Below the pieces are notes generated by a model. That model was not told the DNA's origin. It searched no databases and worked only from the letters and a program-made list of their open reading frames with translations. 64,000 nucleotides of DNA from Deltaproteobacteria bacterium (GTDB lineage: Bacteria; Desulfobacterota; Desulfarculia; Desulfarculales; Desulfarculaceae): positions 30,459-94,458 of the forward strand of contig JAHLLK010000016.1 in NCBI GenBank assembly GCA_020444165.1, written 5' to 3'. This document shows positions 1 to 64,000 of this stretch, piece by piece (position 1 is the stretch's first letter; each line of letters opens with the position of its first letter). The translations under genes were made by a program, and so were the position numbers.

Positions 1-237
1 TCCTTGGGCCGGGCCAGCAACCTGGCCCTGTCCTTGGCGCCGGAAATGGCCGGCTTGGCCCCGGCCGAGGCCGCGGCCCAACTGCAACAACGCCTCAGCG
101 GGGAACTGGGGCCCCTGGGGCAGGGGGAGATGGCCGTGACGCCGGAGGACGGCGCGCTGCACGTGCTGCACAAGCCCAGCGCCCGCATCCACGGCAAGAA
201 CTTTGAGCTGGAGTTTGACGTGCCCTTGCCAGGATAA
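1..237 (+). CDS. C-terminal end of an unknown protein (cut by window edge)
   Basis: The reading frame is open from the first base and stops at a TAA at 235-237, so only about 78 C-terminal residues are present and the start lies outside the window. The visible part is rich in Ala, Leu and Gln and ends in an acidic, hydrophobic strand-like segment. No family motif is recognisable. The next gene starts 226 bases later with its own ribosome binding site, so the two may or may not be co-transcribed. Confidence 0.5.
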   Translation, partial: SLGRASNLALSLAPEMAGLAPAEAAAQLQQRLSGELGPLGQGEMAVTPEDGALHVLHKPSARIHGKNFELEFDVPLPG

Positions 238-462
238 GGGAAGGCCGCAACACCCAAGCCTGGTCTGGCCCCGAAACGGGCGGCGGGCGGCTTTGGCCGC
301 GGCCGTCCGGGGGCCGACGCCAAGCCAGCCCAGCGGAGTATGCCCCTTCGCCGGGGCTGGCTTGTGCTTTTTCGGCCCGATTTTCCGTGGGGGGAAGCCG
401 GAGCCGCCGATCTGCCGCCAACATCAGGGCGCCTCACCGCCCGCTGGAAGGGGGAAGCCAGG

Positions 463-2940
463 ATGAGTAGCAAGCTGGGGAAGAACCTGAGCCTGGGCTG
501 GAAGATGTTCGGCGGTTTTTCGGCGCTTTTGTTGTTGATGGTCCTGGTGGCCGGGGTGGGCTATCGCAGCATGAACCGGGTGGCCCAGGGGGCCAGGCTG
601 GGCCGGGAGGTCAGCGGCTTGGTGGCCAGCCTGGGGGCGGCTCGTCTGGCGGAGAAGGACTTCATGTTGAGCCACCAGGCGGCCACGCGAAAGAAGGTGA
701 GCGCCCAGGTGGCGGAGATAGAGAGAGTGGCCCAGGAGGCCCACGAGCGGCTGGGCGGCGGACCGGCCGGCCAGCAGATGCAAAAGGTGGCCCAGGAGGC
801 CCAGGCCTACCTCACGGCTTTTGACTCCTATGCGGGCATGGAGGAGGAAAAGGCCTCCCGGGCAAAGACCCTCCTTTCGGCCGGCGACGGGGTGCTGGCC
901 CAGGCCCAGGCCATCGCCACCAACCAGGACAAGGAGCTGGCCGAGGAAAGCCAGCGGATCGCCCAGGACGCCGAGGGCGTGGCCAAGGTGGCGGAATATA
1001 CCTTCCGCATGGTGCAGCGCACCATGGAGGTGCTGAGTCGCGGCGATCTTTACCTGGTGGCCGGCCGTACCGGCCAGGCCGGCAACTGGCTGGACGAGAT
1101 CGCGGCCCTGGAGGTGATGCTGGGCATGCTGACGCGCAAGCTCAGCGACGCCTCCAGCCAGGAGAAGATCGCCCTGCTCCAAGGCAAGTTCCAGGAATAC
1201 AAAAAGCTGGCCGAGAGCCTTGCCGAAGCCAAAAATCCTGCCCAGGAGGCGCAAGTCCAGGAGTTGGGCCGGGAGTTGGTGGACATCCTGGATGGGATCC
1301 GGGTGGCCGAGGGCATCAAGCTGACCGTGACCCAGGGGTATTTGCGGGACATCTTGAAGGCCAAGACCGCGGCGGCCCGCGAAGCCGGGGAGATGGGCCG
1401 GGACATGCTCCTGATCCGCCAGAGCGAGAAGCTGTTTCTGGCCGCGGGGGACATGAAGGAGGGCCGCAAGGTGCTCCGCCTGGGCCCCAAATTGAAGGCG
1501 CGGGCGGAGAAGCTGTTGGCGACGACCAAGTTGGAGCGGGACCAGAAGGATCTGAACCAACTCCTGACTTCTTTGAGCAGCTACTTGCAGGAATTCGGCC
1601 AGGTGATGGAGCTGTCCCTGCGCCAGAACCTGGCGGCCCAGGCCATGGAACAGGCGGCGGAGACGGCCGAGGCGGCCTGCCGGGAGGCCCTGGCGAGCCA
1701 GGAAGCGGTGTTGGACGCGGAGCGCACCTCGGCTCTGTGGTACATGGCGGGGTACACCCTGGCCGCGGTGCTCCTGGGGCTGCTTTTGGGTTGGCTCATC
1801 ACCCGCAGCCTGGCCAAGCCGGTGCGCCGGGCCATGCACCTGGCCGAGGCCATCCGGCGGGGTGATTTGAGCCGGCGGATCAAGAGCGACCAGGGCGACG
1901 AGGTGGGCCGGCTTTCGCGGGCCCTGGACGCCATGGCCGACCATCTGGAGGAGCGGGCCCGCCTGGCCGAGGCCATCGCCCGGGGCGAGTTGTACCACCC
2001 GGTGGAGCTGGCTTCGGAGGAGGACGTGTTGGGCCGGGCGCTGTTGACCATGACCCAGGGTTTGCAGGAGATCGTAGGCGCCATAAAGCAGAGCAGCCGG
2101 GAGGTGGTGCTGGGGTCGCGGGAGATCAGCCAGGCCAGCCAGGCCATTTCGGCCGGGGCCAGCGAGCAGGCCGCGGCTTTGGAGCAGATCGTCAGCTCGC
2201 TGGCGCAGGTGGGGGCCCAAGGGCAGACCAACGCCGATCACGCCGACCAGGCGGACGCCATTTCGAGCCAGGCCAGCCAGGCTGTTTCGGCCAGCGACCA
2301 GCACATGGCCCAGATGTCGGCGGCCATGAACGAGATCACCACCTCCAGCCGGGACATCGCGGGCATCATCAAGGTCATCGACGACATCGCCTTCCAGACC
2401 AATTTGTTGTCGCTGAACGCGGCGGTGGAGGCGGCGCGGGCGGGCTCTCACGGCAAGGGATTCGCGGTGGTGGCCTCGGAGGTCAGGAACCTGGCCAACA
2501 AGAGCGCCGAGGCGGCGCAGCGCACGGCGGAGCTGATCGAGGGGGCCTTGAAGAAGACTTCCCGGGGCAAGGAGATGGCCGAGGCCACGGCCCGGGCCCT
2601 GGGGAACGCGGCCCAGAGCATCGGCCAGGTGAGCGCCCTGGCCGGGGACATCGCGGACGCCTCCCGCCAGCAGGCCGAGGCGGTGTTGCAGATCAACGCG
2701 GGCCTGGAGCAGATCGACCTGGTGACCCAGCACAACACGGCCACCACCGAGGAGACCGCAGCGGCGGCGCAGAAGCTCACCGGCCAGGCCGACGACCTCT
2801 TGCTGGTGCTGGAGCGCTTCCGCCTGGAGCCCGTGGAAGCAGGCCCGGACGAGAAGGAGGGAACGGAAACCGGTGCGCTGCCGGGCCCGGAGGGGCCGGA
2901 CGAGGACCGGCTGCTGACCGGGAGCCAGGTGGAGTTTTAG
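463..2940 (+). CDS. Methyl-accepting chemotaxis protein (transmembrane chemoreceptor)
   Basis: A chemoreceptor of about 825 residues that should signal to the CheA/CheW array at the inner membrane. The start at 463 is chosen because a GGGGGAAG-type ribosome binding site precedes it; the frame is open further upstream. A short basic N-terminus leads into a membrane helix (about residues 14-34), then a long helical periplasmic sensor of nearly 390 residues, a second membrane helix (about 424-447), a HAMP domain and a cytoplasmic coiled coil. The hairpin-tip region (about residues 640-690) contains the family's DDIAFQTNLLSLNAAVEAAR and VVASEVRNLA signatures. The C-terminus ends SQVEF; it resembles the position of the CheR-tethering pentapeptide but lacks the tryptophan. 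The ligand cannot be told. No other che genes are in the window. Confidence 0.95.
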   Translation: MSSKLGKNLSLGWKMFGGFSALLLLMVLVAGVGYRSMNRVAQGARLGREVSGLVASLGAARLAEKDFMLSHQAATRKKVSAQVAEIERVAQEAHERLGGGPAGQQMQKVAQEAQAYLTAFDSYAGMEEEKASRAKTLLSAGDGVLAQAQAIATNQDKELAEESQRIAQDAEGVAKVAEYTFRMVQRTMEVLSRGDLYLVAGRTGQAGNWLDEIAALEVMLGMLTRKLSDASSQEKIALLQGKFQEYKKLAESLAEAKNPAQEAQVQELGRELVDILDGIRVAEGIKLTVTQGYLRDILKAKTAAAREAGEMGRDMLLIRQSEKLFLAAGDMKEGRKVLRLGPKLKARAEKLLATTKLERDQKDLNQLLTSLSSYLQEFGQVMELSLRQNLAAQAMEQAAETAEAACREALASQEAVLDAERTSALWYMAGYTLAAVLLGLLLGWLITRSLAKPVRRAMHLAEAIRRGDLSRRIKSDQGDEVGRLSRALDAMADHLEERARLAEAIARGELYHPVELASEEDVLGRALLTMTQGLQEIVGAIKQSSREVVLGSREISQASQAISAGASEQAAALEQIVSSLAQVGAQGQTNADHADQADAISSQASQAVSASDQHMAQMSAAMNEITTSSRDIAGIIKVIDDIAFQTNLLSLNAAVEAARAGSHGKGFAVVASEVRNLANKSAEAAQRTAELIEGALKKTSRGKEMAEATARALGNAAQSIGQVSALAGDIADASRQQAEAVLQINAGLEQIDLVTQHNTATTEETAAAAQKLTGQADDLLLVLERFRLEPVEAGPDEKEGTETGALPGPEGPDEDRLLTGSQVEF

Positions 2941-3285
2941 GCAGTCTCACCCCCAAACACCCACCGGGAAACGGCGCAGCCGTTTCCCGTAAAGTTTTCT
3001 TGGTTGGGGGTCCGGGGGGCGTATTTATTACCAGAGCTTGGCCCTGGCCGTCCCTGGCCAGGCCAAAGCGCGGCCGGGCAAAACAAGTTTTGACCCGGCC
3101 TTGCAAATCGCTCGCCCGAGGGCTCGCGATTTGGCAAGCCATCCCTGGCTTGCCAAGGGGGCCCTTCTGGCACCCGAACACCGGGAAACGGCGCAGCCGT
3201 TTCCCGTGAAGTTTTTTGGGTGGGGGGTCCGGGGGGCCCCCTTTTTCCCAAAAAAGGGGGCCCCCCGGCATCTCTTAATAGATTC
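2941..3285. repeat. Hairpin-rich spacer between convergent genes (two copies of a repeat element)
   Basis: This 345-base spacer between the convergent chemoreceptor and usp genes holds no plausible gene. It contains two copies of one perfect hairpin, CGGGAAACGGC-GCA-GCCGTTTCCCG, at 2965-2989 and 3182-3206. Each is followed by AAGTTTT(T/C)T and a G-rich tract containing GGGGGTCCGGGGGGC. Copy two continues into a second long stem (3229-3268) with a C-tract/T-tract against A-tract/G-tract. A further 11-bp stem, TTGGCAAGCCA / TGGCTTGCCAA, lies at 3131-3156. It probably works as a bidirectional terminator or 3' end element and belongs to the dispersed family described in the findings. Confidence 0.8.
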
Positions 3286-3768
3286 CTAAGTTAACCGGCA
3301 GTGTTCCGGACCGCGGACGGAGAAGACGGGGCAAGGGGCGTGGCGGAAGACTTTTTCGGCGGCGTGGCCGAAGAGGACATTATCGAGGTTGGAGCGGCCT
3401 TTGGTGCCCATGACGAGGCAGGAGGCGTTTTCGGCCCGCGCGGTTTTGATGATTTCTTCCCAGGGCAGGCCTTGGCGGAAGATGACGCGGGTGGGGACGT
3501 CGCCGACGAGGGGGAGGAATTGTTGGGCGATTTGGGTTTGGCGTTCTTCCTGGAGGTTATTCACGATGTGTTCGCGGCTGATGGAGTAGCCTTGGGCGGC
3601 GAGGGTGTCGATGGCTTCGAGGCTGCGGGAGTTGATGACATTCAGGATGATGAGTTCCGCGCCCAGGGCCCGGGCCAGGGTGAGGGCGTGGGCGAAGGTG
3701 ATTTCGGAATAGGAGGAGAGGTCCAGGCAGGCCAGGACCCGGTTCAGATTGACCTTGCAGGTTTCCAT
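3286..3768 (-). CDS. Universal stress protein, UspA family
   Basis: A 160-residue single-domain UspA protein, the usual length. After a short N-terminus it has the VLACLDLSSYSE strand-helix start of the family and, near residues 120-140, the nucleotide-binding signature G-x2-G-x9-G(H) seen here as GTKGRSNLDNVLFGHAAEK, followed by the terminal CPVFSVR strand. It therefore probably binds ATP. The gene is the last of the minus-strand hydroxyacid operon: its ATG lies 2 bases after the stop of the lutAB-like gene, and its GGAGAA ribosome binding site lies inside that gene's end. Its co-transcription suggests a role tied to growth on organic acids, but the partner is unknown. Confidence 0.93.
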   Translation of the reverse strand: METCKVNLNRVLACLDLSSYSEITFAHALTLARALGAELIILNVINSRSLEAIDTLAAQGYSISREHIVNNLQEERQTQIAQQFLPLVGDVPTRVIFRQGLPWEEIIKTARAENASCLVMGTKGRSNLDNVLFGHAAEKVFRHAPCPVFSVRGPEHCRLT

Positions 3769-3770
3769 GT

Positions 3771-5975
3771 TCAGTTCTCCGGCGAGGGGACGGGTTCCGG
3801 CCGGGGGGGCGCGGGTTTAGGGCGGCGGGCCCGGACCAGGGTTTCCACGAGGTGCTCGGCGCGTACGGCGGAGCCCTGTTGGTCCAGGCCGCCGGCCAGT
3901 TGCAGCACGCAGCCGGGGCAATCGGTGACCAGGACTTCGGCGCCGCTTTCGGCGACTTGGCGGAGCTTGTTCTCCAGGATGCGGGCGGAGAGTTCGGGGA
4001 AGGCCACGGAGAAGGAGCCGCCGAAGCCGCAGCAGACTTCCTCGTTGGCCAGCGGCAGGTACTGGCCGGTGTGTTCGGCCAGGAGCTGGCGGGGGGCCTC
4101 GTGCACGCCCAGGCCCCGGCAGAGGTGACAGGGGGCGTGGTAGGCGGTTTTCTGGCCGCTGACTTCGGCGGGGGGCTCCAGGCCGACCACGTCACGCAGG
4201 AAGGAGCTGGCGTCCAGGATCTTGCCGGCCATTTGGGCGGCCTTGACCCCATGGCCGGGGTCGCCGGCCAGAAGGCGGGGGTAGTTCTCCTTCAGGTGCG
4301 AGGCGCAGGAGGCGCAGAGGGTGACCACGTAGTCGTAGGCGGCCGGGTCCAGGGCCGCCAGGTTTTGCCGGGCCACGTCGCGGGCGGTGTCCTCCTCGGC
4401 CAGCATCTGGGCCGGCAGGCCGCAGCAGGTCTGGTCCGGGGGGAAGTCCACGGCGATGTCCCGGCCGCGCAAGAGCTCCAGGAAGGCCTGGGCTTGGCCG
4501 GGGTAGACGAAATCCACCAGGCAGCCGGCAAACAGGGCGATGCGGAGTTTGGGCTCCTTGACGACGGGCCGCAGGCGGGACCAGCGGTCGCGCAGGGGCG
4601 AGGCGGCCAGGACCGGCAGGGAGCGGAAGCTGTGCCGCGGGTCGAAGAAGAAGGGCAGATGGCGGATCACGTCCTTTTTGCCGGCCAGGGGCTTCTGGGC
4701 CAGGCGGGCCCGCCGGAGGAGGAAATGGAACAGGCGGCGGTCCTTCAACACCCGGGCCAGGAGGCGGTTCTTGGCCGGGCGGTGGCGGTCGTCGGCCAGG
4801 ATGAGGCCGTGGACCTTTTTGATCAGGGCCGGCAGGTCGATGCCGGCGGGGCAGACGGACTTGCAGGCCTGGCAGTTGAGGCAATTCTGCACGATGGCCC
4901 GGGCGTTGTCCCGGCCGTGATAGAAGTAGGTCAGGATGAGGCCGATGGCCCCGATGTAGACGTGGCCGTAGTTGTGGCCGCCCACCAGGCCGTAGACCGG
5001 GCAGACGTTGGCGCAGGCGCCGCAGCGCACGCAGCGCAGCGCCTGGGAGAAGACCGGGTCCCGGGCCAGGGCCAGGCGGCCGTTGTCCAGGAACACGATG
5101 TGCATTTCCTTCTTGCCGTCCGGGGCGGCGGCGCAGGCGTTGGCGCCGGTGATCCAGGTGACGTAGGAGGAGATGGCCTGGCCGGTGGCGTTCTTGGGCA
5201 ACAGGCGCAGGACCCGGAGGGCGGTGGCCAGGTCGGGGACCAGCTTGTCGAGGCCCACCAGGGCGATGTGCACCCGGGGAAGCGTGGTCACCAGGCGGGC
5301 GTTGCCTTCGTTGGTGACCAGGCCCAGGGTGCCGGTGGCGGCGATGGCGAAGTTGGCGCCGCTGATGCCCACGTCGGCGGCCAGGAAGGCGCGGCGCAGC
5401 TCGCGGCGGGCCACCTTGACCATGCCCGCGATGTCGTCGGGGTCCAGGTCCTGGCCGGTGACCTCGCGGAACAGGTCGGCCACCTGGGCCCGGGAGAGGT
5501 GGATGGCCGGCATGACCATGTGGGAGGGGCCTTCGTGGCGGAGTTGGATGATCCACTCGCCCAGGTCGGTCTCCCGCACGGTGAGGCCCCGGCTCTCCAG
5601 GTAATCGTTGAGGTGGGTCTCCTCGGCGGTCATGGACTTGGACTTGACCACCAGTTCGGCCCCGGCCTCCTGGGCGATGGCCGCGATGAGGCGGTTGGCC
5701 TCGGCCGCGTTGGACGCCAGGTGGACGTGGGCCCCGGCCGCCTCGGCCCGGGTTTTGAAGGCCTGATACAGCTCCTCCAACTGCGAGAGGGCCGCGTCCT
5801 TGCCCGCGGCGATCTCGCGGGACAGGGCGGGGAAGTCCAGACCGGCCAGGGCGTGGGCCCGGGAGCCGGGATAGGCGGCGGCGAAATTGGCCAGGGCTTG
5901 GCCCAGGAAGGGGTCCGCCAGGGCCCGGGCCAGTTGGTCGCGGTAGCTTTTCAGGTCCTTGGGGGTGTTAATCAT
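3771..5975 (-). CDS. Fused LutA/LutB-type (LldEF) iron-sulfur lactate oxidation protein
   Basis: A 734-residue fusion of the two Fe-S subunits of the LutABC/LldEFG L-lactate oxidation complex. Residues about 60-290 form a LUD domain. Next come two [4Fe-4S] motifs, CVRCGACANVCP near 312 and CLNCQACKSVCP near 364. The C-terminal half carries two CCG domains (CCGLPAQM near 516, CASCASH near 553, CHLCRGLG near 614, CCGFGGS near 647, CPGCVLQ near 686), as in LutA and GlcF. In most bacteria LutA and LutB are separate; fused LldEF forms are known from Desulfovibrio. The ATG at 5975 overlaps the lutC stop by four bases (ATGA), indicating translational coupling. The open frame upstream of this ATG overlaps lutC and is not used. 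It probably passes electrons from lactate (or a related 2-hydroxyacid) to the membrane pool. Confidence 0.93.
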   Translation of the reverse strand: MINTPKDLKSYRDQLARALADPFLGQALANFAAAYPGSRAHALAGLDFPALSREIAAGKDAALSQLEELYQAFKTRAEAAGAHVHLASNAAEANRLIAAIAQEAGAELVVKSKSMTAEETHLNDYLESRGLTVRETDLGEWIIQLRHEGPSHMVMPAIHLSRAQVADLFREVTGQDLDPDDIAGMVKVARRELRRAFLAADVGISGANFAIAATGTLGLVTNEGNARLVTTLPRVHIALVGLDKLVPDLATALRVLRLLPKNATGQAISSYVTWITGANACAAAPDGKKEMHIVFLDNGRLALARDPVFSQALRCVRCGACANVCPVYGLVGGHNYGHVYIGAIGLILTYFYHGRDNARAIVQNCLNCQACKSVCPAGIDLPALIKKVHGLILADDRHRPAKNRLLARVLKDRRLFHFLLRRARLAQKPLAGKKDVIRHLPFFFDPRHSFRSLPVLAASPLRDRWSRLRPVVKEPKLRIALFAGCLVDFVYPGQAQAFLELLRGRDIAVDFPPDQTCCGLPAQMLAEEDTARDVARQNLAALDPAAYDYVVTLCASCASHLKENYPRLLAGDPGHGVKAAQMAGKILDASSFLRDVVGLEPPAEVSGQKTAYHAPCHLCRGLGVHEAPRQLLAEHTGQYLPLANEEVCCGFGGSFSVAFPELSARILENKLRQVAESGAEVLVTDCPGCVLQLAGGLDQQGSAVRAEHLVETLVRARRPKPAPPRPEPVPSPEN

Positions 5976-6580
5976 GCCCGGCCTCCCAGGCCGGCGGCCG
6001 CCGGCTCCCAGGGGGACGGCGGCGGGGGGGGGGCGGCGGTCAAGAGGATTTCCAGTTCGCCGGGGCCGTGCACCCCGATGGTGAGCACTCGCTCGATGTC
6101 GGCGGTGCGGCTGGGGCCGGTGATGAAGGCCAGGTAGCCCGGGGCGTCGGCCAGGAGGCGCTCCAACTCGGGGGCCAGGGCGCCGAGGTCCGGGGCCAGG
6201 CGGAGGGCCGGCAGCACGGCCAGGTGGCAATCGGCCAGCATGGTGGCCAGGCGGAACTCCTCGTCCCGGGAGTCCAGCACCAGGGTGCCGGTCTCGGCCA
6301 CCCCCCAGGTGGCCGGGGTGAGGGTGAAGCGGAGTTCCGCCGCCCGGGCGGCCAGGCCCTGGGTGAGGAGCTCCACCCCGGCCGCCCGGCATTTCTCGGC
6401 CAAGAGCGGCTGGGCCGCGCCCCAGCCCGGGGCGGCCAGGAGGGAGCCCTCCCCCTCCCGGACCCGGGCCAGGGCCAGATCAAAGGCCCCGGCCAGATCG
6501 GCCGCCGGGGTGACCCGGGCCGCCACGGCCTGGGCGGCCTGGGTGAATTGTTCCCGCCAGATGTCTGCGTGCTGGTTCAT
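5972..6580 (-). CDS. lutC: LutC/LldG-type LUD domain protein
   Basis: A 202-residue protein of the LutC/YkgG family, the third part of the L-lactate oxidation complex. The C-terminal half has the LUD signature GPSRTADIERVLTIGVHGPG, preceded by TGTLVLDS, which is typical of the family. It ends in a proline-rich tail that is not conserved. Its ATG overlaps the stop of the TRAP permease gene, and its stop overlaps the start of the lutAB fusion, each by four bases. This places it in the transporter-dehydrogenase operon. LutC itself has no cluster-binding cysteines here, in keeping with the family. Confidence 0.92.
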   Translation of the reverse strand: MNQHADIWREQFTQAAQAVAARVTPAADLAGAFDLALARVREGEGSLLAAPGWGAAQPLLAEKCRAAGVELLTQGLAARAAELRFTLTPATWGVAETGTLVLDSRDEEFRLATMLADCHLAVLPALRLAPDLGALAPELERLLADAPGYLAFITGPSRTADIERVLTIGVHGPGELEILLTAAPPPPPSPWEPAAAGLGGRA

Positions 6581-7923
6581 CGTCCGAACACCAAATCCGG
6601 CAACCAGGTGACCAGCTCCGGGAAGATGCTGAGGAGCACCAGGCTAAGCACCTGCAAGCCTACGAAAGGGATGATGCCCCGGTAGATGTGGGTCATGGTG
6701 TAGCCTTGGGGCGCCACGCCCGCGAAGTAGAACAAGGCGTAGCCAAAGGGCGGCGTGAGGAAGCTGGTCTGCAGGTTAACACACATGAGCATGGCGAACC
6801 ACAAGGGGTTGAAACCCAGGTCCAGGGCGATGGGCATGAAGATGGGCACGGTCACCAGCAGGATGGCGGCCCAGTCGATGAACATGCCCATGAGGAACAC
6901 GATGGCCATCATGATGGTGAGGGAGACCCAGGGGCTCATGCCGCCGCCGGTGAGCAACTCGGCCACCACGTCGCCGCCGCCAAAGGACAGGAACACGGTG
7001 CTGAAGAACTTGCCGCCGATGAACAGCATCATGACCATGGCCGTGGTCTTCAAGGTGGCCACGGAGGAATCCTTGATCACGGACCAGTTGAGGGCGCCGT
7101 TGAACAGGGCCAGGAGGAAGGCGCCCAGCACGCCCAGGCCGGCGGCCTCGGTGGGGGTGGCGATGCCCATGAGAATGGTGCCCATGACCATGAGGATCAA
7201 GGCCAGGGGAGGTAGCATGGAAAACAGGACCATGCGGGTCTTCTGGGCCCGGGTGTACTTGTTGGCCTCGGCCTGATCGATGGCCGGGCCCAGCGAGGGG
7301 TTCAGGCGGCAGCGGATGGCGATATAGACGAAGTAGAGGGCGGAGAGCACCAGGCCGGGCAGCACGGCGCCGGCAAAGAGGTTGCCCACGCTGGTTTCCT
7401 TGAGCCCGGTGAGGCCGCCGTAGATCACCAGCATGATGCTGGGCGGGATCAGGATGCCCAAGGTCCCGGCGGCGCAGATGATGCCGGAGGTCAGCTCCTT
7501 CTGGTAGCCCCGGGAGATCAGCGCCGGGGTGGCCAACAGGCCCATGGCCACCACGCTGGCCCCGATGATGCCGGTGGTGGCCGCGAACACGGTGCACACC
7601 ACCACCACGGCCAGGCCCAGGCCGCCCTTCACGCTGCCCAGGACCACGTAGAGGCTTTCGAACAGTTTCTCGGCCACCTTGGAGCGGTCCAAAAGCTGGG
7701 CCATGAGAATGAACAGGGGTATGGCCACCAACACGTAGTTCTGCATGAGGCCCCACATGTTGTTGGCGTACATGTTGAACAACATGTGCAGGTTGAAACC
7801 GTTGTCGATGAGGCCGAACACGGTGGCGATGAAGGCCAGGGTGTAGGCCAGGGGATGACCGGCGGTGATGGCCAGGATCAGCCCCCCGAACATGGTGATG
7901 GTCAGAATCTCTTCGTAGCTCAT
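6577..7923 (-). CDS. dctM: TRAP transporter large permease, DctM type
   Basis: A 448-residue inner-membrane protein with about 12 hydrophobic segments, of normal DctM length. It shows family features such as PLFILMAQLLDRSKVAEKLF, GTLGILIPPSIMLVIYG and GIATPTEAAGLGVLGA. It forms the Na+-driven channel of a TRAP uptake system with the DctQ protein encoded just upstream. The start at 7923 is fixed by an ATGA overlap with the dctQ stop; the longer open frame upstream overlaps dctQ and is unlikely. The substrate is inferred from the context to be a 2-hydroxycarboxylate such as lactate. Confidence 0.95.
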   Translation of the reverse strand: MSYEEILTITMFGGLILAITAGHPLAYTLAFIATVFGLIDNGFNLHMLFNMYANNMWGLMQNYVLVAIPLFILMAQLLDRSKVAEKLFESLYVVLGSVKGGLGLAVVVVCTVFAATTGIIGASVVAMGLLATPALISRGYQKELTSGIICAAGTLGILIPPSIMLVIYGGLTGLKETSVGNLFAGAVLPGLVLSALYFVYIAIRCRLNPSLGPAIDQAEANKYTRAQKTRMVLFSMLPPLALILMVMGTILMGIATPTEAAGLGVLGAFLLALFNGALNWSVIKDSSVATLKTTAMVMMLFIGGKFFSTVFLSFGGGDVVAELLTGGGMSPWVSLTIMMAIVFLMGMFIDWAAILLVTVPIFMPIALDLGFNPLWFAMLMCVNLQTSFLTPPFGYALFYFAGVAPQGYTMTHIYRGIIPFVGLQVLSLVLLSIFPELVTWLPDLVFGR

Positions 7924-8429
7924 GACTGGGCCCTCTCCTTTTTCAGCTCCACGACCTGCTTGAAGAGGTTGGCCAGACCTTGCAGCCAGAGGAAGACCAC
8001 GCCCAGGGCCATGAGGATCTTGAAGGGCCACACCGGGGGGGCCCAACTGGTGGAAGCCAGTTCGGAGGCGCGCACGCTGATGGCGGCGAAATCGAAGGTG
8101 GCCCAAGCGAGCAGGGTGAACACGGGCAGGAAAAACACCAAAAATCCCAGAATGTTGACAATTATGCGGACCCTCTGGGACAGGCGGTTGACCAGGACGT
8201 CCACCTTCACGTGGCCCTGGGCCAGCTCCATGTAGGACAGGCCCATCATGTAGTGGACCCCATAGAGAAAGGAGGTGGTTTCAAAGGCCCAGATGGTGGG
8301 GCGGTCAAAGACGTAGCGCATAACCACCTCGAAAATGACCACCGCCACCAAAGGCAGGCTCAAGAGGGCCGCGATGGCGCCCTGCTTCTCGTTGATCCGG
8401 TCTATCACCCGGATGACGGCTTCCAACAT
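7920..8429 (-). CDS. dctQ: TRAP transporter small permease, DctQ type
   Basis: A 169-residue membrane protein with four predicted helices, the standard size and layout of a DctQ subunit. Helix one begins near residue 20 after an N-terminal amphipathic stretch, and motifs such as VVIFEVVMRYVF and GHVKVDVLV match the family. A GGAG ribosome binding site lies 8 bases before the ATG. It is separated from dctP by a strong intercistronic hairpin and overlaps dctM by four bases, so Q and M are made together and P separately. Confidence 0.93.
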   Translation of the reverse strand: MLEAVIRVIDRINEKQGAIAALLSLPLVAVVIFEVVMRYVFDRPTIWAFETTSFLYGVHYMMGLSYMELAQGHVKVDVLVNRLSQRVRIIVNILGFLVFFLPVFTLLAWATFDFAAISVRASELASTSWAPPVWPFKILMALGVVFLWLQGLANLFKQVVELKKERAQS

Positions 8430-8453
8430 GGCATGACTCCCGGTGAGGGGAAG

Positions 8454-8487
8454 GGGGGCCGCCCCCTGGAGGGAGGGAGCGGCCCCC
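8454..8487 (-). promoter_or_regulatory. Intercistronic hairpin between dctP and dctQ
   Basis: Perfect 9-bp arms (GGGGGCCGC at 8454-8462 and GCGGCCCCC at 8479-8487) enclose a 16-base loop in the 75-base gap between dctP and dctQ. No T-tract follows on either side. In binding-protein transporters such stems often protect the upstream mRNA so that more binding protein than permease is made; that role is inferred. Confidence 0.6.
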
Positions 8488-8504
8488 GCGGGATGAGGGG
8501 GTGG

Positions 8505-9659
8505 TTATTCGCTGGTGCGGCCCTCGATGTACATTTCATAGGGCCAGGGGGTCACGCCGATGCGGGCCTTGCGCCAGTCCACGAAGTCCTTTTCCCAGGC
8601 TTCCTGGCTGTCCATGATCTTCTTGACGTCGGGATACTTGGCCTTCAGGGACTCGATGTAATCGTGGGTCTTCTTGCGGAAGCTGACGAGGGTGTCCTTG
8701 TCCATCTCCACGATCTCGATCTTTTCGGCAAAGCGGCGCATGGCCTCGGAGTTCAGGTTGTTGATCCAGTTGTAGCTCCAGGCCTGGGTCTCGGCCGCGG
8801 CCAGGGCCACGATCCACTTGAGGTCGTCGGGCAGCTTTTTCCAGGCGTCCTGGTTGAAGAAGATGGCGCACTGGATGCCGGGCTGGTGCACGCCGGGCTG
8901 GATGCAGTACTTGGTGATCTCGTCAAAGCCCATGGGGTAGTTCATGGCCGGGGAGCTGAACTCGGCCGCGTCGATGACGCCGCGCTCCAGGGCCAGGTAG
9001 ACCTCGCCGCCGGGCAGCGGGGTGACCGAGGCGCCGAGCTGGTTCAGGATGTCCATGTACCAGCCCACGGTGCGCACCCGCATGCCGGCGAAGTCAGCCT
9101 GCTTGGTGGCGCGCTTGTTGGAGAACAGGCCCAGCTCCTGGCCCAGCTGGCCGCAGGGCAGGGCGTGGAGATTGAACTGGCCGTAGAGGTCCTGCATCAT
9201 CTGCAGGCCGCCGCGCTCGTAGAGCCAGATGTTGTAGCCCTCGGCGTCCAGGCCGAAGGGCACCGAGCCCAGGGCCACGAAGGCCTCGTTCTTGCCCTTC
9301 CATTAGCCGCACCAGTCATGGCCCACCTCGGCGGTGCCTTGGCTCACGGCGTCAAAGGTCTCCATGGCCCCCACCAGCTCGCCGGCGGAGAAGGGCTTGA
9401 TGTCCAGGCGGCCGGCCGAGGCCAGGCGTACGCTGTCGGCGAAGTGGGTGGCGATGTCGTAGAACAACAGGCCCTTGGACCAGGGCATGACCATCTTCCA
9501 GCGGAATTTTTCGGTGGAGGGTTTGAAGTCCACCTTCTTGGCGACCTGGTGGCGGGGGTCTTCCCCGAACTTGCCGCGTTTGCTGGCGGCCAGGGCGGAG
9601 CCCAGGCCCAGGGTGAGGCAGACCGCCAAAATTATGAGCATGGTAATGGTGCGTCGCAT
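8505..9659 (-). pseudogene. dctP: TRAP substrate-binding protein DctP, interrupted by an in-frame TAA
   Basis: A complete DctP gene of 385 codons apart from one nonsense codon, TAA at 9303-9305. The start at 9659 has a strong GGGAGGAA ribosome binding site and a signal peptide (MRRTITMLIILAVCLTLGLG...). Residues 1-118 match the start of mature DctP and end HDWCG. The same frame then continues WKGKNEAFVALGSVPFGLDA and on to a normal C-terminus (MYIEGRTSE) with no other stop or frameshift. In TakP-like relatives the corresponding place is usually an aromatic residue before W-x-GK, so TAC or TAT to TAA would explain it. The GTG at 9278 has no clear ribosome binding site and would give a protein without a signal peptide. 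It may be a real loss, a strain variant or a sequencing error. The rest of the operon is intact. Confidence 0.88.
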
Positions 9660-10116
9660 TGCTTCCTCCCTTTTTTTTACGTGGGCCTTGCCGGAGGGCA
9701 AGGCGGCTGTTTATGGGGGCCGGGCCGCGTCTGCGGGGCCCCGTAAGTGCTGGCCTATGGAGCGGCGGCCCGCGGGGCGGGCGACCGTTTCCGGGGGTGC
9801 ACGCGCCGGGGTTTGAGCGGGAGGATGGGGAGACGGAGGTCCCGGGGCGACGTGGGGTCATTTGGTATTACCAATGAACCTAATTAATCTTGTGGCGTTG
9901 TGTCAAGCATATTTTTCTTGACCCCGCCCGGCAAAATTCATTAAATAATTAAGAAATCAAGCTGGAAAATGGGCCCCAAGGCCCGCGGGGTTTGATTTGG
10001 TCTTTTGGATTTAACAACTTACCAATAACCCCGCCGGTCAGCCCCCACGGCGCCGGACCCCACCCCTGGTCACGCTGTTTGACCGGTGGCCACCACCGCG
10101 GCGAAGGATTGGATAA
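9660..10116. other. Divergent intergenic region, AT-rich, dctP / glcD
   Basis: These 457 bases between two divergent operons hold no gene. The middle (about 9875-9960 and 9990-10025) is clearly richer in A and T than the flanks, as expected for promoters. Besides the operator palindrome it holds a possible minus-strand promoter (TTGACA at 9906-9901). Nothing else could be supported. Confidence 0.6.
9858..9877. promoter_or_regulatory. FadR/PdhR-like operator palindrome in the divergent promoter region
   Basis: TCATTTGGTATTACCAATGA is a near-perfect 20-bp palindrome with the TGGT-N3-ACCA core typical of sites bound by GntR regulators of the FadR/PdhR/LldR group. A regulator of this type is encoded at the end of the divergent glcDF operon (12803-13516). 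On the minus strand a TTGACA (9906-9901) lies about 17 bases before TTAGGT, so the palindrome sits just at or after the likely start point of the dctP operon, a position suited to repression. A half-site (TTACCAAT) occurs near 10018-10025. Confidence 0.7.
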
Positions 10117-11499
10117 ATGCCCGAGACCACCCTCGTGAAAAAGTTCCAGGAGCTGTTGGGGAATGATCAGGTCCTCCACCAGCAGGCCGACCTCCTGACC
10201 TACTCCTATGACGCCGCCGTCTTGGAGCCCCAGATGCCCGCCCTGGTGGTCCGCCCCCGCCGTCCCGCGGACCTGGGCGCCGTGGTGGCCCTGTGCCACC
10301 AGGAAGGCTTGGCGCTGACCGTGCGCGGGGCCGGCACCAACCTCTCCGGCGGCACCATCCCCCACCCCGGCGGGGTGGTGGCCCTCACCGGCGGGCTTAA
10401 CCGGGTGTTGGAGATCAACGAGGCGGACCTGTTGGCCGTGGTGGAGCCGGGGGTGATCACGGCGGGGTTCGTGGCCCAGGTGGCCGCCCGGGGCCTGTTC
10501 TACCCCCCGGACCCGGGCAGCCAGGCCGTGTCCACCCTGGGCGGCAACGTGGCCGAGAACTCCGGCGGACTCCGGGGCCTCAAGTACGGGGTCACCCGGG
10601 ACTACGTGCTGGGCCTTTCCTTCTATGACGTGGAGGGCAACCTGGTGAAGACCGGGGCCCGCACCGTGAAATGCGTGTCCGGCTACAACTTGGCCGGGCT
10701 CCTGGTGGGCTCCGAGGGCACCCTGGGGGTGATCTCCCAGATCACCCTGAAGCTCGTCCCGCCCCCGGCGGCCAGCCAGGCCATGGTGGCGGTGTTCGAC
10801 AGCGTGGCCGCCGCCTCGGAGACCGTGGCCGCCATCATCGCGGCCCGCATCGTGCCGGCCACCCTGGAGTTCATGGACAACTTCACCATCCGCGCCGTGG
10901 AGGACCACGCCCACGCCGGCCTGCCCGTGGAAGCCGCGGCCCTGCTCTTGATCGAGGTGGACGGCCACCCGGCCCAGGTGGCGGACGAGGCGGCCCAGGT
11001 GGCCGAGATCTGCCGCCGCCTCGGCGCGGGGCGGGTGGAGGTGGCCACCGACGCGGCCCACAAGGCGCGCATCTGGGAGGCCCGACGCATCGCGCTGTCG
11101 GCCCTGGCCAAGCTGAAGCCCACCACGGTGCTGGAGGACGCCACCGTGCCCCGGAGCAAGATCCCGGCCATGATGACGGCCCTGGGCGACATCGCCCGCC
11201 GCCACCGCGTCACCATCGGCACCTTTGGCCACGCCGGCGACGGCAACCTGCACCCCACCATCCTCACCGACCGGCGCGACCGGGCCGAATGGGCCCGGGT
11301 GGAGCAGGCGGTGGACGACATCTTTGCCGTGGCCCTGGACCTGGGCGGCACCCTCTCCGGCGAGCACGGCATCGGCCTGGCCAAGTCGCGCTTCCTGGAA
11401 AAGGAGACCACCCGGGGCACCATCCTCTGGTCCCGCCGCTTGAAGGCGGCCCTGGACCCCAAGGGCATCTTGAACCCCGGCAAAGTCATCGGAGGTTGA
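10117..11499 (+). CDS. glcD: FAD-linked 2-hydroxyacid dehydrogenase (GlcD / D-lactate dehydrogenase type)
   Basis: A 460-residue flavoprotein of the GlcD/D-lactate dehydrogenase family at full length. An FAD-binding type-4 domain occupies about residues 40-215, with VRGAGTNLSGG and ENSGGLRGLKYGVT. The FAD-oxidase C-terminal domain carries HAGDGNLHP near 371 and SGEHGIG near 413, the substrate and metal-binding histidine motifs. It ends ILNPGKV like other members. It oxidises a 2-hydroxyacid (glycolate or D-lactate) and passes electrons to the GlcF-like protein that follows after two bases. Together with the divergent lut genes the locus could handle both isomers of lactate. Which acid is preferred cannot be read from sequence. 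Confidence 0.95.
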   Translation: MPETTLVKKFQELLGNDQVLHQQADLLTYSYDAAVLEPQMPALVVRPRRPADLGAVVALCHQEGLALTVRGAGTNLSGGTIPHPGGVVALTGGLNRVLEINEADLLAVVEPGVITAGFVAQVAARGLFYPPDPGSQAVSTLGGNVAENSGGLRGLKYGVTRDYVLGLSFYDVEGNLVKTGARTVKCVSGYNLAGLLVGSEGTLGVISQITLKLVPPPAASQAMVAVFDSVAAASETVAAIIAARIVPATLEFMDNFTIRAVEDHAHAGLPVEAAALLLIEVDGHPAQVADEAAQVAEICRRLGAGRVEVATDAAHKARIWEARRIALSALAKLKPTTVLEDATVPRSKIPAMMTALGDIARRHRVTIGTFGHAGDGNLHPTILTDRRDRAEWARVEQAVDDIFAVALDLGGTLSGEHGIGLAKSRFLEKETTRGTILWSRRLKAALDPKGILNPGKVIGG

Positions 11500-11501
11500 G
11501 T

Positions 11502-12800
11502 ATGTCCCGGGTCGCGGTTTTGGCCCGTATGATGAAGGAGCTGGAGGACCAGTTCGTCACCTGCATGCGCTGCGGCCTGTGCCAGTCGGTGTGCCCCTTG
11601 TACGCCGAGACCGGCCGCGAGGCCGACGTGGCCCGCGGCAAGCTGGCCCTGCTGGACGGCCTGGCTGGCTCGCTTCTGGAGAACCCGGCCGAGGCCCGGG
11701 AGCGGCTGGAGCGCTGCCTGTTGTGCGGCTCCTGCCAGGCCAACTGCCCCAGCGGGGTGCCGGTGCTGGACATCTTCCTGAAGGCCCGGGCCATCCTGGC
11801 CGGCTATCTGGGCCTCTCCCCGGCCAAGCGCCTGGTGTTCCGCCGGCTGTTGGCCCATCCCGGGCTCTTCGACCAGGTGCTGGCCTGGGGCTCCAAGCTC
11901 CAGGGCGCCCTGGCCAAGCCGGTGAGCGAGACCCTGGGGACATCCTGCGCCCGGGTGGCCGGCCCCCTGGGGGAGCGGCATTTCCGCCGCCTGGCCCCCC
12001 TGCCCTTGCACACCCTGGTGCCCAGCCGGCACACCACCCCCGGCCCGGACCGGCCCCGGGTGGCCTTTTTCGTGGGCTGCCTGGTGGACAAGATCTTCCC
12101 CGCGGTGGGCCAAGCCGCCCTCAAGGTGCTGGCCCACCACGGCGTGGGGGTGTCGCTGCCGGCCGGCCAGGCCTGCTGCGGCATCCCGGCCCTGGCCAGC
12201 GGCGACCGCCCCGCCTTCACCAGCCTGTTGGCCCACAACCTGGCCCGCTTCGACCCGGCCGGCTTTGATTACCTGGTCACTGCCTGCGCCACCTGCACCT
12301 CCACCATCAAGAAAGTCTGGCCGCTTCTCACCCAGGATCTCTCCCCCGCCGAGCGGACCCGGGTGGCGGAAATCAGCCGCAAGACTCTTGACATCGGCCA
12401 GTTTCTCGGGGATATGCAACTTGTGCGCGCATTGGCGCCCCAGCCAGGGCAATCGTCGCGGGAGGTCACCTATCACGACCCCTGCCACCTGAAAAAAGCC
12501 CTGGGCGTGTTCCGGGAGCCCCGGGAATTGATCCGGGCCAACCCGGCATATAACTTGCGGGAAATGGCCGAGGCCGACTGGTGCTGTGGCATGGGGGGCA
12601 GCTTCAACTTGGCGCACTATGAGCTTTCCCGCTCCATCGGCCGGCGCAAATCAGCCCAGATCCTGGCCACCGGGTGCTCCACGGTGGCCACCGGCTGCCC
12701 GGCCTGCATGCTGCAAATCAGCGATGTCCTTTCCCAAGAGGGCCAAGCGCTGAGGGTGCGGCATTATTTGGAGCTTTACGCGGAAGGTCTGCCGGATTAG
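11502..12800 (+). CDS. glcF: Iron-sulfur heterodisulfide reductase-like subunit, GlcF type
   Basis: A 432-residue partner of GlcD. Two [4Fe-4S] motifs, CMRCGLCQSVCP near residue 21 and CLLCGSCQANCP near 72, are followed by two CCG domains (ACCGIP near 225, CATCTS near 262, CHLKKALG near 328, CCGMGGSFN near 361, CPACMLQ near 399). It receives electrons from the flavoprotein and hands them to a membrane acceptor. The ATG at 11502 has GGAGG six bases before it, lying across the glcD stop, so the two genes are translationally linked. The gntR gene starts two bases after its stop. Confidence 0.94.
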   Translation: MSRVAVLARMMKELEDQFVTCMRCGLCQSVCPLYAETGREADVARGKLALLDGLAGSLLENPAEARERLERCLLCGSCQANCPSGVPVLDIFLKARAILAGYLGLSPAKRLVFRRLLAHPGLFDQVLAWGSKLQGALAKPVSETLGTSCARVAGPLGERHFRRLAPLPLHTLVPSRHTTPGPDRPRVAFFVGCLVDKIFPAVGQAALKVLAHHGVGVSLPAGQACCGIPALASGDRPAFTSLLAHNLARFDPAGFDYLVTACATCTSTIKKVWPLLTQDLSPAERTRVAEISRKTLDIGQFLGDMQLVRALAPQPGQSSREVTYHDPCHLKKALGVFREPRELIRANPAYNLREMAEADWCCGMGGSFNLAHYELSRSIGRRKSAQILATGCSTVATGCPACMLQISDVLSQEGQALRVRHYLELYAEGLPD

Positions 12801-12802
12801 GG

Positions 12803-13516
12803 ATGACTCTTTACAAGGCCGTAAAACCCAAGCGGATTTCGGAGCAAGTATTCGAACAGGTCCGCGACCTGATCTTCCGGGGCCAGTTGAAGGCCGGCGA
12901 AAGGCTCTTGCCCGAGCGGGACTTGGCCGAGGCCCTGGGGGTAAGCCGCCCCACGGTGCGCGAGGCCATCAACATGCTGGTGGTGCGCGGGCTGGTGGAA
13001 CAGCACCAGGGCCAGGGCACCTTTATCTGCTCCCCCGAGCCGGGCCAGGCCCACAACCCCCTGAAAAACGTGATCGACGGGCACGACGCCTCCCTCTTGG
13101 AGCTGTTGGAGGTGCGGCTGGGCCTGGAGTGCAACGCCGCGGTGCTGGCCGCCCGCCGGGCCACCACCGAGGACATCAACCTCATGCTGAAGGCCTTCGA
13201 GCAGATGAAGGTCCAAATCGAGAGCGGCGAGCTGGGGTTCTCCGAGGACACCCATTTCCACATGTGCGTGGCCTACGCCAGCAAGAACCCCGTGCAGATC
13301 CACATCATGAAGAACCTTTACGACCTGCTGCACTTCGGCATCAAGGAGAACCTGGCCCACCTCTATGAGGACCCGGCCAACATCCAGGCCGTCCTGGACC
13401 AGCACTACCGGGTGCTGCAGGCTATCGAGGCCCACGATACGCAAGCCGCCTTCGAAGCCATGCGCCTGCACATCGGCTTTGTCATCGACTTCTTCGCCCG
13501 CCAGACCCCGGCTTAG
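12803..13516 (+). CDS. GntR-family regulator, FadR/FCD subgroup
   Basis: A 237-residue repressor or activator with an N-terminal winged helix (recognition region LPERDLAEALGVSRPTVREAI, residues about 33-54) and an all-helical FCD domain (about 90-230). The FCD domain keeps the likely metal ligands in D-x3-H (DTHFH) and the late histidines (QHYRVL, LHIGF), as in LldR-like proteins that bind an organic acid. It follows glcF by two bases, so it is autoregulated with the dehydrogenase. The palindrome at 9858-9877 fits the half-sites of this subgroup and is its probable target, controlling both divergent operons. Confidence 0.92.
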   Translation: MTLYKAVKPKRISEQVFEQVRDLIFRGQLKAGERLLPERDLAEALGVSRPTVREAINMLVVRGLVEQHQGQGTFICSPEPGQAHNPLKNVIDGHDASLLELLEVRLGLECNAAVLAARRATTEDINLMLKAFEQMKVQIESGELGFSEDTHFHMCVAYASKNPVQIHIMKNLYDLLHFGIKENLAHLYEDPANIQAVLDQHYRVLQAIEAHDTQAAFEAMRLHIGFVIDFFARQTPA

Positions 13517-13560
13517 ACCAATCTTCGCCCTCCCGGGTGCGGGCCGCCCCCGACCAACCC

Positions 13561-13599
13561 AAAAACCCCGGCCGCGGATTGACCGCAGCCGGGGTTTTT
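13561..13599. terminator. Bidirectional intrinsic terminator
   Basis: A stem CCCCGGC-c-GCGG / CCGC-a-GCCGGGG with a five-base loop is flanked by five A on the left and five T plus C on the right. It can end transcription of the glcD-glcF-gntR operon from the left and of gatB-mtnA-ilvE from the right. Both neighbouring genes point toward it. Confidence 0.9.
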
Positions 13600-13653
13600 C
13601 ATTTCATTCAGCCAACCGGGCGGGTATTACCCCCTGCCCGGCCCGGGTCCGCC

Positions 13654-14727
13654 TCAGCAGACCTTCACCACCCAGCCAAAGGGATCGGGCTTGGCGCCCA
13701 GCTGGATGCCGGTGATCTCGTCGTAGAGCTTGTGGGCCAAGGGGCCGGTGCCCCCGTCGGCCACCTGGTAGTCGGTGCCCCGGTAGTGGATCAGGCCCAC
13801 CGGGCTCACCACGGCGGCGGTGCCGGTGCCGAACGCCTCTTGCAGCTTGCCGCTCTTCTGGGCCTCCAGCACCTCGTCGATGGTAAGTTTCCTCTCCGAG
13901 ACCTTCAAGCCCCAGTGCCGGCACAGGGTCAGCACCGAGTCGCGGGTGATGCCCGGCAGGATCGAACCGGTGAGGGGGCTCGTGATCACCTCGTCGTCGA
14001 TCTTGAAGAACATGTTCATGGTGCCCACTTCCTCGATGCTCTTGCGGTCGCAGGCATCCAGCCACAAGACCTGGGTGAAGCCCTTGGCGTGGGCCTCCTC
14101 GGCGGCCAACAGGCTGCAGGCATAGTTGCCCATGGTCTTGGCTTCGCCGGTGCCGCCGATCGCGGCCCGCACGTATTTTTCCTCCACGTAGATCTTCACC
14201 GGGTTGAAGCCCTCGGGGTAATAGGCGCCCACCGGGCCCATGATCACGTAGAACAGGTATTTGGAGCTGACCTTCACCCCCAGGCAAGCCTCGGTGGCGA
14301 TGACCGTGGGCCGGATGTAGAGGCTGGTCCCGGCGCTGGCCGGCACCCAGTCCCGCTCCACCCGCACCAGCTCCATCATGGCCTGCACGCAGAAGTCCAC
14401 GGGCAACTCCGGGATGCAGACCCGGGCGTTGGAGCGGTTCATCCGGAGCATGTTGTCCCGGGGACGGAACATGTAGATGCAGCCGTCCGGGGCCAGATAG
14501 GCCTTCAGGCCCTCGAAAACCTCCTGGCCATAGTGGAAGATCAGGGCGGCCGGGTCCAACACGATGGGCTGGTAGCAGGCGATGCGCGGGCTGTGCCAAC
14601 CCTGGCCCGCGTCGTAGTCCATCATGAACATGTGATCAGTGAACAAGCGCCCGAAACCCAGGGCCGATTCGTCGGCGGGTTTCATCTTGCACTCGGTGGA
14701 GGGCAGCAGATCCAGTTTGATATCCAT
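13654..14727 (-). CDS. ilvE: Branched-chain amino acid aminotransferase
   Basis: A 357-residue PLP enzyme of fold type IV, of the longer BCAT group that also includes eukaryotic enzymes. It interconverts Leu, Ile and Val with their 2-oxoacids. The Schiff-base lysine lies in GGTGEAKTMGNYA (Lys197). Other family segments are VFEGLKAYLAPDG near 70, YIRPTVIAT near 137 and EEVGTMNMFF. The ATG at 14727 is preceded by GGGAGA within the end of mtnA, one base after the mtnA stop, so it is the third gene of gatB-mtnA-ilvE. Such aminotransferases can also make methionine from KMTB, which would fit the link to mtnA; this is inference. Confidence 0.95.
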   Translation of the reverse strand: MDIKLDLLPSTECKMKPADESALGFGRLFTDHMFMMDYDAGQGWHSPRIACYQPIVLDPAALIFHYGQEVFEGLKAYLAPDGCIYMFRPRDNMLRMNRSNARVCIPELPVDFCVQAMMELVRVERDWVPASAGTSLYIRPTVIATEACLGVKVSSKYLFYVIMGPVGAYYPEGFNPVKIYVEEKYVRAAIGGTGEAKTMGNYACSLLAAEEAHAKGFTQVLWLDACDRKSIEEVGTMNMFFKIDDEVITSPLTGSILPGITRDSVLTLCRHWGLKVSERKLTIDEVLEAQKSGKLQEAFGTGTAAVVSPVGLIHYRGTDYQVADGGTGPLAHKLYDEITGIQLGAKPDPFGWVVKVC

Positions 14728-14728
14728 T

Positions 14729-15787
14729 TCAATCTCCCAGGGTCGGCCCGGCCAGCTTGGCCCGGGCCAGGGACTCACCATACGGCGGCGACAGCACACC
14801 GGCCTCGGTGATTATAGCCGTAATCAGATCATGCGTGGTTATGTCGAATGCATAATTAATTGCCCCCGCGCCGGGGGCTACGATCCGCCGTCCGGCCAGG
14901 TGAGTCACCTCCTCGGGGTCACGCTGTTCCAAGGGAATATCCTCGCCCGAAGCCGCAGCCTGGTCCACGGTGGACAGGGGCGCGGCCACGTAAAAAGGCA
15001 CGCCGTGGCGGGCGCACATCACCGCCAGGTTGTAGGTCCCCACCTTGTTGGCCGTGTCGCCGTTCATGGCGATGCGGTCGGCCCCCACGATGGCCAGGTC
15101 CGCCAGGCCGCGGGAGAGGATCACCCCGCTGGCCCCGTCCGGGCAGACCTGCACCGGGATGCCGGCGGCCACGCACTCCCAGGCGGTGAGCCTGGCCCCC
15201 TGCAACAGGGGCCGGGTCTCGTCGGCGATGACCGAGACCTCCTTGCCGGCTTCCCGGGCGGAGTGCAAGATGCCGAGCGCCGTGCCGTGGCCGCCGGTGG
15301 CGATGGCCCCGGTGTGGCAGTGGGTGATGACCCGGGCGCCGTCCGGCACCAGGACCGCCCCGTGCCGGCCCAAGGCCCGGTTCACGGCCACGTCCTCGGC
15401 CAGCATGATCTCGCTCTCCCGGCGGAGCATGGCCAGAAGCGTGTCCACGTGGTCCGGGCCTGCCGCGGCCAGGGCCAGGAGGCGGTCCAGGGCCCAGGAA
15501 AGGTTCACCGCCGTGGGCCGGGCCGCCCGCAGGATCTCCGCCTTGGCGGCCAGGCGCTCCCGGAAGAGCCCCGCGTGCTTCACCCGGATGGTCCGGGCCC
15601 CCAACACCAGCCCCATGGCCGCGGCGATGCCGATGGCCGGGGCGCCCCGCACGGCGAGCGTGCAGATGGCCCGCCCCACCTGGTCCAGCCGGCGGCAGGT
15701 CAGGTAGGTCTCTGCCCAGGGCAGGCGGCGCTGATCCAGGATCATCACCACCTCGTCCTGCCAGTATAGGGGGCGGGGCGTGGCCAC
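14729..15787 (-). CDS. mtnA: Methylthioribose-1-phosphate isomerase
   Basis: A 352-residue eIF2B-like sugar phosphate isomerase of normal length. It converts 5-methylthioribose-1-phosphate to the ribulose form in methionine salvage. It has VRGAPAIG near 46, the catalytic cysteine in THCHTGAIATGG (Cys157), DETRPLLQGARLTAWE near 199 and the catalytic Asp in VGADRIAMNGDTANKVGT (Asp237). Translation probably starts at the GTG at 15787, because GGGAGA lies at the right distance in the end of gatB. The next ATG in frame would remove conserved sequence. No other mtn gene is nearby; alternative substrates such as 5-deoxyribose-1-phosphate cannot be excluded. Confidence 0.95.
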   Translation of the reverse strand: MATPRPLYWQDEVVMILDQRRLPWAETYLTCRRLDQVGRAICTLAVRGAPAIGIAAAMGLVLGARTIRVKHAGLFRERLAAKAEILRAARPTAVNLSWALDRLLALAAAGPDHVDTLLAMLRRESEIMLAEDVAVNRALGRHGAVLVPDGARVITHCHTGAIATGGHGTALGILHSAREAGKEVSVIADETRPLLQGARLTAWECVAAGIPVQVCPDGASGVILSRGLADLAIVGADRIAMNGDTANKVGTYNLAVMCARHGVPFYVAAPLSTVDQAAASGEDIPLEQRDPEEVTHLAGRRIVAPGAGAINYAFDITTHDLITAIITEAGVLSPPYGESLARAKLAGPTLGD

Positions 15788-15790
15788 GGG

Positions 15791-17221
15791 TCATTCTCCC
15801 AAAAGCTTCACCACCAGCTGGTTGACCATTTGCGGGTTGGCCTGGCCTTTGGTGGCTTTCATCATCTGGCCCACGAAGAAGCCCATGAGCTTCTTCTTGC
15901 CGGCCTGATAATCCGCCACCTCCTTGGGGTTGGCGGCAATAATGGCCGCGAGCCGGGCCTCCAGCTCGCCGGTGTCCGACACCTGCTTCAGGCCCTGGGC
16001 CTCCACGATCTCCCGGGCGGACTTTTCGCCCGCCAACACCTCGGGGAAGATGTCCTTGGCCGTGCGGCCGCTGATGACCCCCTCCTCCACCAGGCCGATC
16101 AGCTCGGCCAGGCCCCGGGGGTTGAGCGGGCTCGCCGTGATCTCCCGGCCCTCGGCGTTCAGGGCGCCCAACAGCTCGCTGGTCACCCAGGAGCAGGCCG
16201 CCTTGGCCGGAGCCCCGGCCGCTACCACGGCTTCGTAATAGGCGGCCAGGGGCCGGGAGGCCGTGAGCACCCCGGCGTCGTAATCGGCCAGGCCGTAGTC
16301 CCGGGCGAAGCGTTCGCGCTTGGCCTCGGGCAACTCGGGCAGCGCGTCCCGCAGCTCACCAATCCAGGCCGGTTCCAAAAGCAGGGGTTGGAGATCCGGG
16401 TCCGGGAAGTAGCGGTAATCGTGGGCGTACTCCTTGCCCCGCATGGACACGGTCTTGCCAGCCACCGCGTCCCACAACCGGGTCTCCTGCACGATGGCGC
16501 CGCCCTCTTCCAGCACGGCGCGCTGGCGGCGCACCTCATACTCCAGGGCCCGGGCCACGTTGCGGAAGGAGTTCATGTTCTTGAGCTCGGTCTTGACCCC
16601 CAGCTCGGCCTGGCCCAGGGGCCGCAGGCTGATGTTGGCGTCACAGCGGAACGAGCCCTCCTCCATGTTGCCGTCGCAAACTTCCAAATACACCACGATG
16701 TCCCGGAGCGCCTTCAGATAGGCGGCGGCCTCGGCCGCGGTGCGCATGTCCGGCTCGGACACGATCTCCATCAAGGGCACCCCGGTGCGGTTGAAGTCCA
16801 CGTAGGACACCGGCCGGTCCGGATCGTGCACCAATTTCCCCGCGTCCTCCTCCATGTGGATGCGGGTGATACCGATGCGCTTGACCTCCCCCTCCACCTC
16901 GATGTCCAGGTGGCCGCCCTCGCAGATGGGCAGCTCGTACTGGCTGATCTGGTAGTTCTTGGGCAGGTCGGGGTAGAAGTAGTGCTTGCGGGCCCAGACC
17001 GAATGCTCCCGCACCTGGCAGTGGGTGGCCAGGCCGGTCTTCATCGCGAACTCCACCACCTTTTGGTTCAGCACCGGCAACACCCCGGGCATGCCCAGGC
17101 ACACCGGGCAGACGTTGGTGTTGGGCGGCATTCCGAAGGTGGTGGGGCAGCCACAGAATATCTTAGTTTCGGTGAGGAGCTGGGCGTGGACCTCCAGCCC
17201 GATAACCGTTTCAAACTGCAT
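15791..17221 (-). CDS. gatB: Aspartyl/glutamyl-tRNA amidotransferase subunit B
   Basis: A 476-residue GatB at full length, the subunit that activates Glu-tRNA(Gln) or Asp-tRNA(Asn) for transamidation with GatA and GatC. It begins [15 protein letters not shown] and has [20 protein letters not shown] near 28 (zinc-binding cysteines), then [17 protein letters not shown]. The YqeY-like tail domain ends in [11 protein letters not shown] and LVVKLLGE. The ATG at 17221 matches the family start; a GTG nine bases upstream is possible, but neither has a strong ribosome binding site. gatA and gatC are not in the window. Confidence 0.97.
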
Positions 17222-17494
17222 GGTTAACACCCATTTGCTCAGCAGGACTAGGGAGAATAGTCAATCTACCCCGGGCTCTTGGCAAAGTCAAGCCGCCGGG
17301 AAAGGTGGCCGGCCCGCGGGCGGCGCGGCCGGGGGATAGGGCGGTGGAGGAAGAATTTGCGAAGTCCTTCCGTGCTCGATCCCGTCTCCTACTGGTCAAA
17401 ATGAAGGGAGCCCGGGGCGATACCTGGCCTCTATCCATCAATCTTGCCTTTTGCGTGGCCAAATGGGATACTTCGTGTCAAAGAGAGCATGATC
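17222..17494. other. Divergent spacer upstream of gatB
   Basis: About 270 bases separate gatB from the rightward pair of small genes. Base composition falls toward A and T from about 17350 on. No hairpin, RNA gene or convincing promoter could be defined. Confidence 0.4.
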
Positions 17495-17935
17495 ATGAGT
17501 ACCGTCGCCACCAGCGATCTGTGTCAAGCCGCCCAGAGGATTTCGGAAGCCTGGAGACTGCCTGCCACCTTGCAGCGCCTCGTCAGGCTTCTGAGCGCCA
17601 GTCTGTTGGCCACACCAGCCCTATTATTTCTGGTGTACCTGATGTGCCGTCGCTCCAAACAAAGCCGGGCGTTGTTTCGGAAGATATTCGCTTCCTGTGT
17701 ACAGTGTGGCTGCGACAATCCAACTTGCCTTACCACCCTTTTGCATGATGCCACACGAAATCTTGCCGCCATGCAGCGTCTGGAAGCTGGCTTTGAAGTA
17801 TTGAAGTTCTCCCGCCTCGTGTTCCCTCCCCTGCGGAGAGAGATCGCGGAATGGGAGGAACTGATAGAGGATTGCGAGGTAAGTGCAGACACGGAACTAC
17901 GGGATCTCGTCCAGCAGTTAGCTCAAGCACTCTAG
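17495..17935 (+). CDS. Small unknown protein, possible antitoxin partner
   Basis: A 146-residue protein starting MSTVATSDLCQAAQ. An alternative ATG lies six bases upstream; AAGAGAG at 17481-17487 could serve either. A hydrophobic stretch near residues 34-50 (SASLLATPALLFLVYLMC) could be one membrane helix. A compact cysteine group, C-x2-C-x-C-x4-C (CVQCGCDNPTC), follows. The C-terminus is acidic. It stops five bases before a RelE-like gene, in the position of an antitoxin, but it has no recognisable DNA-binding domain. The base composition is less GC-rich than the neighbourhood. Function not recognised. Confidence 0.6.
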   Translation: MSTVATSDLCQAAQRISEAWRLPATLQRLVRLLSASLLATPALLFLVYLMCRRSKQSRALFRKIFASCVQCGCDNPTCLTTLLHDATRNLAAMQRLEAGFEVLKFSRLVFPPLRREIAEWEELIEDCEVSADTELRDLVQQLAQAL

Positions 17936-17940
17936 CTAGC

Positions 17941-18309
17941 ATGCCCTACCAGCTCCGTGAAACCAAAGTTTTTCGCTCGCAACTGGACACCATGATTTCC
18001 CGATTTCCCATATCAAGTCAGGAAATAAACGCGTCGGTGACAGGTCTCTGCACCTCACCGGCCCAGGGAGAGCCCTATCCTGGCTTCGGTCAGCTCCAGC
18101 TGAGAAAACTACGGGTCCAACTAAAATCCTACCGTCTTTCAAAGCGCAACGGGGCCAGATTGATATATCTGGTAGCACCGGAAAAGCGACAGATAGTACC
18201 CATACTTATTTACAAAAAGGGAGACTACCAGAACAAAGAGTTCAGGATCAAGGAAGCTATCAAGGCGAAGATAAAAGAGATCATCTCCGAGATTTCCGAA
18301 GGAGAATGA
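17941..18309 (+). CDS. RelE/ParE-like toxin family protein
   Basis: A 122-residue basic protein with the length and order of a RelE-type fold: helical N-terminus with charged residues, then strands LRKLRVQL, GARLIYLVAP, RQIVPILIYKK and GDYQNKEF, then a C-terminal helix rich in Lys, Ile and Glu. The RLIYLV...ILIYKK pattern is typical of mRNA-interferase-like toxins. The match is by eye and moderately weak. It begins five bases after the preceding small gene and shares its lower GC content, as in a mobile toxin-antitoxin pair. Confidence 0.6.
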   Translation: MPYQLRETKVFRSQLDTMISRFPISSQEINASVTGLCTSPAQGEPYPGFGQLQLRKLRVQLKSYRLSKRNGARLIYLVAPEKRQIVPILIYKKGDYQNKEFRIKEAIKAKIKEIISEISEGE

Positions 18310-18487
18310 TCCAAAATCTAATACTCCCTTCTTTCCCACTTCAATCAGCCCGTGCCCCAGGTATAAGCGGCAACCAAATTTCAAGCCATGCTTTCCAACA
18401 ATATCAGCCATTGAACCCGCGGAAAATTCTATACTGCCTCCAACCTGTCCCCCCTGCTCCCCACCCATAATGAGGGGAAAATTGCAT

Positions 18488-18994
18488 ATGGCCCAGAAAA
18501 AACCCGCCTTCCTCCCGGCCAGTCTGCGGGCGCTCGGTCTGAGCTGCGTTTTGGCCCTGGGTCTGGCCTCGGCCGGGCCGGCCGCCGCGGCGGCGGCGGA
18601 ACCACTCAAAGCCCTGTTGGACTGTTTCGGCTACGGCTACCAGGTCTCGGTGAGCCTCAACGGCACGCCCCTCCCGCTCATCAAGGGCGGCGGCCAGCAG
18701 GCGAGCCGGCTCTTTGGCGCGAACCATCCCATGAAGGGCCAGGCCCCGGCCGACCATGCCTATCTGTTCTGCCTCAAGGAGGGTGAGAACACCATCACCG
18801 TGGAGTTCCAGAAGACCGGCGCGGGCGAACGCCCCCTGGAGGTGAAGCTGGCGCTGCCCGGACGCTATGACAAGCCGCTGTTTTACCTGAAGATCACCAA
18901 GATCAAGGCGGGACAGGTGAAGCGCAAATTCATCATCGCGGACCAGGAGCCGGCCGGCTTCCGGACGGTGACGGTGACCGACCAGGACCTGTAG
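18488..18994 (+). CDS. Exported protein of unknown function
   Basis: A 168-residue protein with a clear signal peptide: basic MAQKK start, hydrophobic core ALGLSCVLALGLASA and an Ala-rich cleavage region near residue 36. The mature part begins EPLKALLDCFGYGYQVSVSLNG and is mostly beta-prone, with two cysteines that could pair. The ATG at 18488 has GAGGGG nine bases upstream; an in-frame ATG at 18470 overlaps that site. It stands alone between the small gene pair and the pgk region. No family recognised. Confidence 0.8.
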   Translation: MAQKKPAFLPASLRALGLSCVLALGLASAGPAAAAAAEPLKALLDCFGYGYQVSVSLNGTPLPLIKGGGQQASRLFGANHPMKGQAPADHAYLFCLKEGENTITVEFQKTGAGERPLEVKLALPGRYDKPLFYLKITKIKAGQVKRKFIIADQEPAGFRTVTVTDQDL

Positions 18995-19018
18995 GCCTGG
19001 TCAGCGCGGCCCGGCGGC

Positions 19019-19435
19019 CTATTTCTTCCGCCGGGCCCGCACGATCATCCGCCCCACCAGGCGCACCAGGAGGCCCAGGCATACGGCCAAGGCCACCAGC
19101 AGCACGCTGTCCCGGGCCGAGGCCGTGGTCATGGCGATGCCGGCCAGGAGCATGCCCAGGCCCAGGATCACCAGCACCGTCCGGATGATCCGGAGGTTCC
19201 GGTTGTCCTTGGGGCTGCGGGCGGTGAGGTCGCCGAAGCCCAGCTCGGCCAGGTCGATCTCCTCCGGCGGCGGGCCCGCGCCCGCCTCCGCGTCTGGCAG
19301 CTCGGGGGGCTCATCGGCCGGCCAGGGCTCCAGGGGGGCGTCCGGCGGCGGGGTCCAGTCCGGGGAAAGCTCCGCCGCGGACCCGGCCGCGGGCGTGGCG
19401 GCGGCCAGCGCCGCGAACTCCGCCTCCTGGGCCAC
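19019..19435 (-). CDS. Pro/Ala-rich membrane-anchored protein, start uncertain (frame open to the pgk stop)
   Basis: From the first usable start (GTG 19435) the protein has 138 residues: an acidic Pro/Ala/Glu-rich half, then EEIDLAELGFGDL, two hydrophobic helices (about residues 80-118) and a basic RARRKK end. The same frame continues upstream without a stop to the pgk TGA at 19691-19693, but with no ATG, GTG, TTG or CTG in those 85 codons. The codons there encode the same Pro/Ala/Glu-rich style of sequence, so the true protein may begin earlier by an unusual route. No ribosome binding site is evident before 19435. See findings. Confidence 0.6.
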   Translation of the reverse strand: MAQEAEFAALAAATPAAGSAAELSPDWTPPPDAPLEPWPADEPPELPDAEAGAGPPPEEIDLAELGFGDLTARSPKDNRNLRIIRTVLVILGLGMLLAGIAMTTASARDSVLLVALAVCLGLLVRLVGRMIVRARRKK

Positions 19436-19660
19436 GGCCGCTTCTTCGGCGGACTCCGCCTCCCCGGCCTTGGCGGCCGGGGACGGGGGTTCCCCTGCCG
19501 CATCCGGGAGGGCCTCCTCCGGGGCTTCCGCCTCGCGGGCTTTGAGCGCCGAGCCCGGGGGTTCGGCCGGGCCGGCCGCGGACGCCGCCTCCCCGGCCCC
19601 GGGGGCGGGGGGGCCGGCGGCCGGCGGCGCGGCTTCTTTTGCTGGCTGGCCCGGTCCGGG

Positions 19661-19683
19661 GGGCGGCGGCGAGGCCGCCGCCC
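19661..19683 (-). promoter_or_regulatory. 10-bp perfect hairpin 7 bases after the pgk stop codon
   Basis: Arms GGGCGGCGGC and GCCGCCGCCC enclose a three-base loop. Read in the direction of pgk, it begins seven bases after TGA. No T-tract follows, so it is not a standard terminator. It could stall ribosomes or protect the message; its possible link to readthrough is in the findings. Confidence 0.6.
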
Positions 19684-19690
19684 GGTCAGT

Positions 19691-20992
19691 TCAAGGCGCG
19701 AAGCGGGCCTTGTTCTCCATGAGCGCCGCCACCGGGGCCAGGCCGTAGGCGCTCCCCTCCTCGATGGCTTTGAGCACGCTGCCCCCGCCGGTGAAGAAAT
19801 AGTACTGGGCATTGTCCAGCACCGAGAGGTACAGGCCGGGGCAGAGGTCCTTGAATTCCTGCAAGGTGTCACCGCCGCCGTAGAGCTTCACGGCCGTGCG
19901 GTTGTGGTCGATGGTGGTGTCCAGGGCCTGGGAGCCGTCGGTGAAGTGGGGGGTGAAGCCCATGACCGCGTTGACGAAGATGGTGCGCGCCCCGGCGATG
20001 GCCGCGGCCACGGCCGGGTCGGCGAAGCTCTGGGCGTCGATGTCCAACAGATAGCCCAGTTCCATCCCTGCCTTCAGGTCGGCCACGGCCACGGTGCGGT
20101 AGCGGCCCTCCTCGCGGCCCAACACCTCGCTCTCCACCACCAGGGGCAATTCCACGATCTTGTGGGCCTTTTCGTCCTTGGCCACCAGCTCCCGGGCCGC
20201 GGCCACGTCGCTGTCCTCCACCCCCTTGACCTTCACCCCGTACTTGGCGGCCAGATAGGTGTTGTAGATCACTCCGCCCAGGATCAGCCGGTCCACCTTT
20301 TCATAAATGGCCGACAGGGGCCCGATCTTGGTGTCGTACTTGGACCCGGCCACCACGGCCAAGAAGGGCCGGGTGGGGTTCAGCACCTGGTCCAGGTTGG
20401 CGATCTCGGCCTGCAACAGCCAGCCGGCGTAGGAGGGCAGGTGCTGGGCCACGTCAAAGGTGGAGGCGTGGGGCTGCCAGGAGCCAAAAGCGTCGTTCAC
20501 GTAGATGTCGGCCAGCCCGGCCAATTGCAGGGCAAAGGCCTCCCGGGTCTCGCCCCCCGCCTCCTCGCCCTGGAACCAGCGTGTGTTGGGCAGGTAGATG
20601 CCGGCCACCTCCCCGGCCCGGAGCTTTTTCACGGCCAGGTTGATGCTGGTGTCAATGGCCGTGATGCCCATCTCGCCGGCCGGGAACGCGGGCACCAGGA
20701 AGCGGCTGTGCAGCTTGCTCTCCAGGTAGCCCACGATCGGCTCCACCCCGGTGTCGGGGCTCACCTTGATCTGGCCGGTCTTCTTGTCCCGGGTGCGCCC
20801 CACGTGGGTCATGAGGATGGGCCGGCCCCCCCGCACCACGATGTCGAACAGGGTGCCCAGGGTGCGGTCGATGCGGAAAGGGTCAGCGATCTGGCCCTTT
20901 TTGACCACATTGTGGTCAAAACGCACCAGAACCACCTTGCCCTGTAGATCAGCCTCCTGCAACAGGGGCAGGCGCGAGTCCAGCTTGGCCAT
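19691..20992 (-). CDS. pgk: Phosphoglycerate kinase (divergent form)
   Basis: A 433-residue protein of the phosphoglycerate kinase family, longer than the usual 390-400. It keeps FDHNV (usual RxDFNVP region altered), THVGRTRD, VNDAFGSWQPHAST in place of VNDAFGTAHRAHAS, VAGSKYDTKIGPL for the GGAKVSDKI motif, and FVNAVMGFTPHFTDGS and YGGGDT near the nucleotide site. The variations suggest a separate branch of the family, so activity in glycolysis is likely but not certain. The ATG at 20992 has AGGAG seven bases before it, preferred to a TTG six bases upstream. An open frame continues beyond its TGA stop. Confidence 0.9.
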   Translation of the reverse strand: MAKLDSRLPLLQEADLQGKVVLVRFDHNVVKKGQIADPFRIDRTLGTLFDIVVRGGRPILMTHVGRTRDKKTGQIKVSPDTGVEPIVGYLESKLHSRFLVPAFPAGEMGITAIDTSINLAVKKLRAGEVAGIYLPNTRWFQGEEAGGETREAFALQLAGLADIYVNDAFGSWQPHASTFDVAQHLPSYAGWLLQAEIANLDQVLNPTRPFLAVVAGSKYDTKIGPLSAIYEKVDRLILGGVIYNTYLAAKYGVKVKGVEDSDVAAARELVAKDEKAHKIVELPLVVESEVLGREEGRYRTVAVADLKAGMELGYLLDIDAQSFADPAVAAAIAGARTIFVNAVMGFTPHFTDGSQALDTTIDHNRTAVKLYGGGDTLQEFKDLCPGLYLSVLDNAQYYFFTGGGSVLKAIEEGSAYGLAPVAALMENKARFAP

Positions 20993-21137
20993 GGTCAACT
21001 CCTAAATGGTTGGGTCGGTCTGGACAGAAACCAGGCATTACCTCGGGGTGGCGGAGTCATATATTTCCGAATCTAGCACGAAACCCGGGGGCAAGGCCAT
21101 GGCTCCCCCCCGGGCCCCCGCTGCGCCCCCAGCCTGG

Positions 21138-22067
21138 TCACGCATGCAGGAACCACAGCCAGGCGGTGTAGGTGAACATGGCCAGGCCGTGGCTCAGGGT
21201 CACCGCGGCCGAAGCCTGGCGCCGGTCCCCGCCCAGCTGGTCGGCCAGGATCACCGTGAGGGTGGCGGTGGGCGCGGCCAAAAGGATCACCGCCACGGTC
21301 AGGGGCAGGTGGGGCACCCCGGCCAGCCTGAGCAGTCCGTAGCCCACCAGGGGCAGGACCAGGAGCTTCAGCCCCACCGCGGGCACCAGCCGCCAGGCCC
21401 CGGCCCCGCCGGGCTTCTTTTCCTGCAAGGTGGCCCCGATGATCAACAGGGCCAGGGGCATGCCCAGATCGGCCATGATCTTCAGCGTCTGGTCCACAAA
21501 AGCGGGCAGCGGCCAGCCGGCCAGGGAAACGCCCAGGCCCAGGGCCGAGGACACGATGATGGGGTTCTTGACAAAGGAGAACCAGGCCCCGTGGCCCGAG
21601 GGGGTCTCCTCCCGGCTGCCCCAGCGGGTCAGGGTCACCACGGCCATGAGGTTCTGCACGATGATCACTACCGCGATGACCAGGCCGCCGGCCGAGAGCC
21701 CCGCCTGACCCAGGGCGTAGTAGATCACGGCCAGGGCCATGAGGCCCTGGTTGCCGTGGAAGGTCACGTGCAGCCAACTGGCCCGCGCCGCGCTCCGGCC
21801 CGGCGGGAAGAAGAGCCGGCTGAGGCCCAGGGCCGCGGCCCAGCCCAGGAGCATGGCGGTCACGGTGATCACCGCGGGCAGGGGCTGGAAGGCGGCCCCG
21901 GCCGGGGCGTGGGCCAGGGCCCGGAACAACAAGGCCGGGATGGCCAGGTAAAAGGCCAGGCGGTTGGCCGGGCCCACAAAAGCCGGGGGCAACAGCCCCA
22001 GCCGCGCGCCCACCGCCCCCAGGCCGATCACCAGGAACAAGGGCAAGATGGTCAGGACGATATGCAT
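21138..22067 (-). CDS. AEC-family (auxin efflux carrier-like) permease
   Basis: A 309-residue inner-membrane protein with about 10 helices in two five-helix repeats, matching the Mem_trans/AEC family. Typical segments are FYLAIPALLFRALA near 40, GNQGLMALAVIYYALG near 103, KNPIIVSSALG near 165 and APTATLTVILA near 265. Such carriers export or import small carboxylates such as malate. The ATG at 22067 is chosen because upstream codons fall inside a repeat element. It stands alone; the substrate is unknown. Confidence 0.88.
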   Translation of the reverse strand: MHIVLTILPLFLVIGLGAVGARLGLLPPAFVGPANRLAFYLAIPALLFRALAHAPAGAAFQPLPAVITVTAMLLGWAAALGLSRLFFPPGRSAARASWLHVTFHGNQGLMALAVIYYALGQAGLSAGGLVIAVVIIVQNLMAVVTLTRWGSREETPSGHGAWFSFVKNPIIVSSALGLGVSLAGWPLPAFVDQTLKIMADLGMPLALLIIGATLQEKKPGGAGAWRLVPAVGLKLLVLPLVGYGLLRLAGVPHLPLTVAVILLAAPTATLTVILADQLGGDRRQASAAVTLSHGLAMFTYTAWLWFLHA

Positions 22068-22084
22068 ATTCAGGAGCCTATCGG

Positions 22085-22175
22085 AGGGAGGGGAAGATGT
22101 GGGGGGGAACCCCTTTTTTTGAAAAAAATGGGGTTCCCCCCCACACCCCCCTTCCCCCAAAAAACTTCATATTTT
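22085..22175. repeat. Dispersed hairpin element, copy 3
   Basis: One copy of the G-rich hairpin family. GTGGGGGGGAACCCC-T7 pairs with A7-tGGGGTTCCCCCCCAC (22099-22144). Then come a C-rich spacer and the conserved CCCCAAAAAACTTCAT box. It lies just upstream of the AEC permease start and, unlike the other copies, is not in the usual orientation behind a stop codon. The remaining 22176-22369 holds nothing recognisable. Confidence 0.85.
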
Positions 22176-22369
22176 TAAGCTGGTTGACAAATCATCACCC
22201 ATGGCACGAAAACTCCGACATTCTCCCAATCCGGATATTTCATGAGGGCCGAGTGGTTGTATAAACTAAGCTCCGATTTGGATTGATTCTTCAGTGAATG
22301 CCTCCTGAATTCCAAGCCACGTTTGCTCCCCTAACCGGCACAGCCAGATGGCGGCCGCCCGGGCTTGGG

Positions 22370-23215
22370 CTAACCCCCGGCGGGGTTCACGCCCCGCAAG
22401 CTGAGGGTCACCGGCCCCGGACGGCTGACCCGGGGCGAGCGGGCCGCCAGGAGGCCGTCGTAGGAATAACTCTGGGCCATGGTGTGGGCGGCCAGGAGGC
22501 TGTAGCCCCGCTCGCGGAGGAACTCGCGGCACCAGCCGTGCAGCTCCCGGTCGTTATGGGTGGAGACGAACACGTAGGCCGCCCGGGCCTCCTCCAGGGT
22601 GCGGCGGCAGCCCAGAAGCACTCCCTTTTCCGCCCCGTCCACGTCGCAGTGCAGGATGTGCAGGAAAGGGATGCGGAACCAGGCCAGGTAGTCGTCCACC
22701 GTGAGGCGGGGCAGGTTGCGGCTCACCCCGTCCTCCTCCTGGCGGGTCACCAGGCCGGGGGACTCGCCCACCTGGGCCAGGGTGAAGGTGCCCGTGGCCC
22801 CGTTCAGGCGGAAGTTGGCCACCCCCACTTCCAGGTGCTCGGGCGAGGCCTCGATGAGGTGGGTCACCGCCCCGGGCACCCGGCGGGCGAACCACAGGGA
22901 GTAGTAGCCCCAGTAGGCGCCCAACTCCAGCATCACCCCCCCGGGGGGAATGTGCTCCAGCACCCGGTGGAACACCACCTCTTCCTGGGGCTCGTGCACC
23001 CCGCCCAGGTAGCGGATGAGGTCGGTCATCCACTCCCCGCAGTAGCGGTGGGCCCAGACCTTCACCCCCTGGTGCATGAGCTGGTATTGCGATTCCCCTT
23101 CGCGGAACAGCCCGCCGGCCCCCTCCACCCGGGGCAGGGCGTCGGCGTCGCGGCAGGAAAGGGCGATGCGCACTCTTTCTTGGTAGTCGTCGGCCCGGGG
23201 CACCAAGGGCGGCAT
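22370..23215 (-). CDS. FkbM-family methyltransferase
   Basis: A 281-residue SAM-dependent methyltransferase-like protein. The glycine-rich SAM site is MLELGAYWGYYSLWFAR (near residue 105). Later come LTVDDYLAWF and HILHCDVDGAEKGVLLG, the FkbM D-x-(E/D)G pattern, and a C-terminal substrate-specific part. FkbM proteins O-methylate sugars or polyketides, often in surface glycan clusters, but no glycan genes adjoin it here. The ATG at 23215 has GGAG eight bases before it; the open frame upstream to a TTG is less likely. Confidence 0.85.
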   Translation of the reverse strand: MPPLVPRADDYQERVRIALSCRDADALPRVEGAGGLFREGESQYQLMHQGVKVWAHRYCGEWMTDLIRYLGGVHEPQEEVVFHRVLEHIPPGGVMLELGAYWGYYSLWFARRVPGAVTHLIEASPEHLEVGVANFRLNGATGTFTLAQVGESPGLVTRQEEDGVSRNLPRLTVDDYLAWFRIPFLHILHCDVDGAEKGVLLGCRRTLEEARAAYVFVSTHNDRELHGWCREFLRERGYSLLAAHTMAQSYSYDGLLAARSPRVSRPGPVTLSLRGVNPAGG

Positions 23216-23312
23216 GCGGCTCACTCCGTGCGGGAAGGGGTAAGGCCCGGCCAAGGCCGAGCCCGGCAGGTACTACTTTAGCACGGCAGAGCCGAACACG
23301 GCATGGGGGCGC

Positions 23313-24794
23313 TTAGCTCAGGAAAGACTTGGCGTCCCGCCCCAGCTTGCCCAGGGCCACGCCCACCACCAGGATCTCCAGACGGCCCAGCACCATGGCC
23401 ACGGTCTCGGCCCACAAGACCGCGGGCGGAGCGTCCGGGGCGGTGACCCCCACCGAGAGCCCCACCGTGCCCAGGGCGCTGGCGAACTCGAAGAAGCTCC
23501 GGCCCACGTCGTAGCCATGGGCGGTGAGCAGCAAGGTGCCCAGGAACAACAGGGTGAGGTAGGCGAACAGGAACAAGCCCAGGCGGCGAATTTTGGTGTC
23601 GTCCAGAAATTCCCGGGCCTCCCCCACCCACAGGCTGGGCTGCCCCACCATGGCCGCGGGCTGCAAGAGCCGGCGGAGCTCCCAGACCACCACCCGGTAC
23701 AGGGCATAGACCCGGAGCTGTTTCAGGCCCCCGGCCGTGCTGCACACCCCGCCGCCCACGAGCATCAGGAGGGTGAGGAGCAACAGGCCCAGGGAGTTCC
23801 AGCGGGAGTAGTCCAGGGTGGAGAAGCCGGTGGTGGTCAGGGCGCTCACCGTCTCGAACACCGCGGTGCGCGCCGCCTTGGGCAGGGAGGGGAACAAGTA
23901 CCGCACCGCCCCCAAATACAGGACCACCGCGGCCAGGGGCAAAAGGAAGGCCAGGAGCCGCAGTTCCGCGTTGCGGTGGAGGTTCCGCCACTTGCCCCGG
24001 CCCAGGGCGTACAGGGTGAGGAAGTTCAGGTTGCCCAGGAGCATCAGGGCGATGATCACCGCCTCCACCCCGGGCTGGTCCCAGGCCCCCAGGGAGGCGG
24101 CCCGGGTGGAAAAACCGCCGGTGGACAGGGCGCAGAAGGCGTGATTCACCGCGTCGAACCAGCCCATGCCGGCGAGTTTCAGGGCCGCCACCCCCAGGAG
24201 GTTCAAGGCGCTGTAGATGCCCACCACCAGGCGGGTGGAGCGGCGCACCTGGGGCACCAGTTGCAGGTCGCGGCCCTCGGCCGAGCTGAGCCCCACCCCC
24301 AGGGGGCCGCCGAAAGCGGCCAAGAGGAGGATGGCCAGGCCCGCGCCGCCGGCCAGTTGCATGACGCTGCGGTACAAGAGCAGCAAATGGCTGGCCTTTT
24401 CCACGTCCACCACCGACAGGCCGGTGGTGGTCCAGCCGCTGGCCGCCTCAAAGGCCGCCTGGGTGAAATTGAGGCCCGCCGTGGGCATCAACGGCAAGGC
24501 CCCCATGCCCACGGCCAGGAGCCAGGCCCCCAGCACGATCACCGCGCCTTCGGGCAGGGTGAGGGCCAGGGGCGCGGCCGGGCGGAACCAGCGCCACAAG
24601 CCCCCGCCCCCGGCGGCCAGGATCAGGCCGGTAAGGACGAAGGGCCAGGCCTGGGCCGCCTCCCCGGGCCAGGCCAGGAGGGCCACCAGCGGCGCCAGGA
24701 GCAACAGGCCCAGGAGGCAGGCGATCAGGCCCAGATAGGCGGCGATGGCCCGGTAACGGACCAGGAGGTGGCGGGCCTGGCGGGAAAGCGGCAT
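23313..24794 (-). CDS. trkH: Potassium uptake protein, TrkH family
   Basis: A 493-residue K+-translocating membrane subunit with four M1-P-M2 repeats. The four selectivity-filter strands can be read as ASGWTTTGLSVVD, ALSTGGFSTR, VSALTTTGFSTLD and SALGTVGLSVGV. The N-terminus adds two extra helices. It works with the cytoplasmic TrkA-like gating proteins encoded just upstream (25458-25889, 24796-25461), from which it is separated by a single base. With the second system at 28581-30616 the window carries two independent K+ channels. Confidence 0.94.
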   Translation of the reverse strand: MPLSRQARHLLVRYRAIAAYLGLIACLLGLLLLAPLVALLAWPGEAAQAWPFVLTGLILAAGGGGLWRWFRPAAPLALTLPEGAVIVLGAWLLAVGMGALPLMPTAGLNFTQAAFEAASGWTTTGLSVVDVEKASHLLLLYRSVMQLAGGAGLAILLLAAFGGPLGVGLSSAEGRDLQLVPQVRRSTRLVVGIYSALNLLGVAALKLAGMGWFDAVNHAFCALSTGGFSTRAASLGAWDQPGVEAVIIALMLLGNLNFLTLYALGRGKWRNLHRNAELRLLAFLLPLAAVVLYLGAVRYLFPSLPKAARTAVFETVSALTTTGFSTLDYSRWNSLGLLLLTLLMLVGGGVCSTAGGLKQLRVYALYRVVVWELRRLLQPAAMVGQPSLWVGEAREFLDDTKIRRLGLFLFAYLTLLFLGTLLLTAHGYDVGRSFFEFASALGTVGLSVGVTAPDAPPAVLWAETVAMVLGRLEILVVGVALGKLGRDAKSFLS

Positions 24795-24795
24795 C

Positions 24796-25461
24796 TCAGA
24801 GGTCCTTTCCCACCAACATTTTCAGGGCCTGGCCCTGGCTCTGGGGAGTGGAGAGCAACACCAGGCGGTCCCCGGCCCGCAGGCGGTCGCCGCCCCGGGG
24901 CACCACCACCTCCCCCTGGCGGAGGATGGCCCCCAACAGCGAGCCGGAGGGCAGGTTCAGTTCCTCCAGGCTCTTGCCCTCGCCGGGCTGGCCGACCTGC
25001 AACACCACCTCGCTGACCAACAGCTTGCCCTCGGCCACGGGCTCCAGGTTGACGATGTCCTCCAGGCCCACCTGCTGCTCGATGAGGCTGGCCATGAGGT
25101 GGCTGATGGAGAAGGGCACCCCCACCCCCAGCTTCTGGAAGATCTCCCGGTTCTCGGGATCGTTGACCAGGGCCACGGTGCGGGGCACCCCGAAGATGCG
25201 GGCGGCCAACTGACAGGCCACCAGGTTGTCCTGGTCCCGGGGAGTCACGGCCAACAGGGCCAGGGCCTCCCGGGCCCCGGCCACTTCCAGCATCTCGGGC
25301 CGGGTGCCGTCGCCGTGGAGCACCAGGGCCTTCAGACGGCGGGACAGGGTTTCGCACTCGGCCGGGTCGGGATCGATGATCACCGAAGCGCGGCCCCGGC
25401 TGGCAAAGGCTCGGGCCAGGAAGTACACCACCTTGCCCTGCCCCACGATGATCACCTTCAT
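24796..25461 (-). CDS. TrkA-type K+ channel regulator (RCK_N + RCK_C)
   Basis: A 221-residue regulator with an N-terminal NAD/ATP-binding Rossmann domain (VIIVGQGKVVYFLA, then IIDPDP) and a C-terminal TrkA_C domain (about 140-217: LLVSEVVLQVGQPGEGKSLEELNLP...). It gates the TrkH channel encoded next to it. The glycine motif is GxGxxx with valine replacing the last glycine, so nucleotide affinity may differ. Its start overlaps the stop of the upstream TrkA-like gene by four bases. Confidence 0.92.
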   Translation of the reverse strand: MKVIIVGQGKVVYFLARAFASRGRASVIIDPDPAECETLSRRLKALVLHGDGTRPEMLEVAGAREALALLAVTPRDQDNLVACQLAARIFGVPRTVALVNDPENREIFQKLGVGVPFSISHLMASLIEQQVGLEDIVNLEPVAEGKLLVSEVVLQVGQPGEGKSLEELNLPSGSLLGAILRQGEVVVPRGGDRLRAGDRLVLLSTPQSQGQALKMLVGKDL

Positions 25462-25889
25462 GACTCACCCCCGGGGTTCTCGGCCGCCACCTGGGACAAC
25501 AGGGCCTCCGCGGTGAGCAGGGTGGGGTTCACCGTGGCCACGCCCAGGTGGCGGAAGGCGCTCTCCCGGGCGGGATCGTTGACCCGGGCCAGGATGGTCC
25601 GCACCCCGAAGACCTGCTCCGCCACCTGGGCCACCATGAGGTTCACGTTGTCCTCCTCGGCCACGGCCAGCAGGCAATCCGCTTTTTCCGTGCCGGCCTG
25701 GCGCAAGGTCCCGGGCTCCACGGCGTCGCCCAGCACCTGAAAACCGCTGAACTCGGCCGAGAGGTTGGCAAAAGCCGCGGGGCGGCGGTCGATGACCACC
25801 ACGTCGTGCCCCCGGCGGCTCAGGTGGTTGGCCAGAAGCGAGCCCAGGCGGCCGCAGCCCACCACCACGAAGTAACGGCTATCTTTCAC
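25458..25889 (-). CDS. Short TrkA-type protein (RCK_N domain only)
   Basis: A 143-residue protein that is only the Rossmann RCK_N domain: FVVVGCGRLGSLLANHLSRRG gives an intact GxGxxG, and VVVIDR gives the acidic ribose-binding end. It lacks the TrkA_C domain. The following gene supplies an RCK_C but has a degenerate glycine motif, so the two may form a split heteromeric gating ring. The ATGA overlap with that gene supports joint production. Confidence 0.9.
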   Translation of the reverse strand: MKDSRYFVVVGCGRLGSLLANHLSRRGHDVVVIDRRPAAFANLSAEFSGFQVLGDAVEPGTLRQAGTEKADCLLAVAEEDNVNLMVAQVAEQVFGVRTILARVNDPARESAFRHLGVATVNPTLLTAEALLSQVAAENPGGES

Positions 25890-25939
25890 GGGGCACCTCC
25901 CCGCCGGCCCAGGCCCGGCCGGGGGCGCGCCCGGGCCCG

Positions 25940-26632
25940 TCAGGGCTTCTTCTTGGCGGCACCGTCGTCCTCCCAGGTTATGGACCCGTGGCCGGCATGG
26001 GCCACCAGCCGCTCCAGGTTCTCCTGGGAAGGCCGGTAGGTGGGGTCGGCCTCGATGGCCATGCGATAGTTGGTGATGGCCTCGGCCCGCTCCCCCAGGA
26101 TCTCGTGCAGCGCCCCCAGGAGGTTGAAGCCCTCGGCCCGGTAGGGGTCCAGGCTCACCGCCAGGCGGGCGTGCTCCAAGGCGGCCCGGAACTGGCGCTC
26201 CTGCATGGCTTTCTTGGCCAGCTCCAGCCGGTCCTGATAGGACTGGGCCGGGCTTTCCGGCAGGCCGCCGCGGTCCAGGACCCGCCGCACCAGCTCGCGG
26301 ACCTCCTGGGAGGAGAAGGGCTTGGGCAAAAAGTCCACGGCCCCCAGGCGCATGGCCTCCACCGCCCCCTCCACGGTGCCGTAGGCGGTGATGATGATCA
26401 CCCGCACGTCGGGGCGGCTCTGGCTGGCCCGGCGGAGGACTTCCAGGCCGTCCAGGTCCGGCATATGCAGGTCCAGGAGCATCAGGCCCACGTCCGGGTC
26501 CGCCAGCTTCTCCAGGGCGTCGTGGCCGTTCACCGCCGTGTCCACCGGATGGCCCAGGGGCTCCAGGGCCCGGCCCAGGGAAAGGCGGATATTCTTCTCG
26601 TCGTCCACGATGAGGATCTTCAGCTCGTCCAT
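25940..26632 (-). CDS. Response regulator with C-terminal TPR
   Basis: A 230-residue protein with a receiver domain (residues 1-120, phospho-acceptor Asp54 in LLDLHMPD, acidic pair VDDE, Lys in LPKPF) fused to about two tetratricopeptide repeats (AALEHARLAVSLDPYRAEGF and AEAITNYRMAIEADPTYRPS) in place of a DNA-binding domain. It probably acts through protein contacts. Its ATG lies two bases after the stop of the histidine kinase gene, its likely partner. Confidence 0.9.
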   Translation of the reverse strand: MDELKILIVDDEKNIRLSLGRALEPLGHPVDTAVNGHDALEKLADPDVGLMLLDLHMPDLDGLEVLRRASQSRPDVRVIIITAYGTVEGAVEAMRLGAVDFLPKPFSSQEVRELVRRVLDRGGLPESPAQSYQDRLELAKKAMQERQFRAALEHARLAVSLDPYRAEGFNLLGALHEILGERAEAITNYRMAIEADPTYRPSQENLERLVAHAGHGSITWEDDGAAKKKP

Positions 26633-26633
26633 G

Positions 26634-28484
26634 TCAGGACTCCTCTTCTCTGCCGCGGCCCGGGGCCAGGGGCAGGCTGAAAGTGAACCTCGCCCCCTGG
26701 CCGGGCTGGGAGTGGAGCCAAATGGCCCCGTGATTGGCGTTGACCAGTTCCCGGCACAGGGCCAGGCCCAGGCCGGCGCCCCCCTGCCGGGAAGGTTGGC
26801 CGATCTGCACGAACTTGTCGAAAATGTGGGCTTGCTGGGCCACGGGGATGCCCGGACCCTGGTCGGCCACCCACAGCTCCAGGTGGTCGCCGGCCCCCCG
26901 GCCGCCCACCTCTATGCGGCTGGCCGGCGGGGAGTAGCGCAGCGCGTTGGCCAGGAGGTTGGTGAAGACCCAGACCATTTTGTGGTGATCGGCCCAGGCC
27001 GGGGGCAGGTCGGCCGGCACCTCGTTCACCAGCTCCACCCCCTTTTCCCGGGCCTGGGGGGTCAGGATGGCCAAAGCCTCGGCCGCCAGGCCGGCGGCGG
27101 TCACCGGCGCGGGGTGCATCTCCAGGCGGCCCGACTCCAACAGGGACAGGTTCAACAGCTCATCCACCAGCTCCCGCAGGCGCTGGGCCTCCTCCCGGGC
27201 TGCGGCCAAAAGCTCGCGGTCCGCGGACGGCAGGCGGTCGCCCGTGCTTTCCAGGAGGCTGTCCAGGCTGAGCAGCAACCCGGTGACCGGGGTGCGCAGC
27301 TCGTGGGAGGCGTTCATCACGAACTGGCTCTTCAACCGGTCCAGGGCCCGGAGCTTGGTCACGTCCTGGAACAACACGACCGCGCCCACCAGGCGGCCCT
27401 TTTCGGTGCGAGCCGGGGTGACCATGAGGTTGTAGTGGTGCGCCTCTTCCGGCGGGCCCGAAGTGAGTTCGCCCAGTTCCCCACCAGCCTCGCCGCCCTC
27501 GCCCTCCACGGCCCGGCGGATGCGCTCCATGAGCCCCCGGTCCCCCACCGCCTCCAGCACGTGGCGGCCCAGGGCCCGGCCGGGCTCCAGGGACAGGGCC
27601 CGGGCCGCGGCCGGGTTCAGGCCCACCACCTTCAGCTCCGGGTCCACCACCAACAACCCGTCGTGCACGCTGTGGATAATGGCCTCGCTGGTGAGTTTCT
27701 CGGCCAACAGACGGCCCACGTTCAGCTCGTGAAAGGCGGCGAGCTTCTTGGCCATGACCGCGAAGCCCCGGGTCAAGCGCCCCAGTTCGTCCCCCGCCTC
27801 CTTGGGCAGGTCCAGGTCGTAGCGGCCCGCGCCGATCTCGGCGGTGGCGGCGATGAGGCGTTGCAGGGGGCGGGTGAGCCGCAGCGACAGGGCCAGGCTG
27901 AACAAGAGCCCCAGGAGGATCGCCGCGCCACCCACCCCCAGGGTGGACCACACCGCGCGGTGGGCCAGGCTCCGGGCCTGGTCGGCCAGGGCGAACATGC
28001 TGTTCCGGTTGAGCCGGCCGAGCTGGGCCACCAGGTCGCGGACCTGGCGGTAAAGGGGCACGATCCGCTGGTCATAAGCCTGGATCCCCACCGCGGGAGC
28101 ATGGTCCGGAGCCTGGGCCAACTCGGCTGTGGCGGTCCGGTAGGCGGCGTAGGCCTGGCTCAACCCTTCCAGGACGCGGGCCTCCCCGGGCAGGGTCACG
28201 TTGGCCTTGGCCCGGCCCAGCCATTGCAGGAACTGGCTCTCGGCCTCCCGGGAGTCGGCCGCGGCCGCCTTCCGACTCCAGAGGGCCCCCAGCACCGCCT
28301 TGTCCTGGCGCTCCAGGGCCTCGGACATTTGGTGGGCGGCCTCAATGCTGCGGTAGTTCTCCCGGAGAATCTTTTCCGAGGCGCTGCCCAGGTCGGCGAG
28401 GTTCCCCACCGCCCACAAGCAGACCAGGAAAGTCAAGCCCAGGGAAACCCCGAAGCCTCCCAGGATCTTCATGCGCAACGACAC
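26634..28484 (-). CDS. Membrane sensor histidine kinase, KinB-like
   Basis: A 616-residue kinase with a membrane helix (about 8-28), a four-helix periplasmic sensor (SEKILRENYRSIEAAHQMSE...), a second membrane helix (near 165-187), HAMP, PAS (EAIIHSVHDGLLVVDPELK), HisKA with FVMNASHELRTPV and a HATPase domain with NLLANALRYSPP, DQGPGIP and GAGLGLALC. The start is the GTG at 28484, because AAGGAGG lies six bases before it; the ATG 12 bases later has no suitable site. The sensor resembles KinB and the second kinase in this window. It lies between two K+ systems and is followed by a TPR response regulator. Confidence 0.92.
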   Translation of the reverse strand: MSLRMKILGGFGVSLGLTFLVCLWAVGNLADLGSASEKILRENYRSIEAAHQMSEALERQDKAVLGALWSRKAAAADSREAESQFLQWLGRAKANVTLPGEARVLEGLSQAYAAYRTATAELAQAPDHAPAVGIQAYDQRIVPLYRQVRDLVAQLGRLNRNSMFALADQARSLAHRAVWSTLGVGGAAILLGLLFSLALSLRLTRPLQRLIAATAEIGAGRYDLDLPKEAGDELGRLTRGFAVMAKKLAAFHELNVGRLLAEKLTSEAIIHSVHDGLLVVDPELKVVGLNPAAARALSLEPGRALGRHVLEAVGDRGLMERIRRAVEGEGGEAGGELGELTSGPPEEAHHYNLMVTPARTEKGRLVGAVVLFQDVTKLRALDRLKSQFVMNASHELRTPVTGLLLSLDSLLESTGDRLPSADRELLAAAREEAQRLRELVDELLNLSLLESGRLEMHPAPVTAAGLAAEALAILTPQAREKGVELVNEVPADLPPAWADHHKMVWVFTNLLANALRYSPPASRIEVGGRGAGDHLELWVADQGPGIPVAQQAHIFDKFVQIGQPSRQGGAGLGLALCRELVNANHGAIWLHSQPGQGARFTFSLPLAPGRGREEES

Positions 28485-28580
28485 AAGCGTCCTCCTTGGA
28501 GCGTGGCCGGGCTTTCGGGGTGCGGGAAAGAGCCAGCCCTGGCGCGCCAAGCAGATGGTTTTTCCGCCGCCGGCAGGTCC

Positions 28581-29246
28581 TCAGGAAACCTCGTTGATTT
28601 TCTTGATGTCCTCTTCCCGGCCCACCATCACCAGGACATCGCTGTCCTTGATGACAAAGCTGGCCGGGGGCACGATCACGAAATTGTCGGGCACCAGCTC
28701 CTTGATGGCGATGACGTAGATCTTGAAGCGGGCCCGCAGGTTCAGCTCGGCCAGGGTCTTGCCCACGAAGCTCTTGGGCGGGGCGATCTGCAAGAGGCTG
28801 TAGCCCTTTTCCAAGGGCAGGAAATCGATCATGTTGGGGGCCGAAAGCCCCTTTGCGATGCGCAGGGCCATGGCCTTTTCCGGCTCGATGATCTCGCGGG
28901 CCCCCACCCGGGAGAGGATCTTGCCGTGGTCCTCGTTCAGGGCCTTGGCCAGGATATGCTTGACCCCCAGCTCGTTCAGGTACAGGGTGATGAGGATGCT
29001 GCGGCTGGTGTCCGAACCGGTGCTGACCACGGCGGCGTCCACCTCCTTCAGGCCCAAGACCGCCAGTTTGTCCTTGTCCGTGGCGTCCAGGACGATGGCC
29101 TCGGTGGCGTAAGCGTCCATGCGCTGCACCCGCTCCTGGTCCCGGTCGATGGCCACCACCTCATGGCCGTCCTCGTAGAGGGTGCGGGCCACGTGATAGC
29201 CGAACTTGCCCAGCCCGATCACCACGAATCTCTTCTTCTTCTTCAT
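28581..29246 (-). CDS. ktrA: K+ channel regulatory protein KtrA
   Basis: A 221-residue KtrA/TrkA protein with both RCK_N (FVVIGLGKFGYHVARTL near residue 7, VVAIDRD) and RCK_C (about 135-215, SFVGKTLAELNLRARFKIYVIAI). It forms the cytoplasmic gating ring of the KtrB channel encoded two bases upstream. KKKKR after the initiator is unusually basic. The open frame that extends upstream overlaps ktrB and is not used. Confidence 0.94.
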   Translation of the reverse strand: MKKKKRFVVIGLGKFGYHVARTLYEDGHEVVAIDRDQERVQRMDAYATEAIVLDATDKDKLAVLGLKEVDAAVVSTGSDTSRSILITLYLNELGVKHILAKALNEDHGKILSRVGAREIIEPEKAMALRIAKGLSAPNMIDFLPLEKGYSLLQIAPPKSFVGKTLAELNLRARFKIYVIAIKELVPDNFVIVPPASFVIKDSDVLVMVGREEDIKKINEVS

Positions 29247-29248
29247 GA

Positions 29249-30616
29249 TCAGCCTACCATCATTCTTTCTTCGGCGTATTCGATGTCCTGGTTGCGGTCG
29301 CCGCCCAGGAGCAGGTAGGAGAACGTGGGCACGCCCATGCGGCCGATGAGCATGAGCGCGATGACGAGTATCTTGGCCCCGCCGTCCAGGGTGGGGGTGA
29401 CCCCCAGGGAAAGCCCCACCGTGCCGAAGGCGCTGACCACCTCGAAGAGGTAGGCCAAAAAGGGCCGGGGAGGCCCCAGGGGATTGGCCGAGAATTCCTG
29501 GGCCAACAGGATCAGGAACACCCCCACCCCCACGATGCCCACCGACAGGACGAACAGGGAGATGCTTTTGCTGACCACCTCCCGGGGCAGGGTCTTCTTG
29601 TACAGGTTCACTCGCTGGCGGCCCCGCAGCCGGGAGAGGCTGTACATCCCCAGGATGGCCAGGGTGGTGGTCTTGATGCCGCCGCCGCAGGAGCCGGGCG
29701 AGGCCCCGAAGAACATCAGGAACACCATGAAGCTCAGGGTGGTGGTGCCGAGCGTGGTGAGGTCCACGGTGTTGAACCCGGCGGTGCGGCAGGTCACCGA
29801 CTGGAACAGGGACACCAGCCAGAGGTCCGGGCCCTCGGGCGTCTTGCCCATCCCGAAGCCCTCCAACAGGTAGAATAGGGCCGACCCGGAGAGGATCAGG
29901 ACCAGGGTGGTGAGCCCCACCACCTTGGTCTGCAGGGAGAGGCGGCGGTGCGTCTGGCGGTTCCGGAGGCGCTGGTACAGCTCGAACACCACCGGAAAGC
30001 CGATGCCGCCCAGGACGATGAGCCCGCAGATGGTGAAGTTCAGCAGCAGGCTGGAGCGGTCGGCCATGAAGCTCTGGGCGAACAGGCTGAAGCCCGCGTT
30101 GCAAAAGGCGCTTACCGCGTGGAACACCGCCTGGTACAGGGCCTCGGCCCAGGGAAAGGTGCGGTGGAAATGCACGAACAAAAGCGCCGCGCCCAAGCCC
30201 TCGGTGACAAAGGTGAAGATCACCACCGAATACACCAGGCTGTAGATGTCCCGGCGGGGGGTGTGGGCGAAGACGTCCTGCATGGCCAAACGCTGGCGGA
30301 AAGGCACCCGCCGGCCCAGGAAGGCAAAGAGGGCCACGGACACGGTCATGATGCCCAGCCCGCCCAGCTGCATCAGGGCCAGGATCACCAATTGCCCCCA
30401 AAAGGAGAACTGCCCGCCGGTGTCCACCACGGTCAGCCCGGTGACGCACACCGCGCTGGTGGAGGTGAACAGGGCGTCCAGGGGGGAAACGCCGGCCCCC
30501 CGGCTGGACCAGGGCAGCCACAACAGAAACGCCCCCACCAGGATCAAGAGGGCATAGCTCAGCACCAGGAGCATGGCCGGACTCATTTTGGCCAGGGGAC
30601 GCGGGGTCATGTTCAT
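29249..30616 (-). CDS. ktrB: K+ transporter subunit KtrB
   Basis: A 455-residue TrkH/KtrB channel with eight core helices. Four filter segments can be seen: STSAVCVTGLTVVD, VSAFCNAGFSLF, VTCRTAGFNTVD and VSAFGTVGLSLG, the last three ending in the conserved glycine. The conserved membrane arginine region appears as LMLIGRMGVPT. It is shorter than the TrkH at 23313-24794, as expected of KtrB. The ATG at 30616 (or 30610) has no strong ribosome binding site. It forms an operon with ktrA. Confidence 0.94.
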   Translation of the reverse strand: MNMTPRPLAKMSPAMLLVLSYALLILVGAFLLWLPWSSRGAGVSPLDALFTSTSAVCVTGLTVVDTGGQFSFWGQLVILALMQLGGLGIMTVSVALFAFLGRRVPFRQRLAMQDVFAHTPRRDIYSLVYSVVIFTFVTEGLGAALLFVHFHRTFPWAEALYQAVFHAVSAFCNAGFSLFAQSFMADRSSLLLNFTICGLIVLGGIGFPVVFELYQRLRNRQTHRRLSLQTKVVGLTTLVLILSGSALFYLLEGFGMGKTPEGPDLWLVSLFQSVTCRTAGFNTVDLTTLGTTTLSFMVFLMFFGASPGSCGGGIKTTTLAILGMYSLSRLRGRQRVNLYKKTLPREVVSKSISLFVLSVGIVGVGVFLILLAQEFSANPLGPPRPFLAYLFEVVSAFGTVGLSLGVTPTLDGGAKILVIALMLIGRMGVPTFSYLLLGGDRNQDIEYAEERMMVG

Positions 30617-30724
30617 CCCGAGCAGGCTGGGGAAAACAGCCTGCGAGGCGCGTCAAAAAAGGCGCACCAAATTGCGTGGTTTTGAAATTGCATAAGGCCC
30701 CGGAGGGACTTTTTCAACTCCCTG

Positions 30725-31321
30725 CTAAAAAGCGGCGCCCGGCGCCACAGGAGAGGGGCCGGTGAAAAACGGGCATTGGCGGTGCGCCGGACCGTGGCAA
30801 AAATGCCGGCGGCGCAGAGCCCCCAGGACCAGCCGGTTCCCGTAGCCCCCACACACCGCCATCTCCTTGCCGGCGCCGGCCGCGGCGTGGTTCAGGCAGG
30901 GACAGACCTCGGCCAGCACCCCTTCCAGGGGCCGGCAGGTGGGGGGCAGGCCCTCCTCCCCGGCCAAAAAGGGCAGCGGTGAAAAGGCCGGCCCGACCAC
31001 CAGGCCCACCCACTCCACCGCCGCCCGGGCCAAACCGGCCAACACCCCCCGGTGGATATCCCGCAAAATGCAAACCAGGGGGGTGGCCGCCAGCTCCGGC
31101 CGGCGGCGGAGCGCCGCCGCCAGATCGAATAGTGATGTCAGTTCCCGCTCACCCCGCCAGTCCATGGCCAACAGGATCTGGGCGGGGCGGGTCTCCACGG
31201 TCCGGGCCAGGAAGGACAAGGGGCTCTGAAACTCCTCCAGCCCGCGCACCCCGGGGTGGTTGAGGCTTCCCCGGGGGTTGAAGTAGAGGCAGGGACTCCC
31301 GCCTGCGGCATCTGGGTACAT
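30725..31321 (-). CDS. Unknown protein with C-terminal cysteine cluster
   Basis: A 198-residue protein chosen from the ATG at 31321, because GGGAGGAAGG lies six bases upstream; longer starts have no such site. The N-terminal half has an alternating helix-strand pattern (ILLAMDW, DLAAALRRRPEL, LVCILRDIHRGVL, WVGLVVG) that could be a receiver-like or Rossmann-like fold. The C-terminal half holds at least six cysteines (CRP, CPCLNH, VCGGYGN, FCHGPAHRQCPF) that could bind zinc or an Fe-S cluster. No family recognised. It precedes ktrB on the same strand by 108 bases. Confidence 0.65.
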   Translation of the reverse strand: MYPDAAGGSPCLYFNPRGSLNHPGVRGLEEFQSPLSFLARTVETRPAQILLAMDWRGERELTSLFDLAAALRRRPELAATPLVCILRDIHRGVLAGLARAAVEWVGLVVGPAFSPLPFLAGEEGLPPTCRPLEGVLAEVCPCLNHAAAGAGKEMAVCGGYGNRLVLGALRRRHFCHGPAHRQCPFFTGPSPVAPGAAF

Positions 31322-31714
31322 GGCCTTCCTCCCGCTGGCAAACACCGGCGGAACACCGCCGGCCTTCCCGGCGGAATGCATCAGGCGGGCCAACCACCTC
31401 CAATTATGTCTTATGACTCAGGTTATTCCCGAAAGGCCCCTTGGCGGTCCCCCGGGACCAGGCGGCCGGGCGGCCCAGGCTTGCAAGGCGCAAGGAATCG
31501 GCCCTGCATAATGCAAGACCGCCCGGCTGCGCCAGATGCCGGCTGACTGCGCCCACGGCCTTCGCTCCAACCACGACGTGGCTTTGGCTACGCCTCCGGT
31601 TATCACTTGTCCGTCGCCTTGCCGGCAAACATCTGGCTGTGCCGGTCCTGGATATAAAACGTCACCAGTAAAACCGGCGCCCAGCCCATGACGAAAAATC
31701 CCAACCAACCCACT
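31322..31714. other. Spacer containing a second type of dispersed repeat
   Basis: About 390 bases without a gene. At 31581-31626, on the minus strand, is a 46-base sequence (CCGGCAAGGCGACGGAC...AACCGGAGGCGTAGC) that recurs with about 80% identity at 52709-52754 on the plus strand. It is rich in short dyads. The sequence at 31440-31560 is GC-rich with no clear signal. Confidence 0.6.
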
Positions 31715-31801
31715 AAAGTTTTTTTGAGGAAACGGGGTGTGGGGGGAAACCCCTTTTTGTTCACAAAAAGGGGTTTCCCCCCACATTCTTCCCCTTCCCC
31801 C
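31715..31801 (-). repeat. Dispersed hairpin element, copy 4
   Basis: Directly behind the stop of the AlgB-like gene. The stem GTGGGGGGAAACCCC-TTTTTGT / ACAAAAAGGGGTTTCCCCCCAC (31739-31784) is followed, in gene direction, by a C-rich spacer and AAAAAAACTTT. It may act as terminator or 3' end stabiliser of the regulator mRNA. Confidence 0.85.
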
Positions 31802-33139
31802 TCAAGCCAAACCGTATTTTTTGCGTTTGCGCCAGAGGGTGGCCGGATCGATGCCCAGGACCTGGGCGGCTTCCTCCATGGTGCGGGTGCGGGCCAGCAC
31901 GTAGGCGATGTGTTCCCGCTCCAGGGTTTCCAGGCTTTTCAGGCCCGCGGCCGCGGCTTCGCCGGGGCGGAAGCCCGCCACTTGGGGCGGCAGGTCCCCG
32001 GGTTCCAGGCGGGGCCCCGGGGCCACGATCACCGCCCGTTGCAGGGCGTTGATCAGCTCCCGCACGTTGCCGGGCCAGGGATAGGCGGTGAGGAGTTCCA
32101 GGGCCGCGGGGCTGAGCTCGCCCAGGGCCTTGCCGTGCTCGCGGTTCAGGCGCTTCAGGTAAAGCCCGGCCAGGAGGGGGATATCCTCGGGCCGCTCCCG
32201 CAGCGGCGGCAGGGCCAGTTCCACCACGTTCAGGCGGTAGTAGAGGTCTTCCCGGAACACCCCCTCTTCCACCGCCCGCTCCAGGTTCCGGTTGGTGGCG
32301 GCCACGATGCGGGCGTCCACCCGGCGGGCCTGGGTGCCGCCCACGGGGGTGAACTCGCGGCTCTGCAAGAAATGCAGGAGCTTGGCTTGCATGGCCGCGG
32401 ACATCTCGGTCACCTCGTCCAGGAACACGGTGCCGCCCTCGGCCTGGGCCAGCTTGCCGGTCTTGTCGGCCAGGGCTCCGGTGAAGGAGCCCTTGAGGTG
32501 GCCGAAGAGATCGCTCTCCAAGAGGTTCTCCTGCAAGACCGTGCAGTCCACCCGGATGAAGGGGCCGGCCCGCCGGGGGCTCCAGTCGTGGATCAGCTGG
32601 GCCAACACCCCCTTGCCGGTGCCGCTTTCCCCGGTGAGGAGGATGCCGGCCGCGGAGTCGGCCGCCTGGCGGGCCACCTTCAAAAGGGCGCGGACCTGGC
32701 GGCTCCTGGTGACGAAATCGCCCTCCCGCGCTATGCCCTGGAGCTGCTCCTCCAGGCTGGCCACCTGGGCCTCCAGGCTGTCCATCCGGCCCATGAGGCG
32801 CAAAAGGTGCTCCAGCTGGGCGGGAGTGAAGGGCTTGGCCAGGTAATCGAAGGCGCCTTCCTTCACGGCCTGCACGGCGGTCTCGATGGTGGCGTGGGCC
32901 GTTACCATCACCACCCGGGCCGGGTGGCCCGTGGCCTTGATGCGCCGGAGTACCTCCAGGCCGTCCATGTCCGGCAGCTTCAGGTCCAGGAGCACCACCT
33001 GGGGCCTGGCCGCGGCCAGCTTGGCCAGGGCCTCCTTGCCGCTGGCCGCGGTGGTCACCTGAAAGCCCTGCTCCTCCAGATAGAACTCCAGGGTGGTCAG
33101 GATGTTCTGGTCATCGTCAACTATCAGCGCCCGGTCCAT
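31802..33139 (-). CDS. Sigma-54-dependent response regulator, AlgB/NtrC type
   Basis: A 445-residue activator: receiver domain with Asp52 in LLDLKLPD, AAA+ domain with Walker A GESGTGKG (168-175), the sigma-54 loop as GSFTGA (215-220; serine for the usual alanine) and VFLDEV, then a Fis-type helix-turn-helix (AAQVLGIDPATLWRKRKKYGL). The C-terminus and GSFTGA variant resemble AlgB of Pseudomonas, and the partner kinase resembles KinB. The start at 33139 overlaps the kinase gene by 23 bases. No sigma-54 promoter could be fixed nearby, so the target is unknown. Confidence 0.93.
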   Translation of the reverse strand: MDRALIVDDDQNILTTLEFYLEEQGFQVTTAASGKEALAKLAAARPQVVLLDLKLPDMDGLEVLRRIKATGHPARVVMVTAHATIETAVQAVKEGAFDYLAKPFTPAQLEHLLRLMGRMDSLEAQVASLEEQLQGIAREGDFVTRSRQVRALLKVARQAADSAAGILLTGESGTGKGVLAQLIHDWSPRRAGPFIRVDCTVLQENLLESDLFGHLKGSFTGALADKTGKLAQAEGGTVFLDEVTEMSAAMQAKLLHFLQSREFTPVGGTQARRVDARIVAATNRNLERAVEEGVFREDLYYRLNVVELALPPLRERPEDIPLLAGLYLKRLNREHGKALGELSPAALELLTAYPWPGNVRELINALQRAVIVAPGPRLEPGDLPPQVAGFRPGEAAAAGLKSLETLEREHIAYVLARTRTMEEAAQVLGIDPATLWRKRKKYGLA

Positions 33140-34655
33140 GGCCCGTCCCTTCCCCCAGGGGGATCCAGAAGGTGAACCCGGTGCCCTGGCCCGGGCGGCT
33201 CTCCACCGAGATGTCGCCCCGGTGCTCCTCGATGATCTCTTTCACGATGGCCAGGCCCAGGCCGATGGCCCCCTGGGCCTCGCGCTCGGAGAACTGGGCG
33301 TAGCGGTCAAAGATGTGGGGCAGATAGGCCGGGTCCATGCCCACCCCGGTGTCCTGGCACTGGAACACCAGCCGGCCGCCCGACCGGGCCACGGCCAGGC
33401 TCACCCGGCCGCCGGCCGGGGTGTAACGCAGCGCGTTGCCCACCAGGTTGGTGATGACCCAGGGAAAGCGGAAGGAATCCATGGGGGCCGGGGGCAGGCG
33501 GTCCTCGAAGCTTATGGCCAGCTCCACCCCCTTTTCCTCAGCCTGGAGGCAAAGGGGTTTCAGGCACTTGTGGATCATGTCCCCCACCTCCAACAGCTCC
33601 TTGGGCCGCGGTTTGGCCAGGTCGTCCAGGCGGGAGAGGTCCAACAGCTCGTTGATCAGGGCCGAGAGCCGGGCGCAGTCGTCCACCGCGGTGTCCAAGA
33701 GGCGCTGGTATTTTTCCTCCACCCGGCCCTGGGCCCGGGCGGCCAGGATGCCCACGGCCATGGTGAGGGAGGTGAGGGGGGTCTTGAGCTGGTGGGAGAG
33801 GTCGGCCATGAAGCGGGCCTTGGCCTCCTGGGCGGCGGCCACCTTGGCCCGGGCGGCCGAGAGCTTGGCCAGGCTCAGGCGGTCGTATTCCCGCAGCCGG
33901 TCCACCAGGCGGTTGAACTCGGCCGTGACCAGGCCGATTTCGTCCCTGCTCTCCACCGGGAAATGGGGGTACTCCCGCTCCTGCTGGCGCACCGCGGCCA
34001 GGCTCTGGGCCAGGGCGGTGAGGGGGCGGGATAGCTGGCGGGAGTAGACCAGGCTGAAAGCCACCACCATGAGGAACACCGCGGCCAACAGGGTCAGGGA
34101 GTAGCCCCGGGCCGTGCCGGCCAGGCTCCGGGTGTCCTGGTCGGCCTTTTCCATGGCCTTCTCATTGATGGCCACCAAGCGGTCCAACAGGGCTCCCAGG
34201 CGGTCGGCCTGGCCGGCCAGGTCTTGCCAGGCCCGGGGAGCCGGGGCCGGCCCCGCGGACCAGGCCCGGGCCAGGGCGGCATAGGCCTTTTGGTAGGCCG
34301 GGACCAGCTCTTCCAGGTGGGCCACGATGGCCTCCTCGCCCTCCTCGGTGAGGTTGCGGCGGCACACGGCCACCAACTCGTCCAGGCGGCGGTCCTGGTC
34401 CGGGGCGGGCGGCCGGGCCGCCGGGCCGCCGGCCAGGGCGGCCAGGGCCTGGTCCTGGCGGTCCCTGAGGAGGCGGTTGATCTGGTAGGTGGCCTTGATG
34501 GTGCGGTAGTTCTGGGAGAGGATGTTCCCGGCCGCCCGGCCCAGGGCCGCCAGGTTGGCCTGGTCCAGATAGCTCACCACCAGAAGCAGGGCGGCGGGGA
34601 TCAGGATGCCGCAGATGAGTTTGGTCCTGAGGGAAAAACGGATGGCCTCCGGCAC
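33117..34655 (-). CDS. Membrane sensor histidine kinase, KinB-like, second copy
   Basis: A 512-residue kinase with a membrane helix (about 14-32), a helical periplasmic sensor (AAGNILSQNYRTIKATYQIN...), a second membrane helix (about 185-207), HAMP, HisKA with FMADLSHQLKTPL and HATPase with NLVGNALRYTPA, DTGVGM and GLGLAIVKEI. It lacks the PAS domain found in the kinase at 26634-28484 but shares its sensor type. The GTG at 34655 is chosen because AGGAGG lies seven bases upstream; an ATG in between is in another frame. It should phosphorylate the overlapping AlgB-like regulator. Confidence 0.92.
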   Translation of the reverse strand: MPEAIRFSLRTKLICGILIPAALLLVVSYLDQANLAALGRAAGNILSQNYRTIKATYQINRLLRDRQDQALAALAGGPAARPPAPDQDRRLDELVAVCRRNLTEEGEEAIVAHLEELVPAYQKAYAALARAWSAGPAPAPRAWQDLAGQADRLGALLDRLVAINEKAMEKADQDTRSLAGTARGYSLTLLAAVFLMVVAFSLVYSRQLSRPLTALAQSLAAVRQQEREYPHFPVESRDEIGLVTAEFNRLVDRLREYDRLSLAKLSAARAKVAAAQEAKARFMADLSHQLKTPLTSLTMAVGILAARAQGRVEEKYQRLLDTAVDDCARLSALINELLDLSRLDDLAKPRPKELLEVGDMIHKCLKPLCLQAEEKGVELAISFEDRLPPAPMDSFRFPWVITNLVGNALRYTPAGGRVSLAVARSGGRLVFQCQDTGVGMDPAYLPHIFDRYAQFSEREAQGAIGLGLAIVKEIIEEHRGDISVESRPGQGTGFTFWIPLGEGTGHGPGADS

Positions 34656-34875
34656 GGCATGTCCTCCTGGGCGGAGAAAGGCGGGAACCGGGCGGAGCAA
34701 GGGGCTCCGGCCCTTTCCCAACCGTCAGCATAACCCCCCTGCCCGGCCCGGACAACGGGCTTGGCCCCCGGGCGCGAAAGGCGTTGTAAATCGCCGGCCG
34801 GGCGCGTTTAATGGGTGCCAAAGGGCCGTTCGCCCGCCGTGCCCGCCCCCCAAACCATCTTCCCGGGGATCAACC

Positions 34876-36120
34876 ATGCATAAGCTAGCGATTAGTTTGA
34901 CGATAACTTTGGCGCTGGCCCTGGCGGCCGGAGCGTCGCCCGCCGCCCGGTCCGCCGAGTTCGAAAATCCGCCGGTGCTCCAGGCTTCCCAGATATTGCC
35001 GGCCAGTGTGGTCAAGGGACCGTATCACACGGTGAACGAAAAGGTGACCAACGACGGGTTCCTCAACTACTACCAGGTGCGCTCCAAGTGGCGGAACTAC
35101 CAGGTGGTGAGCAACCCGGCGCTCAAGATCCTGGTGGCCGAGTTCCCGGCCATCGCGGCCATGGAAAAGGTGGATGCCGGCGACACCTTCGCCAAATCCG
35201 TGGGTGATTCCGGGGAGAAGATGGTGAAGGGGGTCAAGAACCTGTTCAAGGATCCCAAGGGGACCATGGAAGGGGCCGGGGAGGGGCTGGGCCGCCTGTT
35301 CGACCGCGGCGAGGAGATGCAGCGGAGCCAGCCCAGCCAGTACGAGGACAGCCGGGGCAAGCAGATCTCCGGCTTCTCCAACAGCAAGCGACGCATCGCG
35401 GCCAAGTTCGGGGTGGACGTGTACAGCTCCAACCCGGTGTTGCAGGAGCAGTTGGAGCGCCTGGCCTGGGCCGACTACGGCGGCGGCATCGGCTTGGCCG
35501 CGGCCACCAGCGTGGTGCCGGGCATGGCCGGGCTGACCATTACCGTGTCGGGCAGCACCCGGCTGTTGAACGACGTGATCGACACCACCCCGCCGGCCGA
35601 GTTGCGCATCGCCAACCGGCAGCATCTTTTGCAGATGGGGGTGGACCCGGACACCACCGAGCTGTTCATCAACAACAGCGTCTTCACCCCCCGCCAGCAG
35701 ACCGGGGTGGTGGCCGCCCTGGAGAACCTGTCCGGGGTGGCCGACCGGCCCCTCCTGATCAAGGTGGGCAACACGGCCCACACCCCGCTCATGGCCGGCC
35801 TCATGGCCCAGGCCTCGCTGCTGCAAACCGGTTACCACCAGAACGTCACGCCCCTCAAGGATTTCGCGCCGGTGGCCCGGGTGTACTACGCCACCAGCAA
35901 AAAGGGCGCGCTGGTGGTGAACCTGCCCCTGGACTACGTGATCTGGTCCGCCCGCTTGGCCGGGCTGGTGCAGGGGCTGGAAGAGAAAATGGGGCCCCAG
36001 GCCCCCAAGGAGTTCTGGATCACCGGCCGCTTCAGCCCCCGGGCTGCCAAGGAGCTGGAAAGCCGCGGTTGGAAGTTGTATCCCGCGAGCGAGCAGCGCT
36101 TGTTCGGGAAGCAGAAGTAA
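34876..36120 (+). CDS. Exported protein of unknown function
   Basis: A 414-residue protein with a signal peptide (MHKLAISLTITLALALAAGA, likely cut near residue 26). The mature part begins EFENPPVLQASQILP. Its middle has Gly/Lys-rich helical stretches (KMVKGVKNLFKDPKGTMEGA) and an Ala/Gly-rich hydrophobic segment near residues 205-235 that could insert into a membrane. The C-terminal part, with ITGRFSPRAAKELESRGWKL, is globular. No known family recognised. It is followed 119 bases later by a metal-binding protein gene on the same strand. Confidence 0.8.
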   Translation: MHKLAISLTITLALALAAGASPAARSAEFENPPVLQASQILPASVVKGPYHTVNEKVTNDGFLNYYQVRSKWRNYQVVSNPALKILVAEFPAIAAMEKVDAGDTFAKSVGDSGEKMVKGVKNLFKDPKGTMEGAGEGLGRLFDRGEEMQRSQPSQYEDSRGKQISGFSNSKRRIAAKFGVDVYSSNPVLQEQLERLAWADYGGGIGLAAATSVVPGMAGLTITVSGSTRLLNDVIDTTPPAELRIANRQHLLQMGVDPDTTELFINNSVFTPRQQTGVVAALENLSGVADRPLLIKVGNTAHTPLMAGLMAQASLLQTGYHQNVTPLKDFAPVARVYYATSKKGALVVNLPLDYVIWSARLAGLVQGLEEKMGPQAPKEFWITGRFSPRAAKELESRGWKLYPASEQRLFGKQK

Positions 36121-36239
36121 GCCTGCCGGCACGGCGCGGGGCCCGTCTCGCGCCGCGCCGGCCGCTCTGGTATCATATCCCTGAGGTAATCATGCGATTT
36201 CCCCGGCCCCGGCCGGATGGTCCCCTTGGAGGCTCCCTC

Positions 36240-37172
36240 ATGCCGCGTATTCTGGCTCTTCTTTTGATCTCGGGGTTCCTCGCGGCCCCCACCCTCGCTC
36301 CGGCCCAGGGCCTGCCCGTGGGCGTGACCCTTTTGCCCCAAGCCTGGCTGGCCCGCCAGGTGGGCGGTGATCTGGTGCAGGTGCAGGTCTTGGTGGGCAG
36401 TGGACAAGACCCCCACCAGTACCAGGCCTCGCCCCGCCAGGTGGCCACCCTGTCCCAAGCCCGGCTCTACTTCCGTTCCGGCGCGCCCCTGGAGGATTTC
36501 ATCCTGCCCAAGCTCCAGCAGCAGAACCCCCAGATGGTGGTGGTGGACACCCTGGCCGGGATCAAGCTCTTGGCCGCGCCGGAGCACCACCACGGGGAAG
36601 CGGCCCACCCCGGCGAGGCGCGCCACGAGAGCGAGGCCACGGGCGAGCACCACGAGGGCGAGGCCGCTGGGGAGCACCCCGGCGAGATGCGGGACTTCCA
36701 CGTGTGGCTGAGCCCCCGCCTGGCCGCCCGCCAGGCCGCCACCATGGCCCAGGCCCTGGAGCAGGCCGACCCGGTCCACGCCGCGGAGTACCAGGCCAAC
36801 CTGGCCAAGCTCACCGCCCGGCTCTCGCAATTGGACGCCACCCTGACCCGCCTCCTGGCCCCCTACAAGGGCCGGGCCTTCCTGGTGTTCCACCCGGCCT
36901 TTGGCTACTTTGCCCAGGCTTACGGGCTCCGGCAGTTGGCCATGGAGGTGGAGGGCAAGGAGCCCACCGCCCGGGAGCTGGCGTCCATCCTGGACCGGGC
37001 CCGCCAGGAGCGGGTCACCGCCATCTTCGTGGAGCCCCAGTTCAGCCAGAAGAGCGCGGCCACCCTGGCCCAGGCCCTGGGAGTGCGGGTGGTGACCGTG
37101 GACCCCTTGTCCCCCAATTACGAAAGCAACCTGGAGTCGTTGGGCCGCACCATGGCCCACACCCTGCGCTGA
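36240..37172 (+). CDS. Zinc/manganese ABC transporter substrate-binding protein, ZnuA type
   Basis: A 310-residue periplasmic cluster A-I binding protein. Signal peptide MPRILALLLISGFLAAP. Likely metal ligands are the histidine in DPHQYQASP, DFHVWLSP, LVFHPAFGYF and the acidic residue in VTVDPLSP. Between the first and second ligands lies a His/Glu-rich loop (about residues 115-155, over eight histidines), the usual mark of zinc-specific members. An in-frame ATG at 36192 also has a GAGG site, but the 36240 start (GGAGG, seven bases) gives a normal signal peptide. No ZnuB or ZnuC is in the window, so it is an orphan here. Confidence 0.92.
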   Translation: MPRILALLLISGFLAAPTLAPAQGLPVGVTLLPQAWLARQVGGDLVQVQVLVGSGQDPHQYQASPRQVATLSQARLYFRSGAPLEDFILPKLQQQNPQMVVVDTLAGIKLLAAPEHHHGEAAHPGEARHESEATGEHHEGEAAGEHPGEMRDFHVWLSPRLAARQAATMAQALEQADPVHAAEYQANLAKLTARLSQLDATLTRLLAPYKGRAFLVFHPAFGYFAQAYGLRQLAMEVEGKEPTARELASILDRARQERVTAIFVEPQFSQKSAATLAQALGVRVVTVDPLSPNYESNLESLGRTMAHTLR

Positions 37173-37391
37173 GACCTTCCCGCGGGAGCCGCCCCGGCCC
37201 GGGGTGGCTCCCTGGTCATAATCCTACCAATTTAATCTATTTAATCTCAGCCCTTTTTGCTGATATATGAGTAGGTTGCCTCTGTTTATCCCCAAAATCT
37301 CCTGTTGACTATGCTCCTTTTTGGTGTATGTTCTTTTTGAGCATAATCCCATTAATCTTCCGCCCGAAGGTGGGAGAAAGGAGCTGAGCGC
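37173..37391 (+). promoter_or_regulatory. AT-rich promoter region with an inverted repeat, upstream of the orp-like genes
   Basis: The spacer turns AT-rich from 37216. TTGACT at 37304-37309 with TATGTT 16 bases later gives a plausible sigma-70 promoter. An inverted repeat, TATGCTC...GAGCATA, with 22 bases between arms flanks it and could be an operator. GAAAGGAG at the end is the ribosome binding site of the next gene. Confidence 0.5.
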
Positions 37392-37757
37392 ATGGGCTGG
37401 ATCGCCGTGAGCAGCGAGGGGCCGCTGCCCCAAGACCTCCTGGACCCCCGTTTCGGCCGGGCCGGCGGCTTTGTCCTTTTCGATCCGGACACCCAGGAAA
37501 CCCGCTGGCTGGACAACGGCTCCTCCCAGGTTTTGGCCCAGGGCGCCGGCATCCAGACCGCGACCCGCATGGCCCAGGAAGGGGTCACCGTGGTGCTCAC
37601 CGGCTACGTGGGGCCCAAAGCCTTCCAGGCCCTGGCGGCGGTGGGCATCGGGGTGGGCCAGGACCTGGAGGGCTGCACCGTGGCCGAGGCATTGGCGCGC
37701 TACCAAGCCGGCCAAGTGCCCCTGGCGGCCGGCCCCAACCGCGAGGGAGGTCATTAG
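37392..37757 (+). CDS. NifX/NifB-C-terminal domain protein (Orp-like)
   Basis: A 121-residue protein of the dinitrogenase iron-molybdenum cofactor family: IAVSSEGP at the start, LLDPRFGRAGGFVLFD (the R-FGRA/C motif), AQGAGIQTA and a Gly-rich middle. Such proteins carry metal clusters or cofactor precursors. It begins an operon with two MinD/ferredoxin ATPases and another NifX-type protein, the arrangement of the orp (orange protein) genes of Desulfovibrio. No nif structural genes are present, so a role in nitrogenase is unlikely. Confidence 0.88.
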   Translation: MGWIAVSSEGPLPQDLLDPRFGRAGGFVLFDPDTQETRWLDNGSSQVLAQGAGIQTATRMAQEGVTVVLTGYVGPKAFQALAAVGIGVGQDLEGCTVAEALARYQAGQVPLAAGPNREGGH

Positions 37758-37758
37758 G

Positions 37759-38640
37759 ATGCGCGTGGCCGTAGCCAGCGGCAAGGGCGGCACCGGCAAG
37801 ACCACGGTGACCGCCTCCCTGGCCCGGGTCTGGCCCGCGGCGCTCACCGTGGCCGACCTGGACGTGGAGGAGCCCAACCTCCATCTCTTTTTGCACCCGG
37901 AGATCACCGGCCGCGAGACGGCCTATATGGAGGTGCCGGTGGCCGACGAGGCGGCCTGCCTCGCCTGCGGCCAGTGCGCCGAAATCTGCCAATTCAAGGC
38001 GGTGAATCTCCTGGGCGAGGTGCTCCTGGTGTTCCCGGAGATGTGCCACGGCTGCGGCGGCTGCCTGGCGGTGTGCCCCAGCGGGGCGCTGACCCCCGGC
38101 CGCCGCGAGCTGGGCGAGGTGTCCTGGGGCGTCAGCGGCGATACAGCCTTTGTCATGGGCCGGCTCCGGGTGGGCGAGGCCATGACCCCGCCCTTGTTGC
38201 GGGCGGTGATGGCCCGCTTGCCCGGGGCCGCGGCCGGCGATCTCCTTTTGGACGCCCCGCCCGGGGTGAGCTGCCCGGCCATGACCGCGGTGGGCGGAGC
38301 TGATCTGGTGCTGTTGGTCACCGAGCCCACCCCCTTTGGCCTGTTCGACCTCAGCCTGGCCCACCGGGCCTTTGCCCCCCTGGGGGCGCCCCTGGCCGTG
38401 GTGGTGAACCGGGCCGGCCTGGGCGATGGCCGGGTCTACGACTACTGCGCCCGGGAGGGGCTGCCCATTCTGGCCGAGATTCCCTTCAGCCGGGAGGCCG
38501 CGGCCGCCTATGCCCAGGGCCAGGTCCTGGCCGAGGCCGCGCCGGAGTTCCGGGAGCTGTTCACGGCGCTGGCCGGCCGGGTCCGGGATCTGGCCACCGC
38601 GTCGGCCGCCCCGGCCGGGGAGGAGCGGGCCCATGGTTGA
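37759..38640 (+). CDS. MinD/Mrp-type ATPase with inserted 2[4Fe-4S] ferredoxin domain (1)
   Basis: A 293-residue P-loop ATPase. Deviant Walker A SGKGGTGKTT at residues 7-16, DLDVEEPN as switch, and DAPPGVSCP downstream. Between residues about 70 and 110 is a ferredoxin insert with two cluster motifs, CLACGQCAEIC and CHGCGGCLAVCPSG. The gene starts one base after the preceding NifX-type gene. Proteins of this form in the orp operon of Desulfovibrio act together with a second such ATPase and have been linked to metal-cluster proteins and cell division placement; that function here is by analogy. Confidence 0.93.
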   Translation: MRVAVASGKGGTGKTTVTASLARVWPAALTVADLDVEEPNLHLFLHPEITGRETAYMEVPVADEAACLACGQCAEICQFKAVNLLGEVLLVFPEMCHGCGGCLAVCPSGALTPGRRELGEVSWGVSGDTAFVMGRLRVGEAMTPPLLRAVMARLPGAAAGDLLLDAPPGVSCPAMTAVGGADLVLLVTEPTPFGLFDLSLAHRAFAPLGAPLAVVVNRAGLGDGRVYDYCAREGLPILAEIPFSREAAAAYAQGQVLAEAAPEFRELFTALAGRVRDLATASAAPAGEERAHG

Positions 38641-39517
38641 GATCCTGGTTTTGAGCGGCAAGGGCGGCACCGGCAAGACCACCCTGACCGCGGCCCTGGC
38701 CAACCTGGCCGCCGGCCAGGCGGTGATCACCGATCTGGACGTGGATGCCCCGGACCTGCACCTCCTCTTGGCCCCGCACCGGCTCACGATCACGGAGTTC
38801 ATCTCCGGCCACCAGGCGGTCATCGACCCGGCCCTTTGCGACGGCTGCGGGGAGTGCCGGGAGCGCTGCCGGTTTTCGGCCGTGCAGGAGGCACCGGAGG
38901 GCCTCGCCATCAATCCCCTCTTGTGCGAAGGCTGCGGGGTGTGCGTGCATTTCTGCCCCCGGGGGGCCATCGCCTTCCCGGAGCGCAAGAACGGCGAGCA
39001 CTACCTCTCGGAGACCCGTTTCGGGCCCCTGGTGCACGCCCTCTTGGACCCCGGCCAGGAGAACTCCGGCCGTTTGGTGGCCCTGTTGCGCCAAAGGGCC
39101 CGGGAGCTGGCCCGGGAGCGGGGCCTGGGGCTAATCATCTCCGACGGCGCCCCGGGCATCGGCTGCCCGGTGATCAGTTCGCTCTCGGGGGTGAGCCTGG
39201 CCCTGGCCGTCACCGAGCCCACCCCCTCGGGCCTGCACGACCTGGCCCGGGTGGCCGAGTTGGCCGCGCATTTCCGCGTGCCCGTGGGCGTGGTGGTCAA
39301 CAAGGCCGACCTGTGGCCCGCCGGCGCCGATCGCCTGGCCGTCTGGTGCGCCGAGCAGGGCCTCTCGCTTTTGGGGCGTCTGCCCCACGATCCCGGGGTG
39401 CCCGCGGCCATGGTGGCCGGGCAAACCCTCATCGAACACGACCCCGCGGGCCGGCTGGCCGGCCTGGTGCGGGACATCTGGGCCGAGGCGCGCCGCCTGG
39501 CCCAAAAAGGAGACTGA
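38633..39517 (+). CDS. MinD/Mrp-type ATPase with inserted 2[4Fe-4S] ferredoxin domain (2)
   Basis: A 294-residue paralogue of the preceding protein: SGKGGTGKTT at residues 8-17, DLDVDAPDLH, then CDGCGECRERC and CEGCGVCVHFCPRG, then SDGAPGIGCPV. It overlaps the preceding gene by eight bases and is followed after two bases by a NifX-type gene. The two ATPases probably form a heterodimer, as paired copies are the rule in such clusters. Confidence 0.93.
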   Translation: MVEILVLSGKGGTGKTTLTAALANLAAGQAVITDLDVDAPDLHLLLAPHRLTITEFISGHQAVIDPALCDGCGECRERCRFSAVQEAPEGLAINPLLCEGCGVCVHFCPRGAIAFPERKNGEHYLSETRFGPLVHALLDPGQENSGRLVALLRQRARELARERGLGLIISDGAPGIGCPVISSLSGVSLALAVTEPTPSGLHDLARVAELAAHFRVPVGVVVNKADLWPAGADRLAVWCAEQGLSLLGRLPHDPGVPAAMVAGQTLIEHDPAGRLAGLVRDIWAEARRLAQKGD

Positions 39518-39519
39518 CC

Positions 39520-39936
39520 ATGGAAGTGGTGGTGGCCGTGCCTTCCGCCCAACCGGGCGGCCTGGAAGCGCCTTTGGGAGCCCATTTCGGGCATTGCGAT
39601 CTCTACACCCTCATCACCGTGAACGAGGACGGGGTATCCGAGGTGAAAACCGTGCCCAACGTCCCCCATCAGCAGGGCGGCTGCCTGGCTCCGGTGCAGC
39701 ACCTGGCCGGCCACGGGGTGCGGGTGCTCATCGCCGGGGGCATGGGCCTCCGGCCGCTCATGGGCTTCCAGCAGGTGGGCATCCAGGTGTTCCACGGCGG
39801 CGGCGCGGCCACGGTGGGCGAGGCGGTGGCGGCCCTTTTGTCCGGCCAGCTGCCCGAGTTCAGCCGCGAGTTCACCTGCGGCGGCGGAGGCGGCGGCGGC
39901 CAGGGTGCCACCGGCGTGGTGCCGCATTTGCCCTAG
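39520..39936 (+). CDS. NifX-type protein with glycine-rich tail (Orp-like)
   Basis: A 138-residue dinitrogenase iron-molybdenum cofactor-family protein. EVVVAVPSAQPGG, AHFGHCDLYTLI (here FGHC for the metal-binding FG-x-(A/C) motif), PHQQGGCLAP and IAGGMGLRPL are family features. The C-terminus CGGGGGGGQGATG resembles the Cys/Gly tails of similar archaeal and delta-proteobacterial proteins. Ribosome binding site AAAAAGGAG overlaps the previous gene. It is the last gene before a hairpin element. Confidence 0.9.
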   Translation: MEVVVAVPSAQPGGLEAPLGAHFGHCDLYTLITVNEDGVSEVKTVPNVPHQQGGCLAPVQHLAGHGVRVLIAGGMGLRPLMGFQQVGIQVFHGGGAATVGEAVAALLSGQLPEFSREFTCGGGGGGGQGATGVVPHLP

Positions 39937-39944
39937 GAGTTTGT

Positions 39945-40034
39945 CGGGGAAGGGGGAAGATGTGGGGGGAACCCCCTTTTTTTGAAAAAAAAGGGGGTTC
40001 CCCCCACACCCCCCTCCTCCCAAAAAACTTCATA
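39945..40034 (+). repeat. Dispersed hairpin element, copy 5
   Basis: Nine bases behind the stop of the NifX-type gene, in gene direction. GTGGGGGGAACCCCC-T7 pairs with A8-GGGGGTTCCCCCCAC (39962-40007), then CCCCTCCTCCCAAAAAACTTCAT. Probably the 3' end of the orp-like operon. From 40035 to 40202 there is only a small dyad, CCCTA-TTTA-TAGGG, near 40153, in a less GC-rich promoter-like stretch. Confidence 0.85.
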
Positions 40035-40202
40035 TTGTTCATGGAGTGGGGAAACAAAAACCTTCCAGTCGTGGTTCCCGCTGAAAAAGGGGGAATGGCT
40101 GAAAGCAGCAAGGGCATGCCTATTCAGGTGGGCTGCCAGAACGGCTGATTCACCCTATTTATAGGGGAAATTACCCCACCACCCAGCACCGGAGAGTCTA
40201 TA

Positions 40203-40619
40203 ATGTCCGCGGAAAGTTTGGAGGAACTGGCCGGAGAAGTGGGAGAGCGCTTTCTGGACCATGCGCTCAACCCCCGCGGCCAGGGGCTGTTGGCCGGAGA
40301 GCAAGGCCGGGCCCGGGGGGTGGGCACCTGCGGCGACTCGCTGGAGGTGACCATCCAGGTGGCCCAGGGCCGCATCCGGGAGATCGGGGTGGAGCCGCAC
40401 GGCTGCTTCTTCACCGTGGCCTGCGGCAGCGCCCTGGCCGTGCTGGCCCAGGGGCGCGAGCTGGAAGCCGCCCTGGAGCTGGAGGCCGGCGACCTGGACC
40501 GCGAGCTGGACGGCCTGCCCGAGGACCATCTGCACTGCGCCCGCCTGGCCGTGAACACTCTGGGCGAGGCCATCGAGGACTATTTGCGGCGGGAGCGCGC
40601 CCCCCGAGCCCTGCCGTAA
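40203..40619 (+). CDS. IscU/NifU-type iron-sulfur cluster scaffold protein
   Basis: A 138-residue scaffold of the IscU/NifU N-terminal family. The three cluster cysteines are visible as Cys43 in GTCGDSLEV (with the conserved Asp45), Cys74 in VACGSALAVLA and Cys112 in LHCARLAVNTL; Cys68 is extra. It is likely to assemble Fe-S clusters for the neighbouring ferredoxin-type ATPases or the dehydrogenases. No cysteine desulfurase gene is close. It may be co-transcribed with the zinc-ribbon gene that follows. Confidence 0.93.
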   Translation: MSAESLEELAGEVGERFLDHALNPRGQGLLAGEQGRARGVGTCGDSLEVTIQVAQGRIREIGVEPHGCFFTVACGSALAVLAQGRELEAALELEAGDLDRELDGLPEDHLHCARLAVNTLGEAIEDYLRRERAPRALP

Positions 40620-40631
40620 CTGGAGGGAACC

Positions 40632-40886
40632 ATGCCCCTTTATGATCTCCGCTGCCGGCAATGCGGCCACAGCGGCGAAGTCTTGACCCTGAGCCCCGAG
40701 GACACCCCGGCCTGCCCCGCCTGCGGCAGCCGGGACACGGTGAAGGAGCCTTCGCGCCCCAGCTCCCTCACCGGCCGCACCGGTATGTCCCATCCCGGCC
40801 CCGGCGACCACGGCTGCTGCGGGCAAAGCCCGGCCGCGGCCTCCTGCGCCGGGCCGGGGAGCTGCTGCGGCAAGGGGCCCTTTTAG
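40632..40886 (+). CDS. FmdB-type zinc ribbon protein
   Basis: An 84-residue protein beginning MPLYDLRCRQCGHSGEV with CPACGSRD, giving C-x2-C...C-x2-C, the FmdB regulatory zinc ribbon. The tail is rich in Cys, Gly, Ser and Pro (GCCGQSP, SCCGKG), common in this family. Its function is unknown. It follows the scaffold gene by 12 bases with a GGAGG site. Confidence 0.88.
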   Translation: MPLYDLRCRQCGHSGEVLTLSPEDTPACPACGSRDTVKEPSRPSSLTGRTGMSHPGPGDHGCCGQSPAAASCAGPGSCCGKGPF

Positions 40887-40951
40887 CTGAAGCTTCCCTC
40901 CGCCGCCCCCCGAGGCGGCGGTGGCGAAAAAAGACAACCGGAGAAGATATC

Positions 40952-41338
40952 ATGGACGCTAGTCCGACCAAGATACTGGTGGTCAGCCGCACCCCGGCCG
41001 CCCTGGCTCCCTTTGGCCAGGCCCTGGCCACCGAGGCCCACGCGCGGATCAGCTTCGCCCCGGACGGCCGGGCGGCCCTGGCCGTGGTGGCCGGGGAGCA
41101 CCCGGCCCTGGTGGTGGTGGACCAGAAGCTCCCGGACCTGGCCCAGGAAGAGCTGGTGCAGGAAATCATGGCCGTGGACGCGGGCATCGACGTGGCCCTG
41201 GTGAGCCCGCTGCCGCCCGAGGAGTTCCACGACACCTACGAGGGCCTGGGCCTCATCGGGCAACTGCCGCCCCAGCCCGGCCTCAGCCAGGCCCGGGAGT
41301 TGGCCGCTTATTGGCGGCAGCTGCACCCGCAAAGCTGA
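40952..41338 (+). CDS. Receiver-like domain protein (degenerate response regulator)
   Basis: A 128-residue single domain with a CheY-like fold pattern: ILVVSRTPAALAPFG, LVVVDQKLPD with the central Asp kept (near residue 57), VALVSPLPPEEF. The usual acidic pair near the N-terminus and the late lysine are absent, so it probably is not phosphorylated in the normal way. It may be an adaptor or pseudo-receiver. It is the last of the iscU-like/fmdB-like set. Confidence 0.72.
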   Translation: MDASPTKILVVSRTPAALAPFGQALATEAHARISFAPDGRAALAVVAGEHPALVVVDQKLPDLAQEELVQEIMAVDAGIDVALVSPLPPEEFHDTYEGLGLIGQLPPQPGLSQARELAAYWRQLHPQS

Positions 41339-41452
41339 AGCCGCCCGGCGAGGCCCCCGGCTTGACATTCCCGCCTCCCGGCGGTCACAATCCTCTCGCC
41401 TCCGCCCCTGTCCAGGGGCGGGCTTGGGGAGTGCGCCAACCGGGAGGCCGCC

Positions 41453-42088
41453 ATGCGTTTTTTCGATCTCACCCTGCCCTTGGGTTCCGGGCTGCCGGTA
41501 TGGCCCGGCGATCCTCCTTTTGCCCTGACCCCGGAAGCCAGCCTGGAGGGGGGCGACGGCCTCAACCTCTCCAGCCTTTGCCTGTCGGCCCACGCCGGCA
41601 CCCACGTGGACGCGCCGCGCCACTACCTGGCCGACGGCCCGGCGGTGGACCAGCTCCCCCTGGCCTCCCTGGTGGGGCCGGCCCGGGTGGTGGAGTTCCC
41701 CGGGCCGGGCCACCTCACGGCCCAGTTCCTGGCCGGGGCGGGCCTGGCCGCGCCGCTGGGGCGGGTGCTCCTCAAAACCCCCAACAGCCGCTTCTGGGCC
41801 GCAGGCGAGGGGGAGTTCCGCCCAGACTTCACCGCCCTCACCCCCGGGGCCGCCGCCTGGCTGGTGGCGGAAGGCGCCTCCCTGGTGGGGGTCGACTACC
41901 TCTCGGTGGACCCCTGGGAGGCCGCCGGCGCCCCGGCCCACCAGGCCCTCCTGGCCGCCGGGGTGGTGATCGTGGAAGGCCTGGACCTGTCCCAGGTGCC
42001 GCCGGGCGACTACCATTTGGCCTGTCTGCCGCTGAAGATCGTGGGGGGGGACGGCGCGCCGTGCCGGGCGGTGCTCTGGCGGGACTGA
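41453..42088 (+). CDS. Cyclase-family metal-dependent hydrolase (kynurenine formamidase-like)
   Basis: A 211-residue protein of the cyclase/KynB family. The metal-binding motif H-x-G-T-H-x-D-x-P-x-H is present as HAGTHVDAPRH near residue 47. It starts FFDLTLPLGSGLPVWPGDPPF like other members and has VGVDYLSVDP and LACLPLKIVGGDGAP downstream. Members hydrolyse N-formylkynurenine, cyclic amides or related compounds. No tryptophan degradation genes are near, so the substrate is open. Confidence 0.9.
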   Translation: MRFFDLTLPLGSGLPVWPGDPPFALTPEASLEGGDGLNLSSLCLSAHAGTHVDAPRHYLADGPAVDQLPLASLVGPARVVEFPGPGHLTAQFLAGAGLAAPLGRVLLKTPNSRFWAAGEGEFRPDFTALTPGAAAWLVAEGASLVGVDYLSVDPWEAAGAPAHQALLAAGVVIVEGLDLSQVPPGDYHLACLPLKIVGGDGAPCRAVLWRD

Positions 42089-42212
42089 GGCCGGCCGGGC
42101 AGCATCCCGCCCCAATATGCGCTGGCCTCTGGCCGGCGTTTTGAGGTAAGTAGAAAAAGCCGGCTGCCCCCCGGCCAGCCGACTTTTCCCCGGGGCCCCG
42201 GAGACGGACATC

Positions 42213-42599
42213 GTGATCTTTTTCCGCCGCAAGAGCCGGGCCTCCCGCCTGCATCCCAATGACCGCCGCGGTTTCTTCCGCCTCAACACCGGCGAAGGCC
42301 TGGAGCTGTACCTCTCCACCTATTACGGCCGCTTCCGGGTGGTGGACCTCAGCGCCGGCGGGGTGGGCCTGAGTCTGTGCAACCTCAAGAAAGGCATGAT
42401 GGTCAACGCCTACCTGGATCTGGAGGACGGCCTGCCCCACGCCAAGGTCACCGTCAAGGTGCGGGGGGTGCGGGGAGGCGGCCGGGTGGGCGGTGAGTTC
42501 GTGCAGATCAGCGAGGAAGACCGCGAGCGGGTGCACCGCTTCGTGCAGAAGCACGAAAAGACGCGCTTGCAAGAGCAGTTCCGCGACGACTGGTTGTAG
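42213..42599 (+). CDS. PilZ-domain protein (first of a tandem pair)
   Basis: A 128-residue PilZ protein likely to bind cyclic di-GMP. The arginine motif is DRRGFFRLN near residue 18 and the second motif is DLSAGGVGL near 45 ([D/N]-x-S-x-x-G). There is a leading basic FFRRKSR. Translation starts at a GTG with GGAG about nine bases before. A near-identical relative follows at 43187-43573. Effector or target unknown. Confidence 0.88.
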   Translation: MIFFRRKSRASRLHPNDRRGFFRLNTGEGLELYLSTYYGRFRVVDLSAGGVGLSLCNLKKGMMVNAYLDLEDGLPHAKVTVKVRGVRGGGRVGGEFVQISEEDRERVHRFVQKHEKTRLQEQFRDDWL

Positions 42600-43186
42600 G
42601 TTGCGGCGAGAGGAGGCCGCGAGCCAGGGGGGCGGCCCAAACCACGCGGTCGGCCGGCGCATCACCCAATTACCAGATGGTAAACGCATTTCCATATGGA
42701 AAGCGGCGGGCGCGGCCGGAGTCCACCTGTCTCTTTTTAGTTTTTACTCGCATGTTCAGAAGGTCCGCGGGGGGAGCCGCTGACGCACGGAATCCCCGGC
42801 CGATTTCGCCGCCTCCGCCGGGCCCGGCAGGCGGTCCGGAAACGCCGCGCCGAGCCTCGCCCTCTCCCTGCCCGCCGCGGTAGCCCAACCTCTCCACCGC
42901 CTCGGCGGGACGGGGAGGACGTGCGGCGGTCAAATTCAAAAAGCCCGATCGATTCCGGCCACGCCGATTGACCCGGCTGACAGGTTGTTGTGCAACACCC
43001 AGCCAGGCATCCTGGCGCACAGCCAAGTCGAAAACTGCATTTTGCGGCCCCAAATCGCCAAATTTTCAGGCCGGCCCGCATTAGCCGGTGGAAAAACAGT
43101 CTTGTCTTGCGCTAAAAAGAGATAGTGGCCGGTTGCCCCCCGGTCACAGTTGAGAGCCCAATTATCGGGGCGCGGAGGACTACGCT
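42600..43186. other. 587-base spacer between the PilZ twins
   Basis: No supported gene. The last 70 bases (from about 43116) repeat the leader of the first PilZ gene: AAAAAG, then a short stem (GGCCGGTTGCCCCCCGGTCA) matching GCCGGCTGCCCCCCGGCCA at about 42158-42176. A GGAAAGCGGCGGGCGCG string at about 42698-42714 recurs at about 43658-43674 after the second twin. The rest is GC-rich without clear structure. Confidence 0.55.
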
Positions 43187-43573
43187 ATGTTGTTCTTCCG
43201 TCGCAAAACCGAGCCTTCCCAAGAGTGCCCCTACGATCGCCGGCGGTCCTACCGTCTCAACACCCGCGAGGGCCTGGAAATCTACCTGTCCACCTATTAC
43301 GGCCGTTTTCAGGTGGTGGATATCAGTGCGGGCGGCGTGGGGCTCGCGCGTTGCCACCTGAAAAAGAACATGCTGGTCAACGCTTACCTGGATCTGGGTG
43401 ACGGAGGGCCCCACTTGGCGGTCACCCTGAAAATCCGGGGCGTGCGGGGAAGGGGCCGCGTGGGCGGGGAGTTCGTGCAGATAAGTGAAGTGGACCGCGA
43501 GCGGGTCCACCGCTTCGTGTGGCAAAACGAGAAGAAGCGCAAGCAGGGACGGTTCCGCGACAATTGGCTCTAG
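43187..43573 (+). CDS. PilZ-domain protein (second of a tandem pair)
   Basis: A 128-residue paralogue of the protein at 42213-42599, the same length and alignable from end to end. DRRRSYRLN near residue 18 and DISAGGVGL near 45 keep the c-di-GMP binding residues. The N-terminus MLFFRRKTEPS and the final RFRDNWL parallel the twin. GGAGG at 43174-43178 precedes the ATG by eight bases. The pair arose by duplication that included the leader sequence. Confidence 0.9.
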   Translation: MLFFRRKTEPSQECPYDRRRSYRLNTREGLEIYLSTYYGRFQVVDISAGGVGLARCHLKKNMLVNAYLDLGDGGPHLAVTLKIRGVRGRGRVGGEFVQISEVDRERVHRFVWQNEKKRKQGRFRDNWL

Positions 43574-43717
43574 CCGCGGGGACCCCGCGCCCCGGAGACT
43601 GGCAGTTTACGCGTTGCCAAGGTCTCTGGCGGGGAAAGGCTGGTCTCGTTGGCAGAGGGAAAGCGGCGGGCGCGCGCCACGGCGGCGGCCCGCCTTTTCC
43701 AGCATCAACTTTCAGCC

Positions 43718-44659
43718 TCACAGCTCCGGGCCACAGAACCGCGGGCGCTGGGACTCGCCCAGCAACTCCAGAGTCACGGCCGGCCCCATCAGGCGGTCCA
43801 ACAGGGCCGCGCTGAGGCTGGGGTCCCGGGCCGGGCCGGAGCCCGCGGCCAGGGGGGTCTGGGACACGGCCACGGTGGCGGCCCGGCCGCATCGTCCCTC
43901 CAGGATGTCCAAAAGCCCGGCGGCTTCCTCCTCCTCCCAGGTCTCCATCCCCCAGTCGTCCAGGATCAACAGGGCCGGCCGGGTGTGCTTCTTCACCAGG
44001 CGCTCGCGCTGGCCGGCCACCCAGGCGGCGGCCCACTCCCGCTTCAGGTCGCCCATGCGGCGGTACAGGGCGCTGCCCCCGCTCAGACAGACCATATGGG
44101 CCAGGGCGCAGGCCAGATAGGTCTTGCCCACCCCGGCCGGGCCCACGATGACCAGGTTGCGGCCCGCGGCGGTCCAGTCCCCGGCGGTCAGCTCGGCCAG
44201 GCGGCAGGGGGTGAGGCCCCGCGGCAGGCTCCAGTCCCAGGCGGCCAGGCGGGCCGGATAGCGGAGTTTGGCCCGGGTGAGGCGGCTGCGGAGCTGGGAC
44301 TCCCGGCGATGCCGCGCCTCCCGGTCCAGCAGTTCGGCCAGGCGCTGGCCGAAGCGGCCCTCGCCTTCGGCGGCCTCCTGCTCGGCCAGGGCCGCGGCCA
44401 TGCCCTTGAGGCGGAGCGAAGTGAGCTTTTCCAGGAGCACGTCGCGGGCCGGGCCGGGGCCCGGCTCCGGAGCCAGGGGACGCACCTTGGGGGCGATGGC
44501 CACGGCCGGAGCCGGGGCGGCCGGCGGGGGCGGAGGGGCCTGGGTTTCTGGCGATTCCGGCGGGGGCAGCTCGGCGGCCAGGGCGGCCACCTGGGGGGCC
44601 AGACGGATACGCCCCAGCGCTTCACCCATGATGTCGGGTAGTTGCCTACGCTTTGCCAT
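43718..44659 (-). CDS. IstB/DnaC-like AAA+ ATPase with N-terminal extension
   Basis: A 313-residue ATPase. Residues about 75-310 match IstB-like proteins: LLEKLTSLRLKGMAAALAEQ, Walker A GPAGVGKT near 171, Walker B LLILDDWG near 227, sensor region AVSQTPL, and the end DRLMGPAVTLELLGESQRPRF. The first 75 residues (Pro/Ala-rich after MAKRRQLPDIMGEALGRIRL) are not part of IstB. There is no IstA transposase and no insertion-sequence end, so it is not an active IS21. Its start overlaps the ParA-like gene by 14 bases, coupling the two. It could load a helicase or a partition partner; unknown. Confidence 0.85.
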   Translation of the reverse strand: MAKRRQLPDIMGEALGRIRLAPQVAALAAELPPPESPETQAPPPPPAAPAPAVAIAPKVRPLAPEPGPGPARDVLLEKLTSLRLKGMAAALAEQEAAEGEGRFGQRLAELLDREARHRRESQLRSRLTRAKLRYPARLAAWDWSLPRGLTPCRLAELTAGDWTAAGRNLVIVGPAGVGKTYLACALAHMVCLSGGSALYRRMGDLKREWAAAWVAGQRERLVKKHTRPALLILDDWGMETWEEEEAAGLLDILEGRCGRAATVAVSQTPLAAGSGPARDPSLSAALLDRLMGPAVTLELLGESQRPRFCGPEL

Positions 44660-46268
44660 GCTTCACCAACCTCTCGCGCACCTCGCGGATGGTCGCCTCC
44701 AGATGGGCCGGGGACACTGCGGCCGCGGCGCGCAGACGCTCCCGCAACACGTTGCGGGTCAGGGGCGCGGCGCCGCCAGCGGCCGGGGCCGACCCGCCCT
44801 CCCCGGGCAGGTTCAGCAGGCGCTCCCGGAGGCTGCCCCGGGCCGGCGGCGGCGGCGGCGCCGCCGCGGCGGCCGGCGGCAACGGCGCGGGCTGGCGCTC
44901 CTCGGGCGGGGCGTTGAGGCGTTCCTTCAGGCTGTGCCGCACCAGCTTGCTCTCGGGGGCCGGACGGGCCTTCTCAGGCAACGGCACCACGGCCAACAGC
45001 GGCGCGCCGGGGGAGGTTCCCCGGGCCGCGGGGAACGTCGGGGACAGCGGCGAGGCGTCGGCCGCGGCCGCGACTTCGACCGTGGGTTCCGTTGGTTCCG
45101 GGGTGACCGACGCGGAGGGCCCCTCCGGCGCGGCGGCCACCGCCGCCGGGGGACGATCCAGGGCCGCGGCTTCCCGCGGGGAGGACTCGGCGGGCGGCTC
45201 CGCCGGCTCCTCCCGGGGCTCCGGCGCCCACGGCGCGGCCGCCAGGGCCGGCTTCTCCTCCGTCGCCGGGGCGGGCAAGGGCGCGACCGCCAGGGCCGGC
45301 TTCTCCTCCGTCGCGGGAGCGGGCAAGGGCGCGGCGGCCGCGTCTGCCGCAGCGGCGGGAGGCTCCGCTGCTACCGGCTCCGGAGCCGCGGGCGCGGGCG
45401 AGGCCAGCGCCGCCCGCCCCGACTTCTTCCGAGGCGCGGGCGGGGGCTGGACCGTGGCCTGGGGCTCCACCCCGGCCAGGCAATCAACGGCCACCCGGTC
45501 CACCAGCTTTTGATAGGACTTGGCGCCGGCGCCTTTGGGCTCGTGCTCAAAGATGGTCTTGCCAAAGGCGGTGGCCTCGGAAAGTTTGACCGAATACTTT
45601 ATCTGGGGCGCCAGTTTGTCGCCGTAGCGCTCCCGGAGCTGCTCCAGGATCTCGCCGCTCTTCTTGACCCGGCCGTCCACAAAGGTGGGCACCACCCAGC
45701 GCAAGCTCAAGCCGGGGTTGTATTTCTGGATCACCCCCAGCCGCTCCTCGAAGCGGGAGAGGCCCTTCAGGGCCATGGGCTCCATGGACACCGGCGAGAG
45801 CACGTCCTGGCAGCAATACAGGGCGTTGACCAACAGGGTGTCCCAGCCGGGCGCCGTGTCCAGGATCATCACGTGGAAACTGCCGTCATACTTGGCCAAG
45901 GTCTCGGCCAGCACCGCTTCCGGGGCCAGCTCCCGCCGGGCGATCTCCATCTTCACCCCGGCCAGGTCGGTGCCGCCGGCCAAAAGCCACAGGTTTTCGC
46001 GGGTTTCGGCCAAGGCCCCCAGGGGGTCCGACCAGCCGGCGATGACCTCGGCCAAGCCTTTCTCAGGGTAACAGCCCAGCATGTCGGAGCATTGGGCCTG
46101 TACGTCGGTGTCCACCAACAGCACCCGGAAGCCCTTGAGGGCCAAGCCGTGGGCCAGGTGGACGGCGGTTTCGCTTTTGGCCACCCCGCCCTTCAACAGG
46201 CTCACCACGATGCGGCGCATGGCGGAACCGGGGGGTTGACCAGGGGAAAAGTCCTTGCTTCCGGGCAT
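44646..46268 (-). CDS. ParA-like ATPase with long Pro/Ala-rich tail and repeated LRERL motif
   Basis: A 540-residue protein. Residues about 16-265 are a ParA/Soj ATPase: the deviant Walker A is LKGGVAKSETA (KS for the usual KT), then VDTDVQAQCSDMLG, ILDTAPGWDTLLVNAL and a partition-like EILEQLRERYG. A disordered Pro/Ala/Glu-rich tail of about 270 residues follows. It includes a 16-residue tandem repeat (DNA period 48 at 45241-45336) and four copies of an L-[KR]-E-R-L-type motif: SLKERL near 446, SLRERL near 479, VLRERL near 507 and VRERL near 530. The ATG at 46268 has GGAGG eight bases before it. It is coupled to the IstB-like gene. ParB and parS are not seen. Confidence 0.85.
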   Translation of the reverse strand: MPGSKDFSPGQPPGSAMRRIVVSLLKGGVAKSETAVHLAHGLALKGFRVLLVDTDVQAQCSDMLGCYPEKGLAEVIAGWSDPLGALAETRENLWLLAGGTDLAGVKMEIARRELAPEAVLAETLAKYDGSFHVMILDTAPGWDTLLVNALYCCQDVLSPVSMEPMALKGLSRFEERLGVIQKYNPGLSLRWVVPTFVDGRVKKSGEILEQLRERYGDKLAPQIKYSVKLSEATAFGKTIFEHEPKGAGAKSYQKLVDRVAVDCLAGVEPQATVQPPPAPRKKSGRAALASPAPAAPEPVAAEPPAAAADAAAAPLPAPATEEKPALAVAPLPAPATEEKPALAAAPWAPEPREEPAEPPAESSPREAAALDRPPAAVAAAPEGPSASVTPEPTEPTVEVAAAADASPLSPTFPAARGTSPGAPLLAVVPLPEKARPAPESKLVRHSLKERLNAPPEERQPAPLPPAAAAAPPPPPARGSLRERLLNLPGEGGSAPAAGGAAPLTRNVLRERLRAAAAVSPAHLEATIREVRERLVKHGKA

Positions 46269-46783
46269 CTTGCCAGCCTCCAGAAGAATGGCCGGGGCAG
46301 CGGCGCAGGGTGCACAAAAAGGTTCGCAAATTTTTTTGCAAGGAAGGTGCCCAAGCCAGGGACTTTGCGAAGCAAATCGGATATTATGATTTTTGTATCA
46401 TGATTTTGACAGGTTACGTTGGGGAGCCCTAGCAGAACATTTTCCGGAGAGCAAAGGAAAGCTTTCTGCAGCGGCGCGTAAATTCCATTTGGTAATTAAA
46501 TAGCGGTCTTCGGCTGGCGGAAAAGCCAGGCTCCGCAATTAAAGCAATTACTATAATATTGACCTTTGGCTATGAAACTCCCTCCGGAACCGCATTTTCG
46601 GGCACTTCCCACCCCGTACTGGGGCAGCGTGGGTTATGATGTCCCCAGCCCAACCCGCAGGCGTTTCCCCAGGGTTTATGGGGAACGGGGCAAGCGGGCC
46701 CCTCTTTACCAGCCCCCTTTCCCCTGGCATTTTTGACGTCACGTCAATTTTTCTTGAATTTTGCCGGTGCGGACCCCATAAAT
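46269..46783. other. AT-rich divergent spacer with inverted repeats
   Basis: No gene was found in these 515 bases, which are clearly AT-richer than average. An 8-bp inverted repeat, TTCGCAAA (46323-46330) / TTTGCGAA (46364-46371), lies just upstream of the ParA-like gene. TGTCAA and CATAAT on the minus strand, 17 bases apart within 46385-46415, could be its promoter. The toxin-antitoxin operator is listed separately. Confidence 0.5.
46733..46747. promoter_or_regulatory. Palindrome upstream of the toxin-antitoxin pair
   Basis: TTGACGTCACGTCAA is a perfect 7-bp inverted repeat around one base, 36 bases before the first gene of the pair. Its left arm could also serve as a -35 element. The helix-turn-helix protein encoded downstream is the likely ligand, giving autoregulation as in mqsRA-type systems. 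Confidence 0.6.
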
Positions 46784-47062
46784 ATGGACAGAGTCAAAGC
46801 CAGGGAAAATATCCGCCATGCCGTCAAGTGGGGATGCGTGCACATCTCTGCCCATTGTCGCCAGCGCATGGTGCAAAGGTGCGTTAGCATCGACGACATT
46901 AGCCATGTCCTCTCGTGGGGGACGTTGCAGAGCCTCGAACCCGGCCCCGAACCCGACTCCTGGAAATGCCAGGTGCAAGGCGGCGATCTGGACGGGGATG
47001 AATTGGTGGTGCATGTTCTGATCAAACCCCAGCAGGATCTCATCCTCATCACCGTCTATTGA
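46784..47062 (+). CDS. DUF4258-family protein, probable toxin
   Basis: A 92-residue protein of the DUF4258 type: a helical N-terminus with HISAHCRQRMVQRCVSIDDI (the H-x2-H/R-x2-R region), then strands ending VHVLIKPQQDLILITVY. Such proteins are predicted RNases that pair with MqsA-like antitoxins, as here. The start is the ATG at 46784; an upstream TTG-like start would overlap the operator palindrome. It comes first in the pair, toxin before antitoxin, as in mqsRA. Confidence 0.75.
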   Translation: MDRVKARENIRHAVKWGCVHISAHCRQRMVQRCVSIDDISHVLSWGTLQSLEPGPEPDSWKCQVQGGDLDGDELVVHVLIKPQQDLILITVY

Positions 47063-47101
47063 GGTTTTCATGGCCCAGCCGAAAAGAGGAAGGAAGTAGA
47101 C

Positions 47102-47602
47102 ATGTTGTGCCCCACCTGTGGCCGGGAAATGGCAAGCCGGCTCGGCACGCATCACTATATCGAGTCCGGCCTGCCCAACGTCTGGCTGAAGGGCGTGGAG
47201 ACGCATAGTTGCGTTTGTGGCGAGGAAATGGTGGGAATTCCCCGCCTCGCCCAGCTCAACAGCCGCATCGGCCGAGACCTCCTGACCAAACCTTTCCTCT
47301 TGAACGGACCGGAGATTCGCTTCTTGCGCAAGAACATGGGCGTTTTGGCCAAGGAGCTGGCTGAACTCATGGCCGTGGCCCCGGAGACCATCTCCCGGTG
47401 GGAAAACGACAAGCAAGCTATCGAGGCTTCCAATGATCGTTTGTTGCGCCTGATCTATGCCGGCCGCAAAGGCCTGAAGTATGCCGAGACCGAAGCCAGC
47501 TTTTCGGGGATCGAAACGCGGCAGTTGCCCGGCCCGGACATCGTAATCGCGGCCGGCAAGCTGGGCCGGGATGGGGAGGACGGCCCCGGCTGCGCGGCCT
47601 GA
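47102..47602 (+). CDS. MqsA/YgiT-like antitoxin with zinc finger and helix-turn-helix
   Basis: A 166-residue protein. The N-terminal zinc-binding part has MLCPTCG and CVCG (CxxC...CxCG), as in YgiT/MqsA. A Xre-type helix-turn-helix (FLRKNMGVLAKELAELMAVAPETISRWEND, about residues 78-107) follows. The C-terminal tail is poorly conserved. AGAGGAAGG precedes the ATG. It should bind the toxin and repress the pair at the palindrome upstream. Confidence 0.88.
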   Translation: MLCPTCGREMASRLGTHHYIESGLPNVWLKGVETHSCVCGEEMVGIPRLAQLNSRIGRDLLTKPFLLNGPEIRFLRKNMGVLAKELAELMAVAPETISRWENDKQAIEASNDRLLRLIYAGRKGLKYAETEASFSGIETRQLPGPDIVIAAGKLGRDGEDGPGCAA

Positions 47603-47606
47603 GCCC

Positions 47607-48266
47607 CTAATCCATTAAAAAATCAGTAATATAGGGATTTTCCTCCTTTTCGCGGGCCAGGGTGCTGGTGGGGGTGTCGCCGTAGTCGTGCCCCGGCCAG
47701 ATCACCGTGTCGCCGGGCAGGGGCAGCACCTTGTCCCGCAGGGAGGTGAGCAGGGTGTCCAGGCTGGCCCCGCCCAGGTCGGTGCGGCCCACCGCGCCCA
47801 CGAACAGGGTGTCGCCGGTGAACAAATTCTTGCCCGCCAGGTAGCAGACCCCGCCCGGGGTGTGGCCGGGGGTGTGCAGCACCTTGATGGTCAGCTCGCC
47901 CACCACGATCTCGTCGCCGTCGGCCAGGCGGAGGTCGGCCCGGGGCGGCGGCACCAGGCCCAGTTCCCCCCGGGCCACCCGCGCCCCTGCCGGGCTGGCG
48001 AAGAAATCGTCATCCGCCGCGTGCAGGGCCAGGGGCGCGCCCAACAGCCGCCGCAGCTCGGCCGCGGCCAGGGTGTGGTCCGGGTGGCCGTGGGTGCACA
48101 GAATGTGGGTCACGGTGACGTTTTCCTGCTGGGCCCACCTGGCCAGCCGACGCGGCTGACCAGCCGGGTCGATGATCACGCCGCGCTCGGTCTTGGGGCA
48201 GGACACCAGGTACACCTGCACCCGGTACTCCCCCACGGTGCGGGATCTGATGAGGGGTTCCTTCAT
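47607..48266 (-). CDS. MBL-fold hydrolase, glyoxalase II-like
   Basis: A 219-residue metallo-beta-lactamase-fold hydrolase with the dinuclear metal motif THGHPDH near residue 58, LHTPGHTPGG near 130, FTGDTLF near 148 and WPGHDYGDT near 189. The final ENPYITDF is typical of hydroxyacylglutathione hydrolase-like proteins. In anaerobes without glutathione the substrate may differ. AGGAGGG precedes the ATG. Confidence 0.93.
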   Translation of the reverse strand: MKEPLIRSRTVGEYRVQVYLVSCPKTERGVIIDPAGQPRRLARWAQQENVTVTHILCTHGHPDHTLAAAELRRLLGAPLALHAADDDFFASPAGARVARGELGLVPPPRADLRLADGDEIVVGELTIKVLHTPGHTPGGVCYLAGKNLFTGDTLFVGAVGRTDLGGASLDTLLTSLRDKVLPLPGDTVIWPGHDYGDTPTSTLAREKEENPYITDFLMD

Positions 48267-48402
48267 CCACGCCCTCCTGTTTGCCGTATGGCGGGCCGCA
48301 ATGTTATGATCCTGCGGGGGGGCCTTCCCCCCCCGGGACGGGGGGTTCTGGTTAGGTTCTCCATCTTAGGTTACACCGGCGACCACTCCCAAGGAAGTCC
48401 GC

Positions 48403-49752
48403 ATGCCCTCCCCGGCGCCGCGCAAATGTTGCCTCCTGATCCTCCTGGACGGCCTGGCCGACCGGGCCCAGCCGCTCCTGGGGGGCCTGACTCCCTTGCA
48501 GTACGCCGCCACCCCCCATCTGGACGCCCTGGCCGCCCGCGGGGCCAACGGCCATTGGCACGCCGCCCAGGTGGGCCAGGCCCTGCCCAGCGAGACGGCC
48601 CATTATCTGATGATGGGCTACGGTCTGGAGGAGTTCCCCGGCCGGGGCTGGCTGGAGGCCCTGGGCCTGGGCCTCACCCCGGCCGATGGCCAGGTGTTCA
48701 TCCTGGCCCGCCTGGCCGCGGCCGAGCCTTTGGCCGCGGGCGGTTTTCAGGTGCGGGAGCGCTTCCCCCGCCTGGCCCCGGACGAGGCGGCGGAGTTCTA
48801 CCAGGCCGTGGCCGCCTTTGAGAGCCCCGCGGGCACGGCCCGCTTCCATCCCACCAAACGGGGCCAGGGAGTGCTGGCGCTGTCCGGCCCGGGGCTCACC
48901 CCCTGGGTCACCGATTCGGACCCCCTGTGCGAAGACGCCCCCTGGCTGGCCCCCGGGCCCTGGGCCGGCTGGGAAGACGACCCGGCCACCGGCCGCACCC
49001 TCGAGCTTTTAAGCGGCTACCTGGCCGCCTGCCACGCTCGGCTGGCCGGCCATCCCCTGAACCAGGCCCGCCGGGCCGCCGGCCTGGCCCCGGTGAACGC
49101 GGTGCTCACCCACCGTCCCGGCGCGCCCGGCCGCGCCCCCAGCCTGGCCGAGCGTTGGGGCCTCCGGGTGCTGTCCATTTCCTCCTCGGCCCTGTACCAG
49201 GGGGTGTTCCTCTCCCTGGGGGCCGAGGCCCAGCTCTTGCCCCAGGACCCGGACCCGGCCGCCGACATGGCCGGCAAGCTGAAGCTGGCCCTGGCCCGGG
49301 CGGCGGACTCGGACCTGATCCATTTGCACACCAAGCTGCCCGACGAGATGGGCCACGCCGGCGACCCCCGGGGCAAAGCCCGGGCCCTGGAGGCCCTGGA
49401 CCGGGGCCTGGCCGGGCTGGCCGGGGCCCTGGCCCAGCGGCCCGAGCTGGTGGTGGCGGTCACCGGCGACCACGCCACCCCCTCGAGCGGCGGCGGTGGT
49501 CTCACCGGCACCCTGATCCACTCCGGCGAGGCCTCGCCCCTGATCCTGGCCGGGCAAGGGGTGTGGCAGGACGGAGTGAGCCGCTTCGACGAGGTGGCCG
49601 CCGCGGGCGGAGCCCTGCACCTGTTGCGGGGCCCGGAACTCATGCTCCTGATCCTCAACTATCTGGACCGGGCCAAGCTCCAGGGCCTGCGGGACGATCC
49701 CCAGGACCTGCCCTTTTACCCCGGTCCGGCGCGCCAACTCTTCCTCACCTGA
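48403..49752 (+). CDS. apgM: Archaeal-type cofactor-independent phosphoglycerate mutase (ApgM)
   Basis: A 449-residue metalloenzyme of the alkaline phosphatase superfamily, likely converting 3- to 2-phosphoglycerate. It has LLILLDGLAD near residue 12 (metal Asp), the catalytic serine in LPSETAHYLMMGYG (Ser63), HTKLPDEMGHAGDPRGK and VTGDHATPSS for the remaining metals. The form is that of ApgM rather than bacterial GpmI. An equally divergent pgk lies elsewhere in the window. It is followed after 15 bases by an unknown gene in the same direction. Confidence 0.88.
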   Translation: MPSPAPRKCCLLILLDGLADRAQPLLGGLTPLQYAATPHLDALAARGANGHWHAAQVGQALPSETAHYLMMGYGLEEFPGRGWLEALGLGLTPADGQVFILARLAAAEPLAAGGFQVRERFPRLAPDEAAEFYQAVAAFESPAGTARFHPTKRGQGVLALSGPGLTPWVTDSDPLCEDAPWLAPGPWAGWEDDPATGRTLELLSGYLAACHARLAGHPLNQARRAAGLAPVNAVLTHRPGAPGRAPSLAERWGLRVLSISSSALYQGVFLSLGAEAQLLPQDPDPAADMAGKLKLALARAADSDLIHLHTKLPDEMGHAGDPRGKARALEALDRGLAGLAGALAQRPELVVAVTGDHATPSSGGGGLTGTLIHSGEASPLILAGQGVWQDGVSRFDEVAAAGGALHLLRGPELMLLILNYLDRAKLQGLRDDPQDLPFYPGPARQLFLT

Positions 49753-49767
49753 GCCCCGGAGACCCCC

Positions 49768-50616
49768 ATGCTCGACCGATTGGCGGAAATCTTTCTGAAC
49801 AAACCGGAGTTGGTCACCCAGTTCCCGCCATGGATGCTCTCTCCGGAGCGGGCCCGCCAGATCGCGGCCTCGCCGGGTTGGGCCCTGGTGGAGCTGGCCG
49901 GGCGGGACAGCGTGGCCGCCGCCCTGGCCGCCGTGCGCGAGCGGGGCTTCACCGGCCTGGTGCCCACCCTGGCCTACACCGGCACGGAGCACGGCGCCTG
50001 GGCCGCGGTGCCCCAGGCCCTGGAGCGGCTGCTCTCCCGCCTGCCGGCCGGGGTGGAGACCACCGAGCTGGTGCTCCTGGGCTCCCCCAACTTCTGGCGG
50101 GCCTTGTGCGGCCGTCCCCTGCAGCTCTTGGCCCGGCGCCTGGGCTTCAGCCCGGTGTGCGTGGGCTGCCACCTCTACTTCCACGCGGTGCGTTTGCCCC
50201 TGGCCCGCCGCCTGGGCGGCATCCCCATCATCAGCGGCGAGCGGGAGAGCCACGACGGCCGGCTGAAGTTGAACCAGTTGGCCTTCTCCCTGGACGCCTA
50301 CCACGCCCTGGCCGGGGAGTTCGGGGTGGAGCTTATGTTGCCTTTGCGCCAGGTGAGCCGGGGGGAGGACATCACCGCCATCTTGAACCTGGCCTGGCCC
50401 GAAGGCGGCGAGCAGTTGGGCTGCGCCCTGTCCGGCAACTACCTGGACGCCCAAGGCCGGGCCGCGCCGGAGGAGAAGGGTTTGCCGGCCTATCTCCGGG
50501 ATTTTGCCCTGCCCCTGGCCCGGGCGGTGGTGGCCGGCTACCTGGCCGGAGAGACCTTGGACCATTTGGCCCTGGCCCGCCAAACCCCGCTCTGGAGCGC
50601 GGACGCAACGGCCTGA
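49768..50616 (+). CDS. Conserved-looking protein of unknown function (Cys/His motif)
   Basis: A 282-residue cytoplasmic protein. After MLDRLAEIFLNKPELVTQFPPW there is a Rossmann-like alternation. The most motif-like segment is C-x2-C-H-x3-H-x2-R (CVGCHLYFHAVRLPL) followed by ISGERESHDGRLKLNQ, a pattern reminiscent of PP-loop ATPases with a metal site, but no clear PP-loop (SGGxDS) is present. GGAG lies six bases before the ATG. It is probably co-transcribed with apgM. Function not recognised. Confidence 0.75.
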   Translation: MLDRLAEIFLNKPELVTQFPPWMLSPERARQIAASPGWALVELAGRDSVAAALAAVRERGFTGLVPTLAYTGTEHGAWAAVPQALERLLSRLPAGVETTELVLLGSPNFWRALCGRPLQLLARRLGFSPVCVGCHLYFHAVRLPLARRLGGIPIISGERESHDGRLKLNQLAFSLDAYHALAGEFGVELMLPLRQVSRGEDITAILNLAWPEGGEQLGCALSGNYLDAQGRAAPEEKGLPAYLRDFALPLARAVVAGYLAGETLDHLALARQTPLWSADATA

Positions 50617-50859
50617 ACACGGGGTCAGGGCGAAAATTCCCCTGGCCCCGGCAGGATGGACAACCCCGCGGTGCGCCGGGCGAACCCGGTTCTCGGCCCG
50701 CAGAAGACGGCGGGAGAGACCGCGCGGGGGGCCTTGCCAGGCGCACCCCTGCCCGCTAGGTTTGCCCCAACCGACCGGCTGGCGCCCGTGGCCCCGGCCG
50801 GGGAGCGGGTAGGAAGAAGATAGCCTTCCCCTGGAAGGCGGAAAGGCCGCGCGACCCCC
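50617..50859 (+). other. GC-rich 243-base leader before the membrane protein gene
   Basis: No gene is supported. The sequence can form several GC-rich stems (for example CCCCGGCCGGGG near 50790) and contains GGCGGGAGAGACC, but no known riboswitch consensus could be completed. It may be a 5' leader. Confidence 0.35.
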
Positions 50860-52548
50860 ATGACTGCCCCCCTGCCCTGGGATCAGCACCTGGCCGCAGT
50901 TTCCCGCCGCGAGGCCCGCGGCGTTTTCCTGGCCGCGGCGCTCCTGGTCTGTCTGGCCCTCTTGCCGCAGCTGATGGGCGAGTGGTCCCAGACCCCGGAC
51001 CAGTTGTTTCTGGGCTCCGCCCTGGATTCCCTGGCCGCGGACACCAACGCCATGTGGCTGGTGCAGGCCGCCCGGGGGGATTGGCCCCTGGCCAATCTCT
51101 TCACCTCCCAGCCCCACCCGGGGCAGTTCGCCTCCCCCTTTGCCTGGCTTTTCGCCCTGCCGCTCCGGGCCGGCTGGCTCTCCCTGGGGGGGACTCTGCT
51201 CCTGGCCCAGGCCGTGTCCGGCCTGGCCCTGGCCCTGGCCGCCTATGGCCTGGTGGCGGTGTTTTTCCTGCCGGGGCTCCGGCGCTGGGGAGCTTGGCTC
51301 GCCGTGCTGCTCTCCGGCGGCCTGGGCTGGCTGTTCCTGGTCCATTGGCTGCCCTGGCCCGGGGGCATCTCGCCGGTGGACACCTGGCTGTGGGGTATCT
51401 TCCCCTGGGGCGACCTGTTGGCCCGGCCGGATCTGGGCTTGGCCCTGGCCCTGGCCCTGGCCGGCCTGCGCTTTCTCATCCTGGGGCTGTTGATCGACGG
51501 CTCCCGCCTCACCCTGACCGGCGCGGCGGCCCTGGCCCTGGCCTCCTGCCAGGACCCCTATCTGGTGCTGGCCCTGTTGCCGGTGCCGGCCGTGGCCGTG
51601 GTCCTGTGGTACATCTGGGACCGTCACCTGGTCTGGGCCTGGGCCAAGCAGATCGGCCTGTTCTGGTTGGTCACCGCACCGGTGGTCTATTACAACCACC
51701 ATATCTTCCTGACCAACCCCGGTCTGCGGGCCTGGCTGGAAGCCACCCCGGCCATCTCGCCCGGGCCCCTGGCCTTTGCCGCCGGCCTGGGCCTGCCCCT
51801 GTTGTTGGCCCTGGGCTGGCTGGTCCTGTTCCTGGCCCATCCCCGTTCCTGGCGCTCGCCGTGGTCCTTCGCGGCCGCCTGGCTGGTCCTGGCCCCCCTG
51901 CTCCTCTATGCGCCCCTGCCCTTTCAGGTGCGGCTGTCCCACGGCCTGGCCGTGCCGGTGGCCCTGACCGCCGCCGCGGCCCTGTACCAGCTCCTGGCCC
52001 CCCGGGGCTGGCCGGGCTGGCTCCGCACCGTGGCTGGCGCCTTGGCCCTGGCCCTGGCCGCGGCCACGCCCCTGCTCCTGGGGGCGGAGGCCTTTTGGCG
52101 GGCCGGTCACCCGCCGGGCGCCGGCTTTGCCCCGGCCCTGGAGGTGCGGGCCCTGGACCTCCTGGCCGCCCTGCCCCGCCCCCCGGCCGGCCAGCCCCGG
52201 GCGGTGTTGACCGCCCCGGGCCTGGGCCGTTGGGTGCCCCGCTTCACCGGCCTGCCCGTGGTGGAGGGCCTGCCCCCGGCAAACTCCGGCCAGCTCCGCC
52301 GCCAGGACGAGGTGCGGCGCTTCTTCGCGGGCCAGATGTACCTGGAAGAGGCGGGGCGCTTCCTGGACGCCCGGGGCGTGGCCTATCTGGTCTACGGCCC
52401 CCGGGAAAGGGAGCTGGATCAGGCCGGCATCGTGCCCGAAGCCCTGGCCAACCTGGGCTGGCGGGAACTGGCCCGGGTGGGCCAGCGCCCCGCGGAACAG
52501 GTGCGCCTGTTCATGCGCGGCAGCCCGCCCCCCGGCCCGGCGTCGTAG
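50860..52548 (+). CDS. Large polytopic membrane protein, GT-C glycosyltransferase-like
   Basis: A 562-residue inner-membrane protein with about 10-11 hydrophobic helices between residues 22 and 410, then a soluble C-terminal domain of about 140 residues. An acidic pair, ALDSLAADTNAMW, follows the first helix at the place where GT-C enzymes have their catalytic Asp. The remaining loops and the soluble tail (LGRWVPRFTGLPVVEGLPPANSG) fit proteins of the YfhO/PMT type. The function could be transfer of a sugar from a lipid carrier, but no motif proves it. The ATG has no strong ribosome binding site. Confidence 0.7.
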   Translation: MTAPLPWDQHLAAVSRREARGVFLAAALLVCLALLPQLMGEWSQTPDQLFLGSALDSLAADTNAMWLVQAARGDWPLANLFTSQPHPGQFASPFAWLFALPLRAGWLSLGGTLLLAQAVSGLALALAAYGLVAVFFLPGLRRWGAWLAVLLSGGLGWLFLVHWLPWPGGISPVDTWLWGIFPWGDLLARPDLGLALALALAGLRFLILGLLIDGSRLTLTGAAALALASCQDPYLVLALLPVPAVAVVLWYIWDRHLVWAWAKQIGLFWLVTAPVVYYNHHIFLTNPGLRAWLEATPAISPGPLAFAAGLGLPLLLALGWLVLFLAHPRSWRSPWSFAAAWLVLAPLLLYAPLPFQVRLSHGLAVPVALTAAAALYQLLAPRGWPGWLRTVAGALALALAAATPLLLGAEAFWRAGHPPGAGFAPALEVRALDLLAALPRPPAGQPRAVLTAPGLGRWVPRFTGLPVVEGLPPANSGQLRRQDEVRRFFAGQMYLEEAGRFLDARGVAYLVYGPRERELDQAGIVPEALANLGWRELARVGQRPAEQVRLFMRGSPPPGPAS

Positions 52549-52561
52549 GAGGTTTTGGGAG

Positions 52562-52650
52562 GGAGAGGAAGATGTGGGGGGAAGGGGTCCTTTTTTGAAA
52601 AAAAGGACCCCTTCCCCCCACACCCCCCATCCCCCCAAAAAACTTCATAG
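52562..52650 (+). repeat. Dispersed hairpin element, copy 6
   Basis: Directly behind the membrane protein gene, in gene direction. GTGGGGGGAAGGGGTCC-T6 pairs with A7-GGACCCCTTCCCCCCAC (52574-52621), then CATCCCCCCAAAAAACTTCAT. The inner arms differ from copy 5 but still match each other. Confidence 0.85.
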
Positions 52651-52842
52651 TTTTCATCAAGAGGCCATCGGAAAAAACCATTACGAAAGGCTTTGTCTAG
52701 CTATCGCGGCCGGCAAGGCGACGGACTAGCGGCAACCGGACGCGTAGCTCAGGCTGTTGACAAACAGCCAGGGGTGGGCCCCTGGCTCGCATGTCCGTGG
52801 CGACCATGTTCGAAAATAAGGTAGCTGCGTATAGTTAAACCC
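52651..52842. other. Spacer with the second dispersed repeat and small hairpins
   Basis: At 52709-52754 is the plus-strand copy of the CCGGCAAGGCGACGGAC...CGTAGC repeat also found at 31581-31626. It is followed by two small hairpins, GGCTGTT-gac-AACAGCC and CAGGGG-tgg-gCCCCTG. A TAGCTCAG string here recalls a tRNA D-arm, but no tRNA can be folded. Confidence 0.6.
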
Positions 52843-52886
52843 ATGAAGTTTTTTTGGGGAAAGGGGTTTTCCCCCACATTCCCAAT
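52843..52886 (-). repeat. Dispersed hairpin element, copy 7 (short form)
   Basis: Behind the stop of the VWA protein gene. In gene direction it reads GGGAATGTGGGGGAAAACCCC and then CCCCAAAAAAACTTCAT. The long inner T/A stem is missing, so this is a deleted or minimal copy. Confidence 0.75.
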
Positions 52887-52908
52887 TCTCCCAAAAACTC
52901 CCACCGCC

Positions 52909-54963
52909 TCAGGTCGTAAGGCGGCGGTACATGGCGGGCAGCACGGTGGGCAAGAGGTCCACGCGGGGCACGATGACGCTGCGGGTGGCGGGGGAGATGA
53001 TGCCCAGGTAGTGGGCGCCTTCCTGGTCGCTGGTGATGATGAACGACTCCACCCCTTGGCGGTGGGCCTCGCGGATGGCCCTGCCGGTGTCGTGGCAGGC
53101 ATAGGTGAGGCTGCCGTACTGCCGGTCAAAGGGGCGGCCGTCGGTGAGGATGATCATGAGCCGCACCTGGGCCGCCACCCGGCTCAGCCAGAAGGCGCCG
53201 TGGCGCACCACCGCGCCCAGGCGGGTGAGACCCAGGGGCTCCAGCCCCCCCAGCCGCCACCACACCGGGGGACCGTAGGGCTCGGTGAAATCCTTGACCA
53301 AGAGGGTTTCCACGGCCAGGCGGCCCTGGGAGGAGAAGCCCAGGATGGCGAAGGGATCGCCCAGGGCGGCCAAGGCGTCGCCCATCACGGTGATGGCCTC
53401 CTTCTGCACGTCGATGATGCGCCGGCCCTCCACCTCCTCGGAAGTGGAGCCCGAGAGGTCCACCAGGAGCAGCACCGCCACGTCGCGGCCCTTTTTGTCC
53501 CGCCGCAGGTAGATGCCCTCGTCGGCCCCCACCCCGGCCCGCACCTCCACGTAGGCCCGCACCACCGCGTCCAGGTCCAGCTGATCCCCGCTGGTCTGGC
53601 CCCGGCGGCGCTGGAAGCTCTCGCGTTTGAGCCGCAGGAACTGGTTCTTGACCCGGCGGATGATGCCGCTCCGGCCGGCCCGCACCCGGGCCACGAAGTC
53701 GTTGGGCTGGGCCCCGGGCACCCGCTGGCGCACCAGGCACCAGTCCGGCCGCAACTCCTGGCGGTCGTGGTCCCACTCCGGATAGACAAAGGTGGCCACC
53801 TCGCCGGGGTCCTCCTCGGCCGGCGGCGGCTCCAGCTCCCGAAGCATCTCGGCCAGCATGAGCCACATGTCCTCCAGGTCGCCGCCCTGGGCCAGGAGCA
53901 ACTCGGCCAGGGCCTCGGCCTCCTCGGGGTTGGCCCGGCCCTTGGCCTGGGCCCGGCGCATCAGCTCGGCCTTTTGGCGCTCCCGCTCCACACCCAGGCC
54001 GGGCAGATAGTCGCCCCACCACAGGGGCAGCCCCCGGCCCGGCTCCCAGTCGCCCTGGGGATACTCCGGGCCCAGGCGACCCCGGCCCCAAGGGGCCATG
54101 GCCCGGACCAGGGCCGGCAGGTCCTGGGCCAGGCGGCGGTCGGCGGCCAGGTGGTTGTCCTCGGCGGAGCGCTCCGGATCCCAGACCTGCCACAAGGCGA
54201 CTTGGTGCAGGGTCATGAGCTTGAACAGGGACGCATCGGGCACCGCGGCCGGCAGGTACACCGCGTGGCCGTCGCCGGCCGCCCCGCCCCGGAAACCCCG
54301 GGCCTGGGAGGCGGCGCTATTGAGGCGGATGGACACCGGCCGCCCCAGATAGGCCTCGCCCAACAGGGCCAGCACCCCGGCCCGGCTGGCCAGGCGCACC
54401 CCACCGGCCAGGCTGGTGAGCGCCTCTTCGGCCCGCTGGGAGCGGCCCCGGAAATAGGCCAGGCGCTCGGACACGCTGAAACCCGGCCCCAGGCCCAGGT
54501 CCACCCAGCGCTCCAGGGCCTGGGGCCCCAGCCACAAGGCCCCCAGGCAGCCCTGGTCCACCAGGGCCTCGGCCGCCAGGGGCGAGCGGGGGGCCACCCG
54601 GCCGGCCAGCTCCAACACCAGGAGCCAGTCAGCCAGGGGAAACGGCGAGCCCGGGTCGCCGGCCTGGGTCAGGAAATGCATGGCCGCCCGCCAGGCCGCG
54701 GGCTGGGCCGCCAGGAAATCGGCCGCGGCCCCGCCCCAGCGGGTGAGGGCGGCCAGCCCCCCGGCGCGGTACACCGCCGCGGCCAGGGTCAGGAACAGCT
54801 CCGCCGCCTCGGGCCGCCGGGCGGCCAAGCGGTGATGGATCTCCCGGGCGGCGTCCAGGGCGGGGGCGGCGTCCGGCCGGCCGGCCACCGCGCAGCCCAG
54901 GGGGCCCAGCCCCGGCGGGGATTCCGGGGCGGGAGGCCTGGTCAACTTATCCAAGGAGATCAC
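52909..54963 (-). CDS. VWA-domain protein, NorD/CbbO-like
   Basis: A protein of about 684 residues. The C-terminal 220 residues are a von Willebrand A domain with a full MIDAS: DLSGSTSEE (D-x-S-x-S type), a threonine in the TRLG segment, and DGRPFD. The preceding VVRAYVEVRAGVGADEGIYLR matches NorD/CbbO. The long N-terminal part is helical. NorD and CbbO work with a MoxR-type AAA+ partner (NorQ/CbbQ) to activate a metalloenzyme; no such partner or target is in the window, so it is an orphan here. The GTG at 54963 is preferred (GAGAGGAAG upstream); a TTG at 55005 is possible. Confidence 0.85.
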   Translation of the reverse strand: MISLDKLTRPPAPESPPGLGPLGCAVAGRPDAAPALDAAREIHHRLAARRPEAAELFLTLAAAVYRAGGLAALTRWGGAAADFLAAQPAAWRAAMHFLTQAGDPGSPFPLADWLLVLELAGRVAPRSPLAAEALVDQGCLGALWLGPQALERWVDLGLGPGFSVSERLAYFRGRSQRAEEALTSLAGGVRLASRAGVLALLGEAYLGRPVSIRLNSAASQARGFRGGAAGDGHAVYLPAAVPDASLFKLMTLHQVALWQVWDPERSAEDNHLAADRRLAQDLPALVRAMAPWGRGRLGPEYPQGDWEPGRGLPLWWGDYLPGLGVERERQKAELMRRAQAKGRANPEEAEALAELLLAQGGDLEDMWLMLAEMLRELEPPPAEEDPGEVATFVYPEWDHDRQELRPDWCLVRQRVPGAQPNDFVARVRAGRSGIIRRVKNQFLRLKRESFQRRRGQTSGDQLDLDAVVRAYVEVRAGVGADEGIYLRRDKKGRDVAVLLLVDLSGSTSEEVEGRRIIDVQKEAITVMGDALAALGDPFAILGFSSQGRLAVETLLVKDFTEPYGPPVWWRLGGLEPLGLTRLGAVVRHGAFWLSRVAAQVRLMIILTDGRPFDRQYGSLTYACHDTGRAIREAHRQGVESFIITSDQEGAHYLGIISPATRSVIVPRVDLLPTVLPAMYRRLTT

Positions 54964-55160
54964 GGAGCCCAGCTTCCTCTCCCGCCTCGGGCCGGCGGGG
55001 CCCAAACCTCGCGGGATTCGAGCCGCAAATTGCGAGCATCGCCCGGGGCAGGACGCACCGCGCCCCCCTCTCCCCAGCGGTTTGGCCTTTCACGGGGTCC
55101 GTCCCCTGGTATTTGGACCTGATCACGCATCGCCATACAAAGGCTTTACCAGGGCAGGGC

Positions 55161-57503
55161 TCAGAGCGCTCCGGGCGGACTCGGGGTGGTGGTGGCCGTG
55201 GGGGTGGCCGTCGCGGTGGCGGTGGCCGTGGGAGTGGCGGTGGCCGTGGCGGTGGCGGTGGCGGTGGCCGTGGGGGTGGCGGTGGCCGTGCTGGTGGGCT
55301 CCGGCGTGGGCACCCCCGCGATGGTGATGGTGAAGGTGACCACGTCGCTCCAGCCGTACTGGTTCTGGGCCGAGGCCGTGGCGGTGTAGGCGCCGGCCAC
55401 GATGGGCGTGCCGGTGATGAGCCCATTCTGGGAGTTCACCGCCGTACCGGTGGGCAGGCCGCTGGCCAGGTAGGTCGTGATGGGCGCGGAGGTATCGGGG
55501 CTGCTGAAGAACTGGCTGAGATCCAGGATGAACGCGGTGCCCACGGTGCCGGTCTGGTCGGGGATGGGCTTGGCCAAGGGCGACTTCATGTCGATCATGA
55601 TGCCGAAGGACACCGCTTGGGACCAGCCAAAGGCGTTCTGGGCCTGCACGGTCACGGTGTAGCCGCCCGACACCGCAGGCTGGCCGGAGATCAGGCCGCT
55701 GGTCACGTTGAGCCCCAGGCCGCTGGGCAGCTCGCTGGCGGAGTAAAGGGTGATGGGGCTGCCCCGGTCGTTGGCGTAGGAGGACAGGGCCAGGGAGAAA
55801 TCCTGGCCCCGCACCGCGGTCTGAGTGGGGATGGTCGAGAATTGGGGCACCCGGTCGGGCATGGGCGGAGCCGGGCCCACCAGGGTCATGCGGTAGATGG
55901 GCCGCAGCACCTGGATGGTCTCGGTGTCCACTCCGTCCACCGGCTCCAGCCAGGTGAGGTCCACCTTGCCGGCCGCCAGCTTCAGGGCGGGCTTCCCATC
56001 GGAGGGATGGCCCGCCTCGCCCAGGTTCACCCGGAGCCCCAGGTAGATGTGGTCATCGGCGGCCATGTCCGCCCGCTCGTCGCGCGAGGCCCGCAGATAC
56101 AGGGCCAGGGGGCCCCAGATGGCCGCTTCGTAATCAAAGCCGTAGATCCACAGATCCGGGTCCCAGGAGGTCCACAGGCCCACCTTGCCGCCCATGAGCT
56201 TGGCGAACACCAGGTCCAGGGTGAACTTGGGGTCCAGTTCGTCCTTGGAGGGCGCGCCCAAAAAGGCCTCGTATTCCCGCTGCAACACGCCGGCCCCCAC
56301 CCGGGCGCTCATGGCCTTGGAGGGCAGGAGCACCCCGGCCATCAGCTCCTTCTGGGTGCCGCCGCCCAGGCCATACTCCATCAGATACTCGTTGGCGTCC
56401 CAGATCACCACGTTCTGGGCCCCCAGGTAGGTGGAATCGGACTTGTACCAGGCCCCCCGGAGGAACACGCCCGGGGCCGGGGCGGTGAGGCCCGGGCCGA
56501 AGCGGTAGATGTACTCCAACCCCACCGACTGCTGGTCCACGTCGCCGCCCTGGTCATTGACGTTGGGGAAATGGTAGATCATGCGCCGGGTGAGGCTGCC
56601 ATAGGTGAAGGTGAGCTGACTCGTGGCGAACAGCTTGGTGCCCAGGGTGAAGGAGTAGCGGGTGAGGTCCTGGAAGTCGGCGGTCTGCACCACGGCCGCG
56701 TCCACCCGGGCACCCTGGCGGTAGTCCTTGGTGAGGATCTGGGCCCAGCCGCCGACACGCACCCCGATCTGGTCGTTGATGTACTCCGGCCCGGCCTCGA
56801 TCATCATGCCGCTCTTGCCCCACAGCCCCTGTAGCGCCTCGGCGAACCAGCGGGTCCAGCCGGTGGCCGGCGGCGGGGTGGGCACCGGGGTGGGCGTGGC
56901 CGGCGGCGGGGACAGGGCCGCGGCCATGCTGGGGGCCTGGAAGGGATTGTAGGCGGCCTGGGATGGGGCGCCCGGGCCCACCGGGGGGCAGACCGGCGCG
57001 TTGGAAGCCACGTTGTCCCGGCGGAGGGGGGTGGGCGTGCCTTCCTCCCAGATCACGATGGCGCTGGCCGCCGCGCCGGCGGCCAAGTTCCGGAAGGTGG
57101 CGGTGACCAGGCTCTTGCCCCGGACCTTGAGATCCAGGGTATGGGAGGTCTGATAGGGCACCCAGCCGCTGTCCACCCCGCCGGTGGCGGTGAGCCGCAT
57201 CTGGTGGCCCTGGGCGCCGGGGGTCATGTTCTCGGCCGAGAGGGCCACGATTATCTGAGGGGAGGCGGTCTGGGCTTGGCCGCCGTTGACGATGATCACC
57301 GGGTTCAGGGGGGGCCGGTCCGGGGTGTCCGGGTGGTACATGTTGAAGCCGCTGGTGGCCACTCCCCCGCTGCGGGTGATGCCCCCCAGGGCCACGGTGC
57401 CCAGACCCAACACCAGGACCGCCAGGACCACCAGACGCCAAGTCCCCGGCCCCACGCCGGATCGGCGGGGTTTTCCAGGGGGTTGACGGCGGTGAGCGTT
57501 CAT
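55161..57503 (-). CDS. Exported surface protein: signal anchor, barrel-like region, two Ig-like (He_PIG) domains, Thr/Ala tail
   Basis: A 780-residue protein. N-terminal basic segment and hydrophobic helix (residues about 20-42); a beta-rich domain (about 50-185); a Pro-rich linker; a 300-residue stretch with alternating strands (YSFTLGTKLFATSQLTFTYG, VDLVFAKLMGGKVGLWTSW) that could be a membrane barrel; then two putative Ig repeats. Each repeat has P-x2-(Q/T)...G-x2-F-x-L-x-L and a Gly-LI(S/T)G(Q/T)P turn (about 575-660 and 670-755). The end is a low-complexity (TA)n/TP tail encoded by a hexanucleotide repeat. No sorting signal follows. Likely on or outside the outer membrane; role unknown. 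Confidence 0.75.
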   Translation of the reverse strand: MNAHRRQPPGKPRRSGVGPGTWRLVVLAVLVLGLGTVALGGITRSGGVATSGFNMYHPDTPDRPPLNPVIIVNGGQAQTASPQIIVALSAENMTPGAQGHQMRLTATGGVDSGWVPYQTSHTLDLKVRGKSLVTATFRNLAAGAAASAIVIWEEGTPTPLRRDNVASNAPVCPPVGPGAPSQAAYNPFQAPSMAAALSPPPATPTPVPTPPPATGWTRWFAEALQGLWGKSGMMIEAGPEYINDQIGVRVGGWAQILTKDYRQGARVDAAVVQTADFQDLTRYSFTLGTKLFATSQLTFTYGSLTRRMIYHFPNVNDQGGDVDQQSVGLEYIYRFGPGLTAPAPGVFLRGAWYKSDSTYLGAQNVVIWDANEYLMEYGLGGGTQKELMAGVLLPSKAMSARVGAGVLQREYEAFLGAPSKDELDPKFTLDLVFAKLMGGKVGLWTSWDPDLWIYGFDYEAAIWGPLALYLRASRDERADMAADDHIYLGLRVNLGEAGHPSDGKPALKLAAGKVDLTWLEPVDGVDTETIQVLRPIYRMTLVGPAPPMPDRVPQFSTIPTQTAVRGQDFSLALSSYANDRGSPITLYSASELPSGLGLNVTSGLISGQPAVSGGYTVTVQAQNAFGWSQAVSFGIMIDMKSPLAKPIPDQTGTVGTAFILDLSQFFSSPDTSAPITTYLASGLPTGTAVNSQNGLITGTPIVAGAYTATASAQNQYGWSDVVTFTITIAGVPTPEPTSTATATPTATATATATATATPTATATATATPTATTTPSPPGAL
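55186..55298 (-). repeat. Hexanucleotide microsatellite inside the surface protein gene
   Basis: Imperfect tandem repeat of GTGGCC/GTGGCG/GTGGGG hexamers on the plus strand encodes the Thr-Ala-Pro tail of the surface protein on the minus strand. Because the unit is six bases, gain or loss changes tail length without shifting frame. Confidence 0.85.
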
Positions 57504-57726
57504 GGCGCTGGGGTCTCCCGTGGCAGGGTTCCGCCCCGGGGGCGGATTTGTTTCTAAAAATGTAGTTTACCGATTATGATGTCAATGGTTTTCCCCGGTG
57601 GGCGGCGCCGGGGCCGGCCCGCCGCCAGCATCCCACTGTAGCACGAATGCGGGGTTCCGGGGCAAGGGAGAGCCGGCCCCAACCGCCGCTCCCACCTCTC
57701 CCCGGAGCCTCAGCCCAGGAGTTATT

Positions 57727-59583
57727 TTGTCCGACGATTTCTCCCGCCTCTTGGACGCCGCCCTGAAGCACCTCTCCGGCCGCCGCTTTCCCCAGGCCGC
57801 CTCACTTTACCGCCAGGTGTTGGAAATGGACCCCGACCAACCCGAGGCCCTTAACGGCCTGGGCGCCCTGGAGTTGCGGGCCGGCCGGGCCGAGGCTGCC
57901 GGGCGGCTCTTTGGCCGGGCCCTGGAGCAAAATCCCGAAGATCCCGGTTTGTTGAACAACCTGGGGCTGGTGCGGGACGCCCAGGGGCGCCACGCCGAGG
58001 CCGAGGTATTCTACCGCCGCGCCCTGGACCTGCGGCCCGATTTCCCCGAAGCGCTGGACAACCTGGGGGGAGCCCGGCTGCGTCGCGGCCAGGCGGCCGA
58101 GGCCCTGGAGCTTTACCGCCGCTCCCTGGAATTGGCCCCGGGCCGGGCCAGCGTGTTGCACAACCTGGGCCTGGCCCTGGCCCGCCTGGACCCGCCGGAC
58201 ATGGAAGCGGCGGCCGGTTGCTTCCGGCAGGCCGCCCTCTTGCGGCCCGGCGACTGGCGGCTTCTGAACAACCTGGGCAGCGCCCTGAAGCGGGCCGGGC
58301 ACCCGGCCGAGGCGGCCGCGGCCCTGGAGGAAGCCCTGCTCCAGGACCCTGAAAACCCGGTGATCTGCCACAACCTGGCCTCGGTATACCTGGAGACCGG
58401 GGAGCTGGACCGGGCCGAGGCCCTGTTCCGCCAGGAGATGGCGGCGCGGCCCGAGGCGGCCGGACCGGTGCACGGCCTGGGCCTGACCCAATTGCGCCAG
58501 GGTCGGGCCGCCGAGGCCACCACCACCTTCCTGGCCGCCCTGACCCGGCAGCCGGAGCACCCCGAGTCCCTGGTCAACCTGGCCTGGGCCCTGGCCCAGG
58601 AAGGCCAGTTCGCGCCGGCCCGCCGGAGCCTGGAGGAGGCCCTGGCCGTGTCCCCGGAGCATCCGGCCGCCCGCTTGGCCCTGGCCCAGCATCTGTTGGC
58701 CGCGGGCCAGTGGCCCGTGGCCTGGGCGGCCTGGCAACGGCGGCCCCCCTTCCGGCCCCTGCCGGGCCCCCCGCCCCTGGCCTTGTGGGAGGGGGAGATC
58801 CCGCCGGCCGGCCCCCTGGTGCTGTGGCCTGACGGCCGACTGGCCGCCAACCTGGTTTTCCTGCGCTTGGCCCGCCTCTTGGCCGGCCGGGGCGCCCAGG
58901 TTATCTTGCCCCGGCATCCAGCTCTGGGCGGGCTGGCGTCCCTGGTGCCGGGCGTGACCCCGGCCCCGCGGGAGGGGCCCTGGCCGGCCGGGGCGCGGCT
59001 GGCTTTTTTGGGCGGCTTGGCTCCGCGCCTGGCCGCCGACCCGGCCGAGCTGCCCCCCGGGCCGTGGCTCGCCCCCCCGGCGGCCGCGGCCCCGGACGGG
59101 GCGGCGCTCCCGCCTCCGGACGCCGGGCTGCGGGTGGGCCTGGCCTGGCACGAGGCGCCCGCCACCCCGGACCGGGTGTACCACGACCCGCCCCCGGCCG
59201 CCCTGGCTCCCCTGGGACAGGTGGCCGGCCTGGCCTGGATCGCCCTGCAGCCCGGCGAACCCCCCTTCGAGGGAGTGCTGCAACCCTGGCAACAGCCCCC
59301 TGCCCCGGCGGAGCTGGCCAGTTGCTTGGCGGGCTTGGATCTGGTGGTGGCCAGCGAGGGCTGGGCCGCCCTGTTGGCCGTGGCCCTGGGCGTGCCTTGC
59401 CTGGCGTTGTTGGGCACGGCGCCAGCCTGGTGGTGGGGCTGGCAGCCCGGCGCGAACAGCCCCTGGCTGCCCGGGGCCGAGCTGTTCCGCTGCCCGGCCC
59501 CGGGGGATTGGGCCGGCGCGGTGGGACCGCTGGCCCGCCGCCTGGCGACCTGGCGGACCGGGGAGACGGAGGGCCCGGACTAA
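57727..59583 (+). CDS. TPR protein with C-terminal glycosyltransferase-like domain
   Basis: A 618-residue protein. The start is the TTG at 57727, because AGGAG lies five bases upstream and the TPR fold begins at once (SDDFSRLLDAALKHLSGR). About ten tetratricopeptide repeats run to residue 360 (ALNGLGALELRAGRAEAAGRLF and similar, LNNLG recurring). The rest (about 365-615) resembles the glycosyltransferase-9/ADP-heptose transferase-like domains often attached to TPRs: LVLWPDGRLAANLVFLRLA, VGLAWHE, LVVASEGWAALLAVALGVP. A family-type final DSA-x-AHLAGALG motif appears weakened, so activity is uncertain. Confidence 0.82.
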   Translation: MSDDFSRLLDAALKHLSGRRFPQAASLYRQVLEMDPDQPEALNGLGALELRAGRAEAAGRLFGRALEQNPEDPGLLNNLGLVRDAQGRHAEAEVFYRRALDLRPDFPEALDNLGGARLRRGQAAEALELYRRSLELAPGRASVLHNLGLALARLDPPDMEAAAGCFRQAALLRPGDWRLLNNLGSALKRAGHPAEAAAALEEALLQDPENPVICHNLASVYLETGELDRAEALFRQEMAARPEAAGPVHGLGLTQLRQGRAAEATTTFLAALTRQPEHPESLVNLAWALAQEGQFAPARRSLEEALAVSPEHPAARLALAQHLLAAGQWPVAWAAWQRRPPFRPLPGPPPLALWEGEIPPAGPLVLWPDGRLAANLVFLRLARLLAGRGAQVILPRHPALGGLASLVPGVTPAPREGPWPAGARLAFLGGLAPRLAADPAELPPGPWLAPPAAAAPDGAALPPPDAGLRVGLAWHEAPATPDRVYHDPPPAALAPLGQVAGLAWIALQPGEPPFEGVLQPWQQPPAPAELASCLAGLDLVVASEGWAALLAVALGVPCLALLGTAPAWWWGWQPGANSPWLPGAELFRCPAPGDWAGAVGPLARRLATWRTGETEGPD

Positions 59584-59630
59584 AGCGCCAGCCAACATCT
59601 CCGCCCCAGGAATCGGGGGCCTGCCCTTCC

Positions 59631-59655
59631 CCCCAGCAAACCGCAGGTTTGCTGG
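59631..59655. repeat. Perfect hairpin with GCA loop behind the TPR gene
   Basis: CCCAGCAAACC-GCA-GGTTTGCTGGG: 11-bp perfect arms around a GCA loop, 47 bases after the TPR gene stop. The same architecture as the hairpins at 2965-2989 and 3182-3206, but a different sequence. Confidence 0.8.
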
Positions 59656-59705
59656 GTAAAAAGGCCACCGTGGCGCTTACCCCAACAACCTCCAAGTGAA
59701 TACTA

Positions 59706-59835
59706 TAAAGTTTTTGGGGAGATGGGGGGTGTGGGGGGAAACCGCGGGGTCCCCGAAAAAGCGTAGCTTTTTTGGGGTGCAGCCCCCTTTTTTTCAAAAA
59801 AGGGTCCTTCCCCCCACATCTTCCGCTCCGAAAAC
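59706..59835 (-). repeat. Dispersed hairpin element, copy 8, with an inserted second hairpin
   Basis: Two bases behind the stop of the gene at 59838. Outer stem GTGGGGGGAA... / ...TTCCCCCCAC as in the other copies. The centre carries an additional hairpin, CCCCgAAAAAGC-GTA-GCTTTTTTGGGG (59751-59777). AAGTTTTTGGGG (minus strand CCCCAAAAACTT) lies at the outer end. Confidence 0.8.
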
Positions 59836-59837
59836 TC

Positions 59838-60512
59838 TTAAATATTCAACCGAATACACTCGGCGGGGTTGGCCACGTTGGCCAGGAGCGCGCCGCAATC
59901 GGCGCAGTATTCCGGCCGGCGCACGTTCTGATCGTGAAACACGTTTTGGGGATGGTGGTGGTCCAGGAACTGGCGCACCAGGTCCCAGGCCTCCTGGGGG
60001 GTGTGTTCCACGGCCAGGATCTCCAGGGCGGTGAGCACTTGGCCGTCGGGCAGGTGCAGGGTGACGGTGAGCACCTCGGGCTGCTCTTCGCTTTCGCCGA
60101 ACACGGTGATGGTGGCCAGGGCCTCGCCCGGCGAGACCTCCAGCTCGGGATAGGCGTGGGCGCAGTCGGCCGGGGCCACGGCGGGGTCGTTCACGTACTC
60201 GCCCACCGCGTGGCCCCGGGCGTGGGCGTCGGTGAGTTCGTGCCCGGTGTCTTGGCACCAGGCCGCGAACGCGGCCGTCCGCACGGGGACCGGGTCCACG
60301 GCCACCCCGGAAGCGCGCAAGAGGCGGGTGAGGTACCAATTCATTTTCTGTTGGGAGCGGAACTCATTCAGGGTGTCGCCGGTCCCGGGCCGGTCATAGA
60401 CTTCGCGCCAATCGTCAAAGTCATAGGCGGGCAGCCGGACATTTTTATGCCCCTGGGCGATGAAGCGGTCGGCAAGGGTCTGGGCCTGCTTGATAAGGAC
60501 GCTGAGTTGCAC
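59838..60512 (-). CDS. Protein of unknown function with C-terminal CxxC
   Basis: A 224-residue soluble protein. The GTG at 60512 is chosen because GGGAGG lies six bases upstream; an open frame before it has no site. VQLSVLIKQAQTLADRFIAQG is helical; the middle is mixed alpha/beta with RTAAFAAWCQDTGHELTD and EALATITVFGE; the C-terminus has EYCADCGALLANV, a single CxxC that could bind metal with a partner. No family recognised. It stands alone on the minus strand before a hairpin element. Confidence 0.75.
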   Translation of the reverse strand: MQLSVLIKQAQTLADRFIAQGHKNVRLPAYDFDDWREVYDRPGTGDTLNEFRSQQKMNWYLTRLLRASGVAVDPVPVRTAAFAAWCQDTGHELTDAHARGHAVGEYVNDPAVAPADCAHAYPELEVSPGEALATITVFGESEEQPEVLTVTLHLPDGQVLTALEILAVEHTPQEAWDLVRQFLDHHHPQNVFHDQNVRRPEYCADCGALLANVANPAECIRLNI

Positions 60513-60572
60513 GTTGCACCTCCCGGGCGGCGGGGGAGCGGCGCTCAGCGGCCGGGGCCGCACCGACCCCAC

Positions 60573-60769
60573 GCGTGACTTGCTTGGGTCATGTTTAGGC
60601 TTTCAGTGTGACCCGCGGCAGGGGTCCGGTCAAGGAAGGTTGTCAACCGCCCGGTTCATGAGATACTTTTGAAACGCCTGGTCGCCTGCCCTGCCAGCCG
60701 GCAACGCCGCGGGCTCGCGGCCCAGCGGGGCGGCATCGTCCAGGCGCCTCTTTTTCCCGTGGAGTTACC
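60573..60769 (+). promoter_or_regulatory. Divergent spacer with a possible promoter for the thiolase operon
   Basis: TTGTCA near 60639 and TACTTT 18 bases later form a weak sigma-70-like pair directed toward the thiolase gene. GTGGAG near 60758 is the ribosome binding site. Nothing else was seen. Confidence 0.35.
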
Positions 60770-62359
60770 ATGCCTGACCCGGTTTATCTGGCCGGGGGCG
60801 CCCTGACCCCCTTTGGCAAGGCCAAGGTCCCCTTGGTGGACCTGCTGGCCGAGGCTGCCGCGCGCGCCCTGGCCGAGGCGGCAGTGACCGGGGTGGACGC
60901 GATGTATCTGGGGGTGATGAACGCCGAGGAGTTCACCGGCGAGGGCAACCTGGCCGCCCTGTTGGCTGACCGCCTGGGGCTGTCGGGGGTGCCTTCCAGC
61001 CGGGTGGAGACGGCCAGCTCCACCGGGGCCGGGGTGCTGGAGAGCGCTTTCTTCGCGGTGGCCAGCGGCTACCGCCAGAACGTGTTGGTGGTGGCCGGCG
61101 AGAAGATGACCGGCCACGACACCGCCCGCACCACCCGGATTCTGGCCGAGGTCATCGCGCCGGACGAGCGCCGTTACGGGGCCTCCATGCCGGCCCTGGC
61201 CGCCCTGGTGTCCCGGGCCTATGCCCATGCCCACCGTCTGGACCACGACACCCTGCGCCGGGTCTTGGGCCTGGTGGCCGTGAAGAACCACGCCCGGGGG
61301 GCGCTGAACCCCTATGCCCAGTTCCAGCGGGCCATCACTTTGGAGAAGCATCACGCGGCCCGCCTGGTGGCCGATCCCCTGGGGCTTTTCGACTGCGCGC
61401 CCATAACGGACGGCGCGGCGGCGGTGGTGCTTTGCGGCCGCAAGGGCCAGGTGCGCCTGGCCGGCATCGGGCACGCCACCGACTCGGCCGAGGTCTGCCG
61501 GCGGGGCAGCCTGGTGGGCTTCAATTCCACCCGCCAGGCCGCGGCCCAGGCCTATCAAATGGCCCGGGTCACCCCGGCCGAGGTGGAGGTGGCCGAGGTG
61601 CACGACGCCTTCACCATGTTCGAGGTGATCGGCAGCGAGGACCTGGGGCTCTTTGCCCCGGGCCAGGGCTGGCAGGCCGTGCTGGAGGGCCGCACCGGGC
61701 CGGAGGGCAGCCTGCCCATCAACCCCTCGGGGGGGCTCAAGGCGCGGGGGCATCCCGTGGGGGCCTCGGGCCTGGCCCAGGTGGTGGAGGCCTATTGGCT
61801 CTTGACCGGCCAGGTGCGGCCGGAGCAGAAGCTGCCCCGCCAGCCCCGGGTGGCCCTGACCCATTCCATCGGCGGCCTGGGCAACAACAACCTGGTGACC
61901 ATCCTGGTGCCGGCCAAGCGGCCCATGTATCCCGTGGGACCCTGGCGGAGCGCCTATTCGCCGCGGCCCGACACCCCGGCCCCGCCCCGGCCCCGGCCCG
62001 AGCCGCCGGAGGTCGCCGGCCGGGTGCTCTCCTCCACGGTGCTGCACTCCCCGCCCGAGGGCTTCCCCTCGCCCCTGGGGCTCCTCTTGGTGGAGGCCCG
62101 CGAGGGCTGGCGCACCCTGGCCCTGGCCCCCGGCGACGGCCTGGCGCCGGTGGGGGAGCGGGTGCGCCTGGTGCTGGAGGAAGGGCGCTATCACCTGGTT
62201 CCCGGCCGGGAGGACAACATGACCGTGGCCGCCTTCAAGAAAGCGGTCAAACTTTTCCCCTCGGCCATGGAGTCCCTTTCCTCCCTGGCCAAGAGCGACC
62301 GCAAGAAGGGCGAGCCCGAGCCCCCGGCCGGCGGCGACGGCGACGGCGGCCCGGCATGA
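60770..62359 (+). CDS. SCP2-type thiolase fused to an OB-fold-like domain; nucleophile Cys replaced by Ser
   Basis: A 529-residue protein. Residues 1-385 are a thiolase of the SCP2/archaeal acetyl-CoA C-acetyltransferase type: VETASSTGAGVLESAF near 79 at the nucleophile position, EVHDAFTMFE near 282, NPSGGLKARGHPVGASG with the catalytic His, and HSIGGLGNN at the end. The usual nucleophile Cys in VETACxxG is Ser83 here, so normal thiolase activity is doubtful. After a Pro-rich linker, residues about 425-490 look like the OB part of DUF35 proteins, without the zinc ribbon. DUF35 proteins usually partner such thiolases as separate chains. The next gene overlaps by four bases. Confidence 0.85.
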   Translation: MPDPVYLAGGALTPFGKAKVPLVDLLAEAAARALAEAAVTGVDAMYLGVMNAEEFTGEGNLAALLADRLGLSGVPSSRVETASSTGAGVLESAFFAVASGYRQNVLVVAGEKMTGHDTARTTRILAEVIAPDERRYGASMPALAALVSRAYAHAHRLDHDTLRRVLGLVAVKNHARGALNPYAQFQRAITLEKHHAARLVADPLGLFDCAPITDGAAAVVLCGRKGQVRLAGIGHATDSAEVCRRGSLVGFNSTRQAAAQAYQMARVTPAEVEVAEVHDAFTMFEVIGSEDLGLFAPGQGWQAVLEGRTGPEGSLPINPSGGLKARGHPVGASGLAQVVEAYWLLTGQVRPEQKLPRQPRVALTHSIGGLGNNNLVTILVPAKRPMYPVGPWRSAYSPRPDTPAPPRPRPEPPEVAGRVLSSTVLHSPPEGFPSPLGLLLVEAREGWRTLALAPGDGLAPVGERVRLVLEEGRYHLVPGREDNMTVAAFKKAVKLFPSAMESLSSLAKSDRKKGEPEPPAGGDGDGGPA

Positions 62360-63057
62360 ACCCCGCCCGCCCGGCACCGCCCTTTCCGCCGCTGCCCATC
62401 AACTCCGAGGGCAGCAACTTTGCCCGCAAGGCCTGGTGGCGGGCCTTTGAGTTGACCCCCGGGGTCACCCTGGCCACCACCGCGCGTCTGCGGCCCAGCC
62501 TGGCCCAAGCGGCCGACTCGCCCCGGCACCTGGCCGCGGCGGTGACCCGCGCCGCCTCGGCCGCCCTGACCCTGCACCCCCGCCTGAACTACTTCACCTT
62601 TTGGGGCCGCCTGGTGTGGGCCGGCCTGCCGCCCCGCATCGGGGTGGTGATGGAGAACCCGGACCTGTCCTGCGCCATGGTGACTCTGACCGCGGCGCAT
62701 TTGGCCGGCCAGGCGGAGGTGATGGCGCAGCTCGGGGCCCGGGAGGGCATGGTTCGCCGGCCCACCGCCCGCGCCTGGCTGCGGGAGCATCTGCCGCTGC
62801 CCGCCTACCTGGCCGAGCGGGCCAGCGGGGTGTTCGTGCGGGACTACTGCCGGCTGAACGGGCCGTTGTTCCTCTCGCTCCTGGCGCTGCGGGGCATTGA
62901 GGAGGTCACCTTCACCCCGGCCCATTCCATGGCCCTGTTCCCCCTGTGGCCCGAGGAGGAGCGACTCAAGCTGATCCTCTGCTTCAACCACCAACTGGCC
63001 AACGCCCGGCCGGTGGGCCGCTTCCTGCTTACCATAAAGCATTTGCTGGAGGCTTGA
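62356..63057 (+). CDS. 2-oxoacid dehydrogenase E2/CAT-like acyltransferase domain protein
   Basis: A 233-residue protein with the pattern of the trimeric acyltransferase (E2/chloramphenicol acetyltransferase) fold: NYFTFWGRLVW near 76, VVMENPDLSCAMVTL, FLSLLALRGIEEVTFTP and CFNHQLANARPVGRFLLTIKHLLE near the end. The last segment corresponds to the catalytic DHRxxDG motif; the His is kept but the Asp-Gly is Asn-Ala, so catalysis is uncertain. No lipoyl or E3-binding domain. Coupled to the thiolase-like gene by an ATGA overlap, so both may act on a shared acyl-CoA. Confidence 0.7.
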   Translation: MNPARPAPPFPPLPINSEGSNFARKAWWRAFELTPGVTLATTARLRPSLAQAADSPRHLAAAVTRAASAALTLHPRLNYFTFWGRLVWAGLPPRIGVVMENPDLSCAMVTLTAAHLAGQAEVMAQLGAREGMVRRPTARAWLREHLPLPAYLAERASGVFVRDYCRLNGPLFLSLLALRGIEEVTFTPAHSMALFPLWPEEERLKLILCFNHQLANARPVGRFLLTIKHLLEA

Positions 63058-63279
63058 ACCTTCCGGCGGCAACTGCCGGCCCGCCGCCCTGCCCCGAACC
63101 TTTCACTCCGGCCCCGGCGCAGAAAGGCCTACTGGCGCTCTCGGTAGGCGGTTGCCCGGGGACTCGGGCCTATGCTAGCTTGGAAATGGAACCTTCTCCG
63201 ACCCCCGGGCGGGGAAGCGCCCCCGCTCCCGCCCCCCGGGCGGAATTGGTTCATTTCATCTCTACCACAGGAGGCAAGC

Positions 63280-63492
63280 ATGGCCGAAAAACGTGTAGCC
63301 AGGGTCACGGAGATCATCGCCGGCTCGCCGGTAAGTTTCGACGACGCCATCAAGGTGGGCTTCCAACGGGCCAGCGCCACCCTGCGGGGTATCACCGGCA
63401 TCCGGGTGGTGGAGCAGCGGGTGGCGGTCAACGACAACGAGGCCTACGAGTACCGGGTGCGCATGGAAGTGATCTTCGTCCTGGAGAACTGA
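63280..63492 (+). CDS. Dodecin family flavin-binding protein
   Basis: A 70-residue dodecin of standard size: MAEKRVARVTEIIAGSPVSF, then DDAIKVGFQRASATLRGI and a strand YRVRMEVIFVLEN. Dodecins form hollow dodecamers that store or buffer flavins or CoA. AGGAGG lies about five bases before the ATG. It stands alone after the acyltransferase gene. Confidence 0.95.
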   Translation: MAEKRVARVTEIIAGSPVSFDDAIKVGFQRASATLRGITGIRVVEQRVAVNDNEAYEYRVRMEVIFVLEN

Positions 63493-63531
63493 GCCGCCAG
63501 CCCGGGGGCCTCGGCCCAAGCTTGCGGAATT

Positions 63532-63565
63532 ACGGCGGAAGTCATGAAGAGGTGGCTTCCGCCGT
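63532..63565 (+). terminator. Perfect stem-loop behind the dodecin gene
   Basis: ACGGCGGAAG (63532-63541) pairs exactly with CTTCCGCCGT (63556-63565) across a 14-base loop. It lies 39 bases behind the dodecin stop. There is no long T-tract after it, so it could be a processing or stabilising stem rather than an intrinsic terminator. Confidence 0.55.
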
Positions 63566-64000
63566 GGTGTTTGGAAACGCTTTCTTATAGGCTCCGTGAT
63601 ATAATTTTTCAAACCTTTATCAGCCTAGCCTACTGGGCATCTTTATCCCGGAATCACCATTTGGGGGGGGCAGGCTAGATGCCACTTGCCTAACTAAATA
63701 ACCATTTTGCTATGATTGTTGAGGATGGGAGGCCTTTCATGTTAATTTTTCTTTAATTTTTTATATTACCAATATAGTTTCTCTTAGGTCTCCATTTATG
63801 TTGAAAACTGTTATCCATTAATCCGCAGGCAATATTTCCCATTATTTGTCGATCACCAAAATTATCAGGTAATTCACTCTGCTGCCATCTATCCTGATAA
63901 TATCATTGGAAGTTACGGCTTATAAAAGGCATGGAGCAGCAATTATGTTCATATTGTGTCACCAAAATTAACTATTCAGTGATAACTAGGAATTATCAAA
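63566..64000. other. AT-rich end of the window, no gene
   Basis: Base composition drops sharply from about 63590 to the end. There are stops in all frames and no protein-coding pattern. TTGTTG, TTAATT and TATAAT-like strings are frequent, as expected by chance in such sequence. It may be the edge of a transferred region or a long promoter region of a gene beyond the window. Confidence 0.5.

Follow-up and report, generated by a model that had tools for sequence, protein, structure and literature searches.

Results

The Gene Pair and Its ParA Core

On the minus strand of the window (the whole 64-kb stretch of DNA analyzed here), a gene for a 540-aa ParA/Soj-type ATPase (44646..46268, ATG at 46268) is adjoined by a gene for a 313-aa AAA+ ATPase of the IS21 IstB type (43718..44659). 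The ORF check bore out the frames, strand, coordinates, and 14-base overlap reported in the first-pass annotation of this DNA; by ORF coordinates the overlap occupies 44646..44659 on the minus strand. The flank comparison of relatives revealed the same 14-bp overlap in loci L004 and L005, whereas the two genes are 4 to 31 bp apart in L001, L002, L003, L006, and L007. The family assignments held as well, with Pfam matches to AAA_31 (5.3e-26) and IstB_IS21 (2.6e-42).

The flanks of the pair vary from genome to genome, and no constant neighbor suited as a cargo was found in the seven contig loci whose neighborhoods were compared, which lie in seven of the eight carrier genomes described below. 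CheW/CheR-like genes, recognized by eye, lie a few kb off in L002 and L006; in Desulfocarbo indianensis SCBM (L005), dnaG and rpoD, likewise recognized by eye, are followed by the pair. A Pfam scan of the 11 ORFs around the window pair detected no ParB, in line with the earlier claim, and the partner adjoining ParA is PF01695 IstB in the window and IstB-like in relatives, not a ParB CTPase. PilZ was considered as an obligate third component and rejected: it adjoins the pair in the window, but was matched in none of the flanks of eight relatives.

The window ParA scores above the Pfam cut-offs for AAA_31, CbiA, ParA, and MipZ, and its closest solved structure in a PDB sequence search is Soj (1wcv, E 2.3e-33). 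The conserved core covers residues about 17-262 (AF2 block pLDDT 74-96) and carries the deviant Walker A KGGVAKS, which has the KGGxxK[ST] form and signature lysine of the ParA/MinD (A/D) ATPase family. This motif had been described as altered; it is in fact the normal deviant ParA Walker A, being KGGVAKS in 61 of 66 close homologues and KGGVAKT in two, with the region missing from the other three. A ParA match of a different type (E 1e-32 to 1e-42) is additionally present in all eight carriers of the pair and in ten of the 13 remaining genomes of the order; no ParA match at 1e-40 was found in phage records.

The ParA Tail

The core is followed by a mostly disordered, P/A/E-rich C-terminal tail (residues about 264-540; 44649..45479, minus strand). 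The long disordered tail proposed earlier is thus present, starting at about residue 264, where AF2 confidence becomes low. Its block pLDDT is 40-63 up to residue 500 and 56-79 thereafter, and AF2 confines its short helices to the LxxRL motifs and the C-terminus, with low confidence for the rest. Four L[KR]ERL motifs had been claimed, three of which are strict, each in a predicted short helix on the minus strand: LKERL at residues 447-451 (44916..44930), LRERL at 480-484 (44817..44831), and LRERL at 508-512 (44733..44747); the fourth is a degenerate VRERL at 530-534 (44667..44681, minus strand) within the C-terminal helix. In the third motif L508, R511, and L512 are conserved in at least 90% of 40 aligned sequences. 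Three strict motifs compare with 0.002 expected, and none of 20,000 tail shuffles gave three. The repeated-motif tail is a genuine family feature: among 32 ParA tails (53 of 72 sequences were parsed, and 32 were left after a redundancy filter), LxxRL was observed 61 times against 2.3 expected. It was found only in the ParA branch with an IstB partner and in none of 14 zinc-ribbon ParA loci, whose related ParAs stop soon past the core.

The Upstream Region

A sigma-54-type promoter match, GGGCACCTTCCTTGCA (46337..46352, minus strand), precedes the ParA ATG by 69-84 bp and agrees with 10 of 12 letters of the sigma-54 consensus. An equally good match was found at 9/9 pair loci versus 1/161 other upstream regions (leaving out eight that contained the pair's own sigma-54 site) and 1/45 related PilZ-RHH-ParA operons. 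Sigma-54 control would suggest conditional expression.

The 8-bp inverted repeat noted earlier upstream of the pair was not recovered in 46200-46760 with loops of up to 30. Perfect repeats with arms of at least 7 are confined there to two sites, 46665-46685 and 46733-46747 (TTGACGT-C-ACGTCAA), each over 390 bp upstream of ParA; the latter abuts a DUF4258/MqsA-type toxin-antitoxin pair, to which the upstream repeat probably belongs. As for parS or centromere words, no 9-mer was common to more than three of nine upstream regions, and shuffles give two to three.

The IstB-Like Partner and Its N-Terminal Tag

The partner has Walker A GPAGVGKT, Walker B LDDWG, and a C-terminal DRL. It matches the PF01695 IstB_IS21 profile at 2.6e-42 (145.4 bits, cut-off 24.1) and reaches 170.8 bits in the NCBIfam equivalog IS21_help_AAA, under the 200-bit cut-off. 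IstB is its nearest relative both in the PDB sequence search (8q3w, 1.6e-42, versus DnaI, 2.2e-13) and by Foldseek (8q3w, 7.4e-17, versus DnaI, 7.1e-8); DnaC, DnaI, and DnaA are weaker matches in fold and sequence. Fourteen pair members group in a single clade (support 98/99) apart from 30 other IstB proteins, with mostly longer branches. All 14 keep the Walker A glycines and lysine, the Walker B DD (also present in 110 of 113 close IstB hits), and the basic R118, and at least 90% keep R126. Identity across 28 locus pairs is 71-93% in the ParA core and 33-82% in the AAA+ body. PMC11208146 describes IstB as an ATP-dependent decamer that wraps DNA and has flexible outer N-terminal domains.

The protein begins with a tag, MAKRRQLPDIMGEALGR (residues 1-17; 44609..44659, minus strand), proposed here as a ParA-docking peptide. 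Its acidic core PDIMGEALG (44612-44638, minus strand) is near-invariant in the 14 pair members, being diverged in L001, and the predicted structure has low pLDDT with a short helix at 10-14. Nothing matching the tag was seen within the N-terminal 40 residues of the 113 other IstB hits; when residues 1-60 of a relative served as the query, ten proteins including the query were returned, all with an IstB domain. On viral contigs, at least 16 loci have IstB-type matches, and those listed all start at query residue 38 or later and thus are without the tag.

Related ParAs and Their Small Partners

Related ParAs elsewhere in the phylum have a zinc ribbon, no long tail, and a small ribbon-helix-helix (RHH)-like partner. 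They form one clade with the pair ParAs (100/100); as a single sister clade they reach only 88/89, with long-branch warnings. The RHH label rests on weak Pfam matches (RHH_3 in 4 of 24, best 3.8e-4); a PDB search with the partner profile gave no useful match, and no RHH match was found among plasmid neighbors. A model of the RHH-like partner had nothing at E 0.01 in the eight pair carriers (control G329, 3.5e-34). Myxococcus CdbA/CdbS (RHH and PilZ) was rejected as a known version of the related PilZ-RHH-ParA operons: in the available portions of PMC7156744 and PMC10313047, cdbS stands outside any operon, at a distance from cdbAB; ParA comes up only in connection with ParABS and PomZ; and no homologues of CdbA were identified beyond Myxococcales.

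Gibbs sampling on the small partners alone yielded an N-terminal xDI[LM]xxLL that resembles the tag. These partners were chosen by a regular expression at 33 of 54 related loci (ParA was unfound in seven of the 54), and a spurious one, L086, was taken out before matrix building. With the resulting matrix, 11 of the 14 tags score 14.2-15.5, above all 549 controls (the 436 ORFs peak at 9.0 and the 113 IstB hits at 4.9), although the likeness had been spotted by eye before the matrix was made and the 14 tags are one lineage, so that the motif match amounts to about one independent observation. The other three tags score 6.8, 6.8, and -7.4. RDVLLEKLT, at residue 72 of the window protein, also gives a score, 10.2, and shuffled N-termini reach a maximum of 15.0 with a 99.9% point of 9.7.

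Distribution of the Pair

Among 21 genomes of the order, a lineage of anaerobic bacteria, the same eight carry both genes, adjacent in 8/8, and 13 have neither; a lone copy of either gene of this type, which would have spoken against a functional pair, was not found. In the phylum and class surveys few candidates were scored per genome, so their counts are lower bounds. In tblastn searches three IstA proteins had no match in the 64-kb window, as claimed at first, or in the flanks of eight relatives; the positive control, L025, was found. The longest 25 of 315 inverted-repeat pairs in 43560-46760 are imperfect, and IS21 ends were not recognized among them. No stop interrupts the matched frames of the IstB-like partner in relatives. 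Thus the pair represents a conserved operon of the chromosome and no remnant of an IS21 element, and the original idea of a coupled ParA and IstB-like ATPase survives, given that no IstA was matched in the eight relatives and no lone gene was found.

Discussion

The explanation that we favor, at somewhat better than an even chance, is a two-component ParA system for nucleoid-based positioning or partition, in which the partner has been replaced by an IstB that keeps a ParA-docking tag. ATP-bound ParA dimers would coat the nucleoid, and the IstB-like protein, a putatively domesticated IS21 helper with its ATPase motifs kept, would assemble on DNA into an ATP-controlled oligomer that displays many tag copies. 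Docking of the tags on ParA would then set off its ATPase, and IstB-marked DNA or cargo might thereby be positioned along the nucleoid, as with ParB or RHH partners. On this reading the tag and the ParA lineage are common to the ParA/RHH-like pairs, and the small partner was exchanged for IstB with the tag kept; the sequence comparisons suggest such a swap of the motor's partner. According to PMC10241942, a single docking mode is retained among ParA-type ATPases across widely varying partners, the N-termini of the partners binding the ATPase and the remainder the cargo.

The tail is a second candidate for contact, as was supposed from the start: its LxxRL helices may dock IstB or another protein multivalently. 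Judged from sequence, docking of the tail to the IstB-like protein is possible, and the N-terminal tag is the better-supported docking element. A more specific version of the favored explanation, a 'luggage-tag' transfer, would join the docking tag of an RHH partition protein to a transposon's DNA-clamping AAA+ body, with an ATP-gated IstB oligomer in the role of the CTP-gated ParB clamp, a multivalent LxxRL ParA tail doing the gripping, and sigma-54 control over the whole; we offer it tentatively, as a possibility that we lean against in its entirety.

The likeness of the tag to the small partners could instead be convergence or chance, with IstB contacting ParA through the LxxRL tail and the tag binding something else. 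The strong over-representation of LxxRL, its predicted helices, and its restriction to the ParA branch with an IstB partner fit this alternative, as do the shortness of the motif, the single lineage of the tags, and the low scores of 3/14; still, we regard it as unlikely, in that both motifs occupy the same N-terminal position in genes adjoining related ParAs, the tag scores exceed those of 549 controls, and N-terminal docking is described as the common mode of ParA partners in PMC10241942.

Rather improbable is a pair whose cargo is a protein complex (of motility, the envelope, or some other machine under sigma-54 control) and not DNA, with the IstB-like body as a cargo adaptor. The sigma-54-type match in 9/9 loci, an AAA+ body that diverges fast beside a conserved tag core, and the CheW/CheR-like genes near L002 and L006 would agree with it, but an adaptor of this kind accords poorly with Walker A/B residues kept in 14/14 members, R118 in 14, and R126 in at least 90%; moreover, the RHH-like partners of related ParAs point to DNA, and a constant cargo-like neighbor was not found in seven loci.

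Slightly less probable again is replication control, in which the IstB-like protein would be a DnaC/DnaI-like helicase loader or initiator cofactor regulated by ParA. Soj regulates DnaA, the partner has weaker DnaC, DnaI, and DnaA matches, and the Desulfocarbo pair follows putative dnaG and rpoD genes; against this, IstB is by far the nearest relative, the flanks differ among genomes, the tag is akin to that of an RHH-like partner, and the pair is missing from 13/21 genomes of the order. Finally, a decayed IS21 element or chance neighbors can be dismissed as next to impossible: the partner domain is that of IS21 IstB, but the absent IstA match in the window and eight flanks, the adjacency in 8/8 carriers with matched frames free of stops, and the separate clade already contradict it.

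On the favored explanation of a replaced partner, nature seems to have exchanged the body of a partner for an unrelated NTPase with little change to the short tag, so that the tag hypothesis is testable with a single peptide and two types of ParA. Should the IstB-like protein have retained ATP-controlled clamping of DNA, ParB's problem would have a second solution, with ATP in the place of CTP, and a transposon helper would have turned into a cellular positioning factor.

Comparison with Known Systems

Type Ib partition systems combine a plasmid-type ParA with an RHH protein, as in ParF-ParG and delta-omega. Like them, the pair has a ParA without an N-terminal DNA-binding domain and an adjacent partner; the partner's N-terminus is an activator in the known systems, and a similar motif occurs here in the related chromosomal RHH-like partners. 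In contrast, the partner in the pair is an AAA+ ATPase and not an RHH protein, its ParA has a long LxxRL tail, and a centromere site was not found. Among the open-access PMC papers listed in literature searches, titles and the beginnings of abstracts contained no description of a ParA-IstB pair. McdA-McdB, PomZ-PomX, and PpfA-TlpT, in which orphan positioning ATPases of the ParA/MinD type have partners that bear tags, likewise embody the idea that a short N-terminal stretch links varied partners to one motor type (PMC10241942), whereas the passages and listings consulted present none of those partners as a transposon-derived second ATPase.

Chromosomal ParABS (Soj-Spo0J/ParB) shares the ParA core, with Soj 1wcv as the nearest PDB entry, and, by analogy, a DNA clamp under NTP control that bears its docking peptide at the N-terminus; unlike it, the pair has no adjacent ParB or found parS, its ParA is a separate clade, and the acidic tag core differs from the ParB motif, which has a central Arg/Lys (PMC12462528). 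With IS21 IstB the partner shares domain, fold, and the DD Walker B; it differs in having no IstA match beside it, in the added N-terminal tag and linker, and in forming a clade of its own.

Conservation of the ParA-IstB Pair

The ParA-type gene (44646-46268, minus strand, 540 aa) and the IstB-like gene directly downstream of it (43718-44659, minus strand, 313 aa) overlap by 14 bp, as the first-pass annotation had described. The ParA-type protein matches AAA_31, CbiA, and MipZ in Pfam, and its closest solved structure is Soj (1wcv, 2.3e-33). Its partner matches IstB_IS21 (2.6e-42) and scores 170.8 bits with the IS21 helper equivalog of NCBIfam, below the cut-off of 200; the IstB of IS5376 (8q3w) is both its closest solved structure in a family profile search (1.6e-42) and its top Foldseek match (7.4e-17). 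The Walker A motif KGGVAKS, previously considered altered, is the normal deviant Walker A, present in 61 of 66 ParA homologues.

The pair is a conserved operon. The named relatives belong to the Desulfarculaceae and other Deltaproteobacteria. A ParA profile search placed the partner directly 3' of ParA in all seven contig loci. The 14-bp overlap recurs in L004 and L005, and the two genes are spaced by 4 to 31 bp in the other five (L001, L002, L003, L006, and L007). The pairing noted on first reading holds in 21 genomes of the order, those of the seven contig loci included: eight carry both genes adjoining and 13 carry neither, so that in this set neither gene of this type occurs without the other. 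ParA matches in the eight carriers have E-values of 2.4e-172 or better, and the partner is full-length and beside ParA in the same eight genomes. ParA matches of another type (at least one per genome, 1e-32 to 1e-42) were also found in all eight carriers and in 10 of the 13 non-carriers. The genes flanking the pair vary between loci, several of which have common neighbours.

Relation to IS21

The absence of an adjoining IstA was borne out by tblastn with three IstA queries, which gave no match in the window or the flanks of eight relatives and recovered the control, an IstA-IstB locus (L025) in a Desulfocarbo genome (G005). The IstB of L025 is similar to the partner family and has no N-terminal tag; with the first partner profile it scored 327 bits, higher than Desulfocarbo's own tagged partner (198 bits). 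In a tree, one branch (support 98/99) separates 14 partners from 30 other IstB proteins, of which the three examined for a neighbouring IstA each have one. The branching order within the partner group is unsure because the terminal branches are long. In G010, a genome of the same order that lacks the pair, strong IstB-type matches number 24 and fall into three score groups; these IstB matches suggest a large IS21 expansion.

The ParA Tail and Related Zinc-Ribbon ParAs

The mostly disordered C-terminal tails of pair-type ParAs are rich in LxxRL motifs: 61 were observed in 32 non-redundant tails versus 2.3 in shuffles (maximum 9), with at least one motif in 28 tails and at least two in 23. AF2 predicts the window ParA tail as coil with helices at 447-451, 480-483, 506-516, and 520-537, coinciding with the motifs.

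In a draw of 395 genomes from the phylum, at least 18 have a ParA match at 1e-60 or better: five belong to the pair type, and the other 13 have E-values from 1e-92 to 1e-106. In another class of the phylum, at least 70 of 257 genomes have a related ParA. The 14 loci from the 13 genomes encode a zinc-ribbon-like CxxC start ahead of the ParA core, no long tail, and, except for L087, the Walker A motif KGGVGKT. PF13717 was confirmed in both zinc-ribbon ParAs tested, and CxxC precedes the core in all 47 ParAs that a script extracted from 54 stretches. The tail and the IstB partner thus occur together, and the tail may dock the IstB-like protein. In a tree for which the program gave a long-branch warning, a single clade (100/100) unites 17 ParAs of the pair type with 16 of the zinc-ribbon type and excludes 16 further ParAs from the order; within it, support is 100/99 for grouping all pair-type sequences and 88/89 for grouping all zinc-ribbon ones.

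The 54 stretches (L074-L087 and L089-L128) represent a PilZ - RHH-like - zinc-ribbon-ParA operon widespread in the phylum. A PilZ gene is present in 47 of them, according to a model seeded partly with five of their own PilZ genes and those of the window. The small protein adjoining PilZ has a ribbon-helix-helix look, with RHH_3 matches in 4/24 (best 3.8e-4). A search of open-access literature for PilZ, ParA-like, and RHH proteins together turned up only the Myxococcus CdbA/CdbS work. In the window, two similar PilZ-domain genes (42213-42599 and 43187-43573, both plus strand) lie beside the pair in the opposite orientation; within the stretch examined around each of the eight other pair loci, no PilZ gene was found beside the pair.

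The N-Terminal Tag of the Partner

Most partners open with MA-x-R-x-Q-L-P-D-I-M-G-E-A-L-G-R or a near variant, which a variable linker connects to the IstB body. In L002, L003, L006, and L007 a different start precedes the unchanged core (for example MSSFKNAPDIMGEALGR in L002), and in L001 the core has diverged to PGLMEEAFG. Between loci (28 pairs), identity is 71-93% for ParA cores versus 33-82% for AAA+ bodies; the body has thus diverged around a tag core that is retained. A search seeded with residues 1-60 of one partner retrieved 10 proteins including the query, at E-values up to 0.67, all with an IstB domain. In the predicted structure the tag has low confidence and a short helix at residues 10-14.

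The tag resembles the N-termini of the small partners, a likeness spotted by eye before motif sampling. Gibbs sampling on the small proteins alone returned xD[IV][LM]xxLL (33 proteins, one spurious), located at most nine residues from the start codon, as chosen by us, in 29/32. With a matrix built from 25 distinct windows of this motif, PDIMGEALG scores 14.2; 11 of 14 partners score 14.2-15.5, two 6.8, and one -7.4. Control maxima were 9.0 among 436 ORFs and 4.9 among 113 other IstB proteins; 99.9% of shuffled N-termini fell below 9.7 (maximum 15.0), and a second stretch of the window IstB-like protein scores 10.2. The small-partner model gave no match at E 0.01 in the eight carriers and 3.5e-34 in the positive control genome G329.

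Plasmid ParA relatives were observed in Pseudodesulfovibrio and Rhabdochlamydia (44-49% identity over the core), at L130:3001-4105 (plasmid paDPRO) and L129:3001-4144, each with a small neighbour downstream. Both neighbours are RHH-like by eye, and neither has a Pfam RHH match. The Pseudodesulfovibrio neighbour starts MVKKKKETMPDMFGDD, with ESALGR shortly after; the neighbour encoded on paDPRO has a tag-like MPDMFG stretch close to its start.

Upstream Region

All nine pair loci, which partly have common neighbourhoods and are thus incompletely independent, contain a sigma-54-type match (46337-46352, minus strand, in the window; also in L001-L007 and L088) starting 105-145 bp ahead of the conserved MRRI or MRRL start. 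A match required agreement with the -24/-12 consensus at no fewer than 10 of its 12 letters, with GG and GC intact. Letter shuffles gave 0.11 matching loci on average (maximum 2/9 in 2000), and control upstreams 1/161, after leaving out 8 of 169 that contained the pair's own site. Since only 1/45 related PilZ-RHH-ParA operons has such a match (about 400 bp scanned), the two branches may be differently regulated.

Farther upstream, at 46733-47602 (plus strand), a DUF4258 ORF with a likely true start at 46784 is followed by a gene resembling MqsA-family antitoxins, which exceeds the TIGR03830 cut-off; the two probably form a toxin-antitoxin pair. The palindrome TTGACGT-C-ACGTCAA (46733-46747, 7-bp arms), just upstream of this pair, is perhaps its operator.

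Comparison with Known Systems

Judged by titles and abstract openings, the open-access literature holds no description of a ParA-IstB pair that we could find. In known systems the ATPase is contacted by the partner's N-terminal stretch and cargo is handled by the remainder (PMC10241942); IstB dimers assemble with ATP into a DNA-wrapping decamer whose flexible N-terminal regions lie on the outside (PMC11208146). By analogy with these partner contacts and this decamer, a DNA-bound IstB-like oligomer would present many tags to ParA on the nucleoid.
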